In this document: in pieces, positions 1 through 64,000 of the stretch
How positions within the stretch are numbered: position 1 is the stretch's first letter
Layout of the letters: each line of letters begins with the position of its first letter
Position numbers and translations under genes: made by a program
The notes under the pieces: model-generated
What the model was told of the DNA's origin: nothing
The model's input: the letters and a program-made list of their open reading frames with translations, nothing else
The model's database searches: none
Assembly (NCBI RefSeq): GCF_002464935.1
Contig: NZ_NBYY01000013.1
Span: 62,001-126,000 of the forward strand
From: Candidatus Enterovibrio escicola
Lineage (GTDB): Bacteria; Pseudomonadota; Gammaproteobacteria; Enterobacterales; Vibrionaceae
Direction: 5' to 3'
DNA length: 64,000 bases

Positions 1-658
1 GTGTGAGGTGTTTAATGTCTAATGCATTATTTAGAAGTGAAATTCTTACTGATTTTGCTGCATATATATCTGGAATGGTTTCACTGAGCCAATATGTCCC
101 AGCGATAGAAAGTAGTTCAGATTGCAAGTTCAGGCAGAAAATATGGGTGTCCCTTCGTCCGTTGGCACCCGCGATAGCGCGACCACGAAGTACACCATAA
201 ATGTGAATACTTCCATCTGCGATAACTTCAGCACCCGCACTTACATGATTCAAGATAACCAAGTCTGCATTCTTAGCATAAACTTGCTGGCCTGATCGGA
301 TTGGAGTGGTTATTATTTTCGTATGGGTTTGAATAGGATCGTTAACACGATTTTGATTTGCTGGGCTCATGATGGCTAAGCCGGCTTCTTTTGCGGCCTT
401 GCGAATATCATTTTGCTTACATCCAGTTATTCCTACAACGAGCACACCGGTTTGAGCAATGATAGTTTTTAACATGCTAAAGTCGGGTTTTTTATGTAAA
501 CGCGAAATATCGATCACAACGGGTGCACTATCGAAAAATGCAGGGGCTTGGTTAATCTTTTCAGACAACGTGCGCATGGCGCCAAGAAGATCATCGTCGA
601 ATAAATGAAGCACCGATAGTGTAAAGGAACTGCCTTTGAGTTCAGCATTTCTTATCAT
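1..658 (-). CDS. minC: Septum site-determining protein MinC (runs off the left edge)
   Basis: MinC is the FtsZ antagonist that, with MinD and MinE, keeps the division site at midcell. Reading leftward from the ATG at 658 gives 219 uninterrupted codons. The N-terminus (LKGSSFTLSVLHL) and the C-terminal beta-helix domain (GAEVIADGSIHIYGVLRGRA, about residues 140-160) are typical. Family members are about 220 residues, so only the last codon or so and the stop lie outside the window; minD and minE would be expected further left. The gene diverges from ycgL. No strong ribosome binding site is visible before the ATG, but the N-terminus aligns with known MinC, which supports this start. No internal stop is seen. 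Confidence 0.93.
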   Translation of the reverse strand, partial: MIRNAELKGSSFTLSVLHLFDDDLLGAMRTLSEKINQAPAFFDSAPVVIDISRLHKKPDFSMLKTIIAQTGVLVVGITGCKQNDIRKAAKEAGLAIMSPANQNRVNDPIQTHTKIITTPIRSGQQVYAKNADLVILNHVSAGAEVIADGSIHIYGVLRGRAIAGANGRRDTHIFCLNLQSELLSIAGTYWLSETIPDIYAAKSVRISLLNNALDIKHLT

Positions 659-1030
659 TGTGAGTTGTCCAACTGGGAACGGCTTATGTGAGCGTAGTTA
701 ACCACTGCTAATGTTATCATCTGGAAAAAATAGCATAGCAGTAGAATTTATTTAAATTGCGTCACGATGTTTATAAATACTAGTGTTTTCTGAGTATTAT
801 AATTAATACGATATCCGAAGCTTCTAAATAATAAAGTAGCATATATATATTATATGACATCTTTGAACATAATATATTCTTGAAAACGTAGGGGCAAGAG
901 TCAACATAGATTATGGTAATTTTATTGCAAATTTAGTGACGTTCCTCAAATTATATTGCTCCAATTTATTATTGAAATAATCAAAGTATTATGATGACGA
1001 ACCTATAGGTATGACGAGAAGAGGTATGAT
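659..1030. other. AT-rich spacer between divergent minC and ycgL
   Basis: About 370 bases separate the two divergent genes and must hold both promoters. The stretch is very AT-rich, with runs such as ATATATATATTATATGA near 841-857. I cannot pick out a convincing promoter, operator or small gene in it. Confidence 0.5.
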
Positions 1031-1297
1031 ATGGAGTGCGCGATTCATAAGAGTAGTACAAAAGCTTTGACCTATCTTTATATTAAGCGAAAGGATGATT
1101 TTTCAGATGTCCCTATACAATTATTAACAACTTTCGGAAATCCTATCTTCGTCATGATGCTAGATGTAGGAAAGAGAGTAAGATTGGGGAGGGTCGATAT
1201 TGAGAAAGTACGTAGAAGTCTAAAAACCGATGGATTCTTCCTGCAACTTCCTCTCCCGACAGATACGAGGAACTACATATTAAGGTATGAATCTTAA
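1031..1297 (+). CDS. ycgL: YcgL-domain protein
   Basis: Small cytoplasmic protein of the YcgL family (UPF0745), 88 residues, of unknown molecular function and conserved in gammaproteobacteria next to min genes. The family core is clear: CAIHKSSTKALTYLYI at the N-terminus, KKDDFSxVP-like spacing at residues 21-28, and GFFLQLPLP near the end. AGAAGAGGTATGAT directly before the ATG provides a ribosome binding site. It lies 31 bases before mltB on the same strand and may be cotranscribed with it. The C-terminal tail after QLPLP is short for the family and may be eroded. Confidence 0.85.
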   Translation: MECAIHKSSTKALTYLYIKRKDDFSDVPIQLLTTFGNPIFVMMLDVGKRVRLGRVDIEKVRRSLKTDGFFLQLPLPTDTRNYILRYES

Positions 1298-1328
1298 AGT
1301 ATAACACACTAAACTATAAAGGATTTCT

Positions 1329-2306
1329 ATGCGTATAGGATTAATAGGCATTATCACTGGGATTGTATGGACTGTTTCTACGCCTGTGATGGCAGAAAAG
1401 CCAAGTTTCAAAGGTTACGTCGCCAGTCTTAAGCAAGAGGGAATTAATAAAGGCATTGATATTTCTTTAATTGACAAGGCTTTTAATGGGATTCGTCATC
1501 GAGAAAAAGCAGTAAAAGCTGACCGTAATCAACCTGAAATGCGACTGACACTTAATGAATATATTTCTCTTGCGGTACCTGATTGGAAAGTTAAAAAAGC
1601 GCGACGTCTTTACGCTGAACATTATAATGGTCTCAAACGTATTGGAGATCATTATGGTGTACAACCGCGTTTTTTAGTTTCCCTTTGGGGAATAGAAAGT
1701 AACTTTGGTGCTTTAATCGGTAATTATGATGTTCTCGAGGCGTTAACCACTTTAGCGTATGATGGGCGTCGTGAAGATTTTTTTAGAGCGGAAATATTTT
1801 CTGCTTTAACCATTCTTCAGCAAGGACATATTGATGTGCGCGCGATGAAAGGTTCTTGGGCAGGTGCTATGGGGCAATGCCAATTTCTGCCCAGCTCGTT
1901 TTTGTCTTTTGCAGCAGATGGAAATAATGATGGTAAAAAAGATATTTGGAATTCTGAGCTAGATGTTTTTGCGTCTTCGGCCAACTATTTAAATAACGTA
2001 GGCTGGGATAACAATTACACTTGGGGACGAAAAGTTACACTTCCTAAAAAACTTGATATTAATTTACTAGGGTTAAGTGAGGGAAAGGCAAGATCTCTAG
2101 CAGAATGGCAAGCTATAGGTATTAAACCCGTGAATAGAAAAAAATTTCCAAACGTTGATATTAATGCGTGGTTGATTCAACCTGACCATAGAAATGGTCA
2201 AGCCTACATAGTTTATGGTAATTATCAGAGTTTGATGAAATGGAACCGTTCACACTATTTTGCACTTGCTGTTAGTCATCTTGCAGACAAAATTAAATCT
2301 ATCTAG
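1329..2306 (+). CDS. mltB: Lytic murein transglycosylase (MltB family)
   Basis: Cleaves the MurNAc-GlcNAc bond of peptidoglycan to give 1,6-anhydro-muropeptides, in the periplasm. The 325-residue protein starts with a signal peptide (MRIGLIGIITGIVWTVST, probable cleavage after VMA at residue 22). There is no lipobox cysteine, so it is predicted to be soluble periplasmic rather than a lipoprotein. The catalytic glutamate sits in LWGIESNFG (E123). The GAMGQCQFLPSSF stretch (about residues 179-191) and a DGNNDGKKDIW segment are typical of the SLT_2/MltB fold. The frame is intact. It lies immediately downstream of ycgL. Confidence 0.9.
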   Translation: MRIGLIGIITGIVWTVSTPVMAEKPSFKGYVASLKQEGINKGIDISLIDKAFNGIRHREKAVKADRNQPEMRLTLNEYISLAVPDWKVKKARRLYAEHYNGLKRIGDHYGVQPRFLVSLWGIESNFGALIGNYDVLEALTTLAYDGRREDFFRAEIFSALTILQQGHIDVRAMKGSWAGAMGQCQFLPSSFLSFAADGNNDGKKDIWNSELDVFASSANYLNNVGWDNNYTWGRKVTLPKKLDINLLGLSEGKARSLAEWQAIGIKPVNRKKFPNVDINAWLIQPDHRNGQAYIVYGNYQSLMKWNRSHYFALAVSHLADKIKSI

Positions 2307-2712
2307 TGGTAGTAAGTGTCTAAATTTACGGTAAGGAATTTGAATACTCTTTCTAGCAGAATTGACGTGATGATCGTCGGTACGTTCTCCTGTAATCCTC
2401 TTTACTTGACCATATACGTTCTAATGAACGTGGCAAAGAACAATTAACTATTGGTATAAAATACGTGGGTACAGATCCATATTCACAAACCATTTTGTCT
2501 TTAAATTGCACAACCTATCTCTTCCTCCATTTCTAATACCTCCGTATATCTTCATCAGTATTGCGACCACTGCCGATTCGATAAAACTCGTGATAATTTA
2601 CCCTCCAGAAATGCTTATCTGCTTATCTGTGGTGTTCTTTACCATTCTACTCTGCCTGTAATAATGAATTAGGGACGAGGAGATAGACGGATGTTTTAGG
2701 TAGGGTGCTAAG
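2307..2712. other. Intergenic DNA with no recognised gene
   Basis: About 400 bases between mltB and the IS scraps upstream of msbA. All frames on both strands are broken by stops, and I recognise no protein family. In relatives comEC often precedes msbA, but I see no convincing ComEC remnant here. Confidence 0.4.
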
Positions 2713-2758
2713 TAATCTCAGATCTGCATAAGTAAGCACTTATGCAGATCTGAGGTTA
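2713..2758. repeat. 46-bp palindrome made of two IS982 right ends
   Basis: Two 20-bp arms, TAATCTCAGATCTGCATAAG and CTTATGCAGATCTGAGGTTA, face each other across 6 bases with one mismatch. Each arm matches the right terminus of the IS982-type copies elsewhere in the window, for example near 17728-17747. It looks like two elements lying tail to tail with everything else deleted. Confidence 0.8.
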
Positions 2759-2764
2759 ACTATG

Positions 2765-2831
2765 CTTTTTAGAGCATTTAATGGCGGCTTAAGATATAAC
2801 ACCTGTGCATTTCAGATGACGGAGGTCTTAT
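2765..2831 (+). mobile_element. IS30-family right-end fragment
   Basis: The terminal motif AAGATATAACACCTGTGCAT followed by GACGGAGG recurs at 13134-13172 and 50824-50866. At 13003-13172 it directly follows an IS30 transposase C-terminus, which identifies it as the right end of that element. Only the end is left here, abutting the IS982 palindrome. Confidence 0.65.
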
Positions 2832-2846
2832 CTCTTACCTAAAATA

Positions 2847-2935
2847 AACACATTATTGGAAAGCTATATACGTAACTCATTAAGAAGGGAAAGTTGCCCT
2901 TTAGGACATACTTAAAATGACTCAACCTGAAGGAA
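2847..2935 (+). mobile_element. IS1-family transposase C-terminal scrap
   Basis: One frame reads HIIGKLYT-stop-LIKKGKLPFRTYLK-stop-LNLKE, which corresponds to the IS1 InsB motif around the L(Y/F)TQxIERxNLxLRTxxKRLNRK region. A second, longer IS1 relic at 17766-18410 has the same motif. It contains two stops and is certainly inactive. The call rests on motif recognition over about 28 residues. Confidence 0.5.
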
Positions 2936-3089
2936 TGATCATCCCTATTAATTTATGAAGGGGCAAGTAAAAGATTAGAGGTCGTCGGGTTATTACTCAA
3001 TGGCTTGAAGCTGATCCTCTGAAGATGTTTTGATCGCCTAAAAGAAAAGGGTAGAATGCTTGCTACTTGCAGAAATATAAGCAATTCGA

Positions 3090-4844
3090 ATGACAAATTA
3101 CCAAGACAGAACTACCTTTGAAATTTTTAAAAAGCTGTGGCCATATATTGCCAACTATAAAGCTGGCTTGATGGTTGCCATCATTGCACTGATTATAAAT
3201 GCTGCTAGCGACATTTTGATGCTTGCCATGATTAAGCCCCTTTTGGATGAAGGATTTACCTACGACAGCGTAACCGGCAATTTTCTGAAAATGATGCCAC
3301 TCTACTTGGTAATTTTGATGCTTTTCCGTGGTATTTCAAGTTTTGTTTCTACTTATGGATTATCTTGGGTTTCCGGTAACGTGGTCATGAACATGCGACG
3401 GCGCATGTTCAATCATTTCATGCAAATGCCCGTAAGCTTTTTCGATAAAGAATCATCTAGTGAGTTGTTATCTCGTATTACCTATGACTCTGAACAAGTT
3501 GCAAACGCTACCAGTAGTTCATTGGTCAGCCTCGTGCGTGAAGGTGCATCTATTATTGGTCTGATGATCTTAATGTTTTACTATAGTTGGTCACTTTCAG
3601 CAATTCTGTTGTTGATTGCACCTGTTGTGGCAGGGTGTATCGGTTTTGTGTCTAAGCGCTTCCGTAAAATAGCAACAAACATGCAAGAGACTATGGGGTC
3701 AGTTACTGCTTCAGCTGAACAAATGTTAAAAGGACATAAAGTCGTATTGAGCTTTGGGGGCCAACAGGTTGAGCAAGCGCGTTTTGAAAATGTCAGCAAC
3801 CAAATGCGCCAACAAACAATCAAGTTGGTGTCAGCACAGGCGATTGCTAATCCCGTTATTCAGTTTATTGCATCATTGGCATTGGTTGCAGTCCTGATGT
3901 TGGCTAATACGGATACTATCCGTTCTGAATTGACGGCAGGTACATTTGCTGTGGTATTTTGTGCCATGTTTGGTTTGATGCGTCCCTTGAAAGCATTGAC
4001 AAATGTTACGCAACAATTTCAACGTGGTATGGCTGCGTGTAACAGTTTGTTTGAGCTAATGGAAATGGAAACTGAGAAAGATAATGGTGTGTACCATGTT
4101 AATCACGTGAAAGGTGATATAACAGTGAGTAATGTTGTCTTTACTTATCCAAATAAAGACAAACCTGCACTGAATGGAATCAGTTTCGACTTGGCGGCTG
4201 GGAAAACGTTGGCTCTTGTAGGGCGTTCTGGATCGGGTAAGAGTACCATTGCTAATTTGTTGACGCGTTTTTATGATATCGACAGTGGTTCCATCATGAT
4301 AGATGGTATTCGCATTGAAGATTACACGTTGAGTAACCTCCGGAATCATGTTGCAAGTGTTTCCCAGAACGTGCACCTATTTAACGATACGATTGCCAAT
4401 AATATTGCTTATGCTGTGGAAAAAAGTTACACCAGAGAACAGATAGAGCGCGCTGCTGAATTAGCATACGCGGCTGACTTCATTAGGAATATGGAAAATG
4501 GCTTTGACACCATAATCGGTGAAAACGGTATGCGTTTATCGGGTGGTCAACGTCAGCGAATTGCCATTGCTCGTGCATTGCTGCGTAATGTGCCTATTTT
4601 GATTTTGGATGAAGCAACTTCGGCATTGGATACTGAATCTGAACGTGCTATTCAAGCGGCACTTGATGAACTGAAGAAAGACCGTACAGTCTTAGTTATT
4701 GCACACAGACTCTCTACTATTGAAAACGCGGATGAAATCCTGGTCGTGGACGGAGGTAAGATTGTTGAGCGTGGTGTTCATACAACGCTGCTGGAAAAAG
4801 AGGGGGAATACGCGCAACTTTATCACGTTCAATTCGGAGATTAA
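3090..4844 (+). CDS. msbA: Lipid A export ABC transporter MsbA
   Basis: Inner-membrane half-transporter that dimerises and flips core-lipid A to the periplasmic leaflet using ATP. The 584-residue length is normal. An N-terminal six-helix membrane domain is followed by the nucleotide-binding domain with Walker A GRSGSGKS (residues 378-385), signature LSGGQ (483-487) and Walker B ILILDE ending at E508. The H-loop is in VIAHRLST. It is the first gene of a tight cluster: lpxK begins 3 bases after its stop, then ycaR and kdsB overlap, so lipid A export and KDO supply are probably cotranscribed. The leader before it is IS debris, so the original promoter may have been altered. Confidence 0.96.
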
Positions 4845-4847
4845 ATC

Positions 4848-5879
4848 GTGGAAGGATGGATAGATAAAATTTGGTTTGATAATCATTTGCTTGGTTGGCT
4901 AGGTGCGCCCTTATTATGGCCACTGAGCAAAGTGTTTGGTGCTATTGCGCGTCATCGACGCAATTTATTCCTAAAAGGTAAGAATAACGCGTATCGAGCA
5001 TTTGTGCCCGTGATTGTTGTGGGTAATATTACCGTCGGTGGTAATGGTAAAACACCTGTCGTGATTTGGTTGGTTGAGAAACTGATAGCCCTCGGGATGA
5101 CACCAGGTGTAGTATCACGTGGTTATGGTGGTAAAGCAGAAAGTTATCCTTTAGTATTGGATAAAAATAGTAGAGCCTGTGAAGCGGGTGATGAGCCTGT
5201 ATTGATTTACCAGCGTACGGGTACACCGGTGGCGATTTCTTCTGTACGCAGTGATGCTATTAAATCACTACTGCTTCTTGGTGTAGACATTATTATCACT
5301 GATGATGGCCTTCAGCATTATAAACTATATCGAGATGTCGAATTGGTGATTGTGGATGGAAAACGGCGTTTTGGTAACGAACAATACGTGCCATTTGGTC
5401 CCCTCAGAGAACAAACTGATCGTCTCAGTAGTGTAGATTTTGTCATTTGTAATGGTGGAAAACCGCACCAAGGCGAAATAGCCATGTCATTGACACCGAG
5501 AGAACTTGTAAACATAAGAACTGGAGATAGAGTTAGTGCTAACTCTCTTGAACAAGTTATCGCTATGGCAGGTATTGGCCACCCACAGCGTTTTTTTGAT
5601 ACGTTAATGTCGATTGATCTCATCCCACAGCATTGCGAACCGTTCGCTGATCATAAAGACTTTAAATTTGACCAGTTGACTGTACTGGCAAACAAAGGGC
5701 GTCATCTAGTAATGACAGAAAAAGATGCTGTTAAGTGCCGAGATATGTTGCGACATAACCCAGATATTGATAATTGGTGGTATCTTCCGGTTGATGTAAA
5801 CATTAACAAAGACGACACCGCTAAAATAATGAAGACTATTAAGAAGTTGAGGTATATATATGGATCACAGATTGCTTGA
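4848..5879 (+). CDS. lpxK: Tetraacyldisaccharide 4'-kinase LpxK
   Basis: Phosphorylates the 4' position of the lipid A disaccharide-1-phosphate to give lipid IVA at the inner membrane. The protein has 343 residues and an N-terminal membrane-associated helix. The P-loop is in [13 protein letters not shown] (about residues 59-71), and SRGYGG and DDGLQHY are the usual catalytic blocks. The start is GTG, 3 bases after the msbA stop. Its 3' end overlaps the start of ycaR by 20 bases, which marks it as the second gene of the operon. The frame is intact. Confidence 0.95.
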
Positions 5880-6039
5880 AATTGTGGCGTGCCCTTCCTG
5901 TAAGGGAAAATTGAACTATAATAAAGATAACAATGAGTTAGTTTGTAAATTTGATCGATTAGCGTATCCTATCCGTGATAGCATTCCAGTAATGTTGACA
6001 ACGGAAGCACGTGAATTAACTTCTGAAGAAGTAAAATGA
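5860..6039 (+). CDS. ycaR: Trm112/YcaR family zinc-ribbon-like small protein
   Basis: A 59-residue protein starting [18 protein letters not shown], almost the same as the E. coli YcaR N-terminus. The first half of the zinc ribbon (CPSC) is present; the second half is [10 protein letters not shown] with a single cysteine, as in E. coli YcaR. The family is UPF0434/Trm112; its molecular role in bacteria is not settled. It starts inside the end of lpxK and ends with an ATGA overlap on kdsB, so translation is probably coupled. Confidence 0.93.
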
Positions 6040-6791
6040 AGAAATTCATAGTCGTTATCCCTGCTCGCTATGCTTCTACCCGTTTGCCTGCAAAACCACT
6101 GATGGATATTGCTGGCAAACCTATGGTGCAGTGGGTTTACGAACAATCAGTCAAATCTGGTGCAGAAAGAGTGATTGTTGCGACGGATGATCGTCGCATA
6201 TTTGATGCAGTTGACTCTTTCGGTTGTGAAGTATGTTTGACCAGCAAGGATCACCAATCTGGCACTGAACGTTTGTCAGAAGTGGTAGAAAAGTACAGGA
6301 TTGCATCCGACGAAATAATCGTCAATGTTCAGGGTGATGAGCCATTAATTCCACTGAGTGTAATTCGTCAGGTTGTTAAAAATCTTACGACCTTTGTTGC
6401 ACCAATGGCGACACTTGCCGTGAATATTGATCATGTCGACGAGGTGTTTAATCCTAATGTCGTGAAAGTGGTGACAGATAAAGATGGTTATGCGATGTAT
6501 TTTAGTCGTGCGACCATCCCATGGAACTGTAATAATTTCGCTAAAATTTCCATGGAAAGCTACTCTAATTTGAAGCGACACATTGGTATTTATGCTTATA
6601 GAGCTGGCTTTATCAAGGCATACATTAATTGGTTACCAAGCCCAATTGAGTATATTGAGTGTTTAGAGCAGCTTCGTGTATTGTGGTATGGTGAAAAAAT
6701 TCATGTAGATATGGCGATAGAAGTACCGCCAAAAGGTGTTGATACGCTTGAAGATTTAGATCTTGTGAGGAGGTTGGTTCAAGAGTTATAA
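6036..6791 (+). CDS. kdsB: 3-deoxy-manno-octulosonate cytidylyltransferase (CMP-KDO synthetase)
   Basis: Activates KDO with CTP to form CMP-KDO for the LPS inner core, in the cytoplasm. The length, 251 residues, is standard. The nucleotide-binding N-terminus [15 protein letters not shown] (residues 8-22) and the NVQGDEPLI block (about 97-105) are clear. The ATG overlaps the ycaR stop (ATGA). It is the last gene of the msbA operon; three bases after its stop the DNA becomes an IS5-family end at 6794. Confidence 0.95.
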
Positions 6792-6793
6792 AT

Positions 6794-6946
6794 GACGCTG
6801 TTGATTAAATCAAGCCTATAACACACTGATCTTAATATTTATTACAATCTTAATTTCTCTGCTGGCGAACAGGTATACCGAGTCTTATAACTTTGTTTAT
6901 CGTTCTTATATTTGCCAGCGCTTCACTAACTTGAGCATTGTAATTA
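6794..6946 (-). mobile_element. IS5-family (IS903-like) fragment, transposase C-terminus
   Basis: The right terminus (CTGTTGATTAAATCA) is followed on the minus strand by the transposase tail (NYNAQVSEALANI ... INKVIRLGIPV). The element is cut at 6946, exactly where an IS982 left end begins. The same IS5/IS982 junction occurs at 12985 and 49950. Confidence 0.75.
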
Positions 6947-7450
6947 ATCTGATCTGCGCATAAGAAATGAACTAAATTCCCAATTTGCGATCTGATTGTT
7001 TAAAAAAACTATTACCTGCATAAGGACTTGGGTAAAAATAACTTAGACGCTGTTTTCATCGAAATCGAAGATTTCTGCCAGACTTTCCTCCCTACATGGA
7101 AAAAATACCTCATTTCTTCCGGTGTCAAAGAAAGAAGCAAGCCTTCTCATCTCTCAGTTAGCGAAGTGATGACGATAGTGATATCTTTCCATCAATCTTG
7201 GTATCTAGACTTCAAAACCTATTACATCCACTTTGTTTATCGCTACCTCACCAACGAATTTCCTGAGTTAGTCAGCTACACGCGATTGCTCAAGCTCATG
7301 CAAGGTATTTTAGCTCTGCTTTACTCTTACCTCACTCACCGTCAAGCAAAGCCGATAGGGATTGCCTTCGTTGATTCGTCCAAGTTACAAGTTTGTCACA
7401 CCTCTGCATACTTAGATATCAGATTTTGAAGGTACTGAGAAGCGAGGAAA
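6947..7450 (+). mobile_element. IS982-family 5' half, interrupted by IS256
   Basis: It begins with the IS982 left terminus (ATCTGATCTGCGCATAAG) and encodes the transposase N-terminal half, in frame from about 7028 to 7429, with the family stretch SVSEVMTIVISFHQSWYLDFKTYY ending in LTHRQAKPIGIAFVDSSKLQ. Homology stops in GAGGAAAAGGAACGATGGGGTA, where an IS256-family sequence takes over. The remaining third of the transposase is absent here. Confidence 0.8.
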
Positions 7451-8565
7451 AGGAACGATGGGGTAGTGTACAATGACCATTTGCCTGAGCGTCACCTACA
7501 AACTGAGGTCGGCGACATTACCGTCAAAGTCCCAAAGATTTGAGATAAAACAGGGAGCAGGATCAAGTTTAACAGCACACTGATTCCGCCTTATCTCAAG
7601 CGAGCCAAAAACATAGAAGAGCTTATCCTTTGGTTTTATTTGCGGGGGATCTCCACGGGCGATATGCAGCCAACCCTAGAAGCGCCCTTAGGTAAGCAAG
7701 CTAAGAAGTTGTCAGTAAACAATGTTTCTCGACTCAAGCAGCAATGGGAAGCAGAATGCAACCAGTGGCGTAAGCGCGACCTAAGTAAATGGCGGTATGT
7801 CTACATTTAGGTCGATGGTATTTACTGCAAAGTTTGAATGGATGACAATCTTTGCCTGCTTGTTGTTATAGGTGTCGATGATACCTGCCGCAAGGAAATG
7901 CTAGCCGTTGTCGATGGGTACAGGGAGTCAGAGGTCAGTTGGTTTCGAGTTCTGTCACAGCTAACGTCCCAAGATATCAGTATCGCTCCTGAACGCGCCA
8001 TTGGTGATGGCGCTCTCTGTTTTTGGAATGCAGTGACAAAGCATTGTCCAACGCCAGCATCATCAGTGCTGCTGGGTACACAAAACAGCCAATGTATTAA
8101 ACAAAGTTCTAAAATCTGTTCAACTAAGAATGAAAAAACGCTTCACGATATTTGGATAATGGAAACACAACAAGAGGCACAGAAAGCCTTCGGACAGTTT
8201 AAAACACGATAGGGTGCTAAATATCCCAAAGCTGCGGAGTGCCTGACCAAAGATAAAGTAGAAATGCTGGCATTTTACGATTTCCCAGCCGAGCACTGGA
8301 CATATATTTGAACAACAAACCCAATTGAATCAATGTTTGCAACGGTGAGACGAAGAACGAATAAAACTAAGAATTGTGGAAACTGAAAAACGACACTGGC
8401 AATGGCCTGCAAACTGATACGAAATACTGAGATTAACAGGCGTAGCCTGCGAGGCTTTAAATTACTCTCGGATATCATCAAAGGAGAGAAATTTAGAAAT
8501 GGCATTCGTGAAACAAACGTCAATCATCAGGATACTGCTCTGGAAGCTGTATACCAGATTTGACC
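7451..8565 (+). mobile_element. IS256-family (mutator-type) relic inside IS982
   Basis: Translations give VHNDHLPERHLQ, VVIGVDDTCRKEMLAVVDGY and APERAIGDGALCFW, the characteristic blocks of IS256/mutator transposases, including an aspartate in GDGA. Stops near 7540, 7810 and 7836 and further breaks make it inactive. The first 60 or so residues of the transposase are missing. A matching N-terminal piece exists at 48890-49270. The end is near the stop after ALEAVYQI at about 8558. Confidence 0.75.
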
Positions 8566-9007
8566 ATAAATAGACGAAATCACCGAAGGTGATTTCTATC
8601 GGCTTTGCCTGACGGTGAGTGAGGTAAGAGTAAAGCAGAGCCAAAATACCTTGCATGAGCTTGAGCATTCGCGTGTAGCTGACTAATTCAGGAAATTCGT
8701 TGGTGAGGTAGCGATAAACAAAGTAGATGTAATAGGTTTTGAAGTCTAGATACCAAGATTGATGGAAAGATATCACTATCGTCATCACTTCGCTAACTAA
8801 GAGATGAGAAGGCTTGCTTCTTTCTTTGACACCGGAAGAAATGAGGTATTTTTTCCATGTAGGGAGGAAAGTCTGGCAGAAATCTTCGACATCGATGAAA
8901 ACAGCGTCTAAGTTATTGTTACCCAAGTCCTTATGCAGGCAATGGTTTTTTTAAACAATAAGATCGCAACTTGGGAATTTAGTTCATTTCTTATGCGCAG
9001 TTCAGGT
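8566..9007 (-). mobile_element. Inverted IS982-family 5' half
   Basis: On the minus strand from the left terminus at 9007, the same IS982 N-terminal transposase is read as at 6947-7430, up to LTHRQAKPIEITFG, where it meets IS256 sequence. The IS256 relic is therefore flanked by two inverted IS982 5' halves. This is an unlikely product of a single insertion and suggests an inversion between copies. Confidence 0.75.
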
Positions 9008-9084
9008 TATTTAGAGTTTAATCATCTTGCCGTTATTTTTAGAAAATGGCATTAGCAGTTTGATTGAGGAATGTCACACTTTAG

Positions 9085-9265
9085 AGCTAAATTCAGGAAC
9101 CAACAGGTTCTTTAATAACGATTTTCTCTACTGAGATTGTAATGTGAATCCATTCGATTAAATCCGCGTAATCCAACTGAAGCAGGGCATGATCCAGTCA
9201 TAAAAAGTATCTCAATTTAAATTGGCGTCTGAAGTTATGTGTACAATAAGTTGTAGAGGATCGTC
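9085..9265 (-). pseudogene. yciA: Probable yciA (acyl-CoA thioesterase) relic
   Basis: Reading leftward, one frame gives LQLIVHITSDANLN-stop-DTFYDWIM, which parallels the YciA N-terminus LxLRTLAMPADTNANGDIFGGWIM. After a gap another frame gives ITISVEKIVIKEPVG, which parallels the YciA VEVWVxKVxSEPxG block. The order yciB then yciA on the same strand matches E. coli. There are stops and a central deletion, so no product is expected. The assignment rests on two short blocks and on position. Confidence 0.5.
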
Positions 9266-9430
9266 AGCCTGACTATTAACGTGGCAGCCTTGGTATTTAA
9301 TATTACAGATACCCTTCTTTAATTAACAGTTATTGTCACCATGTGAAAGTTAGGAATCTTGTACGGAGATATATTTAATATATGATCGACGTCTGATAGT
9401 GGTACCAGCATGTTACTGTTTCTGAGAAAT

Positions 9431-9460
9431 AAAAAGATGGTCGGTATCGAAGTTCCGACC
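9431..9460 (-). terminator. Rho-independent terminator downstream of yciB
   Basis: On the minus strand GGTCGG and CCGACC pair (9439-9460) around a 10-base loop, followed by ATCTTTTTATT. It lies 57 bases past the yciB stop and before the yciA relic, so yciB is probably transcribed alone. Confidence 0.6.
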
Positions 9461-9516
9461 TTATGTGGACACTATTATTTGAACTTTATTTTATTTTCCT
9501 TGTATTCCTATAAGAT

Positions 9517-10044
9517 TCATTTTTTAGATAAGTGTTTATAGATATACATGCCTGTTGCCAATGTATATGACAGTGTCACTGCAAAAAGACCGAATACTTT
9601 GAAATTAATCCAAACATCCAACGGATGTGTGTAGGCAACGTACAGATTTACTACCGCTAATATGGAAAATAAGGCTATCCAAGCGAGGTTGATGTTATTC
9701 CAAACAGAATTAGGAAGAGAAATCCCTTTGCCAAGTATACTTTTAATAAGTGGCTTTCCTAGGTACTGAGAGATAATCAAACCACCTGCAAACATTGTAT
9801 AAACGATAGTAACTTTCCATTTGATGAAGTCGTCATTTTGAAAGAAGAGTGTCAATCCACCAAACACAGCTAACAGTGCCGCAGAAACTACCTGCATCTT
9901 TTCCACTTTATTGTATAGTATCCATGTTGCAATTACTTGCATGATCGTGGAGATGATAAGTGCACCTGTGCCTACATAAATGCCATAAAGTTTGTAGAAG
10001 AAGAAGAAGATGACCAATGGAATAAAGTCGAAAATCTGTTTCAT
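9517..10044 (-). CDS. yciB: YciB inner-membrane protein (septation protein A family)
   Basis: A 175-residue polytopic inner-membrane protein (about five hydrophobic helices), family YciB/IspZ, linked in other species to intracellular septation and envelope maintenance. The N-terminus [20 protein letters not shown], the WKVTIVY region and the WINFKVFG tail are characteristic. AAGGAT 9 bases before the ATG serves as ribosome binding site. It is now isolated between IS clusters; its usual partner yciA survives only as a relic downstream. On the minus strand about 170 bases upstream, TAGACA and TTATAT separated by 17 bases are a possible promoter. Confidence 0.92.
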
Positions 10045-10274
10045 TCAGATACTTATCCTTGTTAGACATAAAATGGCTATTTTAGCCAGGATGCTTGAGT
10101 TTACTTAAATCTGGCTAGATATAAAGAGCCTATATATATCTTAACTTGAAGTTTTCGCGGTGTTGACCGTACAACCTACTAGGTTCTATATAATACAAAT
10201 TACTGAGGACTGTCTATATATAAATAAACTCATTACTCCGAGGGATGATCAACTTGCACCAGTATACAAGAATT

Positions 10275-11315
10275 GGTGTGTTTTCCCAAATATCTGAACT
10301 AATCACAATTCCTAGGATCAGATCGTCATGGAGTTAAGCGGGAAGTTATGATGGGAAAAGCCAAGCACAATATCAGCAACTGGAAACAATATAATCAAGC
10401 ATTAGTAAACCGTGAATCAGTGACTTTTTGGATAGACGTCTCTACTATTAAGGCTTGGCATTATCTAAAGCATCAAGGTCATCGTGGATGTAGGTTTATA
10501 TTTTCGGATACCGAAATTTAAACGGCACTGGTGGTGAAAAATATTTTCAAACTCCAACTTCGTGGATTTGAAGGGTTTCTCAATTCGGTTTTTACGTTGA
10601 TGAATATCCCGCTTAAATTCCCTACATATACCTGTATTAGTAAGCATGCGAAGAACTTAAAAGTTAAGTACCGTTTGATGAATCAAGGAGCTGTTGCCCA
10701 CGTCGTTATTGATGCTACAGGCATTAAAATATATGACGAAGGTAAATGGAAAACGCGTAAACAAGGTAAGGAGAAGCGGCGTATTTGGCGGAAACTTCAT
10801 CTTACTGTTGATGTGTCTACTCATGAGGTTATTGCTGCAGAAGTTAGCCTATTTTCTGTGGGTGACAGTGAAGTTTTACCTATCATTTCTTAATTAATTA
10901 CGACGAAAGATACAACAAGTTAGTACTGATGGAGTATATGACAAATGAGCATGTCACCATGTACTGAAGAACAAAGGAATAACGCCCAGTATTCCACCTC
11001 GAAGCAACGCGGGATATTGGGAGGAAGGGTAGCCTATAAATGAAGCTATGAAGGCGTTGAAATGAGACAAACTGGAGAAGTGGAAAAGGATAGGAGTTAT
11101 CACAAAGGCTCATTAGCAGAGACAGAAATCTTTTGCTATGAACAGTTGTTCAGTCCTGAACTCATTCTTTGTAATTACAATGATTAAGTTGGTAAATCAC
11201 TGGCAAATGTGAAAGCGATGAATAAAGTTATAAAACTAGGTATGTCTGTTTGCCAACAGACAAATTAAGACTGTCAAAGAATTGGGATCAGTGCGTTATA
11301 GTCCTGATTTAATTA
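10275..11315 (+). mobile_element. IS5-family (IS903-like) element, inactivated
   Basis: The left end (TTTTCCCAAATATCTGAACT) is followed by the transposase start at 10351 (MGKAKHNISNWKQYNQALVN). A stop at about 10519 interrupts it. The middle part continues in frame from 10531 to 10893 with VVIDATGIKIYDEGKWKTR (DDE domain), then breaks again. The right end is cut at about 11313, where an inverted IS982 begins. Nothing here can make transposase. Confidence 0.8.
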
Positions 11316-12985
11316 ATCTGAGATCTGCAATAGCGCTTGCTTATCAAGCCGAGTTATCTTGAAGCTCGGCTTCTTTGGCTGAAATGAATACGCGATGAGT
11401 CCTGCCAGCAAGTTAGCCATAAAACTAATATAATTATGGTGCCGAGAATGTTTGATTTGGGATATGTCTTTTAGTTAGTCAAAACGGTTTCAATAATAAA
11501 TCGTTTCTGGAGTATCGGGCAGTTCTAGAGTTTCCCACTTTGGAGTTCATGTTTTTTCATACCCGTTATCAGTTTCACTCTCTTGTCTGCAAGTTCCCGA
11601 CCCAATGGATCAGATACATAACCTTTGTTTCCGTAGAAATCCACCAAAAGCTCGTTAGCCATTTCCGATACTGGTTTTCTATCATTGAGCTATGGTCAAA
11701 TCTGGTATACAGCTTCCAGAGCAGTATCCTGATGATTGATGTTTGTTTCACGAATGCCATTTCTGAATTTCTTTCCTTTGATGATATCCGAGAGTAATTT
11801 AAAGCCTCGCAGGCTACGCCTGTTAATCTCAGTATTTCGTCTCACCGTTGCAAACATTGATTCAATTGGGTTTGTTGTTCGGATATATGTTCAGTGCTCG
11901 GCTGGGAAATCGTAAAATGCCAGCATTTCTACTTTATCTTTGGTCAGGCACTCCGCAGCTTTTGGATATTTAGCACCCTATCGTGTTTCAAACTGACCTC
12001 TGACTCCTTGTACCCATCGACAACGGCTAGCATTTCCTTGTGGCAGGTATCATCGACACCTATGACAACAAGCAGGCAAAGATTGTCATCCATTCAAACT
12101 TTGCAGTAAATACCATCGGCCTAAATGTAGACATACCGCTATTTACTTAGGGCGCGCTGACGCCACTGGTTGCATTCTGCTTCCCATTGCTGCTTGAGTC
12201 GAGAAACATTGTTTGCTGACAACTTCTTGGCTTGCTTACCTAAGGGCGCTTCTAGGGTTGGCTGCATATCGCCCGTGGAGATCCCCCGCAAATAAAACCA
12301 AAGGATAAGCTCTTCTATGTTTTTGGCTCGCTTGAGATAAGGCGGAATCAGTGTGCTGTTAAACTTGATCCTGCTCCCTGTTTTATCTCAAATCTTTGAG
12401 ACTTTGACGGTAATGTCGCCGAACTCAGTTTGTAGGGGACGCTCAGGCAAATGGTCATTGTACACTACCCCATCGTTCCTTTTCCTCGCTTCTCAGTACC
12501 TTTAAAATCTGATATCTAAGTATGCAGAGGTGTGACAAACTTGTAACTTGGACGAATCAACGAAGGCAATCCCTATCGGCTTTGCTTGACGGTGAGTGAG
12601 GTAAGAGTAAAGCAGAGCTAAAATACCTTGCATGAGCTTGAGCATTCGCGTGTAGCTGACTAACTCAGGAAATTCGTTGGTGAGGTAGCGATAAACAAAG
12701 TGGATGTAATAGGTTTTGAAGTCTAGATACCAAGATTGATGGAAAGATATCACTATCGTCATCACTTTGCTAACTGAGAGATGAGAAGGCTTGCTTCTTT
12801 CTTTGACACCGGAAGAAATGAGGTACTTTTTCCATGTAGGGAGGAAAGTCTGGCAGAAATCTTCGACATCGATGGAAACAGCGTCTAAGTTATTTTTACC
12901 CAAGTCCTTATGCAGGTAATAGTTTTTTTAAACAATCAGATCGCAAATTGGGAATTTAGTTCATTTCTTATGCGCAGCTCAGATT
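11316..12985 (-). mobile_element. IS982-family element carrying IS256, inactivated
   Basis: Both IS982 ends are present in minus orientation: left terminus at 12985 and right terminus at 11316. The 5' half (12502-12903) is the same transposase piece as at 7028-7429. The 3' part (about 11316-11690) encodes the remainder, DRKPVS-like through the tail, with frameshifts. Between them lies IS256 (11691-12455), joined at the same base as in the copy at 7450. About 70 bases of IS982 around the insertion point are missing. This is an inverted partial repeat of 6947-8565. Confidence 0.8.
11691..12455 (-). mobile_element. IS256-family relic, shorter copy
   Basis: It has the same sequence as 7451-8565 in inverse orientation, but about 258 bases that include the GDGA aspartate block (equivalent of 7939-8195) are deleted. 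The C-terminal part is joined directly to the TCAGAGGTCAG stretch. Homologous flanks show that the two copies share one origin. Confidence 0.7.
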
Positions 12986-13002
12986 AATTACAATGCTCAA
13001 GG

Positions 13003-13172
13003 GAACTAACTTCAAAGAAGTCAGTAATGAGGAAATTGCCGAGATAGAACACATCCTCAATACATGTGGTAGAGCGAGTCCTAAGTATAGCTCTCCTAAC
13101 GATGTGTCTTTAGAGTATTTGATGTTGGTTTAAGATATAACACCTGTGCATTTTAGATGACGGAGGGCGTGT
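13003..13172 (+). mobile_element. IS30-family transposase C-terminus and right end
   Basis: One frame reads KGTNFKEVSNEEIAEIEHIL, the IS30 segment after the last DDE residue. It is followed by the right-end motif AAGATATAACACCTGTGCAT at 13134 and GACGGAGGG. It is joined to 18 bases of IS5 and then the IS982 left end at 12985, a three-way chimera. Confidence 0.7.
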
Positions 13173-13173
13173 T

Positions 13174-13557
13174 CTTAAAAAATTCAGGTTATGTACCACT
13201 AAATTGGTATTCCATCTCAGGAGCAGTTGAGGTTATAAATAAATTTGGTGGGAGATCTGTAGTTAACATATGTTGGACGTTATAAACTCAGGGATAAATG
13301 GATAAAACCTTTACAAGAGTCGTTTAGAGGAACTGGTACGATGGTATGCTCTTTTCTTTAATAACAAGATGTTATCTTGTATCGTAATTTGTAGACGATG
13401 CAATTTACTATGAGCTATTTGTTTCTCAGGGCTCTAATTTTCATTATCCATTGATTTGCTTAGGACTAGGATACAGTCTTTATTTGATAACGGTTATTAT
13501 GGGATGTGGAAAACTGGTTATTATCCTGTGATTAAAGGGGCAGAGATAAACTCGGAG
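13174..13557 (+). pseudogene. rnm: Decayed rnm/yciV (RNase AM, PHP domain) 3' part
   Basis: Frames read VFLKNSGYVPLNWYSISGA, then VEVINKFGGRSVV, then KWIKP, later SQGSNFHYP and YGMWKTGYYPV. These match, in order, the YciV/RNase AM C-terminal region (YVPxxWxSxxxAIxVIxxAGGxxVLAHPGRYK, SQGSDFHFP). Here the HPGRYK catalytic block is lost, D of SDFH is N, and several stops and shifts intervene. The 5' half is replaced by IS30. Position directly before yciO agrees with the gene order of relatives. No functional product is expected. Confidence 0.65.
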
Positions 13558-13565
13558 GAATAAAA

Positions 13566-14198
13566 GTGAGCCAATTTTTTAACGTTCATCCTGAAAATCC
13601 GCAAATTCGCTTGATGACTCAGGCGGTTGCCATTATTCGAGATGGAGGTGTTATCGTTTACCCAACAGATTCCGGATATGCACTCGGTTGTCAGTTGGAA
13701 AATAAACAAGCGTTAGAGAGAATTTGTCGCATTCGTCGTTTGAATGACAAGCATAATTTCACACTCTTATGCCGTGATTTATCAGAGCTCTCAGTTTATG
13801 CACGTGTTGATGACACAGCATACCGTCTGATTAGGAATCACACACCAGGACCCTACACTTTCATCTTAAAGGCTACCAAAGAAGTGCCCCGTCGTTTGAT
13901 GAATCCAAAGCGTATGACTATCGGTATACGTGTACCAGATAATCGTATCGCATTGGGTTTATTGGAATTACTTAGTGAACCCTTGATGTCAACTTCCCTT
14001 ATCTTGCCCTGCAATGATTATACTGAGTCCGATCCAGAAATGATTCGTGATCAGCTTGAGTATGCCGTCGATGTTATTTTGAACGGTGGCTATCTTGGTG
14101 AACAACCTACTACCGTTATTGATTTTAGCAAAAAAACGCCTGAAATTATCCGTCGTGGTATAGGTGATACTGTACCCTTTGAATGGACTCTAAGGTAG
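13566..14198 (+). CDS. yciO: YciO/TsaC-family protein (L-threonylcarbamoyladenylate synthase type)
   Basis: Belongs to the Sua5/YciO/YrdC fold that in TsaC and Sua5 makes threonylcarbamoyl-AMP for t6A in tRNA. YciO itself is a paralogue whose role is less certain. The 210-residue protein begins SQFFNVHPENPQIRLMTQAV and contains GGVIVYPTDSGYALGC and RICRIRRLNDKHNFTLLC, the nucleotide/RNA-binding blocks. The start is GTG with CGGAGGA 5 bases upstream, a strong site. It follows the rnm relic and precedes rluB, the usual order. Confidence 0.9.
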   Translation: MSQFFNVHPENPQIRLMTQAVAIIRDGGVIVYPTDSGYALGCQLENKQALERICRIRRLNDKHNFTLLCRDLSELSVYARVDDTAYRLIRNHTPGPYTFILKATKEVPRRLMNPKRMTIGIRVPDNRIALGLLELLSEPLMSTSLILPCNDYTESDPEMIRDQLEYAVDVILNGGYLGEQPTTVIDFSKKTPEIIRRGIGDTVPFEWTLR

Positions 14199-14320
14199 GT
14201 GAAAATGCATGGTTTGTTTAAATCAAATTTGGCATAATACGATATTGATCCAAATTCCTATTTGAGGATTATTTTTTCTGACATCTACACATATTAATAC
14301 GACAGTAGGGTAATGTTTTA

Positions 14321-15334
14321 ATGAGCGAAAAATTACAAAAAGTTCTAGCCCGTTCAGGTATTGGTTCTCGGCGTGAGATCGAAATCCTGATACAGGCTGG
14401 GCGTGTCAGCATTAATGGTACAGTAGTTAAGTTGGGCGATCGGCTAGATAATACCAATGTGAATATCCGTGTAGATGGGTATTCCGTGCAAGTTACCAAC
14501 GCTTCTAATGTTGTCTGTCGCGTACTAGCGTATAATAAACCTGAAGGAGAATTGTGTACACGCAGTGACCCAAAAGGCCGTCGTACCGTATTTGATCGCC
14601 TTCCTCGTATTAACGGTACTCGCTGGGTAGGTATAGGCCGTTTGGATGCCAATACATCTGGTCTCATGCTATTCACAACCGATGGGGAGTTGGCTAACCG
14701 CCTGATGCACCCAAGTCGCCAAATAGAACGTGAATATATGGTGCGAGTCTTTGGTGAAGTGAATGAGGAAATGATTAAAAATATGGTTAGAGGCGTAGAT
14801 CTTGAAGACGGACCAGCCCGTTTTGAAGACATCGTTTATGCTGGTGGTGAAGGTATGAACCGCACCTTTTATGTGGTGATCACTGAAGGGCGTAACCGTG
14901 AAGTTCGCCGTTTGTGGAAAACACAAGGTATTACTGTGGTAAGCCGTTTGAAGCGTGTACGTTATGGTAACCTTTATCTAAACAAAGAACTGCCTCGTGG
15001 TGGCTGGATGGAGCTTGAACTGGATGATGTGAACTATTTGCGAAAATTGGTTGAACTCTGCCCAGAACGTGTAACCATGATGTCTCCAGAAATTATAAAA
15101 CGTAAAGCACGTCGACAGAAAATACGTCATGCTGTTCGTCGCCATGAAGAGCGTGTTGAATTAAACAAAACGCGTAAACCTTTCCGTGGTGGTGGGATAC
15201 TTAGTTCTGCAGGTAAGTCGGAGGATAAGTTCTGTAATGACTGTCTGGGTAACACAGGGAAAAATCGTTCCGAGAAATTTCTCTCTCGTCATAGGGTTCC
15301 AAACAAATCACGTACTCGTTTGGGATCAACATGA
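14321..15334 (+). CDS. rluB: 23S rRNA pseudouridine(2605) synthase RluB
   Basis: Converts U2605 of 23S rRNA to pseudouridine. The 337-residue protein has an S4 RNA-binding domain ([20 protein letters not shown], residues 2-21) and the RsuA-type catalytic domain with D109 in [10 protein letters not shown]. The [11 protein letters not shown] block is present. The tail after residue 270 is basic ([20 protein letters not shown]) and rather long, as in other Vibrio RluB proteins. It stands 122 bases after yciO and converges with yciK. Confidence 0.93.
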
Positions 15335-15356
15335 AAAAAGCCAGTACAGACTGGCT
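15334..15356 (-). terminator. Rho-independent terminator of yciK
   Basis: AGCCAGT and ACTGGCT (15339-15356) form a 7-bp stem with loop ACAG. On the minus strand it is followed by TTTTTT (15334-15339), giving a strong intrinsic terminator for yciK, 34 bases beyond its stop. On the plus strand no T-run follows, so rluB is not clearly terminated by it. Confidence 0.75.
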
Positions 15357-15389
15357 CTGTGTGAAGTGCGGAGATTTATATAGGTAAGT

Positions 15390-16130
15390 TTATCTCTGTT
15401 GGGCGTCAATGCATTGACCATTGACTGCTATCCCTTCTGGAGCCATCAGATAAAGATACAGTGGCATGATATCTGCTGGTGTTCTGAGGTTATTTATATT
15501 TTCTGCAGGAAATGCCGATGCGCGCATTTTAGTGCGCGTACCCCCTGGGTTGATTGCATTCACCTTTACTTTCGTATTTCTAAGCTCATCAGCAAGTACT
15601 TGCATCATACCTTCAGTTGCGAACTTTGATATTGCATAGGTGCCCCAGAAAGCGCGCCCAGTATGACCAACAGAAGAAGACGTAAACACGATGCGCCCAT
15701 CATTAGATTTGTGCAGTATAGGCAGCAAGGCTTGTGTCATCATGAAAGGGGCTTTTACATTAACCTCCATGATCTCATCATAGGATTTTTCTTCGATCTG
15801 ATCGAATGGGCATAATACACCTAAAAGACTTGCGTTGTGAAGAACCCCGTCAATATGGTTAAATTGACGCTCAATGATATTTACCATAGCCAAGTAATGT
15901 TGACGGGTGGCTCGAAGTAGATCTAACGGAATAATTGTCGGTTTCCTACCGCCAGTGGCTTCTATTTCATCATACACGTGTTTGAGTTTGTATACTGTTC
16001 GTCCTAGCAATATAACAGTTGCACCATGTTGAGCGTAACTAAGTGCGGTTTGTCGCCCTATACCTTCACCTGCTCCTGTAACTAAAATAACTTTTCCGTT
16101 TAATGCATCGGTTGTTACTTGATACTCCAC
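15390..16130 (-). CDS. yciK: YciK family short-chain oxidoreductase
   Basis: NAD(P)-dependent short-chain dehydrogenase family; the substrate is unknown. Visible are the cofactor motif TGAGEGIGRQ (TGxxxGIG), NAS, the catalytic serine in VFTSSSVG, and YAISK with catalytic Tyr and Lys. The E. coli YciK sequences DGVLHNA and INPGGTRTKMRASAFP are conserved. I prefer the GTG at 16130 (246 residues; AAGGGAT lies upstream) over a GTG ten codons earlier at 16160, because family members start about 12 residues before GKVILVTGA. A perfect TTGACA (minus strand, 16212-16207) may be the -35 of its promoter. Confidence 0.9.
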   Translation of the reverse strand: MEYQVTTDALNGKVILVTGAGEGIGRQTALSYAQHGATVILLGRTVYKLKHVYDEIEATGGRKPTIIPLDLLRATRQHYLAMVNIIERQFNHIDGVLHNASLLGVLCPFDQIEEKSYDEIMEVNVKAPFMMTQALLPILHKSNDGRIVFTSSSVGHTGRAFWGTYAISKFATEGMMQVLADELRNTKVKVNAINPGGTRTKMRASAFPAENINNLRTPADIMPLYLYLMAPEGIAVNGQCIDAQQR

Positions 16131-16410
16131 GTTATAATATCCCTTATATACCAAAAGCACTTGAGGATGTAGGTTTGAGTAGCTCTATTTTATCGTTTAT
16201 TCTAAATGTCAAAGAGTCTGCAATATCTGAAAAACTTGCAGTGAAACATTGGTTAATGGTCTATTTAACATCTTATTTTTTAAGGTAAACGTTGTTCATT
16301 AACCTTTGATTCATCAATTTACAAAGCTTTTCTATTAGGATTTAGATACAGATTGTAATTAGGTAGACAGTAAAGCTAGATATTGAGGATAAATGTGGCA
16401 CCTATAACTA

Positions 16411-16875
16411 ACCTAAGATCTGTATAAGCGTGGCTTTTTAAAATCGAGTGATCTTAATGCTGCTTTTTTCGTGGGAACATATAAACAATGAATCCAGCAA
16501 TAAGGTTGCCCATAAATCTTCCATCACTTCGGTGCCGAAAATACTCTATTTTGAAACATAACAATTTAATTGTTCAAAGGCTGATTCGATGATAAATTGT
16601 TTTTTTAATAATAAGATGATCCCAAAACTTCATCACCTTTGGTTTCATGTGCTTCTGTGTATTCGTGGTGAAACTAACCCCTTTCTTGGCGCGTTGTTTT
16701 TTCAAGGTAACCCGAGATATGCCCTCTATTTCCATAGAGCAATCCCCAGAGACTATCTGGCCATATCAGGTACGGGTTTTTGCCATCAACATTGGTTGTT
16801 GTTATCTTTACCTAAATTATATTCCTTGGTCGTTGATGGTAAAGTAAGATTTAAAGCCATAGAACCCTTCCATCG
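16411..16875 (-). mobile_element. IS982-family 3' part, divergent subtype
   Basis: The right terminus begins at 16411 (ACCTAAGATCTGTATAAG). Leftward reading gives FYGFKSYFTINDQG, then FRHRSDGRFMGNLIAGFIVY, the C-terminal half of an IS982 transposase, with stops. It differs more from the main IS982 type than the other copies do. The 5' half is missing. Confidence 0.65.
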
Positions 16876-16948
16876 TCTGGTTATGTATTCAATAGGTTGA
16901 ATGGTTCGTCAGTATAACTTGCAAGCCAGTTGTCTACTACTGAAAATA

Positions 16949-17747
16949 GCCTAAGATACGCATAAGAAATGAACTAAATAGCCAAATCGCGCTCTAGTCG
17001 TTTAAAAAAAACTATCGATTGCATAAGGACTTTGGCATGAATAACTTAGACGCCGTTTTCATCAATGTCGACGATTTATGCTAGATTTTCTTCCCTGAAT
17101 AGGAAAAACGCCTAATTTTTTCCGGTATCCAAAATATAAACCTTCTCGCCTCTCAGTTATTGAAGTGATGACGATAGTGCTAGCTTTCCATCAATCTGGA
17201 TATCGAGACTTTAAAACCTATTATATCTACTTTGTTTTCCGCTACCCCACCAACGAATTTCCTGAATTATTCAGATACACGCGAATGCTCATGCAAGGTA
17301 TTCTGGCTCCTCTTTAGCTCTTCCCTCACTCACCGTCAAGCAAAGCCAATAGGGATTGCCTTCGTTGATTCGTCTGAGCTACAGGTTTGTCATAACCTAT
17401 ACATTCTCAGATATCAGGTTTTTAAAGGTACCGCGAAGCGAGGAAAAGGAATAATGGGGTGGTTTTTCGGCTTAAAATTACACCTCATTATCAATGACTA
17501 AAGGGGCATTATCTCGGTCACAGTGATGAAACTATCGGACTGCCTGATGCTTCGGAAATGATTTATTATTCAACCCATTTTTGACCAACTAAACAATATC
17601 TCCCAAATCGAGCATTCTCGGCACCGTAGTTGTATTAGCTTTATGGTCAACTTGGTGGTAGGGCTCATCGCGTATTCATTTCAACTAAAGAAGCCGCGTA
17701 TCAAGATAATTCGGCTTGATAAGCAAGCGTTTATGCAGATCTGAGGT
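16949..17747 (+). mobile_element. IS982-family element with internal deletion
   Basis: Both termini are present (left CTAAGATACGCATAAG; right TTATGCAGATCTGAGGT), but the total is only 799 bases. The transposase is frameshifted from the start, keeps LTHRQAKPIGIAFVDSSELQ and GWFFGLKLHLIIND, and lacks the segment from VKVTT to the last acidic block. Confidence 0.75.
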
Positions 17748-17765
17748 TATTCAATAGTTTTTTAT

Positions 17766-18410
17766 GGTTTAAAGGAAATACTCCCGTTTAATGAATGTAC
17801 CGGTCACTTTGTCGTGAATTTCCGTTGATTTTGAGTATCTGATCGTTTTCTGGTTGAGTCGTTTAAAGCGTATACGGAGGGTTGAATTTTCCCTCTTAAT
17901 GTTTTGTGTATAGAGCTTGCCAATAAAGTGTTTATTCTCGGGAAGAGATATCTTACACATTGAAACCTTTCAGTGCATAGTGCACTAAAATGAAAAATTG
18001 AATATGGATAACTGATTTAAAAGTAAATGGAATGTCTTTCTTCTACGACACCAGTATGCGTGAGCAATGATTTTTTCAATCTAAGCTCCCAAGCTTACCA
18101 ACGTCGGCTAGGGTGTTTTTCTTACCTACGAAAGACCATTGCTCATCTACATTTTCAGATAAGCATGACTTCTAGTACATCAAGAGGGAATGTGGTTACA
18201 CGGTGTGGTGTAAATTTTTTAAAACTCGTATAACTGATATCAATGCTGATGTGTAGCACTCGAAAGGAGTTACGAATACCTGAATTATTCATAGTAAGTT
18301 CAACAATTTTTCTTTTATCCCCGCCTGATAAACCCTGTATGTATATCCAAGCTGGAAGGTTCGGCAACATGCTTGGCAACGATAGAGTTGGTATCCACCA
18401 AGGTAGATAT
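17766..18410 (-). mobile_element. IS1-family relic
   Basis: On the minus strand from about 18380, IYIQGLSGGDKRKIVELTMN, RNSFRVLHISI and HRVTTFPLDVLEVMLI correspond to InsA followed by the InsB start. After frameshifts DEQWSFVGKK appears, and from 17960 to 17769 the InsB C-terminus reads KHFIGKLYTQNIKRENSTLR and TIRYSKSTEIHDKVTGTFIK. Stops and shifts throughout make it inactive. The ends are not precisely located. Confidence 0.75.
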
Positions 18411-18546
18411 CTTACTTTTTAACCGTTTTTGTTTGCGGGAAAAAACGACATTTAACGTCAACGGTAGCTATGATAATTACCATGTAAAAGCAGATATTTT
18501 ACACGAAGAAAAATCTATTGAATACAGAACCTTCCCCTTCTACGCT

Positions 18547-18573
18547 AGATCATAACTGTTACAGTTATGATCT
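18547..18573. repeat. Perfect 12-bp inverted repeat
   Basis: AGATCATAACTG and CAGTTATGATCT flank TTA. No T-run follows on either strand, so it is not a classical terminator. It lies between the IS1 relic and sohB. Role unknown. Confidence 0.6.
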
Positions 18574-19069
18574 GAACTCAGGGAATTTAGGCTTAAACTA
18601 TTCATTGTTTTAGGTGGGGAAGGACGGTTATTTTATGGCTACGAAGAGCTTAATAAACCATCACCATCACAATATTCTAATCTTCTAATCCGAGCAGTAT
18701 CTCTTCTACTCGGGATCGAATTCTACCATTACGTGTTGCACTTTGTTCGGTTTTAAGTGTTGGTTTTCGCTTCCTTTGCCAAGTCACTTTCATAGCTCGC
18801 TACTTGACCCTGATTCTGACTAGAATCAAGTATTTTGGATGATTACTGGTATATAAACGGCATTCATGCCAGTTAATTGTATTGCTCACTCCTTTGGTTA
18901 GATAATGCTAATTAGCAAGACAAAAAACACCGAGCTATACTAATAAATTAGAATTTTTCCGATGGAACTGCCGAGATAGATTAGTGGTAATTATCAGTGT
19001 CAACTAGTAGTGAGATGATGAGTAGTAGTAGAATAACAGGGTATGTTATTTGATATAGAGGAATATAGT
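18574..19069. other. Leader region of sohB, no clear gene
   Basis: On the minus strand at 18793-18677 a 38-codon frame (MKVTWQRKRKPTLKTEQS...) is open and basic, but it has no ribosome binding site and I recognise no family. The rest is AT-rich and presumably contains the sohB promoter, which I cannot point to. Confidence 0.35.
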
Positions 19070-20128
19070 TTGGAATTCTTGCTTGATTATGGTCTATTTC
19101 TGGCCAAAATACTGACTTTTGCCGTTACAGTGATCGCTGTTCTATTGATTGTAAAAAGTGCAGGGGGTAAACAGGATCAGAAAGGAAAATTGGAAATCAT
19201 CAACCTGACGGATAAGCACAGAGACCTTATCCACGTGATGGAATCTCACCTTTATGATGAGATAACACTGAAAGCTTTTGATAAAGAAGAAAAAAAGTCT
19301 AAAAAATCAAAAGAAAAAGAAACTAAAAATAAATTAAAAAGGCATGTTGAAATTGAAGTGCTGGAATCAAACCGCAAACCGCACCTGTTCGTGATCGATT
19401 TTAAAGGAAGTATTGATGCTCGAGAAGTAATGTCATTACGTGAAGAAATAACCGCGATTCTGGCGGTTGCGAAAGACGGTGATGAGGTCATGCTTCGCCT
19501 TGAAAGTGGCGGTGGAATGGTACATGCCTACGGCCTTGCATCTTCTCAACTTAATCGTATCAAACAAGCAAAAATTTTATTGACCGTTTCGGTGGATAAA
19601 GTGGCAGCTAGTGGTGGTTATATGATGGCATGTGTTGCTGATAAAATTATTGCTGCTCCATTTGCTGTTGTTGGTTCAATTGGTGTGATTGCACAGTTCC
19701 CAAACTTCAATAAGTTACTTAAAAAACATAATGTTGAATTTGAACAGTTGACGGCAGGTGAGTTCAAACGCACATTAACAATGTTCGGAGAAAACACTGA
19801 CAAAGCCCGTGAAAAATTTGTCAGTGAACTGGATGAAACCCATATTCTTTTCAAGAATTTTATCGTAAATCATCGACCTTTACTGAACTTAGAAAAAGTA
19901 TCAACAGGCGAGCATTGGTTTGGTAATCAGGCATTGCCACTAGGATTGATTGACTGTATAGGGACCAGTGATGATTATCTGGTTTCTGCAGTGAAAGAAA
20001 GGGATGTTTTAGGCGTCCGTTATGTGCAACGGAGGAAGCTTTCTGAAAAGTTAGCAGGTTCTGTGGCTGAAGCAACCGATCGTTTGCTGTTGAAATGGAT
20101 TCTCCGAGGTCAGCGCCCAATTGTTTAA
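19070..20128 (+). CDS. sohB: SohB, inner-membrane signal-peptide-peptidase-like protease
   Basis: Serine protease of the S49 family, anchored in the inner membrane by an N-terminal helix (LLDYGLFLAKILTFAVTVIA), with the catalytic domain in the periplasm. The nucleophile lies in VAASGGYMMA (S181) and the general-base lysine in GEFKRTL (K233). Between helix and domain is a lysine-rich, charged linker (KKSKKSKEKETKNK). I place the start at TTG 19070 because AGAGGA lies 7 bases before it and E. coli SohB begins at the matching residue (MELLSEYGLFLAK); an ATG nine codons upstream at 19043 has no such site. Intact; 352 residues. Confidence 0.9.
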   Translation: MEFLLDYGLFLAKILTFAVTVIAVLLIVKSAGGKQDQKGKLEIINLTDKHRDLIHVMESHLYDEITLKAFDKEEKKSKKSKEKETKNKLKRHVEIEVLESNRKPHLFVIDFKGSIDAREVMSLREEITAILAVAKDGDEVMLRLESGGGMVHAYGLASSQLNRIKQAKILLTVSVDKVAASGGYMMACVADKIIAAPFAVVGSIGVIAQFPNFNKLLKKHNVEFEQLTAGEFKRTLTMFGENTDKAREKFVSELDETHILFKNFIVNHRPLLNLEKVSTGEHWFGNQALPLGLIDCIGTSDDYLVSAVKERDVLGVRYVQRRKLSEKLAGSVAEATDRLLLKWILRGQRPIV

Positions 20129-20139
20129 CCGTTTAAATA

Positions 20140-21191
20140 GGAGTTGTTGATTAAATCAGGCCTATAAAGCACTGCTTCTAATCTTTTTTACAGTCTTAAT
20201 TTATCCGATGGTGAACAGGAATACCGGATCTTATAACTTTATTCATCGCTTTCACATTTGCCAGCGCTTCACCAACTTGATCATTGTAATTACGAAGAGT
20301 GAGTTTAGGGCTGAGCAACTGTTTATAGCGAAACATTGCTGTCTCTGTTAATGAGAGTTTGTGATAACCCCTGTCCTTTTTCATTCCGCCAGTTTGTTCT
20401 CTTTCAACGCCTTTATAGCTTCCTTTTTTGGATGCCTTTCCTCCCAAAATCCTGTGTTGCTTAGAGGTGGAATACAGGGCGTTATTCCTTTGTTTTTCAG
20501 TACACGGTGACACGCTCTTGTGTCATAGGCTCGATTAGCACTAACTTGCTGTATCTTTCATCATCATAGGTTAAGTAATATAGGTAAAACCTCATTGTCA
20601 CTCATAAAAACTAAGCTAACTTCTGCAGCAATAACCTAATAAGTAGACACATCAACCGCGAGATGAAGTTTGCGCCAGATACGCCACTTATCCTTACCGT
20701 GTTTACGCGTTTTCCATTCACCTTGGTCGTATACTTTTAGGTCTGTGGTATCAATAACGACGTCGGTGACCGTTCCTCGATTCGGCAAACGTTACTTAAT
20801 TTTTACGGTCTTAGACCGATTACTAATGCAGGGTGTATGTCGGGTATTTCAGCGGGACATTCATCAACGTAAAAACAGAATTGAGAAAACCTTCTAATCC
20901 ACGAGGTTGGAGCCTAAAAAGACCTTTCATCATCAGTGCCGTTTTAATCTCGATATCCGAGAATATAAACTCACGGCCATGATTACCGTTATGCTTTAGA
21001 CAATGCTATGCCTTAATAGCAGAGAGTTTATCCAAAAAGTCACTGAGCCACGGTTTACTAATGCTTGATTATATTATTTACAGATTGCTAATTTTGTGCT
21101 GGGTCTTTCCCATTATAACCGCTCGCTTAATTCCATGATAATCTGATCGGAGGAATTGAGATTAGTTCAGATATATGGAAAACAACGCAGG
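20140..21191 (-). mobile_element. IS5-family (IS903-like) element, inactivated
   Basis: Full-length copy, 1052 bases, in minus orientation, with ends GGAGTTGTTGATTAAATCAG and, at 21191, TTCAGATATATGGAAAACAA. The transposase C-terminal part is readable from 20513 to 20196 (SLTETAMFRYKQLLSPKLTL). The N-terminal and DDE parts are broken by stops and shifts. Confidence 0.78.
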
Positions 21192-21206
21192 TTGTGATGA
21201 TTTAAG

Positions 21207-22189
21207 CTGAACTGCGCATAAGAAATGAACTAAATGCCTGAATCACTACCTAATCGTTTGGATCAAATCATCAGTCGTAAATGGACTTTAGCATGCATAA
21301 TTCGGATGCTGTTTTCACCGATATTGCTGATTTCTGTCAAGTTCTCCTTCCTGCTTATAAAAAACATCGGATTTCAAATTTCAAAACAAAAAATCGAGCC
21401 TATCGCTTTTCAATCGGTGAAGTCATGACAATTATTATATTTTTTTATCAATCGGGATTTCGTTATTTTAAGATGTAGTACATTTAATTTGTCTACCTGT
21501 CACTTAACAGGTAAATTCCTTGGTTGAGTCAGCTATACACGGATGCTTAACTTGATGCAAAAAGTTTTGCTCCCCTTTCTTTCTTCTTATCTGACTCCCT
21601 CCTAATCAAACCTACTGGTATCACGTTCGTTGATTCTATCAAGTTACAGGTTTATCACAATTTACATATGCTACGGTATCGCTTGTTTGAGGGGTGGTTA
21701 AACTAGGTAAAGGGATGATGGGCTAGTTCTATAGTGTTAAACTTCACCTTATCATCAACGACCAAGGTGGTATTATTTCGGTAAAGGTGACAACAACCAA
21801 TATTGATATCAGAAAATCAGTGTCTGATACGGCCGATAATCTTTGGGATTACTCTATTAGAGATAGAAGGGCATATATCTAGCCCTCTTAAAAAATTCTA
21901 CACCACGAAATGGTGTAGTCTTATCACGAATACAGGGAAGAACATGAAACTAAAGGTGATGAAGCTTTGGAACCGTCTTATGTTGAGACAAAAATATATC
22001 ATTTTGACAGTCTTTGATCAACTAAGCAATATACCCAAAATCAAGCATTTTAGGCACCAAAGTTGGGTGAGGTTTATGGTCAACCTTATTACTGGATTCA
22101 TTGCTTATACGTTCTAACCAAAAAACCGTACCTTAAAATCACTTAATTCGAAAAAGCTACGCTTATATGGATTTTTGGTTGATTGAGGT
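21207..22189 (+). mobile_element. IS982-family element, second subtype, inactivated
   Basis: Left terminus AGCTGAACTGCGCATAAG at 21207, right terminus GAGGT at 22189. The transposase N-terminus is readable (MHNSDAVFTDIADFCQVLLP from 21293), with frequent stops later; FIHSKLQVYHN-like and LHLIINDQGG-like blocks remain in shifted frames. Divergence from the main subtype suggests a second, older IS982 lineage, also represented at 16411. Confidence 0.7.
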
Positions 22190-23538
22190 TATCTTCAAGG
22201 AACTGAAAGAAGAAAACGCTCACAAATTTATAATTGTGAGAACCACAGCATTGTAAGAGCTACACCCATAATCATTGAAGATGCTTGATTTTTAATAAAA
22301 AGGAGGATCAAGCTATACACTATGACAGTAATTTTGATCAAAAAGCAAAAATAGATACTCGAAACCCAGCATGATAGAATGCGTCATAGGTGAGTTACCG
22401 CCCGTATCAAAATAAAATCAGGACAACTTTCATCAGAAAGTTAATTTGCTTTGATGCTTAATCAAGCTCTCCGAATCTATGGAACAACCGTCCTCCTCCA
22501 CCTCAAAAGCTATGGACAGTCTAAAAATGGGGATTTAAACAGCCACCTTTCAACCACCGTAGCAATGGTACGCATCGAACATGTCAGCGATTTTATTTAT
22601 CCTCTACACCTTTTTAAGGTGTCGTGTATGTTAAACGGAAATTTGGCGTGTAATGTACAATTACGGGCAGGGAGAAATGGTTCTATTACGATGGCTTCAG
22701 TTATAAAGTGCCTCCTTGCAGATTTCATGTAGAAAAACAACGGGCTTTTATCTGTCACTATGATTTAGATCAAAGCCTGTTGCACCAATAATGAAACCCT
22801 TTTATTCATTGACGCCGTCCATTTAACGCAAGCGACAATAATCACCTATGGATAGATGATCTCGGGACAAGACAACGCATTTGCAACTACAGGAAGTCGC
22901 AGCTGCCTGAATATTATTGGCTCGCTTAACTGTTCGGATATTGTATTATATAGTTGTTAGCGAATGAACCACCCTCGACAGTGCAAATATTGTTCATTTT
23001 TTCTGTAAGTTAAGAGAGAATTATCCATTTTTTCATAAACTGCATATAATCTTAATACGCATCTTAGGTTAGTTAGTTTATTCCACAGAGATTTAACAAC
23101 AAACTTTACGTCCAGATTCCCCTATAGTAGGTAGTGAGGGTCAGTTTACTAATAATATCGACCATGTCATAAGGAATACTCGCCAGAGCCTGCATTTTTA
23201 GGTTATTTTGGTTATAAAAGGCAATATAATGAGTATTATACTGGCATGATTGTGATCTAATGCGGAAAATATTCATGGCAAGATAGTAAATAGACACCCG
23301 TGAATGGTAATAATTATCTTTTTTGTATAATGGAATTATGGGTGTCCTCTGATAAGTGCGGTTTATTGGTTATATAAAGAACAATTTAGAAGCTGCAAAC
23401 AATTGGGGATCTAGGAAAAACTGGTTGATATTTAGATCTAGTCGCTCAATATTATAAATAGTGTTGGAGTGTCGCATGCAAAATCATACGATTTAAATCA
23501 ATAGATTAAATTTTAGACGCGAGGGCGTATTGGTCACT
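22190..23538. other. Unassigned decayed DNA before topA
   Basis: About 1.35 kb without an intact gene. A frame from about 22640 to 22790 reads KRKFGV-stop-CTITGREKWFYYDG and KVPPCRFHVEKQRAFICHYD, then breaks. It looks like coding sequence that has decayed, perhaps of mobile origin, but I cannot name the family. CTCACAA/TTGTGAG (22221-22242) forms a short hairpin. TATAAT at 23336-23341 is a possible -10 element for topA. The rest is AT-rich. Confidence 0.4.
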
Positions 23539-26160
23539 ATGGGTAAATCTCTCGTTATTGTGGAATCCCCAGCGAAGGCAAAAACGATTAATAAATATCT
23601 GGGCAAAGAGTTTATCGTTAAATCGAGTGTGGGGCATGTTCGAGATTTGCCTATCAGCTCAGCTCATGGGAGAAAAAAAGTCGTACCTAGTTTGACCAGA
23701 CGGTTGAATGCAGCAGAAAAAAAGTGTGTAAAAAATGAAAGAGAAAGAAATTTGCTGATTAACAAGATGGGTATCAATCCTTTTTGTGATTGGAAAGCTG
23801 ACTATCAGATATTGCCAGGTAAAGAAAAGGTCGTATCTGAACTCCGAGAGCTAGCGAAAAAAGTGGATGTTATATATCTTGCAACGGATTTAGATCGTGA
23901 GGGAGAAGCTATAGCTTGGCACTTACGGGAAATTATTGGTGGTGATGCAAAACGCTTCAAACGCGTAGTGTTTAACGAAATAACTAAAAATGCTATACAA
24001 AAAGCATTCCAAACTCCTAGTGAGTTGAACATGAATGGCGTGAACGCTCAGCAGACACGTCGCTTCCTAGACCGTGTGATGGGTTTCATGGTTTCACCAC
24101 TATTATGGAAGAAAGTAGCCCGTGGTTTGTCTGCTGGACGTGTTCAATCCGTCGCTGTGAAGTTACTGGTTGAACGTGAACATGAAATTAAGACGTTTAT
24201 CTCGCAAGAGTATTGGGATATTCACGCCGATACAATAACGGAGAGCAAAAACTCACTTCGTTTAATGGTCGTTCAGAAAAATGGTGAAGTATTCAAACCG
24301 GTGAGTGAAGTGGAAGTCATGGCTGCAACATCAGCCTTACAAATCGCAACTTATAAAGTCTCATCCTGTGAAAATCGTCCAACTTCTAGCAAACCAACAG
24401 CACCGTTTATTACGTCTACGTTGCAGCAATCTGCGAGTTCCAGAATGGGGTTTGGTGTTAAGAAAACTATGATGCTGGCGCAGCGTCTATATGAAAGTGG
24501 CTATATCACCTATATGCGTACAGATTCAACTAACCTGAGCAAAGAAGCAGTTGAAACAGTTCGTGAATTCATTGATAGTGAATATGGTAAGAATTACCTA
24601 CCGTCTGCAGCAATCGTCTATCCTTCAAAAGGAAATTCTCAAGAAGCGCATGAAGCAATTCGACCTTCAAGGATTGACGTAAAAGCAGACAATTTACAAA
24701 ATATGGATGCAGATGTACACCGTCTGTATGATCTGATTTGGCGCCAGTTTGTTGCTTGTCAAATGATGCCAGCGAGATATGACTCGAGTACCATTACCGC
24801 AAAAGCGGGAGAGTTTACCCTGAAAGCAAAAGGACATATGTTGTGTTTCGATGGTTGGATACGTGTTCAGCATCCAATGTGGAAGAACGAGGGTATCACG
24901 TTACCTCCCGTCGATGTGAATGAGATGCTGATATTGAAAAAAGTTAATTCAAAACAGCATTTTACCAAGCCACCATTTCGCTTCACTGAAGCTGCGTTAG
25001 TTAAAGAACTTGAGAAACGCGGTATAGGTCGACCGTCGACCTATGCTTCTATTATTTCGACTATCCAAGATCGTGGTTATGTTCGCGTTGAACAACGTCG
25101 TTTTTATACTGAAAAGATGGGTGAAATTGTAACGAATCGCCTTGATGACAGCTTTGCTGACCTTATGGATTATGATTTTACTGCGCGTATGGAAGAACAC
25201 CTTGATCAAATTGCCATGGGTATCAAGGATTGGAAAATAGTACTGGATAATTTCTTTAAATCTTTTAGTGATGATCTGAAGAAAGCTGAATTGGACGAAG
25301 TAGATGGGGGTATGAAACCCAATAGTATTGTACTAACTGATATTGATTGTCCTATTTGTTTTAGAAAAATGGGGATCCGTACCGCATCTACAGGTGTGTT
25401 CCTCGGTTGTTCTGGCTATGCATTACCACCTAAAGAACGTTGTAAAACCACCATCAATCTAATGGACGAAGAAGGCATAATTAACGTTTTAGAAGAAGAT
25501 GTTGAAACCGCAGCATTGCGCGCGAAAAAACGTTGTCAAAAATGTGAAACGGCGATGGATGCTTACCTTATCGACAGGGAACGCAAGCTACATGTTTGTG
25601 GCAACAATCCAAGTTGTGATAGTTATTTGGTTGAGAAAGGTGAGTATAAACCACGTGGTTTTGACGGTCCTGTGGTTGAGTGTGATAAGTGTGGTTCTGA
25701 CATGGCATTGAAAAATGGCCGCTTCGGGAAGTACATGGATTGTATTTCTGTAATCTGTAAAAATACGCGTAAGGTATTGAAAAATGGAGAGGTTGCAAAA
25801 CCTAAGGAAGATCCTGTTCACTTTCCTGAACTTCCATGTAAAGATTCAGATGCATACTTTGTATTACGTGAGGGTTCTTCAGGCTTGTTCTTGGCAGCAA
25901 GCAACTTTCCGAAGTCTCGTGAAACTCGTGCACCCTTGGTTGAAGAATTAACTAGATTTAAAGATCGTATTCCAAAAAAATATCAATATCTTGCTGACGC
26001 ACCACAAAAGGATCCAGATGGCCGTAAGTCTATAGTTCGTTTTAGTCGTAAGAGTAAAGAGAACTATGTTCGTACCGAAGAAGGTAGTAAACCATCAGGT
26101 TGGCTCGTCTTTTTTACCGATGGGAAGTGGATCATTACCGACAAACGAAAGAAACAATAA
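23539..26160 (+). CDS. topA: DNA topoisomerase I
   Basis: Type IA topoisomerase that relaxes negative supercoils. The N-terminal Toprim domain contains [19 protein letters not shown] (residues 3-21) and [10 protein letters not shown]. The active-site tyrosine is in [13 protein letters not shown] (about Y325). Three C-terminal four-cysteine zinc ribbons are all retained: CPIC...CSGY...C, CQKCETAM...[15 protein letters not shown]...CISVIC. I take the ATG at 23539, which gives the conserved [10 protein letters not shown] start; a TTG three codons earlier (23530) lies closer to GAGGG and could be used instead. 873 residues, closely resembling Vibrio TopA. It converges with nasA. Confidence 0.95.
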
Positions 26161-26267
26161 ACATTGTTGTTTCAATCAAGAAGGGCGTATAAATACCTCT
26201 AATGTTATTTGATGCTTCCTTGAAATATACCCTGACTGCTATCATAGCGAGTAAGAGCTGTAGGGTG

Positions 26268-28979
26268 CTAATTTGCATCTTCCTGCTCTATATCTCTCTC
26301 ACAAACATGACTGATGATTTGTACTAGTTCTGCGATGCAGCTTCCACAACCCGTCCCTGCTGATGTGGCCACAACCACGTCCTCAACGTTTATTAAATTG
26401 TCTTTAATTATGGCTTGTTCGATGGTCTCTAACTTGACCTGTTTACATGTACAAATGATGGGAGATATTGCGACCAAGCATCCTGATAGGAACGTATGAA
26501 TATCTTGTTCTCTAAAACCTGAAGTGAGTAGCTGAACGATGTCTGGTTGTATCCTTTCCCTTTCTATGGAGCTAATTGAGAACGCCAGACATGGTGTTGT
26601 TTGACAGTATATTATGCCGCGCCACCCTGTGCTGCCATGTCCTTGAATTAACGATGAACCAGAGTGTTCTAGCATAAGAATTAGATGTGAATAGACATTT
26701 TTAGAGCTTTCTTTAAATAGAAAACGATAAAAATATCCACCTTTAATGGTTTGTTTTACCCAATAGTCTGCGCAGATAGTTTTTAGCTGTTTGTCATTTA
26801 AGCCTTTTGGTGTTATTAGGGTGGCAACAGAAGATATCATAAGTGGTTCTATAGCCACTGGTGTAGTTTTAAACGCAGGCTGACCAGATATGAGGTCTGT
26901 CTTTGTAGGAATGAGAGAATTAACTTTTCCGCTGGAGCAGTTTGTTTTACTCCAATGGATCGGAGCAAAACACTGTCCCACCATTACATCATTGCTGAGA
27001 TGTGCCTTGAATATTTGTTTACCAGTATTGCTTGTAATCATAACCAACTTATTGTTTTTTATTCCTCTGGTCGTCGCGTCAAAAGGGTTAATATCTACTA
27101 CGGGCTCGGCTGCATGTGCACTGAGAGATGCAGAAAGTCCCGTTTGTGTCATGGTATGCCATTGATCTCTATTTCGGCCTGAGTTTAATAACAATGTGAA
27201 TGGTGATGTAGTACAAGGGGTAGAAAATCTGTGATCAATTGCGACAAATCTTGCTTTCCCATCTGGTGTTGAGAAATGCCCATCGCTAAACAGTCTCTCT
27301 GATGAGATTTCATTGTTTATTAATGGCCATTGTTTAGGGGAAAACGCCTGATAATCTTTTGTCGTCATTGTTTGGATTGCAGCTAAGTTTAGCTTCCTTT
27401 CTGTACACTTATCTTTAGTATTGCCAGCTGCTGTCAATTTTGCGTATTCACTAAAAATGTCCGCTTCAGATTGGTAGTCAAAAGCCTCTTTAAATCCCAT
27501 TCGTTTCGCGACTTCGCAAACAATCCACCAATCTGGTTTTCCCTCCCCAGGTGTAGGCATTATGCGTCGTTGCCTAGAGATGGTTCTTTCCGAATTCGTG
27601 ACGGTACCTGATTTCTCACTCCAACCTTGTGCAGGGAGACGAACATGCGCGTGCTGCATTGTATCAGTACAGGAAACGCAATCGGAGACAATAAGAAATG
27701 GACAGTTTGCAAGGAGGGTGTTGATCTTTTTGCTGTCAGGAAGGCTTACGGCAGGGTTAGTCGCCATGATCCAAAGCGCTTTTATTTTTCCACTATCGAT
27801 GGCATCAAACATGTCAATTGCTTTCAAACCAGGTTTGGTAGCAAGCTTATTTGTCTGCCATACGTCCTTAAGTAGGGCTATGTGATCCTCATTGCCAAAT
27901 TCTAAATGTGCTGCGAGTGTGTTAGCTAGTCCACCAACTTCTCGGCCGCCCATCGCATTTGGCTGTCCTGTAATAGAGAACGGTGAACTCCCTACACGAC
28001 CAATGCGGCCTGTGGCTAGATGGCAGTTAATTATACTGTTCACCTTATCTGTACCACTTGTGGATTGATTCACTCCTTGAGAAAACAGTGTGACTGTTTT
28101 TGGATTTTCGCAAAACCATTGATAAAACATTTCTATATCGGATGATCTTAGCCCAGTTACCGATGATACGGATGAGATGGTAGAGAATCGTTGGGAATAT
28201 TTTAATGCAGTATCAAAGTTTGATGTGTGTTGCTCAACATAGGAATGATTAACGTGGTTGTGCTGAGAAAGGTATGCCAGTAATCCGGTAAATATTGCAA
28301 TGTCAGTACCTGGGAAAAGTGGAAGGTGCAGATCAGCAATTTCACAGGTGCTGGTTCGTCGCGGGTCGATAACCACCACTTTGGTACCGCCTTGTATTTT
28401 TGCTATTTTAAGGCGTTGATACAGAACGGGGTGGCACCATGCGAGGTTTGATCCTACTAAGACTACTAAATTAGCTAATTCCAAATCTTGATAGTTACCA
28501 GGAACACAATCTTCACCAAAGGCACGCTTGTGTCCGGCTACAGCTGATGCCATGCAAAGTCTCGAGTTTGTGTCGATATTTGCGCTACCTATGAACCCTT
28601 TCATTAGCTTATTGACAACATAGTAATCTTCGGTTAACAATTGACCAGATACGTAAAAAGCGACGGCATCTGGACCATGCTTATTGATGACATCATTAAG
28701 TGATGTTGCTACATTAGTAAGTGCATCATCCCATGAACACTCCTCATCTTGGATTGAAGGGGTTAAAAGTCGTCCTTTTCTTAGGATAGTCTCTGCCAAA
28801 GCCAATCCTTTGGAGCACAACCGCCCATAATTTGCAGGGTGTTCCTTGTCACCTCTGATGTCTAATTTACCTGAGGTAAGAACTTTAGCTTCGATACCAC
28901 AACCAACACCACAGTACGGACAGGTTGTCTTTATCCATCCTTTATTATCTTTTGATGTGTTACGTTTAGTATTAGGCAT
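26268..28979 (-). CDS. nasA: Assimilatory nitrate reductase catalytic subunit
   Basis: Reduces nitrate to nitrite in the cytoplasm for nitrogen assimilation. It is a molybdopterin (bis-MGD) enzyme with an N-terminal [4Fe-4S] site C20-X2-C23-X3-C27-X27-C55, as in the Nas/Nap family. The molybdopterin domains follow, with VIDPRRTSTCEIADLHL and the C-terminal dinucleotide-binding block around NSGRNRDQWHTMT. A C-terminal BFD-like [2Fe-2S] domain has C843, C845, C878 and C881. 903 residues, no break. It is transcribed away from the cobA-nirBD side, from a sigma-54 type promoter 40-60 bases upstream. The gene depends on molybdenum cofactor genes outside the window. Confidence 0.94.
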   Translation of the reverse strand: MPNTKRNTSKDNKGWIKTTCPYCGVGCGIEAKVLTSGKLDIRGDKEHPANYGRLCSKGLALAETILRKGRLLTPSIQDEECSWDDALTNVATSLNDVINKHGPDAVAFYVSGQLLTEDYYVVNKLMKGFIGSANIDTNSRLCMASAVAGHKRAFGEDCVPGNYQDLELANLVVLVGSNLAWCHPVLYQRLKIAKIQGGTKVVVIDPRRTSTCEIADLHLPLFPGTDIAIFTGLLAYLSQHNHVNHSYVEQHTSNFDTALKYSQRFSTISSVSSVTGLRSSDIEMFYQWFCENPKTVTLFSQGVNQSTSGTDKVNSIINCHLATGRIGRVGSSPFSITGQPNAMGGREVGGLANTLAAHLEFGNEDHIALLKDVWQTNKLATKPGLKAIDMFDAIDSGKIKALWIMATNPAVSLPDSKKINTLLANCPFLIVSDCVSCTDTMQHAHVRLPAQGWSEKSGTVTNSERTISRQRRIMPTPGEGKPDWWIVCEVAKRMGFKEAFDYQSEADIFSEYAKLTAAGNTKDKCTERKLNLAAIQTMTTKDYQAFSPKQWPLINNEISSERLFSDGHFSTPDGKARFVAIDHRFSTPCTTSPFTLLLNSGRNRDQWHTMTQTGLSASLSAHAAEPVVDINPFDATTRGIKNNKLVMITSNTGKQIFKAHLSNDVMVGQCFAPIHWSKTNCSSGKVNSLIPTKTDLISGQPAFKTTPVAIEPLMISSVATLITPKGLNDKQLKTICADYWVKQTIKGGYFYRFLFKESSKNVYSHLILMLEHSGSSLIQGHGSTGWRGIIYCQTTPCLAFSISSIERERIQPDIVQLLTSGFREQDIHTFLSGCLVAISPIICTCKQVKLETIEQAIIKDNLINVEDVVVATSAGTGCGSCIAELVQIISHVCERDIEQEDAN

Positions 28980-29020
28980 AGTGCTAAATTCCCATATCTT
29001 TCACTAGTTATGAACAATAG

Positions 29021-29040
29021 ACAGCAACTAGTGCGCCAAA
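29021..29040 (-). promoter_or_regulatory. Sigma-54 type promoter of nasA
   Basis: On the minus strand TTGGCGC-ACTAG-TTGCT places GG and GC exactly 10 bases apart (-24/-12), with one mismatch to TTGGCAC. The predicted start near 29012 leaves a leader of about 33 bases to the nasA ATG. A GTGCA half-site at 29082-29086 could belong to an NtrC enhancer, but I see no full palindrome. Confidence 0.6.
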
Positions 29041-29289
29041 TTTAAATTTTAATAAAGTGAAATTCTAAGTTGATGTCCTTAGTGCATTTTTCATTTAAAT
29101 GAATATACCCAATCAACTTGAAGATGGTTGATTTACAGCCATGTAATCAATAGATTATTCTTCGTGTAAAAAGGTTGATTTTCTCAGGGTGATTAGGTTC
29201 TGTTAATCTTTGATAAATTCTTTTAAACAGCATGGTGAAGTGTTGTAATCACTTCGACAGAAATAATCTAACTTACAATATCATTGCTA

Positions 29290-29575
29290 GAACTATTATA
29301 ACTGATAATCGATGGGAACTGTTACTCCAACTAATGAAGCGTACTGGTCGTGTTTATGATAAACCAGAATAAAAAATATCTTTTAGAAGGATTTGTCAAA
29401 GAGTTATCTTGGAAGGTTAACTATAATGGATCTTTATTGAGGGCTTATTGTTGGAACACATCAACACAATACTGTGGCGACGATTCCAAACCATGATCTT
29501 TATGAAAAAGATGTGGCGATTATTCACCAAAGACTTATTTTATCGTAGATAGTAGCAGATTGTCTATCTACTTCA
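29290..29575 (+). mobile_element. IS5-family (IS1031-like subgroup) N-terminal relic
   Basis: ITDNRWELLLQLMKRTGRVYDKPE, then FRRICQRV and WRLFTKDL, match the helix-turn-helix N-terminus of IS1031-type transposases (IxDxxWxxLxPLLP... RxRxxFEGIL). Several stops. C-terminal pieces of the same type occur at 46030-46480 and 56860-57050. Confidence 0.55.
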
Positions 29576-29703
29576 GGTTACAAGGAGGACAAAGGCACTA
29601 TATTGTATATACAATATTATATAGACCCGTATTGACTAAGTCAATACGATTGTTGTTGCTAAAAGTGATATAGATCGATCTCTATGTAAGTATCCTTATT
29701 TAG

Positions 29704-30754
29704 GGCGTTTTTTCCAAAATATCTGAACTAATCGCAATTCCTACGATCAGATCATAATGAAGTTAAGCGGGAGGTGATGATGGAAAAGGCCAAGCAAAAG
29801 ATCAGCAACTGGAAACAATATAATCAAGCATTAGTAAACCGTGTTTCAGTGACTTTTTGGATAGAGGTCGCTGCTATTAAGGCATTGCATTTTCTAAAGC
29901 ATCAAGGTCATCATGGCCGTGGGTTTATATTTTCGGATACCAAGATTAAAACAGCACTGATGGTGAAAGGTATTTTTCAGTTCCCACCTCGTGAATTAAA
30001 AGGCTTTCTTAATTCGTTTTTTACGTTGATGCATTTCCCGCTGGAATCACTTACATACACTTGTATTAGTAAGCGTTCGAAGATCGTAAAAGTTAAGTAC
30101 CGTTTGCCGAGTTGAGGAGCTGTCGCACACATCGTTATTGATGTCACAGGCTTAAAGGTATACATCGAAGGTGAATAAAAAACCATGTAAACACGGGAAG
30201 GAAAAGAGGTGTATCTGGTGCAAACTTCATCTTGCGGTTGATGTGTATACGCATGAGATTATCACTGCAGAAGTTAGCCTAATTTCTGTGGGTGACAATG
30301 AGGTTCTACCTACATTGATTAACTTATTACAACGAAAGATACAATAAGTCAATGCTGATAGAGCCTATGACACAAAAGCATGTCACCATGTACTGAAAAA
30401 TAAAAGAATAACGGCTAGTATTCTACCACGAAGAAACGTGGATCATTGGTAAGAAGTACATGCTAGAAATGAATCTGTACATGCATTAGAAGAAGATAAA
30501 TTGCTGGAGTAAGAAAAGGACAGGGGTTCTTACAAACTCTCATTAGCAGAGACAGCAATATTTCGCCATAAATAGTGGCTTAGCTCTAAACTCACTCTTC
30601 GTAATTAAAATACTCAAGTTGGTGAAGCGCTGGCAAATTTGACAGTGATGAACAAAGTTATAAGACTTGGTATGCCTGTTCACCAGAAGAAAAATGAAGA
30701 CTGTAAAAAAGATTGGAAGCAGGTCTTGATAGACCTGATTTAATCAATAACGCC
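29704..30754 (+). mobile_element. IS5-family (IS903-like) element, full length but inactivated
   Basis: 1051 bases with terminal inverted repeats (left GGCGTTTTTTCC, right complement GGCGTTATTGATT). The transposase begins near 29777 (MEKAKQKISNWKQYNQALVN) and is open to 30115, then stops after KVKYRLPS; the DDE part continues in shifted frames. It separates nasA from the cobA-nirBD side but ends 125 bases before the NtrC-like site, so the nirBD regulatory region is spared. Confidence 0.8.
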
Positions 30755-30878
30755 AGTTCTGATTATAAAACTGATCATTTATTGATTTTAAACCGTTCGT
30801 GATCTTGCCCTAATATTGAGATATAGGGAGCATTAAAACTCGGCGTTTGATCGAACGGGTGCAAGATAAAGGATGAAT

Positions 30879-30895
30879 TGCACAGTTAAAGTGCA
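30879..30895. promoter_or_regulatory. NtrC-like binding site upstream of cobA-nirBD
   Basis: TGCACAGTTAAAGTGCA has the TGCAC-N7-GTGCA structure of NtrC sites (as in glnA enhancers). It lies about 106 bases upstream of the -24 element and about 135-147 bases upstream of the predicted start. A weaker half-site GGTGCA at 30859-30864 may be a partner. NtrC itself is not in the window. Confidence 0.65.
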
Positions 30896-30998
30896 GGTTA
30901 TTAACGCCGTAGTTATATTAGCGAAAATTTATTTTGATTGGGTACGCCAAATTTTTTACAAAAACAGCTTGTTATTTATACAATCAATTTTTTTCATA

Positions 30999-31015
30999 TT
31001 GGCACTATATTTGCT
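30999..31015 (+). promoter_or_regulatory. Sigma-54 promoter of cobA-nirB-nirD-narK
   Basis: TTGGCACTATATTTGCT contains the -24 TTGGCAC and -12 TTGCT elements; GG (31001) and GC (31013) are separated by 10 bases as required. The predicted start near 31026 leaves about 42 bases to the cobA start at 31068. With the NtrC-like site upstream this predicts induction under nitrogen limitation. Confidence 0.78.
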
Positions 31016-31067
31016 TTCTTAGATTCATATATACCAAAGTAACCTTGAATTAATGGGGTATAGGAAC

Positions 31068-31917
31068 ATGCATCCCAATAAAATATCGGTTGTAGGAAAT
31101 ATGCGTAGTATTCTTTTACACAACACAGATTTATCTTCGATTCTTTTTTCAGGAAAGCCTGATCTTCCTTTTATCAAACGAAATAAACAGCTAGGAACCA
31201 TCTTCCCTGTTGGAATAGGGCTGTACGATCTAAATTTTCTCATGGTAAAAGCGCTTTGTTGTATTAAAACTAACGACGTAATTATTTAGGATCCCCTTGT
31301 TAGGGATATATATAGTATGCGTTCGTACCTCCATAAAAAACTACTATCTATTGTGGATTAAAGCAAAAGGTCAGCATAAAGTTCATCGGGAAGATATTAA
31401 CCAATTACGCATCAATTCAGCACTAGTCGATAAAATAGTTTGTAGATGGAAAGGTGGTGATGCTTTTATCTTTGGGAGATGAAGTGTTTGGAATTACCAA
31501 TGAGTCTAGCTGTACCAGTTATGTAATCATCCAACTGACTAATAGAAGTATTTTATAGGTCATTCTTTGGTACCTAGTACAAAAAAAGAATTGTTGGTGA
31601 ATTGATGTGCATCAGTGGATTTAATTGGAGATTTGTATTTTACAGTGGTTTGTCTAAATTAGTTTTGATTTGTAACCAACCCCAATCGGCAGATATACCA
31701 CTTCCAATATCAATTACTGTTATTGACAAGGTTAGTCCTCCGGATAAAAGTGTTTGGCATAAGCAAGCTAGGGAAAATGTACGCAATAATTGAAGGGCAT
31801 ATGGTTACATCACTTTCGCGTATTGTCAGCGGTCATGTTGTATTTCTGTCGGTTGAATTGGACTGGTTTATTGAACATGCCTCTACCTCTACACACATCA
31901 AAAAATTCTTTGTATAA
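31068..31917 (+). pseudogene. cobA: Broken cobA (uroporphyrinogen-III C-methyltransferase, siroheme synthesis)
   Basis: Starts normally (ATG at 31068 with TAGGAAC before it) and reads NMRSILLHNTDLSSILFSGK, then IGLYDLNFLMVKALCCIKTN, the SAM-binding GxGPGDPELLTxKALxxIxxAD block. A TAG at 31287 stops it. In other frames KAKGQHKVHREDINQL and RWKGGDAFIFGR follow, then LYFTVVCLN/FYSGLSKLVLI, GKMYAIIEGHMVTS and LDWFIEHASTSTHIKK. These are CobA blocks in order, with the middle (after GR) largely deleted. At least one nonsense change and several frameshifts; inactive. Siroheme is the cofactor of the NirB next door. Confidence 0.8.
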
Positions 31918-31926
31918 GGAATCCTT

Positions 31927-34473
31927 ATGGATAAGAAACGGATTGTTATTATTGGAAATGGTATGGTGGGACATAGATTCATTGAAGATATTTGTGATAA
32001 AAAAAGAAATAGAGAGTTTGAAATTATCACTTTTTCAGAGGAACCACGCCTTGCATATAACCGAGTTAAGTTAAGCAGTTTTTTTAGTGGAAAGACTGCC
32101 GAAGATTTAATGCTGACAAGTGGAAATGATTATACTAGACAGGGTGTTAAGTATTACTTAAACGAAAAAGTTATTGAAATAAAACGAAATAATAAGTGTA
32201 TTGTGACTAACAAAGGGACGGAGGTATTTTATGACTTCTTAGTATTGGCAACGGGTTCTTATCCTTTTGTCCCGTCAATTGAGGGTAACGATCAAACGCA
32301 TTGCCACGTTTATCGTACCATCGAAGATCTTGAAGGTATTAGGTCCTCGGGTGAACAGAGTAACGTAGGAGTAGTTATCGGAGGTGGACTGCTTGGGTTA
32401 GAAGCGGCCAATGCACTGCAACATATGGGTTTAGACACCCATGTTGTTGAGTTTTCAGCACGTTTGATGGCCGTTCAACTTGACGACGGTGGCAGTGAAT
32501 TGCTTAAGCAAAAAGTCACAGCGTTGGGTGTTAAGATTTATACAGGAAAAACTACTAAAGCAATTGTTGTAGGTGACAATTGCCGCTACAAGCTTAAATT
32601 CGAAGATGGTACTGAGCTAGAAACTGATATGGTGGTTTTTTCTGCGGGTATTCGCCCACAAGATGCATTGGCTAAAGCGCATGATATTGAGGTAGGTGAA
32701 CACGGTGGCATAGTCATTAATGACGCATGCAAAACTAGCGACAATGCTATTTATGCGATTGGTGAATGTGCATTGTGGCGGGGGCGCGTCTATGGTCTTG
32801 TGGCGCCAGGCTACCAAATGGCCAAGGTAGTTGTGGCACAACTGTGCGGGGAAGATACAGTGTTCAAAGGTGCTGACATGAGCACTAAGCTGAAATTGTT
32901 GGGTGTGGATGTTGCGAGCATAGGTGATTCACAAAGTATCACACCAGGTGCACAGTCCTATACCTTCTCTGATGGTATTGAACAGGTGTACAAACGCATT
33001 GTTGTATCTGAGGCCGGAGACAAGCTATTGGGTGCGGTACTGGTAGGTGATGTAGAAAGCTATCAGACTTTGTTGCTTACCATGCTCAATGAGTTGCCTT
33101 TGCCTGAATTCCCATCAGTTCTGTTGCTATCAAACAGTACAGTAGATACTGGACTTTTTGGAGTTGTAAATCTACACGATGATGCACAAATATGTTCTTG
33201 TTATGATGTATCCAAAGGCACGATTAGAAATTTAGTTGCTCAAGGCTGCACGTCTATGGCTAAGATTAAATGTGAAACAAAAGCAACCACAGGTTGTGGG
33301 GGCTGTAGTTCTCTAATAAAAAAAATAGTGGACGGTGAGTTGATTTCCTTGGGGCATAAGGTTAATAACAATCTCTGCGAACACTTTCAATATACGCGCC
33401 GAGAACTGGTGGATATTATTCGTGTTAAGAAAATTAAAACTTTCAGTTACCTGCTTGAGAACTACGGTTTAGGACTAGGCTGTGACATTTGTAAACCCAC
33501 GGTAGGCTCTATCCTCGCATCCTTCTGGAATGACTATGTGCTAGAAAACGAGCATATAGGGTTACAAGATACAAATGACATTTTCCTAGGTAATATGCAA
33601 AAGGACGGGACTTACTCTGTGGTACCAAGGGTTGCAGGGGGTGAAATTATGCCTGACAAGCTAATTGCTTTGGGTCAAGTGGCTAAACAATACAACCTTT
33701 ATACTAAAATTACAGGTGGTCAACGTATTGATCTCTTTGGTGCACAGTTACACCAACTCCCTGAGATTTGGAAAGTCCTAGTTGATGCGGGTTTTGAAAC
33801 TGGACATGCGTACGGAAAATCCTTGCGTACTGTTAAATCCTGTGTAGGTTCAACATGGTGTCGTTATGGTGTTGATGATAGTGTAGGGTTTGCTATTGAG
33901 GTAGAAGAACGTTACAAAGGGCTTAGATCACCGCATAAAATTAAATTTGCTGTATCTGGTTGCACCAGAGAGTGTGCAGAAGCCCAATCCAAAGATATCG
34001 GTATGATCGCGACGGAAAACGGTTGGAACCTTTATGTGTGTGGCAATGGTGGTATGCGTCCTCGTCATGGTGATTTATTTGCATCCGACTTAGATAGAGA
34101 AACACTGATCAAATATATAGACCGCGTACTGATGTTCTACATTCGCACAGCTGATCATTTACAACGGACTTCCGTATGGCTTGAAAGCCTAGAAGGAGGT
34201 CTTGATTACCTAAAACAAGTTGTTATAGAAGATAAGTTGGGTATAGCTGACGAACTTGAAAAAGAGCTTAGTGAAAGTTTGATTAACTATCAGTGTGAAT
34301 GGAAAACCACTATTGAATCACCAGAAAGACTTAAACGTTTCAGACACTTTATCAATAGTATGGAAAGCGATAACAGTTTAAAATATGTCACTGTGAGAGG
34401 TCAGAAAGTACCAAAACCTGTGTCCATCAAGTTAGAAAATATCAACCGAGACAAAGGCATTGACCAAAAATGA
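31927..34473 (+). CDS. nirB: NADH-dependent nitrite reductase large subunit
   Basis: Reduces nitrite to ammonium with NADH in the cytoplasm. An N-terminal FAD/NADH module (IVIIGNGMVGHRFIED, VVIGGGLLGLEAANAL) is followed by a BFD-type [2Fe-2S] domain with C423, C425, C457 and C460, and the sulfite/nitrite-reductase repeats. The siroheme/[4Fe-4S] cysteines are C639 and C645 in CVGSTWC and C679 and C683 in CTREC. 848 residues, full length. AGGAATCC precedes the ATG. It is the second position of the sigma-54-driven operon, 10 bases after the cobA relic. The need for siroheme with cobA broken means supply from another gene or a non-working enzyme. Confidence 0.94.
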   Translation: MDKKRIVIIGNGMVGHRFIEDICDKKRNREFEIITFSEEPRLAYNRVKLSSFFSGKTAEDLMLTSGNDYTRQGVKYYLNEKVIEIKRNNKCIVTNKGTEVFYDFLVLATGSYPFVPSIEGNDQTHCHVYRTIEDLEGIRSSGEQSNVGVVIGGGLLGLEAANALQHMGLDTHVVEFSARLMAVQLDDGGSELLKQKVTALGVKIYTGKTTKAIVVGDNCRYKLKFEDGTELETDMVVFSAGIRPQDALAKAHDIEVGEHGGIVINDACKTSDNAIYAIGECALWRGRVYGLVAPGYQMAKVVVAQLCGEDTVFKGADMSTKLKLLGVDVASIGDSQSITPGAQSYTFSDGIEQVYKRIVVSEAGDKLLGAVLVGDVESYQTLLLTMLNELPLPEFPSVLLLSNSTVDTGLFGVVNLHDDAQICSCYDVSKGTIRNLVAQGCTSMAKIKCETKATTGCGGCSSLIKKIVDGELISLGHKVNNNLCEHFQYTRRELVDIIRVKKIKTFSYLLENYGLGLGCDICKPTVGSILASFWNDYVLENEHIGLQDTNDIFLGNMQKDGTYSVVPRVAGGEIMPDKLIALGQVAKQYNLYTKITGGQRIDLFGAQLHQLPEIWKVLVDAGFETGHAYGKSLRTVKSCVGSTWCRYGVDDSVGFAIEVEERYKGLRSPHKIKFAVSGCTRECAEAQSKDIGMIATENGWNLYVCGNGGMRPRHGDLFASDLDRETLIKYIDRVLMFYIRTADHLQRTSVWLESLEGGLDYLKQVVIEDKLGIADELEKELSESLINYQCEWKTTIESPERLKRFRHFINSMESDNSLKYVTVRGQKVPKPVSIKLENINRDKGIDQK

Positions 34474-34511
34474 AAATTAATGTTGTTACAATTGAAGGAT
34501 AAGGAAAATGC

Positions 34512-34847
34512 ATGATCCAATGGCAAACTATTTGCAGTAAGAGTGATTTGGTTAAAAACACTGGTATCTGTGCTTTGTTTAATGAAAAGCAGGTAGCAAT
34601 TTTTCTCTGCGGACATTCAGACAGACTTTTCGCTATCGATAATTATGATCCCATTGGTAAGGCACATGTTTTGTCGCGCGGAATTTTGGGATCTGTGGGG
34701 GATAAAACAGTGATTGCTTCGCCGCTCTACAAGCAACACTTTTGCTTGGAAAGTGGGGTATGCATTGAGGATGTGTCCATTACAGTTGGGACTTATCATG
34801 TGAGATGTTACGAAGGAAGCATTCAACTCGGATTGTCTAACGTGTAA
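34512..34847 (+). CDS. nirD: Nitrite reductase small subunit NirD
   Basis: A 111-residue Rieske-fold partner of NirB. The N-terminus MIQWQTICSKSDLVKNTGIC is typical. As in the NirD family, the Rieske cluster ligands (CxH...CxxH) are absent; it serves structurally rather than in electron transfer. AAGGATAAGGA lies just before the ATG. It starts 38 bases after nirB and is followed by the transporter gene. Confidence 0.9.
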   Translation: MIQWQTICSKSDLVKNTGICALFNEKQVAIFLCGHSDRLFAIDNYDPIGKAHVLSRGILGSVGDKTVIASPLYKQHFCLESGVCIEDVSITVGTYHVRCYEGSIQLGLSNV

Positions 34848-34932
34848 AAGGATTCAGGACTACATTCCTTATAGGCGCTTAAACGCATATTCTGCCGTCG
34901 CGCAGGGGATTACTCATTGAATAGGACGTTAC

Positions 34933-36408
34933 ATGGCGGGACATAAAGAATTTAAGTTATTTTCATTTTCAGGGAAAATGAAAATACTTCATTTAAGTTG
35001 GTTTGCCTTTTTTATTACATTTCTGATCTGGTTTAATTTTGCGCCATTGCTTCAACATGTTAAAGAATCATTAGGATTAACAACGGCAGAAATTAAAACC
35101 CTGTTGATTCTGAACGTCGCATTTACAATTCCTGCAAGAGTTGTTGTGGGTATGTTGACAGATAAATATGGTCCTCGCCTTGTTTATTCACTCTTATTGG
35201 CTATCTGCACCATTCCATGTTTTGTTTTTGCTTTTTCAGCTAACTTCGTTCAGGCTGCCATTGCTCGTTTTGCGTTAGGGATGATTGGTGCTGGTTTTGT
35301 TATCGGTATCCGACTTGTCTCTGAATGGTTCCCCCACAATGAGTTGGGTATTGCGGAAGGCATTTATGGTGGCTGGGGTAATTTTGGTTCTGCTGTCGCG
35401 GCATTCGCCCTTCCGACCGTTGCGGTCATGTTTGGTCGTGAAGACGGGTGGCGCTATGCCATGGCGATCACTGGTGTGATGAGTTTACTATTTTCTATTG
35501 TGTTTTATCGTAGTGTGACAGATACCCCAAAGGGTGCAACCTATTACAAGCCAAAAAATGCAGGGACGATGGAGGTCACATCCACAGGTGATTTTTATCT
35601 GCTATTAATAATGAAAGTACCAATATACGTATCCTTAGGATTACTGGCATGGAAACTATCACTATCCAGTGTGGGACTGTTTTCTTCGTTTACCGTTATG
35701 ACGATATATCTGGTATTGGGACTAATTTATATATTTGATACCTTCCATTTGTGGAAGGTCAATAAGCACATATTTGTTGAGGAAGTACCAGAGATCCACC
35801 GATATAAGTTTAAACAGGTGGCGGTATTAAACGTGTTGTATTTCGCCACGTTTGGATCGGAGTTGGCTGTGGTGTCTATGTTGCCACTGTTTTTCGCAGA
35901 CACGTTCGGACTTACGCCTGTTGTTGCTGGTATAGTGTCTTCGACGTATGCTTTCATGAACTTAATGTCTCGTCCTAGTGGAGGCTGTTTGTCTGATAAA
36001 TTCGGGAGAAAAGCTACCTTGCTGATCCTCACTGCGGGTCTCGCAGTTGGCTATTTCTTGATGGGATACGTAAACGGAAGTTGGCCAATATGGTTAGCGG
36101 TTATTGCAGCGATGGGGTGTTCTTTCTTCGTTCAATCAGGAGAAGGGGCTGTGTTTGCTGCTGTACCCTTGATAAAACGCCGTATGACTGGGCAAATAGC
36201 TGGGATGACGGGTGCATACGGTAATGTGGGCGCGGTCGTGTATCTTACTATTTTATCGGTGGTGGATTACAGTACCTTCTTCTTCATTATTGCTGCTACG
36301 GCTATGCTTGGATTTCTCACGCTAGTCTTTATGAAAGAACCATCAGGGCAAATAGCAGAAGTGAATGATGATGGGACCATCACCATGATTGATGTAGCTA
36401 AAGCATAA
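34933..36408 (+). CDS. narK: NarK/NasA-type nitrate/nitrite MFS transporter
   Basis: Inner-membrane transporter of the nitrate-nitrite porter family, 491 residues, with about 12-14 hydrophobic segments. The two nitrate signature stretches are IYGGWGNFGSAVAA (about 140-153) and GAYGNVGAVVYLT. The major-facilitator block GMLTDKYGPRLVY lies after helix 2, and a conserved arginine sits in GAGFVIGIRLVSEW. Long extra hydrophobic segments around residues 215-275 are typical of Vibrio/Pseudomonas assimilatory forms. AGGA lies 7 bases before the ATG. Context indicates assimilatory nitrate uptake. Confidence 0.9.
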   Translation: MAGHKEFKLFSFSGKMKILHLSWFAFFITFLIWFNFAPLLQHVKESLGLTTAEIKTLLILNVAFTIPARVVVGMLTDKYGPRLVYSLLLAICTIPCFVFAFSANFVQAAIARFALGMIGAGFVIGIRLVSEWFPHNELGIAEGIYGGWGNFGSAVAAFALPTVAVMFGREDGWRYAMAITGVMSLLFSIVFYRSVTDTPKGATYYKPKNAGTMEVTSTGDFYLLLIMKVPIYVSLGLLAWKLSLSSVGLFSSFTVMTIYLVLGLIYIFDTFHLWKVNKHIFVEEVPEIHRYKFKQVAVLNVLYFATFGSELAVVSMLPLFFADTFGLTPVVAGIVSSTYAFMNLMSRPSGGCLSDKFGRKATLLILTAGLAVGYFLMGYVNGSWPIWLAVIAAMGCSFFVQSGEGAVFAAVPLIKRRMTGQIAGMTGAYGNVGAVVYLTILSVVDYSTFFFIIAATAMLGFLTLVFMKEPSGQIAEVNDDGTITMIDVAKA

Positions 36409-36426
36409 ATAATTCCTATATTAGGC

Positions 36427-38235
36427 ATGGTACAAAGACCTATACCAACTATGAAGTTAGAGCTAAAAACTGAGACGAATAATGAATATCCTCCCCAGCT
36501 TGTGGTTCGTACTGGGGGCTGCTCTGTGACGGGTCGAAAACCACTGAATCAGGATGCGTTTGCGGTAAAAATTCCAACTAATATTGCCGAACTCAAATAT
36601 AAAGGCGTTATTGCCACGATTGCAGACGGTATTAGTTCAAGTGATAGCAGCCAAAAAGCTAGCGAAACAAGCGTAACGGAATTTATTGACAATTATATGG
36701 ATACGCCCACCCTATGGTCAGTGAAGATGTCTGTAGGTAAGATACTAAAATCTTTGAATAACTGGTTATTCCATCACGTGCAGCAAGGGAATGCATCTTC
36801 TAATACCATGGTTGCTGCTTTTACTGGTGTGGTATTAAAATCCAATACATCTTATATTTTCCATGCAGGAGATTGTCGCGTATACCTTTATCGTGATCAG
36901 CAATTGACCAAATTGACACAAGATCATCGCCGCTATACCAGCAAATCACAACACCATCTAACCCGTGCTTTGGGTATAGATAGTCACTTAGAAATCGATT
37001 ATCAATCGATTCCCATTCAGCAAGGTGATCTCTTCCTACTTTCCACAGATGGCATACACGATACGCTCACTGAAAAACAAATGACGGTATCGATCTATCA
37101 TGCTCTTTCAACTTCGATATGTGATTCAGAAAGCAGTAATTTAGAAGTCACTGCGAAATATTTGGTTGATAGTGCGTTGGATGCAGGCAGTAACGACAAT
37201 GCAACCTGCTTATTTCTCTCCGTCGATGCGTTGCCACCCGCCTCTTTTGAGGAGTGTTTTAGGGATAGGTCGGAGCAAGTCACTCCTCCCGTGTTTACTA
37301 ATGGTCAACGAATCGATCACTACCACATTATCCGTGTGATACATAGTGGGAGTAGGAGTCATATATATTTAGCACAAAGTGAATTAGACGGCAAACGTTA
37401 CGTGCTTAAAATGCCCTCTCAGAATTTCTCTGACGATGTAGTTTATCTCTCAGGATTTATTCGTGAGGGTTGTGTTGGTGAACAGGTTCGCCAACGAGGT
37501 GTTATGAGAATATATCCACATTCAGTGCGTTCTCCGTTCCTTTACCACATTTGTGATTATGTTGATGGTGTGACATTTCGTCAATGGATGCTTGATCACC
37601 CTACACCTTCATTGTCAGAAGTCAGAGTGCTTGGAAAAGGTGCTATTAAAGCGATGAGAGTGTTACAAAGGATGGCAGTAGTACATAGAGATATTAAACC
37701 TGATAACTTCATGGTTGATGGGGATATGAATGTCACGCTGATTGATTATGGAACTGTTCAGTCAGAGGGTTTAAAGGAGATTTTTGGTCATGTTAAAGAA
37801 AATTATCCTGTAGGGGATCTTAACTACGCTGCGCCTGAATATCTCAGAAGTAATCAGGCGACTTTGGTTTCAGATGTGTTCTCATTGGGTGTTACGATCT
37901 ATGAATTATTGAGCAATCATTTACCATATAAGCCAGTAAACGCATCTAACTCGATAACGGATAACCCAAAGAACTACACTCCAGTTACCGTGTTTCGGAC
38001 TGATATTCCTGATTGGTTTGATGCGTCGCTGAAAAAAGCCTGTCATCCTATTTCTACAGTTCGTTATCAGGTGTTATCTGAATTTGAGAACGATTTAATG
38101 AATCAAAATCAAGAACTCACACAACCGAGAGACACTATTTCACTTATGGAAAAGAACCCACTCTGGTTCTGGAAGGGATTTTCCGCCATTTTGTTCGTGT
38201 TTGTATTACTCGAATTAGTGTTATTGGTTTGCTGA
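36427..38235 (+). CDS. Bifunctional PP2C-type phosphatase / Ser-Thr protein kinase, membrane anchored
   Basis: A 602-residue fusion. Residues about 25-260 form a PP2C-like phosphatase (metal-binding D67 in IADGISSS, GDCRVYLYR, STDGIHDTL, GSNDNATC). Residues about 295-565 form an Hanks-type kinase: K328 in RYVLKM, catalytic HRDIKPDN (D422, N427), and DYG (440-442) in place of DFG. The glycine loop (HSGSRSHIYLA) is poor. One transmembrane helix ends the protein (WFWKGFSAILFVFVLLELVL). It begins 18 bases after narK, so it is last in the nitrate operon, probably acting on nitrate uptake or reduction; this is inference from position. Similar fusions accompany nas genes in other gammaproteobacteria. 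Substrate unknown. Confidence 0.88.
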   Translation: MVQRPIPTMKLELKTETNNEYPPQLVVRTGGCSVTGRKPLNQDAFAVKIPTNIAELKYKGVIATIADGISSSDSSQKASETSVTEFIDNYMDTPTLWSVKMSVGKILKSLNNWLFHHVQQGNASSNTMVAAFTGVVLKSNTSYIFHAGDCRVYLYRDQQLTKLTQDHRRYTSKSQHHLTRALGIDSHLEIDYQSIPIQQGDLFLLSTDGIHDTLTEKQMTVSIYHALSTSICDSESSNLEVTAKYLVDSALDAGSNDNATCLFLSVDALPPASFEECFRDRSEQVTPPVFTNGQRIDHYHIIRVIHSGSRSHIYLAQSELDGKRYVLKMPSQNFSDDVVYLSGFIREGCVGEQVRQRGVMRIYPHSVRSPFLYHICDYVDGVTFRQWMLDHPTPSLSEVRVLGKGAIKAMRVLQRMAVVHRDIKPDNFMVDGDMNVTLIDYGTVQSEGLKEIFGHVKENYPVGDLNYAAPEYLRSNQATLVSDVFSLGVTIYELLSNHLPYKPVNASNSITDNPKNYTPVTVFRTDIPDWFDASLKKACHPISTVRYQVLSEFENDLMNQNQELTQPRDTISLMEKNPLWFWKGFSAILFVFVLLELVLLVC

Positions 38236-38285
38236 TCAGCCGGCGACCTTCAATCTAAGAAATTTGGATGTTATCCATTGTGTGG

Positions 38286-38348
38286 TTGACTCCATGATAA
38301 TCTGATCGTAGGAATTGCTATTAGTTCAGATACTTGGGAAACAACGCC
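38286..38348 (-). mobile_element. IS5-family (IS903-like) left-end scrap
   Basis: 63 bases matching the leftmost part of the IS903-like element (TTAGTTCAGATACTTGGGAA through AAACAACGCC). No coding part is left. Confidence 0.65.
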
Positions 38349-38440
38349 CCACGTTGTGTAACCCTATCCCTCATGATGTACATGAGGTGGTGTTTCTTTG
38401 TTAAGTAGATGAGAAATCGCTTTATCAGACCATTGCTCTG

Positions 38441-38895
38441 CTCATTTAGCCCTAAATTATACCTGATTATCAATGACCAAGGTGGCATTATCTCGGTCAA
38501 AGTTACGACAATTAACGTGGATGATAGAAAGCCTGTATCGGAAATAGTTGACGAGTTTTGTGGGTGTTTATACGGAGATAAAGGTTATATTTCTGGTCCA
38601 TTGGAGCGGGAACTTGAAGTTAAGTGAGTGACACTGATAACGGGTATGAAAAAAATATGAAACCCAAAGTGATGAAACTTAGGAACCGCCAGATACTCCG
38701 AAAATGATTTATTATCAAAACCGTTTTTGATCAACTAAAAAACATATCCTAAATCGAGCATTCTCGGCACCGTAGTTGTATCAGCTTTATGGGCAACTTG
38801 CTGGCGCGGGGCTTATCGTGTATTCATTTAAACCAAAGAAGCCGAGCATCAAGATGACTAGATTTGGTAAGCAAGCGCTTATATAGATCTGAGGT
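38441..38895 (+). mobile_element. IS982-family 3' half
   Basis: Reads LYLIINDQGGIISVKVTTIN, DDRKPVSEIVDEFCGCLYGD and KGYISGPLERELEVK, then breaks; the right terminus GAGGT is at 38895. The 5' half is missing. Confidence 0.75.
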
Positions 38896-38896
38896 T

Positions 38897-39747
38897 AGCC
38901 CTAAATTACTTGACCAATAAGGTTTGGCAAAATAGAAATCAGCGTCTGTGATTTCAGTAACCTCTATGACCGGAGAACTCTGTACTATTGTCTGACGTGA
39001 GGGTTTTAAAGTTATGGAAGGTAGAATTTACAATATCAATAAACGCCTCCACCACTATACCCGCCTGCTTATTAGGCATCTTTTTGATGCAGCAGAGTTT
39101 ATTGGCTTTATCCACTACGGTAAGAAGAAAGGATTTGTGCTAAGTCCAGACAACGGTGTCAATTTAGAAATGATTAGACTTGCTCTTCTCGTCTATAATA
39201 TCAGGCCGTTTCTCCAATGCCAACACGGTTCTTTATCTTTACTTTATCGCCGTTGCTCATTTTTATTTTGTAGGGTTTGGCATTATGGAAAAGATACTAG
39301 TTTAGTGCTCCGTCATTACCTATGTCATGTAATATATACTGGTAAATACAGTTTTAACTGAGCATCCCATCGTGCTTCAGATCCAGTTCGCCGCTAATCG
39401 CATCAGGTGACGTATATGTGTTAAAATACTCATTAATGAACTTATTTTTTCTCTTAAATATGGCAAAAAGCCAGCCAGTTCGTAGCATTGAAGCGGGTTT
39501 ATTTAGCCTGTTTTGATGAGAAATTATATCAATATACGTCGTAAAATTGTTTGGAAGATGGCGCTTTATTTCGCGACTGATAGTTGAGTGAACACAGCCA
39601 AGTGTTAGGGAAATCTGGCTAAATGAATTACCCTTAGCCAATCATTGCTTAATATAAAATGGGTTATTGTCATTTAACTATTTATAGGCCATGCACATCT
39701 CCAAATAGAAAGAGAATGCGTAAAGTGTATTTTAGTCTAATTGCACT
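38897..39747 (-). mobile_element. IS30-family relic
   Basis: On the minus strand the transposase begins near 39697 and is open from 39641 to 39354 (LAKGNSFSQISLTLGCVHST, helix-turn-helix). It continues in other frames (IDTVVGLSTNPFFLTVVDKA, MPNKQAGIVVEAF, the DDE region) down to 38900, where it is cut by the IS982 right end. Several shifts; inactive. The open frame on the opposite strand at 39014-39361 is only a shadow of this element. Confidence 0.75.
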
Positions 39748-39750
39748 ATA

Positions 39751-39778
39751 AACCCATCCAATCAAAATTGGATGGGTT
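39751..39778. repeat. Perfect 12-bp inverted repeat (AACCCATCCAAT arms)
   Basis: AACCCATCCAAT and ATTGGATGGGTT with loop CAAA form a very stable hairpin. On the minus strand it is followed by TATAGTGC and on the plus by AAAACC, so neither side has a proper T-run. It lies 114 bases beyond the small minus-strand frame at 39892-39990 and may be its weak terminator. Confidence 0.6.
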
Positions 39779-39891
39779 AAAACCAGAAGTATCATGATTT
39801 CATCGGTTGTCAAATCTGGAAGATTTGTCACCATCTTGAATAATAAATTATTTTATTGATGATGTGTATCATTTATTATTTGATCCTGTAT

Positions 39892-39990
39892 TCAATAAGT
39901 AGCCTTTCGTGCAGAAATCATTTTTCTTTCATGTTGATAAGCACTGTCAAAAAGCATGGTATCTGTAATGTTGTGAACAAACACTGCCAT
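39892..39990 (-). CDS. Possible 32-residue small protein or gene remnant
   Basis: ATG at 39990 is preceded by GGAGGG with a 4-base spacing, one of the best ribosome binding sites in the window. The frame encodes MAVFVHNITDTMLFDSAYQH followed by ERKMISARKATY and a TGA. No family is recognised. It could be a true small gene, the start of a decayed gene, or chance. It diverges from the norspermidine operon. Confidence 0.35.
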   Translation of the reverse strand: MAVFVHNITDTMLFDSAYQHERKMISARKATY

Positions 39991-39994
39991 GTTA

Positions 39995-40587
39995 CCCTCC
40001 AGACTGATGTGCCTGATAACTTATTAGATACCTGACCTATTATTTTAGGTTAAGAAAACACTTGTGTTCTAAAAACATGCCGTGTTACCTTTCGCACAAT
40101 CTCGAATATCAGGTTTTTCGAAGACATACACCGTAGTCGTGCTCTGAAGCATGTCGTCGTTCCGTAGGTACTGGAGAATCGTTACTCCAGCAGAAGGGCA
40201 TTGATAGAGCTGTCCGACCTGAAGAAGGTTAGGGGCATATTGAGGAACCCAACAGTGACTAAATCATATACTCACTTCGCATTTATTCTACACAACTCTT
40301 GTATCATCACTGAGCCTTGAATATTACGTTCTTCTGAGTGATTCCTGCATATCCGTTGGTTGCACATGGCTTAAAGCATGTGAACTTGACGTGAGTATTC
40401 CCGTCGCTCTAATTCATACATATAAAGCCCGTATGCGCTGTAAATATTCACAATAATTTGGCGTGTACTCAAGAATTCCAAGAATTTAATCCATATCAAA
40501 CTAGGTGGCTTAAGGCGACTGCCACTTGTTGCAAGTGGCCTATGTGGTTGTTTGGTTTCGTGGAAAGACAAAGGATGAACAAAAATA
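39995..40587. other. Long leader before the norspermidine operon, content unclear
   Basis: About 590 bases. A hairpin CTGGAG/CTCCAG lies at about 40179-40198. A minus-strand stretch of about 59 codons reading PQYAPNLLQVGQLYQCPSAG and onward (40258-40083) is open but has no start or recognised family. Just before the operon a 10-codon frame (ATG at 40575, MNKNNDQSNR) overlaps the dat-ddc start in another frame. I see no known riboswitch. Confidence 0.4.
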
Positions 40588-43491
40588 ATGATCAATCTAA
40601 CCGTTGATATTCAGGGTATTAACTTAAAAAGCCCAATACCCGTCATGCGAGGCCTTTACGATCTGACACCAGATGAATTGCTACTTAGCCAAGAGTATTA
40701 TGAATCTGAGGTTCGTTCTTACCCTAGGCGTTTACCGCTCGCAATTGCGAAAGCGTCCGGTGTCTTGGTGGAAGATACTCGAGGGCAGGTCTACTTAGAT
40801 TGCCTAGCAGGAGCCGGAACGATTGCTTTGGGATATAACCACCCGGAAATCAATCAGGCTCTGATAGAGCAGCTGAATTCTGGTATTCCCTACCAAACGT
40901 TAGATATCACCACCCCAGCTAAAGATCACTTTATCCGTGAGTTGATGGCATTTTTACCACATACTTTTTCGGAAAATGCCAAGGTGCAGTTCTGTGGCCC
41001 TTCAGGAGCTGATGCTGTGGAAGCGGCAATTAAGCTGGCAAAACAAACCACGTCCCGTAACACCATCGCTGCATTTCATGGTGCCTATCATGGTATGACC
41101 AATGGTACGATGGCGATGATGGGTAACCTTGGTACCAAATCCAGACGTCAAGGTTTAATGGCCGATGTTCATTTTCTACCTTTCCCTTACGATTTACGAT
41201 GTCCGTTTGGTCTACATGGTGAGCAAGGTGCGCGACAGGGATTACGGTATATTGAACGTATGTTGGCTGATGACGAATGTGGCATTCAGACACCAGCAGC
41301 AATTATAGTTGAACCCATACAAGGTGAAGGAGGTGTGATTCCAGCGCCTGTATTTTGGCTTAAGGAACTACGCCGTATCACTGAAGAATATGGCATCTTA
41401 TTGATTTTTGATGAGATCCAGTGCGGTATTGGTAAAACTGGTGCTCATTTCGCGTTCGAAGAATCTGGTGTGACGCCTGATATTTTATGTCTTTCGAAAG
41501 CAATTGGCGGCGGTCTTCCAATGTCACTTCTCGTATTTAATAAAAGAATTGATACGTGGAGACCAGGTGAACATACTGGGACGTTCCGCGGTAATCAATT
41601 AGCGATGGTATCCGGTGCAAAAACAATGGAAATTATACGGCGAGATAATCTTGCTCAACAAGTAAAGATTACAGGTGAATACTTTCGACACGGACTGGAG
41701 AAAATTGCCACTAAGACACGCTGTATAGCGGAAGTTCGTGGCAAAGGCTTGATGCTTGGCGTCGAGATTTGTGATCCAGAAGGAAGTAAAAATAAGTTTT
41801 TCGAACCCTTGTCGGCACCTGAACTGACTCTCTCTATTCAGCGTGCAGCACTGGAGCGTGGACTGATTATTGAAAAAGGTGGGAGAGAAGGTTCTGTGTT
41901 GCGTTTTCTTCCACCGCTGACTATTAGTTTTGAACAAATCGACTTTGCACTTAAGGCATTGCAAAATGCGATTGACTCTCTGGTAAAACCGAAACAATTT
42001 TCTCAGTCTCCGGATACGCTTCAGCAAAACTGGCGTGATCATTTCATCCATACTGGAAATAGCGGTGCCGATAGCTTTGAGATCGCTATGAACCAAAGCA
42101 CACAAGCGTTGAAAAAAATATTTGAGCATACAGATACACCGTATAGCGGTATCGATCCAACGGTACTTGCGGCTCAGATACGCCATGCAAACCTTGGTAA
42201 ATCACCACAACCACTTAGTAATGTTATTGAAGAAACCCAAAAACTGATTGGGGAAAACTCGATCATTGTTCAGCATCCTCATTGTATAGCGCACCTTCAT
42301 ACACCACCTTTGCTACCTGCCGTCGCCGCTGAATCCTTTATTACAGCACTTAATCAATCGATGGATTCTTGGGATCAAGCTAGTGCAGGAACCTTTGTTG
42401 AACAGGAGGTAACCGACTGGTTATGTCGCAGCTTTGGTTTCAGTGATACTGCGGATGGTGTTTTCACTAGTGGAGGAACACAAAGTAATTTAATGGGATT
42501 GTTGATAGCTCGTGACCACGTTGTGAAAGTGCGCTCTGATTGTAATGTACAGAAAGAAGGTTTACCAAATTATGCTAGTAAGCTTCGTGTTATTTGCTCA
42601 AATAACACCCACTTTTCCATGAAAAAATCAGCGGCGTTGCTGGGATTAGGTGAGAATGCGGTGGTGTGTGTGAACACTTATAGTGACGGGAGTATGGATG
42701 TTGAATCAGCAGAAGTGATGTTAAAAGCTTTAGAAGCTGATGGACTGATTCCATTTATGATCATAGGAACGGTAGGTACGACTGACCATGGTGCGATTGA
42801 TAATCTGGATGATGTTGCAAACTTTGCTGAAAAACATGACTTATGGATGCATGTAGATGCTGCGTATGGTGGTGCGTTAATGTTGAGCCGTCACCAAGCC
42901 CGATTAGAGGGTATTAAACGTGCAGATTCAGTTACGGTCGATTTTCATAAGATGTTTTTCCAACCGATCAGTTGTGGTGCTGTGATCCTCAAAGATAAAA
43001 TACACTTTAGTTACATCCGCCATCACTCGGATTACCTCAATCGTGAAGATGATATTTTGCCTAATTTAGTCGATAAATCGATTGCAACAACACGCCGTTT
43101 TGATGCACTGAAGCTTTGGATGACACTACAAAATATTGGTTCGAAAACCTTAGGTTCAATGATTGATTATTTGCTAAACCTAACACAATTGGTTGCTGAT
43201 ATGGTTAATAACCGTTTGCAATTTGAACTTCTGGTCGCACCTTGTTTATCAACTGTATTATTTAGGTATGTTGGTGTAGAAAATGGATACGATCTGGATT
43301 ATCTGAATCGGCAAATTCGTTTAGACGCTTTGGTGAAAGGTCGTGCTGTCGTGGGAGAAACGACAGTGGATGGTAAGGTGGCATTGAAGTTCACATTGCT
43401 CAATCCATGTTTGAGGCTAAGTGATTTTGATCAATTGCTGAATGAATTAGAAAGTCTTGCTGACGATGCGGTTAAGCAAATACAAAATTAA
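40588..43491 (+). CDS. Fused diaminobutyrate aminotransferase / L-2,4-diaminobutyrate decarboxylase
   Basis: A bifunctional 967-residue enzyme that makes 1,3-diaminopropane from aspartate semialdehyde, the first stage of norspermidine synthesis, as in Vibrio cholerae VC1625. Residues about 20-460 are a class III aminotransferase with PLP lysine K304 in CLSKAIGGG. Residues about 480-960 are a group II PLP decarboxylase with K788 in VDFHKMFF and HVDAAYGGAL. Both active sites look intact. It heads a three-gene operon with the dehydrogenase and NspC. AAAGGA lies 12 bases before the ATG. Confidence 0.93.
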   Translation: MINLTVDIQGINLKSPIPVMRGLYDLTPDELLLSQEYYESEVRSYPRRLPLAIAKASGVLVEDTRGQVYLDCLAGAGTIALGYNHPEINQALIEQLNSGIPYQTLDITTPAKDHFIRELMAFLPHTFSENAKVQFCGPSGADAVEAAIKLAKQTTSRNTIAAFHGAYHGMTNGTMAMMGNLGTKSRRQGLMADVHFLPFPYDLRCPFGLHGEQGARQGLRYIERMLADDECGIQTPAAIIVEPIQGEGGVIPAPVFWLKELRRITEEYGILLIFDEIQCGIGKTGAHFAFEESGVTPDILCLSKAIGGGLPMSLLVFNKRIDTWRPGEHTGTFRGNQLAMVSGAKTMEIIRRDNLAQQVKITGEYFRHGLEKIATKTRCIAEVRGKGLMLGVEICDPEGSKNKFFEPLSAPELTLSIQRAALERGLIIEKGGREGSVLRFLPPLTISFEQIDFALKALQNAIDSLVKPKQFSQSPDTLQQNWRDHFIHTGNSGADSFEIAMNQSTQALKKIFEHTDTPYSGIDPTVLAAQIRHANLGKSPQPLSNVIEETQKLIGENSIIVQHPHCIAHLHTPPLLPAVAAESFITALNQSMDSWDQASAGTFVEQEVTDWLCRSFGFSDTADGVFTSGGTQSNLMGLLIARDHVVKVRSDCNVQKEGLPNYASKLRVICSNNTHFSMKKSAALLGLGENAVVCVNTYSDGSMDVESAEVMLKALEADGLIPFMIIGTVGTTDHGAIDNLDDVANFAEKHDLWMHVDAAYGGALMLSRHQARLEGIKRADSVTVDFHKMFFQPISCGAVILKDKIHFSYIRHHSDYLNREDDILPNLVDKSIATTRRFDALKLWMTLQNIGSKTLGSMIDYLLNLTQLVADMVNNRLQFELLVAPCLSTVLFRYVGVENGYDLDYLNRQIRLDALVKGRAVVGETTVDGKVALKFTLLNPCLRLSDFDQLLNELESLADDAVKQIQN

Positions 43492-43562
43492 ATTAAGATT
43501 GATATAATTTTCACATTGCGTTTTTTTATAAGAAAAACTTGCAAGACAAGGACATACATAAA

Positions 43563-44807
43563 ATGGCTATTCTACAAATTGGTGCAGGTAGTGTTGGTTG
43601 GGTAATTGCTCATAAAGCGGCGCAAAACAACGATGTGCTGGGTGATATTACCATAGCGTCTCGTACTGTTAGGAAGTGTGAGGCCATCATTGCCTCAATT
43701 AAAGGACGTAACAACATGAAAGACCCAAGCTTTAAGCTGGAAGCGCTTGAGGTAAATGCAGATGATATTGAGGCTTTGGTTGCACTCATCCATGGTGTCC
43801 AGCCCGATTTGGTCTTAAACGCAGGACCTCCTTGGATAAGTGAAGCCATCATGGAAGCTTGCTATCAAACAAAAGTGTCTTACCTTGATACTTCTGTTGC
43901 AGTTGATTTGTGTAGTGAACACCAACAAGTGCCAGAAGCGTATGATTCACAGTGGATATTTCGTAGTAAATTTGAAGAAGTTGGTATCACTGGTATTCTT
44001 AGTTCTGGCTTCGATCCGGGTGTCGTGAGTGTGTTTGCTGCGTATGCAGTGAAGCATTTGTTTGACGAAATCGATACTATTGACGTGATGGATGTAAATG
44101 CAGGTAATCACGGGAAGATGTTTGCGACTAATTTTGACCCTGAAACCAACCTGCTTGAAATCCAAGGCGATTCGTTCTATTGGGAAGGTGAGCAATGGAA
44201 ACAAGTAGCCTGTCATACTAGGATGATGGAATTCGATTTCCCAGAGGTAGGTATCCACAAGGTGTACTCCATGGCTCATGATGAAGTGCGATCAATGAAG
44301 GAATTTATCCCCGCAAAACGTATTGAGTTTTGGATGGGTTTTGATGATTGTTACTTGAACCACTTTAACTTCATGAAGGATATCGGTTTGTTAAGCCAAA
44401 AACCTATCACATTGCAAGACGGTACAGTTGTTAAACCGTTGAAAGTACTGAAAGCTTTGTTGCCTGAACCGACCTCATTGGCTTCTTGTTACACGGGAAA
44501 AACCTGTATAGGAACTTGGATCCAAGGCATTAAAGAGGGTAAAGCGCGTAGCGTGTTTATTTATAACATTTCAGACCATGAAGTAGCATACAAAGACGTT
44601 GAGCATCAAGCTGTTGCCTACACCGCTGGGATTCCTGCTATCACGTCGGCTCTGCTTTATTTTAAAGGAAATTGGAAAGCTGCCGGTTTGTTCAATATGG
44701 AACAATTTGACCCAGATCCGTTTTTGGAACTGATGCCTTCTATTGGACTCAATTGGGTTGTTAAAGAGCTTGAACCAAAAACGCTCTTAATCAACATTCT
44801 GAAATAA
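43563..44807 (+). CDS. Carboxynorspermidine dehydrogenase (CANSDH; saccharopine-dehydrogenase-like)
   Basis: Condenses 1,3-diaminopropane with aspartate semialdehyde, using NADPH, to carboxynorspermidine. The NAD(P)-binding motif GAGSVGWVIA is at residues 7-16. The sequence LNAGPPW, SSGFDPGVVSVFAAYAVKH and NAGNHGK is typical of the family. I start at ATG 43563 (MAILQIGAG, AAGGA about 8 bases upstream), matching V. cholerae VC1624; a TTG eight codons earlier is possible but less likely. 414 residues. It lies 71 bases after the Dat-Ddc gene and 50 before nspC. Confidence 0.92.
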   Translation: MAILQIGAGSVGWVIAHKAAQNNDVLGDITIASRTVRKCEAIIASIKGRNNMKDPSFKLEALEVNADDIEALVALIHGVQPDLVLNAGPPWISEAIMEACYQTKVSYLDTSVAVDLCSEHQQVPEAYDSQWIFRSKFEEVGITGILSSGFDPGVVSVFAAYAVKHLFDEIDTIDVMDVNAGNHGKMFATNFDPETNLLEIQGDSFYWEGEQWKQVACHTRMMEFDFPEVGIHKVYSMAHDEVRSMKEFIPAKRIEFWMGFDDCYLNHFNFMKDIGLLSQKPITLQDGTVVKPLKVLKALLPEPTSLASCYTGKTCIGTWIQGIKEGKARSVFIYNISDHEVAYKDVEHQAVAYTAGIPAITSALLYFKGNWKAAGLFNMEQFDPDPFLELMPSIGLNWVVKELEPKTLLINILK

Positions 44808-44857
44808 CTTTAGTGATCAAACCCGTGTGTATTTGAATTATAAAACACAGGTCATTT

Positions 44858-46003
44858 ATGAGAAATGAAATGAAGTCATTGCAGTTAAAAACGCCTTATT
44901 TCCTAATCGATGAAAATAAACTGATTAAAAACCTAGAGATAGCTAAGAAACTGAAAGAGTTATCTGGGGTGAAATTAGTTTTAGCACTCAAATGCTTTTC
45001 AACATGGGGTGTATTTGACATTATTAAGCCTTATCTTGATGGCACCACTAGTAGTAGCCCATTTGAAGTAAAATTGGGGCATGAAATGTTCGGTGGTGAG
45101 ACTCATGCGTACAGTGTTGGATATAGCGAAGATGATGTCCACGAGGTTGTAGATATTTGTGATAAGTTAATATTCAACAGCCAGTCGCAGCTGATAGCAT
45201 ATCATCATTTAGTAGAAGGAAAAGCCTCACTTGGGCTTCGTTTGAATCCGGGTGTGAGCTATGCTAAACAGGATTTAGCTAATCCTGCACGGCAATTCTC
45301 TCGCTTAGGTGTTCATGCCGATAATATTGACCCTAAAGTGTTTGCGTTGCTTGATGGAGTGATGATCCATATGAATTGTGAAAACAAAGATGTGGATGTC
45401 TTTCTTCGGTTACTTGATACTGTCTCAGATAAGTTTGGAACGTATTTTAACCAGCTCAAATGGGTGAGCTTAGGTGGTGGTGTGTTTTTTACATGGCCGG
45501 GTTATGATGTCCAAAAACTTGCGAGGGCACTGAGAGCATTTGGTGCTCGACACACTGTACAGCTTTACCTTGAACCTGGTGAAGCAATCATCACTAACAC
45601 GACCGATCTAGTAGTTACAGTGGTTGATATTGTTGAAAACGAAATTAAAACAGCTATTCTGGATAGTGCGACAGAAGCTCACCGTTTGGATACCCTGCTT
45701 TATAACGAACCGGCTTCGATCGTAGAATCTAGTAATAATGGGGAGTACACTTATGTGATGGGAAGTTGCTCATGCTTAGCGGGTGATCAGTTCTGTGTAG
45801 CCAGCTTTGATACACAACTGAACATTGGACAACGTCTTCACATCACTGATAGCGCAGGGTACACTATGGTCAAGTTGAATTGGTTTAATGGTATTCGTAT
45901 GCCTTCAATTTATTGTCAGCGGGAAAATGGAAATATTCAGTTACTAAATTCATTTCATTATCAGGACTTTAAACGCACATTGTCTCAATGGTCTGTAAGC
46001 TAA
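44858..46003 (+). CDS. nspC: Carboxynorspermidine decarboxylase
   Basis: PLP-dependent alanine-racemase-fold decarboxylase that releases norspermidine from carboxynorspermidine. Hallmarks: LALKCFSTW with the PLP lysine, [35 protein letters not shown] and the catalytic cysteine block [12 protein letters not shown]. Very close to V. cholerae NspC. The start may be the ATG at 44858 or the in-frame ATG at 44870, which is nearer to the V. cholerae start. In Vibrio, norspermidine feeds siderophores and signals through NspS-MbaA for biofilm; those genes are not in the window. Confidence 0.94.
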
Positions 46004-46029
46004 AAGGATACGTATTTTGCTCGTTAAGA

Positions 46030-46480
46030 GGAGCTGTTTATCTTTTTTGTATAAAACTTGTTCAATAATACACCGGCAACCACATCAACATATATGTCAA
46101 TGACAGCATTGCTAACGTAATTTATTTCCAATTTATTAGCTCTAGTTGAAACTAGAGCTATATTGTTTAATTCACTCAACGACGCTCTCTACTAAAGGAC
46201 GATATTTATAGAAACTGGTTTATACCCCTTTTCTCAATATATCGCCCTTGACTTCGTTTAGCACTGACGGTCTTTCTACCTTTAACCTCTTCATATTTCC
46301 TGAATAACGTGCTGTTATAACCTTTAACAACAACTATCATGATGCCTTCGGCAAGGTGGTCTAAAAGACTTTCTACATGAATAATATCGTGCTTTCGTCC
46401 CTCCGATAACTTGAAGTTAGATAGGTAATCCGCCAGTATCTACGAAAGATGAATCTTTATCGAATTACCGTCATAGCTTT
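46030..46480 (-). mobile_element. IS5-family (IS1031-like) C-terminal relic
   Basis: On the minus strand, pieces VESLLDHLAEGIMIVVVKGY, FRKYEEVKGRKTVSAKRSQG and LNNIALVSTRANKLEINYVS correspond to the DDE half of IS1031-type transposases (DKGYDSxxxRxxI, NxxKxFRAIATRYDK). Frameshifts and stops; inactive. Confidence 0.55.
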
Positions 46481-46490
46481 TTTCTATTGA

Positions 46491-47248
46491 ACCTGAGCTG
46501 CGAATAAGAAATGAACTAAATGCCAGAGTCGCGATCTGATCGTTTGAAATAAACTATTGACTGCACAAGTCCTTGTGCATGAATAATTTACCTGAATTAG
46601 TTAGTTACACGAAGATGTCCTTGCGCATGCAAGGTGTCCTAGTTCCGCTTAGCTCTTACCTCACTCACCGTCAGGCAAGGCCGACAGGGATTGCCTTTGT
46701 TGATTCATCTAAGCTACAGGTTTATCACAACCTACGTATTCTCAGACATCAGGTTTTTAAAGGTACCGCAAAGAGAGGAAAAGAAACGATGAGGGGTTCT
46801 ACGGTTTCAAATTACACCTCATTATCAATGACCAAGGTGGTATTATCTCAGTCAAAGTGATGACGCTAACGTTGATGATAGAAAGCCTGTATCGGAAATG
46901 GTTAACGAGATTTGGGGGTGTTTATATGGAGACAAAGGTTATATCTCTGGTTCATTGGAGCGGGAACTTACAAACAAGGGAGTGACACTGATAACTGGTA
47001 TGAAAAACAATATGAAACCAAAAGTGATGAAACTTTGAAACCTCCTTATGCTCCGGAAACGATTTATTATTTAAACCGTTTTTGACCAACTAAAAAACAT
47101 ACCCTAAATTGAGCACTCTCGGCACCGAAGTGGGGTGGGCTTTATGGTCAACCTAATTGCTGGATTTATTACTTCTACGTTCCCACCAAGAAAACATAGC
47201 CTTAAAAATCTTCGGCTTGAGAAAGTCGCATTTATACAGATTTGAGGT
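46491..47248 (+). mobile_element. IS982-family element with N-terminal deletion
   Basis: Both termini (ACCTGAGCTG at 46491; GAGGT ending 47248) are present. The transposase reads MNNLPELVSYTKM, so about 80 residues after MNNL are deleted, then LTHRQARPTGIAFVDSSKLQ and LERELTNKGVTLITGMKNN in shifting frames. 758 bases in total. Confidence 0.78.
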
Positions 47249-47299
47249 TATTTATTCATTTTGGCATTTGCTTTCTAATATTAATTTACTTGAATAAAA

Positions 47300-47608
47300 T
47301 TATTCACTGGTAAAATACTCTTTGTTGATTTGAAGTTTACGGCTTTGCAACCAACTTTCTGGTGATGACCCTTGTCCATAGGGGATCTGGTCTACATGAA
47401 AATGCTGATTTTGACGAAGATAGATTAAATTGGCAGCAACACGAAGGGGTTTAAAATGCTTGTTGATGTACAAAGTAAATTTTCCTGCACAAGCGTTGAC
47501 AATGTATGATCCTTTGTCGCTGCGAATCGAGATATAGGGCTTATTAGAAACTGTATATGACCCAAGTAACCAAATACCTGCCTTGTTTGTTAAACGTAGA
47601 AAAGGCAA
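47300..47608 (-). CDS. Hypothetical protein downstream of the J-domain gene
   Basis: A 102-residue frame starting at TTG 47608 (GAGGG lies 12-16 bases upstream, a loose fit). It contains GIWLLGSYTVSNKPYISIRS and SYIVNACAGKFTLYINKHF, suggesting beta strands; no signal peptide is clear. I recognise no family. It lies 45 bases after the J-domain gene on the same strand and could be cotranscribed. The weak start leaves open that it is the 3' part of a shortened gene. Confidence 0.5.
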   Translation of the reverse strand: MPFLRLTNKAGIWLLGSYTVSNKPYISIRSDKGSYIVNACAGKFTLYINKHFKPLRVAANLIYLRQNQHFHVDQIPYGQGSSPESWLQSRKLQINKEYFTSE

Positions 47609-47653
47609 GGGTTGTTATGCCCTCACTAAATGACTACTATGAGATTTAACATG

Positions 47654-48388
47654 TTAAGATAAAGGCTTTTCGTCAATGTTTATATTGGATTCAACAGTCT
47701 TAAAACGAACGACAGAGGGGGAAGGCTCACTAGGCATTTCACTCAACCAACCTAAAAATAATCTCCAGTTGACCTGTTTTCCCTCTATGGTAATAATACC
47801 AATGACTGAAACCGCAGACAACCAGAATTTCCTAGTATACAGTAAAGTACCTGTGCTTTTAGAGTCGGAATTTCGAACGCGTTCCGTTGCTAACACGTCA
47901 CTTTCAGACAGAACCGACCGAATCTCACCTGTGAGTTTCTTTTCCGCCGGTATCGCACCTATTTGGGACAGTAATTGATCCCTCGCATTCTTCAATAACA
48001 AATTTTCTCCTTCTAACTGTGCAACTTTCTTAATGAAATCTGCATTTATCACAAAGTCTTCCTTCGTGTTTAAACTATTCTGTGTCTGATAAAGTTTAAC
48101 TTTAAGTAATTTATTCAATAAAACCAGTTCATTCCGCTCGTTTTTTACTTGTTGAAGTTTTCTACCAAGGGCTTCACATTTTTTAAATGAAGCCGATGTA
48201 GGGAGAATAAGTTGGTGTTCACCTTTACCTATAGAAATTTTCTCATAGGCTTGATGAACGAGCTGCATTAGAACTTTAGACCCTTCTTTGTCTGGATGTA
48301 CACGGGTAGAAAGGAGCTTATAGCGCTGCTTTATTGTTAAAGATGAATCATTAGATGTTGTGCCCAGTAATTGGTTAAACGTGGTCAT
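47654..48388 (-). CDS. J-domain protein with coiled coil and a membrane segment
   Basis: A 244-residue protein. Residues 1-55 resemble a J-domain: YKLLSTRVHPDKEGS carries the HPD tripeptide (about residues 32-34) that stimulates DnaK, followed by a QLVHQAYEKIS helix. The helix before HPD is short, so the domain is minimal. Residues about 65-145 are a charged, leucine-rich coiled coil (LGRKLQQVKNERNELVLLNK ...). RKFWLSAVSVIGIITIEGKQ (about 187-206) is a possible short membrane or hydrophobic segment. There is no G/F region or zinc domain, so it is not DnaJ; a type III co-chaperone is likely. Partner unknown. Framed by IS relics. Confidence 0.75.
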   Translation of the reverse strand: MTTFNQLLGTTSNDSSLTIKQRYKLLSTRVHPDKEGSKVLMQLVHQAYEKISIGKGEHQLILPTSASFKKCEALGRKLQQVKNERNELVLLNKLLKVKLYQTQNSLNTKEDFVINADFIKKVAQLEGENLLLKNARDQLLSQIGAIPAEKKLTGEIRSVLSESDVLATERVRNSDSKSTGTLLYTRKFWLSAVSVIGIITIEGKQVNWRLFLGWLSEMPSEPSPSVVRFKTVESNINIDEKPLS

Positions 48389-48588
48389 GGCAAATTAATC
48401 GCCAACTTTCGTAGAAAATATATCAACGTATAATGCAGTTTCACGTATGAGGATGGTCAACATAACCTGTTTATGTTGTATATTTGATAGATTGATATTC
48501 ATATAAAATACCTATTTTGTACAGGTGATCATTATAGCTACCGTTAATGTTAAATGTTATTTTTCCCCGCATACAAGAATAGTGAAAA

Positions 48589-49832
48589 TCGCCCTACGTA
48601 AGGTGAAATGTAAAACCTATTGGAGCGTTAGCGAGACTGAAGTACACTTTCCTCATCTACTTTTACTATGGAAATGTGCATGACTCATAAACAGTTCAAT
48701 GATAAAAACTGGGTTTATATTGAACAATGATTGGCTGAGGGCTATGCCTTTAGGCATCTTGCCCGAACACTTGGTTGTGCTTACTCCACTATCAGTCGAA
48801 AAATAAAACGCCATATCCTAGATAATTCTCACGGCGTGTACTGTCATCATTTTTCATCACAACAGGGCAAAGAAATCTACTTCACCACACGAACGTACTA
48901 GCTTTCAGCAATATTTCAGAGAGAACCAAGACGGGTAATTCATGAGCGTTCCAGTACATATACGTCACCTGGGTAATGTCACCAAGCCACGTTTGTAGGT
49001 ACCGACCAGGTAAATGACCATTGTGTACCACTTCCTGCTTTCCGTTAGCTTGGAGTGATGTAAAATTATCAAGCAATGATTAAATCTCGGCTTCTATAGC
49101 TCAAGCCAACAACTGCTGTGCGCTTTGTTTCAGTAGTTCATTAAGCGGGTTTTCTAGTTTATGAAGCTCGGTAACGTTACGATTATTGTTCATGCTGTCT
49201 ATTCCTTGTAGGTTGTTGATCTGGCGAGATCAATTAACAGGTTATACCGCATTATTTCCTACCCATATACCAGAAATCACTATAGCTCAAATGAAAAATT
49301 GGCATCAGTGATAAGGTAAAGATAAAAAACGTGTTGGCATTAAGAAATGCCATGATATCGCTGACGAAAAAACAGAGTTTTTTCATTTTGAAATTGACAC
49401 TGTCATCGGGACTGGATACACGTTATTTCTGCTTACCGTGGTGGATAAATCCAATAAACTATGTTGGATCAAAAGGATGCCTAATAAGCAGGCGGGTACT
49501 GTGGTGGAAACGTTTATTAGAATTGTAAATTCCATCTTCTATGACCTAAAAAGTTTCACGGCAAACAACGATGCAGAGTTTGCCGATTATGAGGAAGTTG
49601 CTAAAATTACAGACGATTCCGGCTATTTAGCTAAACTATATTGGTCAAGTAATCGGGGGTTGAATGGGTATATCAATGGTCTGATAAAGAGATTTCTATC
49701 CAAAGGAACTAACCTCAACGAAGTTAGTCATGAATATATTCCCAAGATAAAATACATATCCTCAACACACGTGGTAGATCTAATTTTTGGTATCATCCGT
49801 ATGATTGATGAAATTATGCCTATAACACACTG
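48589..49832 (+). mobile_element. IS30-family relic split by IS256 sequence
   Basis: The left end (CGCCCTACGTAAGGTGAAAT) is at 48589. The N-terminus starts at 48680 (MTHKQFNDKNWVYIEQ, then a stop), and the second half resumes at about 49270 with the DDE region (VVDKSNKLCWIKRMPNKQAG, TANNDAEFADYEEVAKITDD, GLNGYINGLIKRFL). Frameshifted around 49440 and interrupted by an inverted IS256 piece. The right end is replaced by IS5 sequence. Confidence 0.75.
48890..49270 (-). mobile_element. IS256-family N-terminal fragment inside IS30
   Basis: On the minus strand from ATG 49193 one reads NNNRNVTELHKLENPLNELL and, after stops, SLLDNFTSLQANGKQEVVHN and GHLPGRYLQTWLGDITQV. This is the IS256 transposase start, whose VHNxHLPxRxLQT overlap is also the first block of the IS256 relics at 7451 and 12455. 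The three pieces together would make one full gene. Confidence 0.65.
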
Positions 49833-49950
49833 ATCCCAATATTTATTGCAGTCTTAATTTGTTTGCAGGCGAACAGGCATACCGAGTCTTATAACTTTGT
49901 TCATCGCTTTTATATTTGCTATGGCTTCACTAACTTGAACATTGTAATTA
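49833..49950 (-). mobile_element. IS5-family (IS903-like) C-terminal fragment
   Basis: The transposase tail in minus orientation, equivalent to 6800-6946, ending at TTGAACATTGTAATTA and joined at 49951 to an IS982 left end, as at 6946 and 12985. Confidence 0.72.
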
Positions 49951-50817
49951 ACCTGAGTTGCGTATAAGAAATGAACTAAATGCCCAAGTCGAGATCTGAA
50001 CGTTTAAAAAAAACTATCAACTGCATAAGGAGTTGAGCATTGAATAACTTAGACGTTGTTTTCGTCGATGTCGCCAATTTCTACCAGACTTTTATCCCTG
50101 CATGGGAAAAACACCTAATTTCTTTCGGTATAAAACAAAGAAACAAGCCTTTTTGCCTCTCAGTTAGCGAAGTGATGACGATAGTGATAGCTTTCCATCA
50201 ATCGGGGTATCAAGACTCCAAAACCTATTACATCCACTTTGTTTGCCGTTACCTCACCAACAAATTTACTAAATTAGTCAGCTAAACGCGAATGCTCAAG
50301 TTCATACAAAGTGTTCTGGTTCCACTTTGCTCTTACTTCACTCACCGTCAGGTAAGGTCGACAGGGATTCCCTTCGTTGATTCGTCCAAGATACAGGTTT
50401 GTCACAACCTACGCATTCTCAGACATCAAGTTTTTAAAGGTACCGCGAAGAGATAAGAAGGAATGATGGGGTGGATCTACGGCTTCAAACTACACCTTAT
50501 TATCAATGACCAAGGTGGTATTATCTCAGTCAAAGTGACGACGGCTAAGGTAGATGATAGAAAGCCTGTATCTGAAAGGGTTGACGATATCTGGGGTGTT
50601 TATACGGAGATAAAGGTTATATCTTTGGTCCATTGGAGCGGGAACTTGCAAACAAGGGAGTGACACTGATAACGGGTGTGAAAAACAATATGAAATCCAA
50701 AGTGATGAAACTTTGGAACCGCCTAATGCTCCGGAAATGATTTATTATTTAACCCATTTTTGACCAACTAAAAAACATATCCTAAATCGAGCATTCTTGG
50801 CACCGTAGTTGTATCGA
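49951..50817 (+). mobile_element. IS982-family element, frameshifted, right end lost
   Basis: The left terminus ACCTGAGTTGCGTATAAG is followed by a nearly complete transposase, broken by a stop at about 50282 and shifts near 50450 and 50660 (MNNLDVVFVDVANFYQ, GWIYGFKLHLIINDQGG, KGYIFGPLERELANKGV). The last ~80 bases are replaced by an IS30 end. It is the best-preserved IS982 copy here. Confidence 0.8.
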
Positions 50818-50866
50818 TCGTTTAAGATATAACACCTGTGCATCTCACCTAACGGAGGGCGAAAGA
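50818..50866 (+). mobile_element. IS30-family right-end fragment
   Basis: AAGATATAACACCTGTGCAT followed by CTAACGGAGGGCG, the same end as at 2790 and 13134. Confidence 0.65.
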
Positions 50867-51100
50867 ATGGTATCGGTGTCCATCATGCTAGAAACCCTGT
50901 TTCTTAACCATTTTCATGTGCATGCAAAATATATATTTTATATGAATAGCAATGTATTGAATACATACTAGAAATTTTGTTATACCACCTCGATATTCTC
51001 TATTATCACATTATCTTCATTCTTATTCATGTGATGCTAGGTTGTATCTTCATAAAACATCGTGTAAACCATGCACATTAATATTCAATAAAGTATCCAG

Positions 51101-52753
51101 ATGGCTAAGAAATATAAGCAAGTAAAGGCATCACTAGATAGTCTACATCGTATATTTACCGTACCAGAAGCATCGAATTCCAAACTAAGTTCCATTGAGA
51201 AAGCCATTTCTAAAAACCTAAATAGTTTCCTGCAAGATCACGTTCCTTTGATAAATTGTTCACTCACAGACATCGAAAAAGACTTTTGTGATCCGTATAT
51301 TCCTGAACAAACCACATTTGTTTCTGACCACACCGAATTTTTACTGGAAAAGCTGATTGCACAATCTGTCCACACGTCTTCACCACGTTTCATTGGTCAT
51401 ATGACATCGGCGTTGCCCTATTTCTTAATGCCACTTTCAAAAATCATGATAGCCTTGAATCAAAATACGGTTAAGATCGAAACATCTAAAGCCTTTACTC
51501 CTCTTGAACGCCAAGTGCTAGGTATGTTACACAATTTGATATATCAACGTGATGCTAATTTCTATAATAGTTGGATGCACAGCTCTGCACATTCATTAGG
51601 TGCTTTTTGTTCAGGTGGAACCATCGCTAATATCACTGCACTTTGGGTAGCAAGAAACAATCAGCTTAAACCTGAGGGTAATTTCAAAGGTGTAGCTGAA
51701 GAAGGTATTTCACATGCAATGAGGTATTATGGTTATAAAGATTTAGTTGTTTTGGTTTCTGAACGAGGTCATTATTCACTGAAAAAATCCGCGGATATTC
51801 TCGGTATTGGTCAACATTCACTAATCGCTATACCTACCGACGACAACAACCGTATTCACCTAGATAAACTTGAAGCAGTTCTGATTGAGCTCAAAGAAAA
51901 TAACATCAAACCTTTTGCCCTTGTGGGCGTTGCAGGTACTACTGAAACAGGCAATATTGACCCGCTAGACAAAATGGCAGATATTGCTGAACGTGAATGT
52001 ATCCACTTTCATGTTGATGCTGCATGGGGTGGCGCAAGTTTGATGTCGAATAAGCAACGTCCAAAATTAAAAGGCATTGAACGTGCTGACTCAGTCACCA
52101 TTGATGCACATAAACAACTATATGTGCCAATGGGTACGGGTATGGTACTATTTAAAGACCCCTCCTTAGCATCTGCTATCGAACATCATGCCGATTACAT
52201 TCTTCGAAAAAGTTCAAAAGATCTAGGTTGTCATACCCTAGAAGGTTCGAGAAGCGGCATAACCATGTTATTGTTTTTTAGCCTGAAGATTATTGGACGG
52301 CAAGGTTATGAATTGTTGATTGATCAAAGTGTCGATAAAGCCATGTACTTCGCCGAATTAATTAAGCAAAAGGAGGATTTTGAATTAGTAAGCGCCCCTG
52401 AACTTTGTTTGCTGACTTATCGCTACTTACCCACTCTAGCTCGTGAAGCGCTAGCGTTAGCAACATCAGAACAGACCGACCAGATCCACGCTTTACTCAA
52501 TACCTTGACCATCTTCATTCAAAAACGTCAACGAGAAATGGGATATTCTTTTGTGTCACGCACACGGTTGACTCCTTCAAAATGGAACCGACGTCCAACA
52601 GATGTGTTCAGAGTTGTCTTAGCCAATCCGCTTACTACGCATGACATATTAAATGACGTGTTGGAAGAACAAAGAGTTATTGCTCAACAAAGCACCACAG
52701 CATTACCAACATTGATTATCCTAGTAGATTCTATACTCTCGAAATTCAGATAA
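51101..52753 (+). CDS. panP: PLP-dependent aspartate 1-decarboxylase (PanP type) or related group II decarboxylase
   Basis: A 550-residue group II decarboxylase. PLP lysine K338 is in TIDAHKQLYVP; HVDAAWGGASLMS and VAGTTETGNIDP are the cofactor-binding blocks. Length and sequence fit the Vibrio PanP group, which makes beta-alanine for pantothenate in bacteria lacking PanD; a glutamate decarboxylase-like role is the alternative. The gene stands alone, with IS30 scraps on both sides. The leader 50867-51100 is AT-rich with no clear promoter or ribosome binding site. Intact. Confidence 0.82.
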   Translation: MAKKYKQVKASLDSLHRIFTVPEASNSKLSSIEKAISKNLNSFLQDHVPLINCSLTDIEKDFCDPYIPEQTTFVSDHTEFLLEKLIAQSVHTSSPRFIGHMTSALPYFLMPLSKIMIALNQNTVKIETSKAFTPLERQVLGMLHNLIYQRDANFYNSWMHSSAHSLGAFCSGGTIANITALWVARNNQLKPEGNFKGVAEEGISHAMRYYGYKDLVVLVSERGHYSLKKSADILGIGQHSLIAIPTDDNNRIHLDKLEAVLIELKENNIKPFALVGVAGTTETGNIDPLDKMADIAERECIHFHVDAAWGGASLMSNKQRPKLKGIERADSVTIDAHKQLYVPMGTGMVLFKDPSLASAIEHHADYILRKSSKDLGCHTLEGSRSGITMLLFFSLKIIGRQGYELLIDQSVDKAMYFAELIKQKEDFELVSAPELCLLTYRYLPTLAREALALATSEQTDQIHALLNTLTIFIQKRQREMGYSFVSRTRLTPSKWNRRPTDVFRVVLANPLTTHDILNDVLEEQRVIAQQSTTALPTLIILVDSILSKFR

Positions 52754-52884
52754 TAATTAACCTATTGAATACATAACCAGCAGCTTGATCTGGAGATCTC
52801 TCTTTTTAGATTTGAATACAGGTCTATCTTACAAACCTATAAATAACTCTGTGTAGTGGTTTCGTGGGAATCGCCAGTGTGCGT

Positions 52885-53311
52885 AGTACCTCATCGTTCG
52901 TCAGGTGAAATGCATAACTTAGCAGAAAGCAGATAGACTGCAGTACACTCTACACTTTTCGCATCCTCTTTTGAGATGGAGATTTGCATTCCTATATACA
53001 GTTAAATGATGAAAGTCAGTTTTATATTGAACAACGACTGGTTGAGGGTGATTATTTTAGCCAAATTGCTAAAATATTTAACTGTACTCACTTCACTATC
53101 CGCCTGAAAATAAAGTGATATTATTACAGGTAATTTGCACGACGTATACTATCATCGTTTTCATCAAAAAAGGCTAAATAAATTCTCTCAAACGCTATGA
53201 TCTGGTTGGTTATCAGTAGAATCTTAGAGAGAAATAAGAAGTTCATTCATGAGCGTCTCAGCACACATACGTCACTCGATTTGAAAAGACGCGCTTATAC
53301 AGATCTGAGAT
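52885..53311 (+). mobile_element. IS30 N-terminal relic followed by an IS982 right-end scrap
   Basis: The IS30 left end (CGTCAGGTGAAATGCATAAC) is followed by LNDESQFYIEQRLVEGDYFS and QIAKIFNCTHFTI, the helix-turn-helix part, then breaks near 53120. At about 53285-53311 lies an IS982 right terminus (GCGCTTATACAGATCTGAGA). In relatives ihfA follows pheT at this place; I see no trace of it. Confidence 0.65.
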
Positions 53312-53369
53312 TAATCTAGGGCACTTACCATCAATAGTTAGTTTGCTATTTTATTAAAGTGGTGTTGCA

Positions 53370-55757
53370 CTAGTCGCGGAGATTTGCGTTAAACTTGTGA
53401 CCTAATAGTGTTACAACATCTGAAACCGCATTAGAAATATCAGCTTCTTCTAAGGTACGCTCCCCTGATTGAAGTAATAAGGCAATGGCTAAGCTTTTTT
53501 TGCCTTCTTCTACACTCCTACCTTTAAATAGATCAAACAGTCGTGAACTTCTAATAAGTGCATTATCAGTAGCCAAACACGCGCGAACGACTGTTTCTGC
53601 TTCAATTTTATCAGAAACAGTCACGGCAATATCCCGCCGGTTTGAAGGGAACTTAGAGATATCAACAGCTTCTGGAAGAATACGTTGGTTAATAGCGTCC
53701 CACTCTATTTCAAATACGATGGTACGACCGTTCAAACCAAATTTTTTCTCAAGTTTTGGATGTACTGCACCTATGTAACCAACAACTTTCCCGTAAATTT
53801 CAATCTCGGCACTTTGCCCTGTGTGTAGTGCTGGATGTTTAGCAGCCTTGAAATTATATGCCAACTCATTAGCAGTTAGCTTTAAAATAGATTCTAGATC
53901 ACCTTTTAAATCAAAAAAATCAACCAAGTTAGTTGCAATATCCCAATGTTCCTCGGAACGTAACCCAGTAATTACACCTGCCAACATCATATCTTGACGT
54001 ACGCCGGTCTCTGCAGATTCATCAGGGATGAAACACAAACCTGCTTCAAACAGACGTATGCGTGGTTGTTGACGCTTTTGATTATAAACAACTGTGTTCA
54101 ACAAACCTGTCCAGAGACTTAAACGCATAGCGGACATATCAACGGAGATTGGATATGGCAGTATAAGTGCATCAACATCAGGTACGATAAGTTTTTGTTG
54201 TGCTGGATTAACAAAGCTATATGTGATAACTTCGTAGTAACCTCGGTCGACTAGTAGATCACGAATGCGCTTAAGAGGCTGATTTACTTCTTTATGTTCG
54301 TTCATAATGAGGTGCGTGATTGGTACTTGGTTTGGAATATTTTCATAACCGAAAATACGACCTACTTCCTCCACCAAGTCTTCCTCAAGAGATATATCAA
54401 AACGCCATGAAGGAATTTTGGTACTCCAACCTGTAGTTGTTTTTCCTACATCACAGCCCAGCCTCGTCAAAATTTCTACAACTTCATCAGAGGCAATGTG
54501 ATGTCCAAGCAGATTATCCAATTTAGTTCGACGAAGAAGAATTGTTTGTACCTTTGGTAGATACTCTTTCGACTCTTGAGCAACAATATCACCCGCTTCA
54601 CCACCACAGCTCGCAATCAGAAGTTGTGTTGCACGTTCCATGGCGTGGTACTGAAGACTTGTATCAACACCACGTTCGAAACGGTGTGACGAATCAGTGT
54701 ACAAACCATAGCTACGTGCTCGGCCACGAATTGAATCTGGAGTAAAGAAAGCAGCTTCCAGAAAAATATCTTTGGTCTCAGTTTTTACACTTGAAAAGTC
54801 ACCACCAAGGATACCCGCAATTGCCAGCGCTTTATTGTGGTCAGCAATAACTAGCGTATCGTCGTTCAGTTCTACTTCGTTGTTGCCAAGAAGAACTAAT
54901 TTCTCACCTGGCTTCGCCATACGTGCCACAATACCCCCCTCAATTTTAGAGAGATCGAATGCATGCATCGGTTGACCTTGCTCTATCATCACGTAGTTTG
55001 TGATATCAACGATTGGGTCAATAGAGCGAATACGGCTACGCCTCAATTTTTCTTGCATCCACAATGGAGAAGTAACTTTTACGTTGACATTACGAACAAC
55101 ACGTCCCAAGTAACGAAGACAAACTCTGGGTGCTTCGATAGCAATGGAGACTTTATCGTCGATAACTGGTGATATTTTATTAAATTTAGGATCGGTTACT
55201 TCAGCGTGGTTTAGTACACCAACTTCTCGAGCTAACCCTCTGATGCTTAAACAGTCTGCACGGTTTGCAGTCAGTTCAACATTTATACTTACATCGTTTA
55301 GATTGAGGAGTTTTCGTACATCAGTTCCAATTACTGCATCTTTTGGGAGTTCCATTATGCCGTTCGGTTCAATGTCAATACCCAGTTCAGAGAAAGAACA
55401 CAGTATACCGTTTGAGAGTTGACCACATAGTGTTTCTTTTTTGATTTTAGAATCGCCAAGTAAAACAGCACCAACAGGGGCTACAGCTACTTTCAAACCC
55501 AGACGGCAGTTTAATGCCCCACAAACGATGTCTAGCAGCTCTTCGCCAGCCACGTTTACTTTAGTTACACGCAGTTTTTCATTGTCGGGGTGTTGACAGC
55601 ATTCAATTACTTCACCAACAACAACACCAGTAAATTTACCTGCAACAGCTTCAATATCGTCTACTTCCAGACCTGCCATAGTCATTTGCTGAGCAAGTTC
55701 TTCCCTATTTACAGCAGGTTTAATCCATTCTCGAAGCCAAGACTCACTGAATCTCAT
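53370..55757 (-). CDS. pheT: Phenylalanyl-tRNA synthetase beta subunit
   Basis: Beta chain of the alpha2-beta2 enzyme that charges tRNA-Phe. 795 residues, the usual length. N-terminal tRNA-binding domain (residues ~40-150, [20 protein letters not shown]), B3/B4 editing region, B5 domain, catalytic-like core, and C-terminal ferredoxin-like anticodon-binding domain (ending [23 protein letters not shown] at its start). Starts 19 bases after the pheS stop. Intact. Confidence 0.96.
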
Positions 55758-55776
55758 TTTTTAATTACTCCAATAC

Positions 55777-56760
55777 TTACCTGAATTGTTTCAGGAAGCG
55801 TAGATCGTTTTCAAAGAACGCACGCAAGTCATGCACGCCATAACGCAGCATGGTCAAACGTTCCACACCCATGCCAAAGGCAAACCCTGAGTATTTTTCA
55901 GGGTCGATGTTGACTGCGTGAAGTACCTGCGGATGCACCATACCGCAACCCAAAACTTCCAGCCATTTATCATTCTTGCCCTTTACGTCTACTTCTGCAG
56001 AAGGCTCAGTGAATGGGAAGTAAGAGGGACGAAAACGTACTTCCAGATCCTCCTCAAAGAAGTTGCACAGAAAATCATGGAGGATGCCTTTTAATTGAGA
56101 GAAGTTTACGTTTTGATCAACCAACAATCCCTCTACCTGATGAAACATTGGAGTGTGTGTTTGGTCGTAGTCGTTACGATAAACACGACCAGGTGCGATG
56201 AAACGCATCTGTGGTTGGTTGTTCTCCATGGTGCGAATTTGAACACCAGAGGTATGCGTACGTAGCATAAGATCATGATTAAAAAAGAAAGTATCATGGT
56301 CAGTACGTGTTGGGTGATCTTTTGTAATGTTCAGTGCATCGAAGTTGTGAAAAGAATCTTCAATTTCCGGACCCGTTTTAACCGAAAAACCCAATTCCCC
56401 AAAGAAACCTTCAATGCGTTCGATAGTACGTGTTAGTGGGTGAATACCACCCTCCTCAATGCGCCGTCCTGGCAGGGTCACGTCAATGGCTTCACCGGAA
56501 AGCTTCAATTCAAGCTCCGAATGCTCAAGCGTGTTTTTACGCTCAGAAATGGCTTGCTTAATAGTTTGTTTGACTTTATTAATTCTCGTACCAGTTTCAT
56601 GGCGCAGGCCAAGTGGTAATTTACCTAATGCTTGAAGTTGCGCTGTCAGTTCAGATTTTTTACCTAGGTGTTGTACACGTACCTCATCTAAGACCACAAC
56701 AGAGTTAGCAGCGTTAATGGCCGATATTGCGTTGAACAGAATGTCCTCTACGCGTTGCAT
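55777..56760 (-). CDS. pheS: Phenylalanyl-tRNA synthetase alpha subunit
   Basis: Catalytic alpha chain for tRNA-Phe. N-terminal coiled coil then class II motifs: motif 2 [20 protein letters not shown], motif 3 [32 protein letters not shown] in between. I start at the ATG 56760 (AGGA 4 bases upstream; MQRVEDIL matches Vibrio PheS), giving 327 residues; an in-frame ATG at 56817 adds 19 residues foreign to the family. Upstream rplT and the pheM leader, usual in relatives, are replaced by IS debris, so the attenuator control of pheST may be lost. Confidence 0.95.
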
Positions 56761-56859
56761 GGCTTCCTTTATCCACCCTTCTGGGTAGTGTCCTACGAGA
56801 ATAAAAAAGATAGACAAATTTTAGTTTAAGTGCCCTTCATTAGGTGTTGTTGATCTTTG

Positions 56860-57050
56860 CTTTAGAAAACTCGTTCAACAATATAACTTTAGTCATATTA
56901 ACATAAATACCAGTGATATTGTGCTGCCGTAATTTCTTTCGAGATTATCATATATATTTGAAACTGAATGATATTATTTAATTCACTTCAAGGGATTTTT
57001 ATACTAAGGGATCAGTTTATACCACTTTTAGCGATATCTCGCTCATAATT
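56860..57050 (-). mobile_element. IS5-family (IS1031-like) C-terminal relic
   Basis: Similar to 46030-46200: FLKQR-, LERNYGSTISLVFMLI-like and ALETKYDN-like pieces on the minus strand, ending at the IS5 end at 57054. Short and strongly decayed. Confidence 0.45.
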
Positions 57051-57053
57051 TCC

Positions 57054-57345
57054 GGCGTTGTTGATTAAATCAGGTCTATAACGCACTGATCCCAATATTT
57101 GTTACAGTTTTAATTTGTCTGATGGAGCACAAGCATACCGAATCTTATGATATTGTTCATTGTTTTCATATTCGCCAGTGCTTCACCAACTTTAGCAGTG
57201 TAATCACGAAGAGTGAGTGTAGGACCGAGCAACTGCTTATAGCGATCCATTGCTGTTTCAGTTAATGAGTGTTTGTGATAAAGACTGTCCTGTTTACACT
57301 TCGTCAGTTTGTCGTCTTTCAACGCCTTTACTGCTTTACTTTTAA
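57054..57345 (-). mobile_element. IS5-family (IS903-like) C-terminal part, first half of a split copy
   Basis: The right end GGCGTTGTTGATTAAATCAG is at 57054. The transposase C-terminus is readable (HSLTETAMDRYKQLLGPTLT). Homology stops near 57345, where integrase sequence starts; the other end of the element appears at 57925. Confidence 0.72.
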
Positions 57346-57351
57346 CCTGAT

Positions 57352-57830
57352 CCTTAATTGCAGATCTTGTCATTGTGGCGATAAAAACCGGATGTAGAAC
57401 TGGGAAACTACAGAAACTGGAATGGCGAGATGTGATGGAAGATTGTTCACACATAACGCTCGGAGACACGAAGAACTGGCACACAAGGCGAGTTCCTCTT
57501 CTTAATCGTTCGGCTCTGATATATCATGCGTGAACGAAAAGAAAGAGGTCTTCATATGCCGTTTGAAGGACTCTCCGGAGCCAAAATCACAAACAACTGA
57601 AAGAAGATGCGGATGGTTCTAAGCATCAAAAGATGACCCTAAATTTATACCTCACTATAATGCGTTATACATGTGCCACGTGTTTGGTTATGAATGACAC
57701 CCCAAAATTAAAAATTTTACTCTGGCTTGGTCGCTCAATGACCTGCATGGTTAAATGTTACTCTCATCTGAATGTCAAGCATTTTGCTGATGCTGTGACT
57801 TTCCTAGAGGGTTATTTATCGACAGCATAA
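57352..57830 (+). pseudogene. Tyrosine recombinase (phage integrase family) relic
   Basis: Reads KTGCRTGKLQKLEWRDV, HITLGDTKNWHTRRVPLLN, then a TGA at about 57530. Later, from 57633, IMRYTCATCLVMNDTP, LLWLGRS and MVKCYSHLNVKHFADAV end at TAA 57828. These are the box I arginine region, HxxR/GH(H) region and the catalytic-tyrosine end of phage integrases, with the box II histidine and the LLGHS block altered. It indicates a lost prophage or island. I find no att site or cargo. Confidence 0.65.
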
Positions 57831-57924
57831 TGTTACATAAATATTAAAATATTAGGCTGTTACACGTTTATACTATCTAGTAGATTTACTTCATGTTATT
57901 AAGAATTTCTGAAATATAAAACCA

Positions 57925-58148
57925 CGGTAACGATGACTGTGATGTATTAAACAATTCCATGCCTTAATGGCAGCCTCATTTATCTAAAAAGTGACTGAGC
58001 CATTGTTTACTAATGTTTGATTATATTGTTTTCAATTGCTGATCTTGTGCTTGGTCGTTTTCTTCATCACCTCGCGCTTAACTCCATGGTGATCTGATCA
58101 TAGAAATTGCTATTAATTCAGATAGTTGTAGAAATATGCCGGAAGAAC
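57925..58148 (-). mobile_element. IS5-family (IS903-like) N-terminal part, second half of a split copy
   Basis: Minus-strand pieces equivalent to 10351-10520 (MxKTTKHKISN-like, WLSHFLDK-like) up to the left end at 58148. The middle of the element is replaced by the integrase relic. Confidence 0.6.
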
Positions 58149-58228
58149 CTCGTATTTGGAAAATTTTTAATGATTTATAAAATAAAAGTCACGACTTTCC
58201 CCGTATTTTTTATTTCTGAAGTGCTAAT

Positions 58229-59479
58229 TTACATTTGTTCAATCATATCTTGAGCAAACTCAGAACACTTTCGCAAAGTAGCACCCTCCATTAGACGTTC
58301 AAAATCATAAGTTACAGTCTTATTACTGATCGCTTTTTCCATAGAACAAATGATCAGGTCAGCCGCTTCCGACCAATCCATATGACGAAGCATCATCTCT
58401 GCGGACAAGATTAGTGAACCAGGGTTTACTTTGTCCTGACCTGCATATTTGGGCGCCGTGCCGTGTGTAGCTTCAAACAATGCAATACCGTCACCAATGT
58501 TTGCACCAGGGGCTATACCTATGCCACCAACTTGTGCTGCCAGCGCGTCAGAAATATAATCACCATTCAGATTCAGGGTTGCAATCACATCATATTCTGC
58601 TGGGCGCAGCAGAATTTGTTGTAAGAATGCATCCGCAATCGCATCTTTAACAATAATTCTTTTGCCAGTTTTAGGGTTATTGAACACCACCCAAGGACCG
58701 CCATCTAACAATTCAGCACCAAATTCTTTTTTTACTACCTCATAACCCCAATCTCTGAAGGCACCTTCGGTGAACTTCATTATGTTACCCTTATGAACTA
58801 AAGTAAGAGAATCACGATTGTTATCGATAGTATACTGGACTGCCGCCCGAACCAGACGCTTAGTACCTTCTTCTGATACTGGCTTGATACCAATACCACA
58901 CTGATGATCGAACCGGATTTTAGTTACACCCATTTCTTCTTTTAGGAACTTGATCACCTTATCAGCTTCTGCCGTGCCTGCTTTAAACTCAATGCCTGCA
59001 TAGATATCTTCTGAATTTTCACGATAAATAACCATATTAGTCATTTCTGGTCGTTGCAAAGGGGTCGGTACACCATTAAAATAACGAATAGGACGAACAC
59101 ACATATAGAGATCTAATTCTTGACGAAGAGCAACATTCAAAGAGCTGATACCACGACCTACTGGTGTAGTCAGAGGACCTTTAATAGACACTTTGTATTC
59201 ACGAAGAAAGTCTAGAGTTTCAACAGGTAGCCATTCATCTTCACCGTAAACTCGAGTTGATTTTTCACCAGTATAGACTTCCATCCAAGAAATCTTACGG
59301 TTACCACCGTAAGATTTTTCTACTGCAGCATCGACAACTCGGATCATTGCTGGACTAACATCAACACCAATACCATCACCTTCAATGTATGGGATAATTG
59401 GATTGTTAGGAACTACCAACTTACCGCCTTCTATCTCAATCTTCTGACCAATTTCTGGTACCACCACTTTATTTTTCAT
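58229..59479 (-). CDS. icd: Isocitrate dehydrogenase (NADP+)
   Basis: TCA-cycle enzyme converting isocitrate to 2-oxoglutarate and CO2 with NADP+. 416 residues, full length. S113 in [13 protein letters not shown] is the substrate-binding serine that AceK phosphorylates in enterics. R-rich substrate sites (VRPIRYF), Y in [13 protein letters not shown], metal aspartates in [14 protein letters not shown] and [10 protein letters not shown] are all present. AGGTGA lies 5 bases before the ATG. It diverges from rluE, as in E. coli. Confidence 0.97.
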
Positions 59480-59739
59480 TTAATTCACCTCTGTCTGTTT
59501 TTTATTACGTTACCTACCAAACAGAATAATTTTCTGTCGCAAAATGCTTCATTAATATATCAATATTGTGAATCAGGTAATTTTCTCTTTTGTATAACAT
59601 ACCGTAAAAGAATACTGTAAATTCTACAACACACTAATCACATTATTCTATGTATAATACGAAAGCGCATTTTGTAACTAGACCTGATTGATAGCATTCA
59701 ACGACGTTTAAAACAACTTCAGAAAGAGGTGTCAACAAA

Positions 59740-60372
59740 TTGGCTTCCACATTAAAGGCACAACATATTTCACGTGAGTACACTCGCAAAACTGTTCGAG
59801 AAAATAATCCTACACAAATCATTATTTTCAATAAGCCATTCAATACGTTGAGTCAATTTACGGGAAAGTGTGGTGATTCAACATTAGCTGATTTTATTTC
59901 AGTAAGAAATGTGTATGCTGCAGGTCGTCTCGACAAGGACAGCGAAGGTCTGCTTGTGCTGACGAATGACGGTGTTTTGCAAGCGCGTTTAACCCACTCA
60001 AAATTTAAATTACCGAAAACATATTGGGTTCAAATTGAAGGAATTCCCACCAAAGAATCACTAACTCGTTTGCGTAAAGGTGTAAAACTTAATGATGGAT
60101 GGACACTTCCGGCTACTGTTGAATTAATGAATAATCCTGACTTATGGCCACGTAGTCAGCCCATCCGTCATCGTCCCTCAATCCCCACATCGTGGCTTAC
60201 TATTACATTACAAGAAGGCCGTAATAGACAGGTTCGTCGAATGACCGCAGCTGTTGGCTTTCCAACACTTCGTTTGATCCGTTATAGTATTGGTGAATGG
60301 ACAATAAATGGGTTGGAATTAGGCGAATGGCGAAAAACACCCATCACTCCGAAACAATCAAGGCGTGATTAG
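59740..60372 (+). CDS. rluE: 23S rRNA pseudouridine(2457) synthase RluE
   Basis: Makes pseudouridine 2457 in 23S rRNA. No S4 domain; the RsuA-type catalytic aspartate is D65 in [16 protein letters not shown], and [22 protein letters not shown] is the second block. The start is TTG at 59740, with AGAGGT about 10 bases upstream; no ATG fits. 210 residues. The usual neighbour of icd (divergent) and mnmA. Confidence 0.92.
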
Positions 60373-60445
60373 GTTCTCATCTGTATCAAAAAAAGAATTT
60401 CTGTTAAACTTCGCCACCAATCTAATGGGAGCTGGAAATGTCGTT

Positions 60446-61558
60446 ATGTTAGATAGCAGCAAAAAAAAAGTTATTGTTGGTATGTCCGGCGGCGTCGATT
60501 CCTCAGTGTCTGCCTATCTACTGATTCAACAAGGCTTTCAGGTAGAAGGTCTTTTCATGAAAAACTGGGAAGAAGATGATAATGATAAATACTGTTCGGC
60601 ATCGGAAGATCTGGCCGATGCACAAGCCGTTTGTGACAAACTTGGTATTCATATGCATACCATTAACTTTGCTGCTGAATACTGGGATAACGTCTTCGAG
60701 CACTTCTTAACCGAATACAAGGCAGGTCGCACGCCAAATCCAGACATCCTTTGTAACAAAGAGATTAAATTTAAAGCTTTTATGGAGTTTGCAAATGAAG
60801 TACTAGACGCAGATTATATCGCGATGGGTCACTACGTTAGGCGCACCTTCCCTCCTAAAAAAGATACGAAAACACAAATGCTTCGTGGAGTTGATAGCAA
60901 CAAAGATCAAAGTTACTTTTTATACACTCTTAGCCACAAGCAAATTACACGTAGTTTGTTCCCAGTTGGTGGTTTGGAAAAACTTAAAGTCCGGCGCATT
61001 GCTGAAAAGCAAGGCCTGATCACAGCGAACAAGAAAGACTCCACGGGCATTTGCTTTATTGGTAAACGCAAATTTCCAGATTTTTTATCTAAGTACCTAC
61101 CAGCGCAACCAGGTGTAATCGAAACCATAGAAGGTAAAAGTATCGGCGAACATCAAGGATTGATGTATCACACACTTGGTCAGCGAAAAGGTCTATACAT
61201 TGGAGGGCAAAAAGGCGGTGATGGTAACGAAGCAGCTTGGTATGTGGTTGATAAAAACATGGAACGAAATGTCCTAATTGTTGCACAAGGTAACGATCAC
61301 CCTCGATTATACTCGACTAAATTGGTTGCGGGTCAACTTCACTGGATTGACCGTAAAACAATGACGCAACCATTAAAGTCAATCGTAAAAACGCGATACC
61401 GCCAGCAAGACATATCATGTACCATCGAACCTATTGATGGCGACAAAGTCGAAGTTACTTTTGATAAACCGCAAACTGCAGTAACCCCAGGTCAGTCAGC
61501 AGTATTCTATTCTGGTGATATTTGTCTGGGCGGCGGTATAATCGAAACGCGTATTTAA
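60446..61558 (+). CDS. mnmA: tRNA-specific 2-thiouridylase MnmA
   Basis: Adds sulfur to U34 of tRNA-Lys, -Glu and -Gln using ATP. The PP-loop SGGVDS (residues 14-19) and the catalytic cysteines C103 ([12 protein letters not shown]) and C203 ([12 protein letters not shown]) are present. I start at ATG 60446 (370 residues; TGGAAA 7 bases upstream), matching the usual length. In-frame ATGs at 60425 and 60365 are also open; the last would overlap rluE. Followed by hflD after 13 bases. Confidence 0.95.
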
Positions 61559-61571
61559 GGAGCAACTATCA

Positions 61572-62192
61572 GTGGCTACTACTTTGTTTGATCGTACTAT
61601 CGCATTCGCAGGTATCTGTCAAGCCATCAAACTGATTCAGGGAGTAGCTCGTTCAGGCTGTTGTGAGCACAGTGCTCTTAGAATAAGTTTGAACAGCATT
61701 ATAGTCACAAACCCTGCTTCTGCCTTCGAGGTCTTCGGTAAAGAAGAAAACCTCAAATTAGGCTTAAGAACCCTGATTAATGAACTGGATAGCAGGATAA
61801 GTAGTAGCGAACTCACTCGTTATTTAATCAATATTCTTGCACTTGAACGCAAGCTGTCTGGTCGAAGAGACAGTCTTGCGCAATTAGGAAATCACTTGGA
61901 AACCGTCCAACGTCAGATTCAACACATTGACCTTCTTACTGATCAAATGATTAGTAATTTAGCCAGCATTTACCTCGAAATTATCACCCCATTAGGTCCG
62001 CGTATTCAGGTAACTGGTATCCCAGCTCAACTTCAGCAAATAGACGTACAACATAAAATTCGTGCACTCCTGCTGTCGGGTATCCGTAGCGCTGTACTAT
62101 GGCATCAAGTGGGTGGAAAGTATCGCCATCTTATTTTTGGTCGTAAAAAAATGATTGAGCATGCCAAAATCATCTTAACCAGAAATTTATGA
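61572..62192 (+). CDS. hflD: HflD, high-frequency lysogenisation protein homologue
   Basis: A 206-residue membrane-associated protein of the HflD family (in E. coli it binds lambda CII). [21 protein letters not shown] matches the typical N-terminus. GTG start with AAGGAG about 9 bases upstream. Its position between mnmA and purB is the conserved order. Confidence 0.9.
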
Positions 62193-63584
<1,392 letters not shown>

Positions 63585-63606
63585 TTACAGTTAAACCAAG
63601 CATAAT

Positions 63607-63629
63607 AATCCTCATTTTTTGTGAGGATT
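63607..63629 (+). terminator. Possible weak terminator after purB
   Basis: AATCCTCA and TGAGGATT pair around TTTTTTG, 22 bases beyond the purB stop. The T-run is in the loop and not after the stem, so it is not a classical intrinsic terminator. Confidence 0.35.
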
Positions 63630-64000
63630 GCATCTCTTAGCACACCTTCAGTTAAATGGATATTGCCTAGTGCTTGTATCCAAGAGTTTAAGCCTTTTGG
63701 CAGACGGTCGATGCTGAATGAATGTTTAAAACGATTTTAACTATTAAAACTGATTTTTCTGAACTCTGACTTAGCACCTTTTAATTTTTTATTCTCACTG
63801 CATACCCATCAAACTGGAGTTGTTTCCTAAAAGGCGAAGTGAGGAGTTTTAGATGTGGTATTCAGAATAGCCTACTGATCGTTATGATTTCTTTAGCAAA
63901 AGTTAGGCTATGAATGGCACTTACCGGATGGTAGAGAATACTTCTTTTAGCCAATAATGCTCTTAAACTCTGTAACAGCGGAAAGTGTGCCATTGTCAGA
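63630..64000. other. No gene recognised at the right edge
   Basis: About 370 bases. A minus-strand frame near 63630-63720 reads RLPKGLNSWIQALGNIHLTE and EGVLRDAILTKNEDYYA without a start; another plus-strand piece near 63910 has stops. It could be the decayed edge of a gene outside the window. Confidence 0.3.

Follow-up and report, generated by a model that had tools for sequence, protein, structure and literature searches.

The window analysed here, a stretch of 64,000 nucleotides from the genome of 'Ca. Enterovibrio escacola', carries an assimilatory nitrate and nitrite reduction cluster in which the siroheme-synthesis gene cobA is broken while the adjoining nirB, whose product depends on siroheme, is intact. 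Where does NirB obtain its cofactor, or is nitrite reduction already lost? CobA performs only the first step of siroheme synthesis, the methylation of uroporphyrinogen III to precorrin-2. CysG alone converts uroporphyrinogen III to siroheme by methylation, dehydrogenation and iron insertion, and cobA is therefore a second copy of the first step wherever both are present. Strain MJ02 of 'Ca. E. escacola' lives as a luminous symbiont in the light organ of the deep-sea anglerfish Melanocetus johnsonii (PMC6020299), and its genome comprises 2,645,619 bases in 39 contigs. The features of the window that bear on the question are the following:

26268..28979, minus strand: nasA, encoding the assimilatory nitrate reductase, a 903-aa molybdoenzyme with C-terminal Cys pairs; the gene is intact, runs divergently from cobA-nirB and gives the only PF00384 match of the genome
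29703..30758, no strand assigned: insertion sequence (IS) relic in the nasA-cobA divergent promoter region, with copies of about 80% identity at 20140-21188 and 10275-11317
31068..31917, plus strand: cobA pseudogene (relic of a uroporphyrinogen-III C-methyltransferase), identified by frameshift-aware and nucleotide alignments; an intact cobA is syntenic in congeners
31927..34473, plus strand: nirB, large subunit of NADH-nitrite reductase, intact, 848 aa; NCBIfam TIGR02374 at 1073.7 bits (cut-off 578), 18/18 invariant Cys, 75-78% identity to congeners
34512..34847, plus strand: nirD, small subunit, intact, 111 aa; TIGR02378 at 106.7 bits (cut-off 74.65)
34933..36408, plus strand: NarK-family nitrate/nitrite transporter, intact, 491 aa; TIGR00886 at 320.7 bits (cut-off 311.7), 83-86% identity to congeners
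36427..38235, plus strand: fusion of a PP2C phosphatase and a Ser-Thr kinase, intact; it ends this cluster in congeners too

The stretch at 31068-31917 is a decayed cobA. Frameshift-aware alignment with the intact CobA of a congener (G005) spans window positions 31074-31905, where 114 of 299 columns are identical; its score of 327 compares with 26-34 for DNA that had been shuffled or reversed, which disposes of the doubt, raised in the sequence-only reading, that the relic might not be cobA by alignment. The premature stop, frameshifts and central deletion described there were likewise borne out: the relic contains a single TAG stop in frame at 31287-31289, frameshifts at five sites (near 31313, 31357, 31556, 31621 and 31756) and a central gap of about 15 codons, which in the nucleotide alignment is a 47-base deletion at 31486/31487. 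Nucleotide identity in that alignment is 53%, compared with 63-77% for genes that are intact in both genomes. Motifs are ruined as well: GAGPGDP has become GIGLYDL, VVYDRLVS has become VII*DPLV, and what followed FGR is gone. A genome scan found no open reading frame with SUMT motifs at the relic and no PF00590 match there. The relic matches part of the sequence of the CobA/SUMT (TIGR01469, NF004790) of the cobA-nirBD cluster in Enterovibrio and Grimontia (G005, G010 and G012) and agrees with it in its N-terminal extension, strand and position, but unlike these it is untranslatable, having a stop, frameshifts and a central deletion, and its catalytic motifs are lost.

Errors of sequencing or assembly could produce frameshifts and a stop in a gene that is really intact, and the source is a metagenome-assembled draft of 39 contigs. 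However, among readable relic columns that are invariant in seven free-living congeners only 54.4% are kept, so that 46% of these residues have changed, and the relic lacks 47 bases in addition to having the frameshifts and the stop. The coverage was 58x (PMC6020299) and the genes flanking the relic are free of errors. The substitution load is too high for such an explanation, which we reject as extremely improbable.

The order of the cluster in congeners that have it intact is topA, nasA (reverse), cobA, nirB, nirD, narK and the kinase gene, and the window is identical except that the relic replaces cobA. In every congener having the cluster, an intact cobA lies between the divergent nasA and nirB, directly upstream of nirB. 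A plasmid search for nirB gave no match. In two congener assemblies (G001, locus L146, and G006, locus L147) the genes nirB, nasA and narK are broken up into two or three frames, and topA of G006 is split likewise; with 6% contamination in G001 and 87% completeness in G006, the cause may be misassembly and not gene loss.

The second possibility raised by the sequence-only reading was that nitrite reduction had been lost and that the large genes had not yet decayed. Nitrate and nitrite assimilation would then have ended recently, with nasA, nirB and nirD dead and CysG kept for CysI alone. This would suit a decaying genome for which 974 pseudogenes were reported (PMC6020299), whose sister 'Ca. 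E. luxaltus' is without the pathway and in which the promoter region of the operon is split by an IS relic. Against it, nasA, nirB, nirD and narK together show no disablement in 7059 bp, where about 51 would be expected at the density of the relic. Because of this difference, any loss of these genes can be no older than about 6% of the age of the cobA loss, assuming a uniform disablement rate. As had been observed from the letters alone, NirB keeps its cluster cysteines and NasA and NirD are full length: all 18 NirB cysteines that are invariant in congeners are present, including the siroheme/4Fe-4S set C639, C645, C679 and C683, and the counts are 14/14 for NasA and 5/5 for NirD. Columns invariant in the seven free-living congeners are retained at 86.5% in NirB, 90.6% in NasA, 89.6% in NirD and 89.7% in NarK, and at 85.3% and 86.3% in the comparison genes CysG and TopA; each of the six differs from the relic at p < 1e-6.

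A further argument against recent death comes from the molybdenum cofactor (Moco). NasA is the sole PF00384 protein of the genome and a genome search for PF00174 (SUOX-type molybdoenzymes) found no protein, so that, within these two families, the genome seems to have no molybdoenzyme other than NasA. Still, moaA, moaB, moaC, moaD, moaE, mobA and moeA are all present and open. Since a pathway of seven genes is kept for the one client found, we argue that NasA is in use. With these lines of evidence taken together, a pathway already dead seems very unlikely. The loci of the molybdenum observation are window positions 26268-28979 and L149:1230-4093.

Estimates of dN/dS add nothing here. A two-ratio maximum likelihood codon model was fitted to eight taxa for nirB, nirD, nasA, narK, cysG, topA, pkn and the relic, and it returned an omega of 0.02 for the dead cobA with a dS of 22; several genes had dS above 5. 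GC3 fell on the symbiont branch from 0.50-0.58 to 0.34-0.41. The low omega of a dead gene results from saturated synonymous sites, the fallen GC3 and a non-stationary model. Because the relic itself reaches 0.02, dN/dS values on this branch are uninformative and we did not use them as evidence.

The other possibility, that a gene of the cysG type makes siroheme, is supported by the rest of the genome. A search for cysG, another cobA and the second siroheme user cysI recovered a full-length cysG, and an intact cysI within cysJIH. The whole-genome scan for the tetrapyrrole methylase family gave two intact genes, one for CysG and one for RsmI, an rRNA methyltransferase of 292 aa identified by family resemblance and length. 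CysG has 473 aa and is encoded on a different contig from the nir cluster (G000:C25; L001:856-2277), followed in order by cysD, cysN, a SLC13-type transporter gene and cysC; cysG, cysD, cysN and cysC are intact. It matches NF007922 with 610 bits (cut-off 400), and both of its domains are present, the NAD-dependent dehydrogenase/ferrochelatase (TIGR01470 at 4-206) and the SUMT domain (TIGR01469 at 214-447). The protein aligns end to end, across 454 residues, with the trifunctional CysG of Salmonella (1PJQ) and retains the active-site residues that have been studied: D104, S128, P133 and the RRD triplet, which corresponds to R260/R261/D262 of the Salmonella enzyme (PMC7018833). The SUMT motifs YDxLVS, VGK, RLKGGDPF, LTHR and YMGL are kept too. 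The one departure among these key residues and motifs is D225A, by which GAGPGDP reads GAGPGAP at a position that is near-invariant in SUMT enzymes. The aspartate of this motif occurs in 40 of the 42 distinct methylases from the loci compared; the CysG of congener G002 has S at this position and is apparently the only siroheme source of G002. Together with other symbiont-specific changes in CysG, D225A could reduce its activity.

Most likely, NirB still gets its siroheme. With a probability of roughly 0.88, we propose that the loss of cobA was the ordinary loss of a spare gene and that CysG supplies siroheme to the intact NirB. The relic would be the decayed copy of the nir operon, and its loss would be tolerable in that CysG performs the identical methylation; CysG, encoded among the sulfate-assimilation genes, would feed both CysI and NirB. 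As the symbiont genome shrank, drift together with IS activity may have removed the spare cobA, and meanwhile nitrate-to-ammonia and sulfate assimilation would have stayed under selection. What the sequence shows is the basis of this proposal: the relic, intact genes for CysG, CysJIH, NasA, NirB, NirD and NarK, a set of Moco genes, and residue conservation comparable to that of topA. From these we infer that CysG is active and nirB expressed. The contradiction between cobA and nirB would thus be settled, the dead cofactor gene having been a spare.

The distribution of cobA is consistent with such redundancy. Free-living congeners with the cluster have both CysG and a nir-linked CobA, and the congeners G002 and G007, which are without nirB and the second CobA, have kept CysG. 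Of the 80 nirB loci examined in other bacteria, 31 have cobA at most 500 bases upstream, and in 44 no cobA relative was detectable within a flank of up to about 6 kb, which implies that NirB often works without a linked cobA. This last count also speaks against a dosage effect, in which loss of the nir-linked copy would lower the siroheme supply and leave NirB only partly working. In support of such an effect, congeners have not given up their second, nirB-linked SUMT, which suggests a benefit at high demand for nitrite reductase, and CysG carries D225A; on balance we consider it unlikely. A related idea, quite unlikely in our judgement, is that 'Ca. E. escacola' stands between two states, with the nir-linked SUMT gone and the last SUMT, that of CysG, altered, so that siroheme may limit nitrite and sulfite reduction. 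If true, siroheme limitation would mark a step on the way to losing nitrate and sulfate assimilation entirely, as has happened in 'Ca. E. luxaltus'.

Expression of the operon is a separate matter from cofactor supply. The nasA-cobA intergenic region is 2.1 kb here and about 0.4 kb in congeners, and it contains the IS relic of about 1.05 kb, of which further fragments occur elsewhere besides the two copies in the window. The IS relic in the promoter region, with a dead cobA ahead of nirB, could impair nirB transcription. A search of 28900-32100 against Rfam gave neither a riboswitch nor a leader, and its only hit, a weak match to a snoRNA within the IS relic, looks like chance. Promoter-like sites were not enriched over shuffled sequence. 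Just left of the IS relic, positions 29597-29648 hold AT-rich palindromes and a 9-bp terminator-like hairpin, of which there is no second copy in the window.

Reductive decay of the genomes of 'Ca. E. escacola' and 'Ca. E. luxaltus' has already been described (Hendry et al., 2018; PMC6020299), including losses of metabolic genes and pseudogenes lying beside transposase relics, and the cobA relic too adjoins an IS relic. The main text of that study is silent on nitrate, nitrite, siroheme and sulfate, and on the contrast seen here, namely that, for the parts searched, 'Ca. E. escacola' keeps and 'Ca. E. luxaltus' lacks nitrate and sulfate assimilation together with the siroheme and Moco genes. 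The two are sisters on topA with full support. In 'Ca. E. luxaltus' CC26 (G004; L165) we found no nirB, nasA, cysG, cysI, cysH/cysD, moaA, moeA or true mobA, and the region after topA is that of acetate kinase. As this pattern shows, the genes of the pathway go as one block when they are not needed. 'Ca. E. escacola' has a complete route from nitrate to ammonia and from sulfate to sulfide with both cofactors, whereas its sister has lost all searched parts. This coherent retention in one symbiont and loss in the other is the part most worth passing on, and the contrast leads to testable predictions on nutrition in the lure or during a free-living phase.
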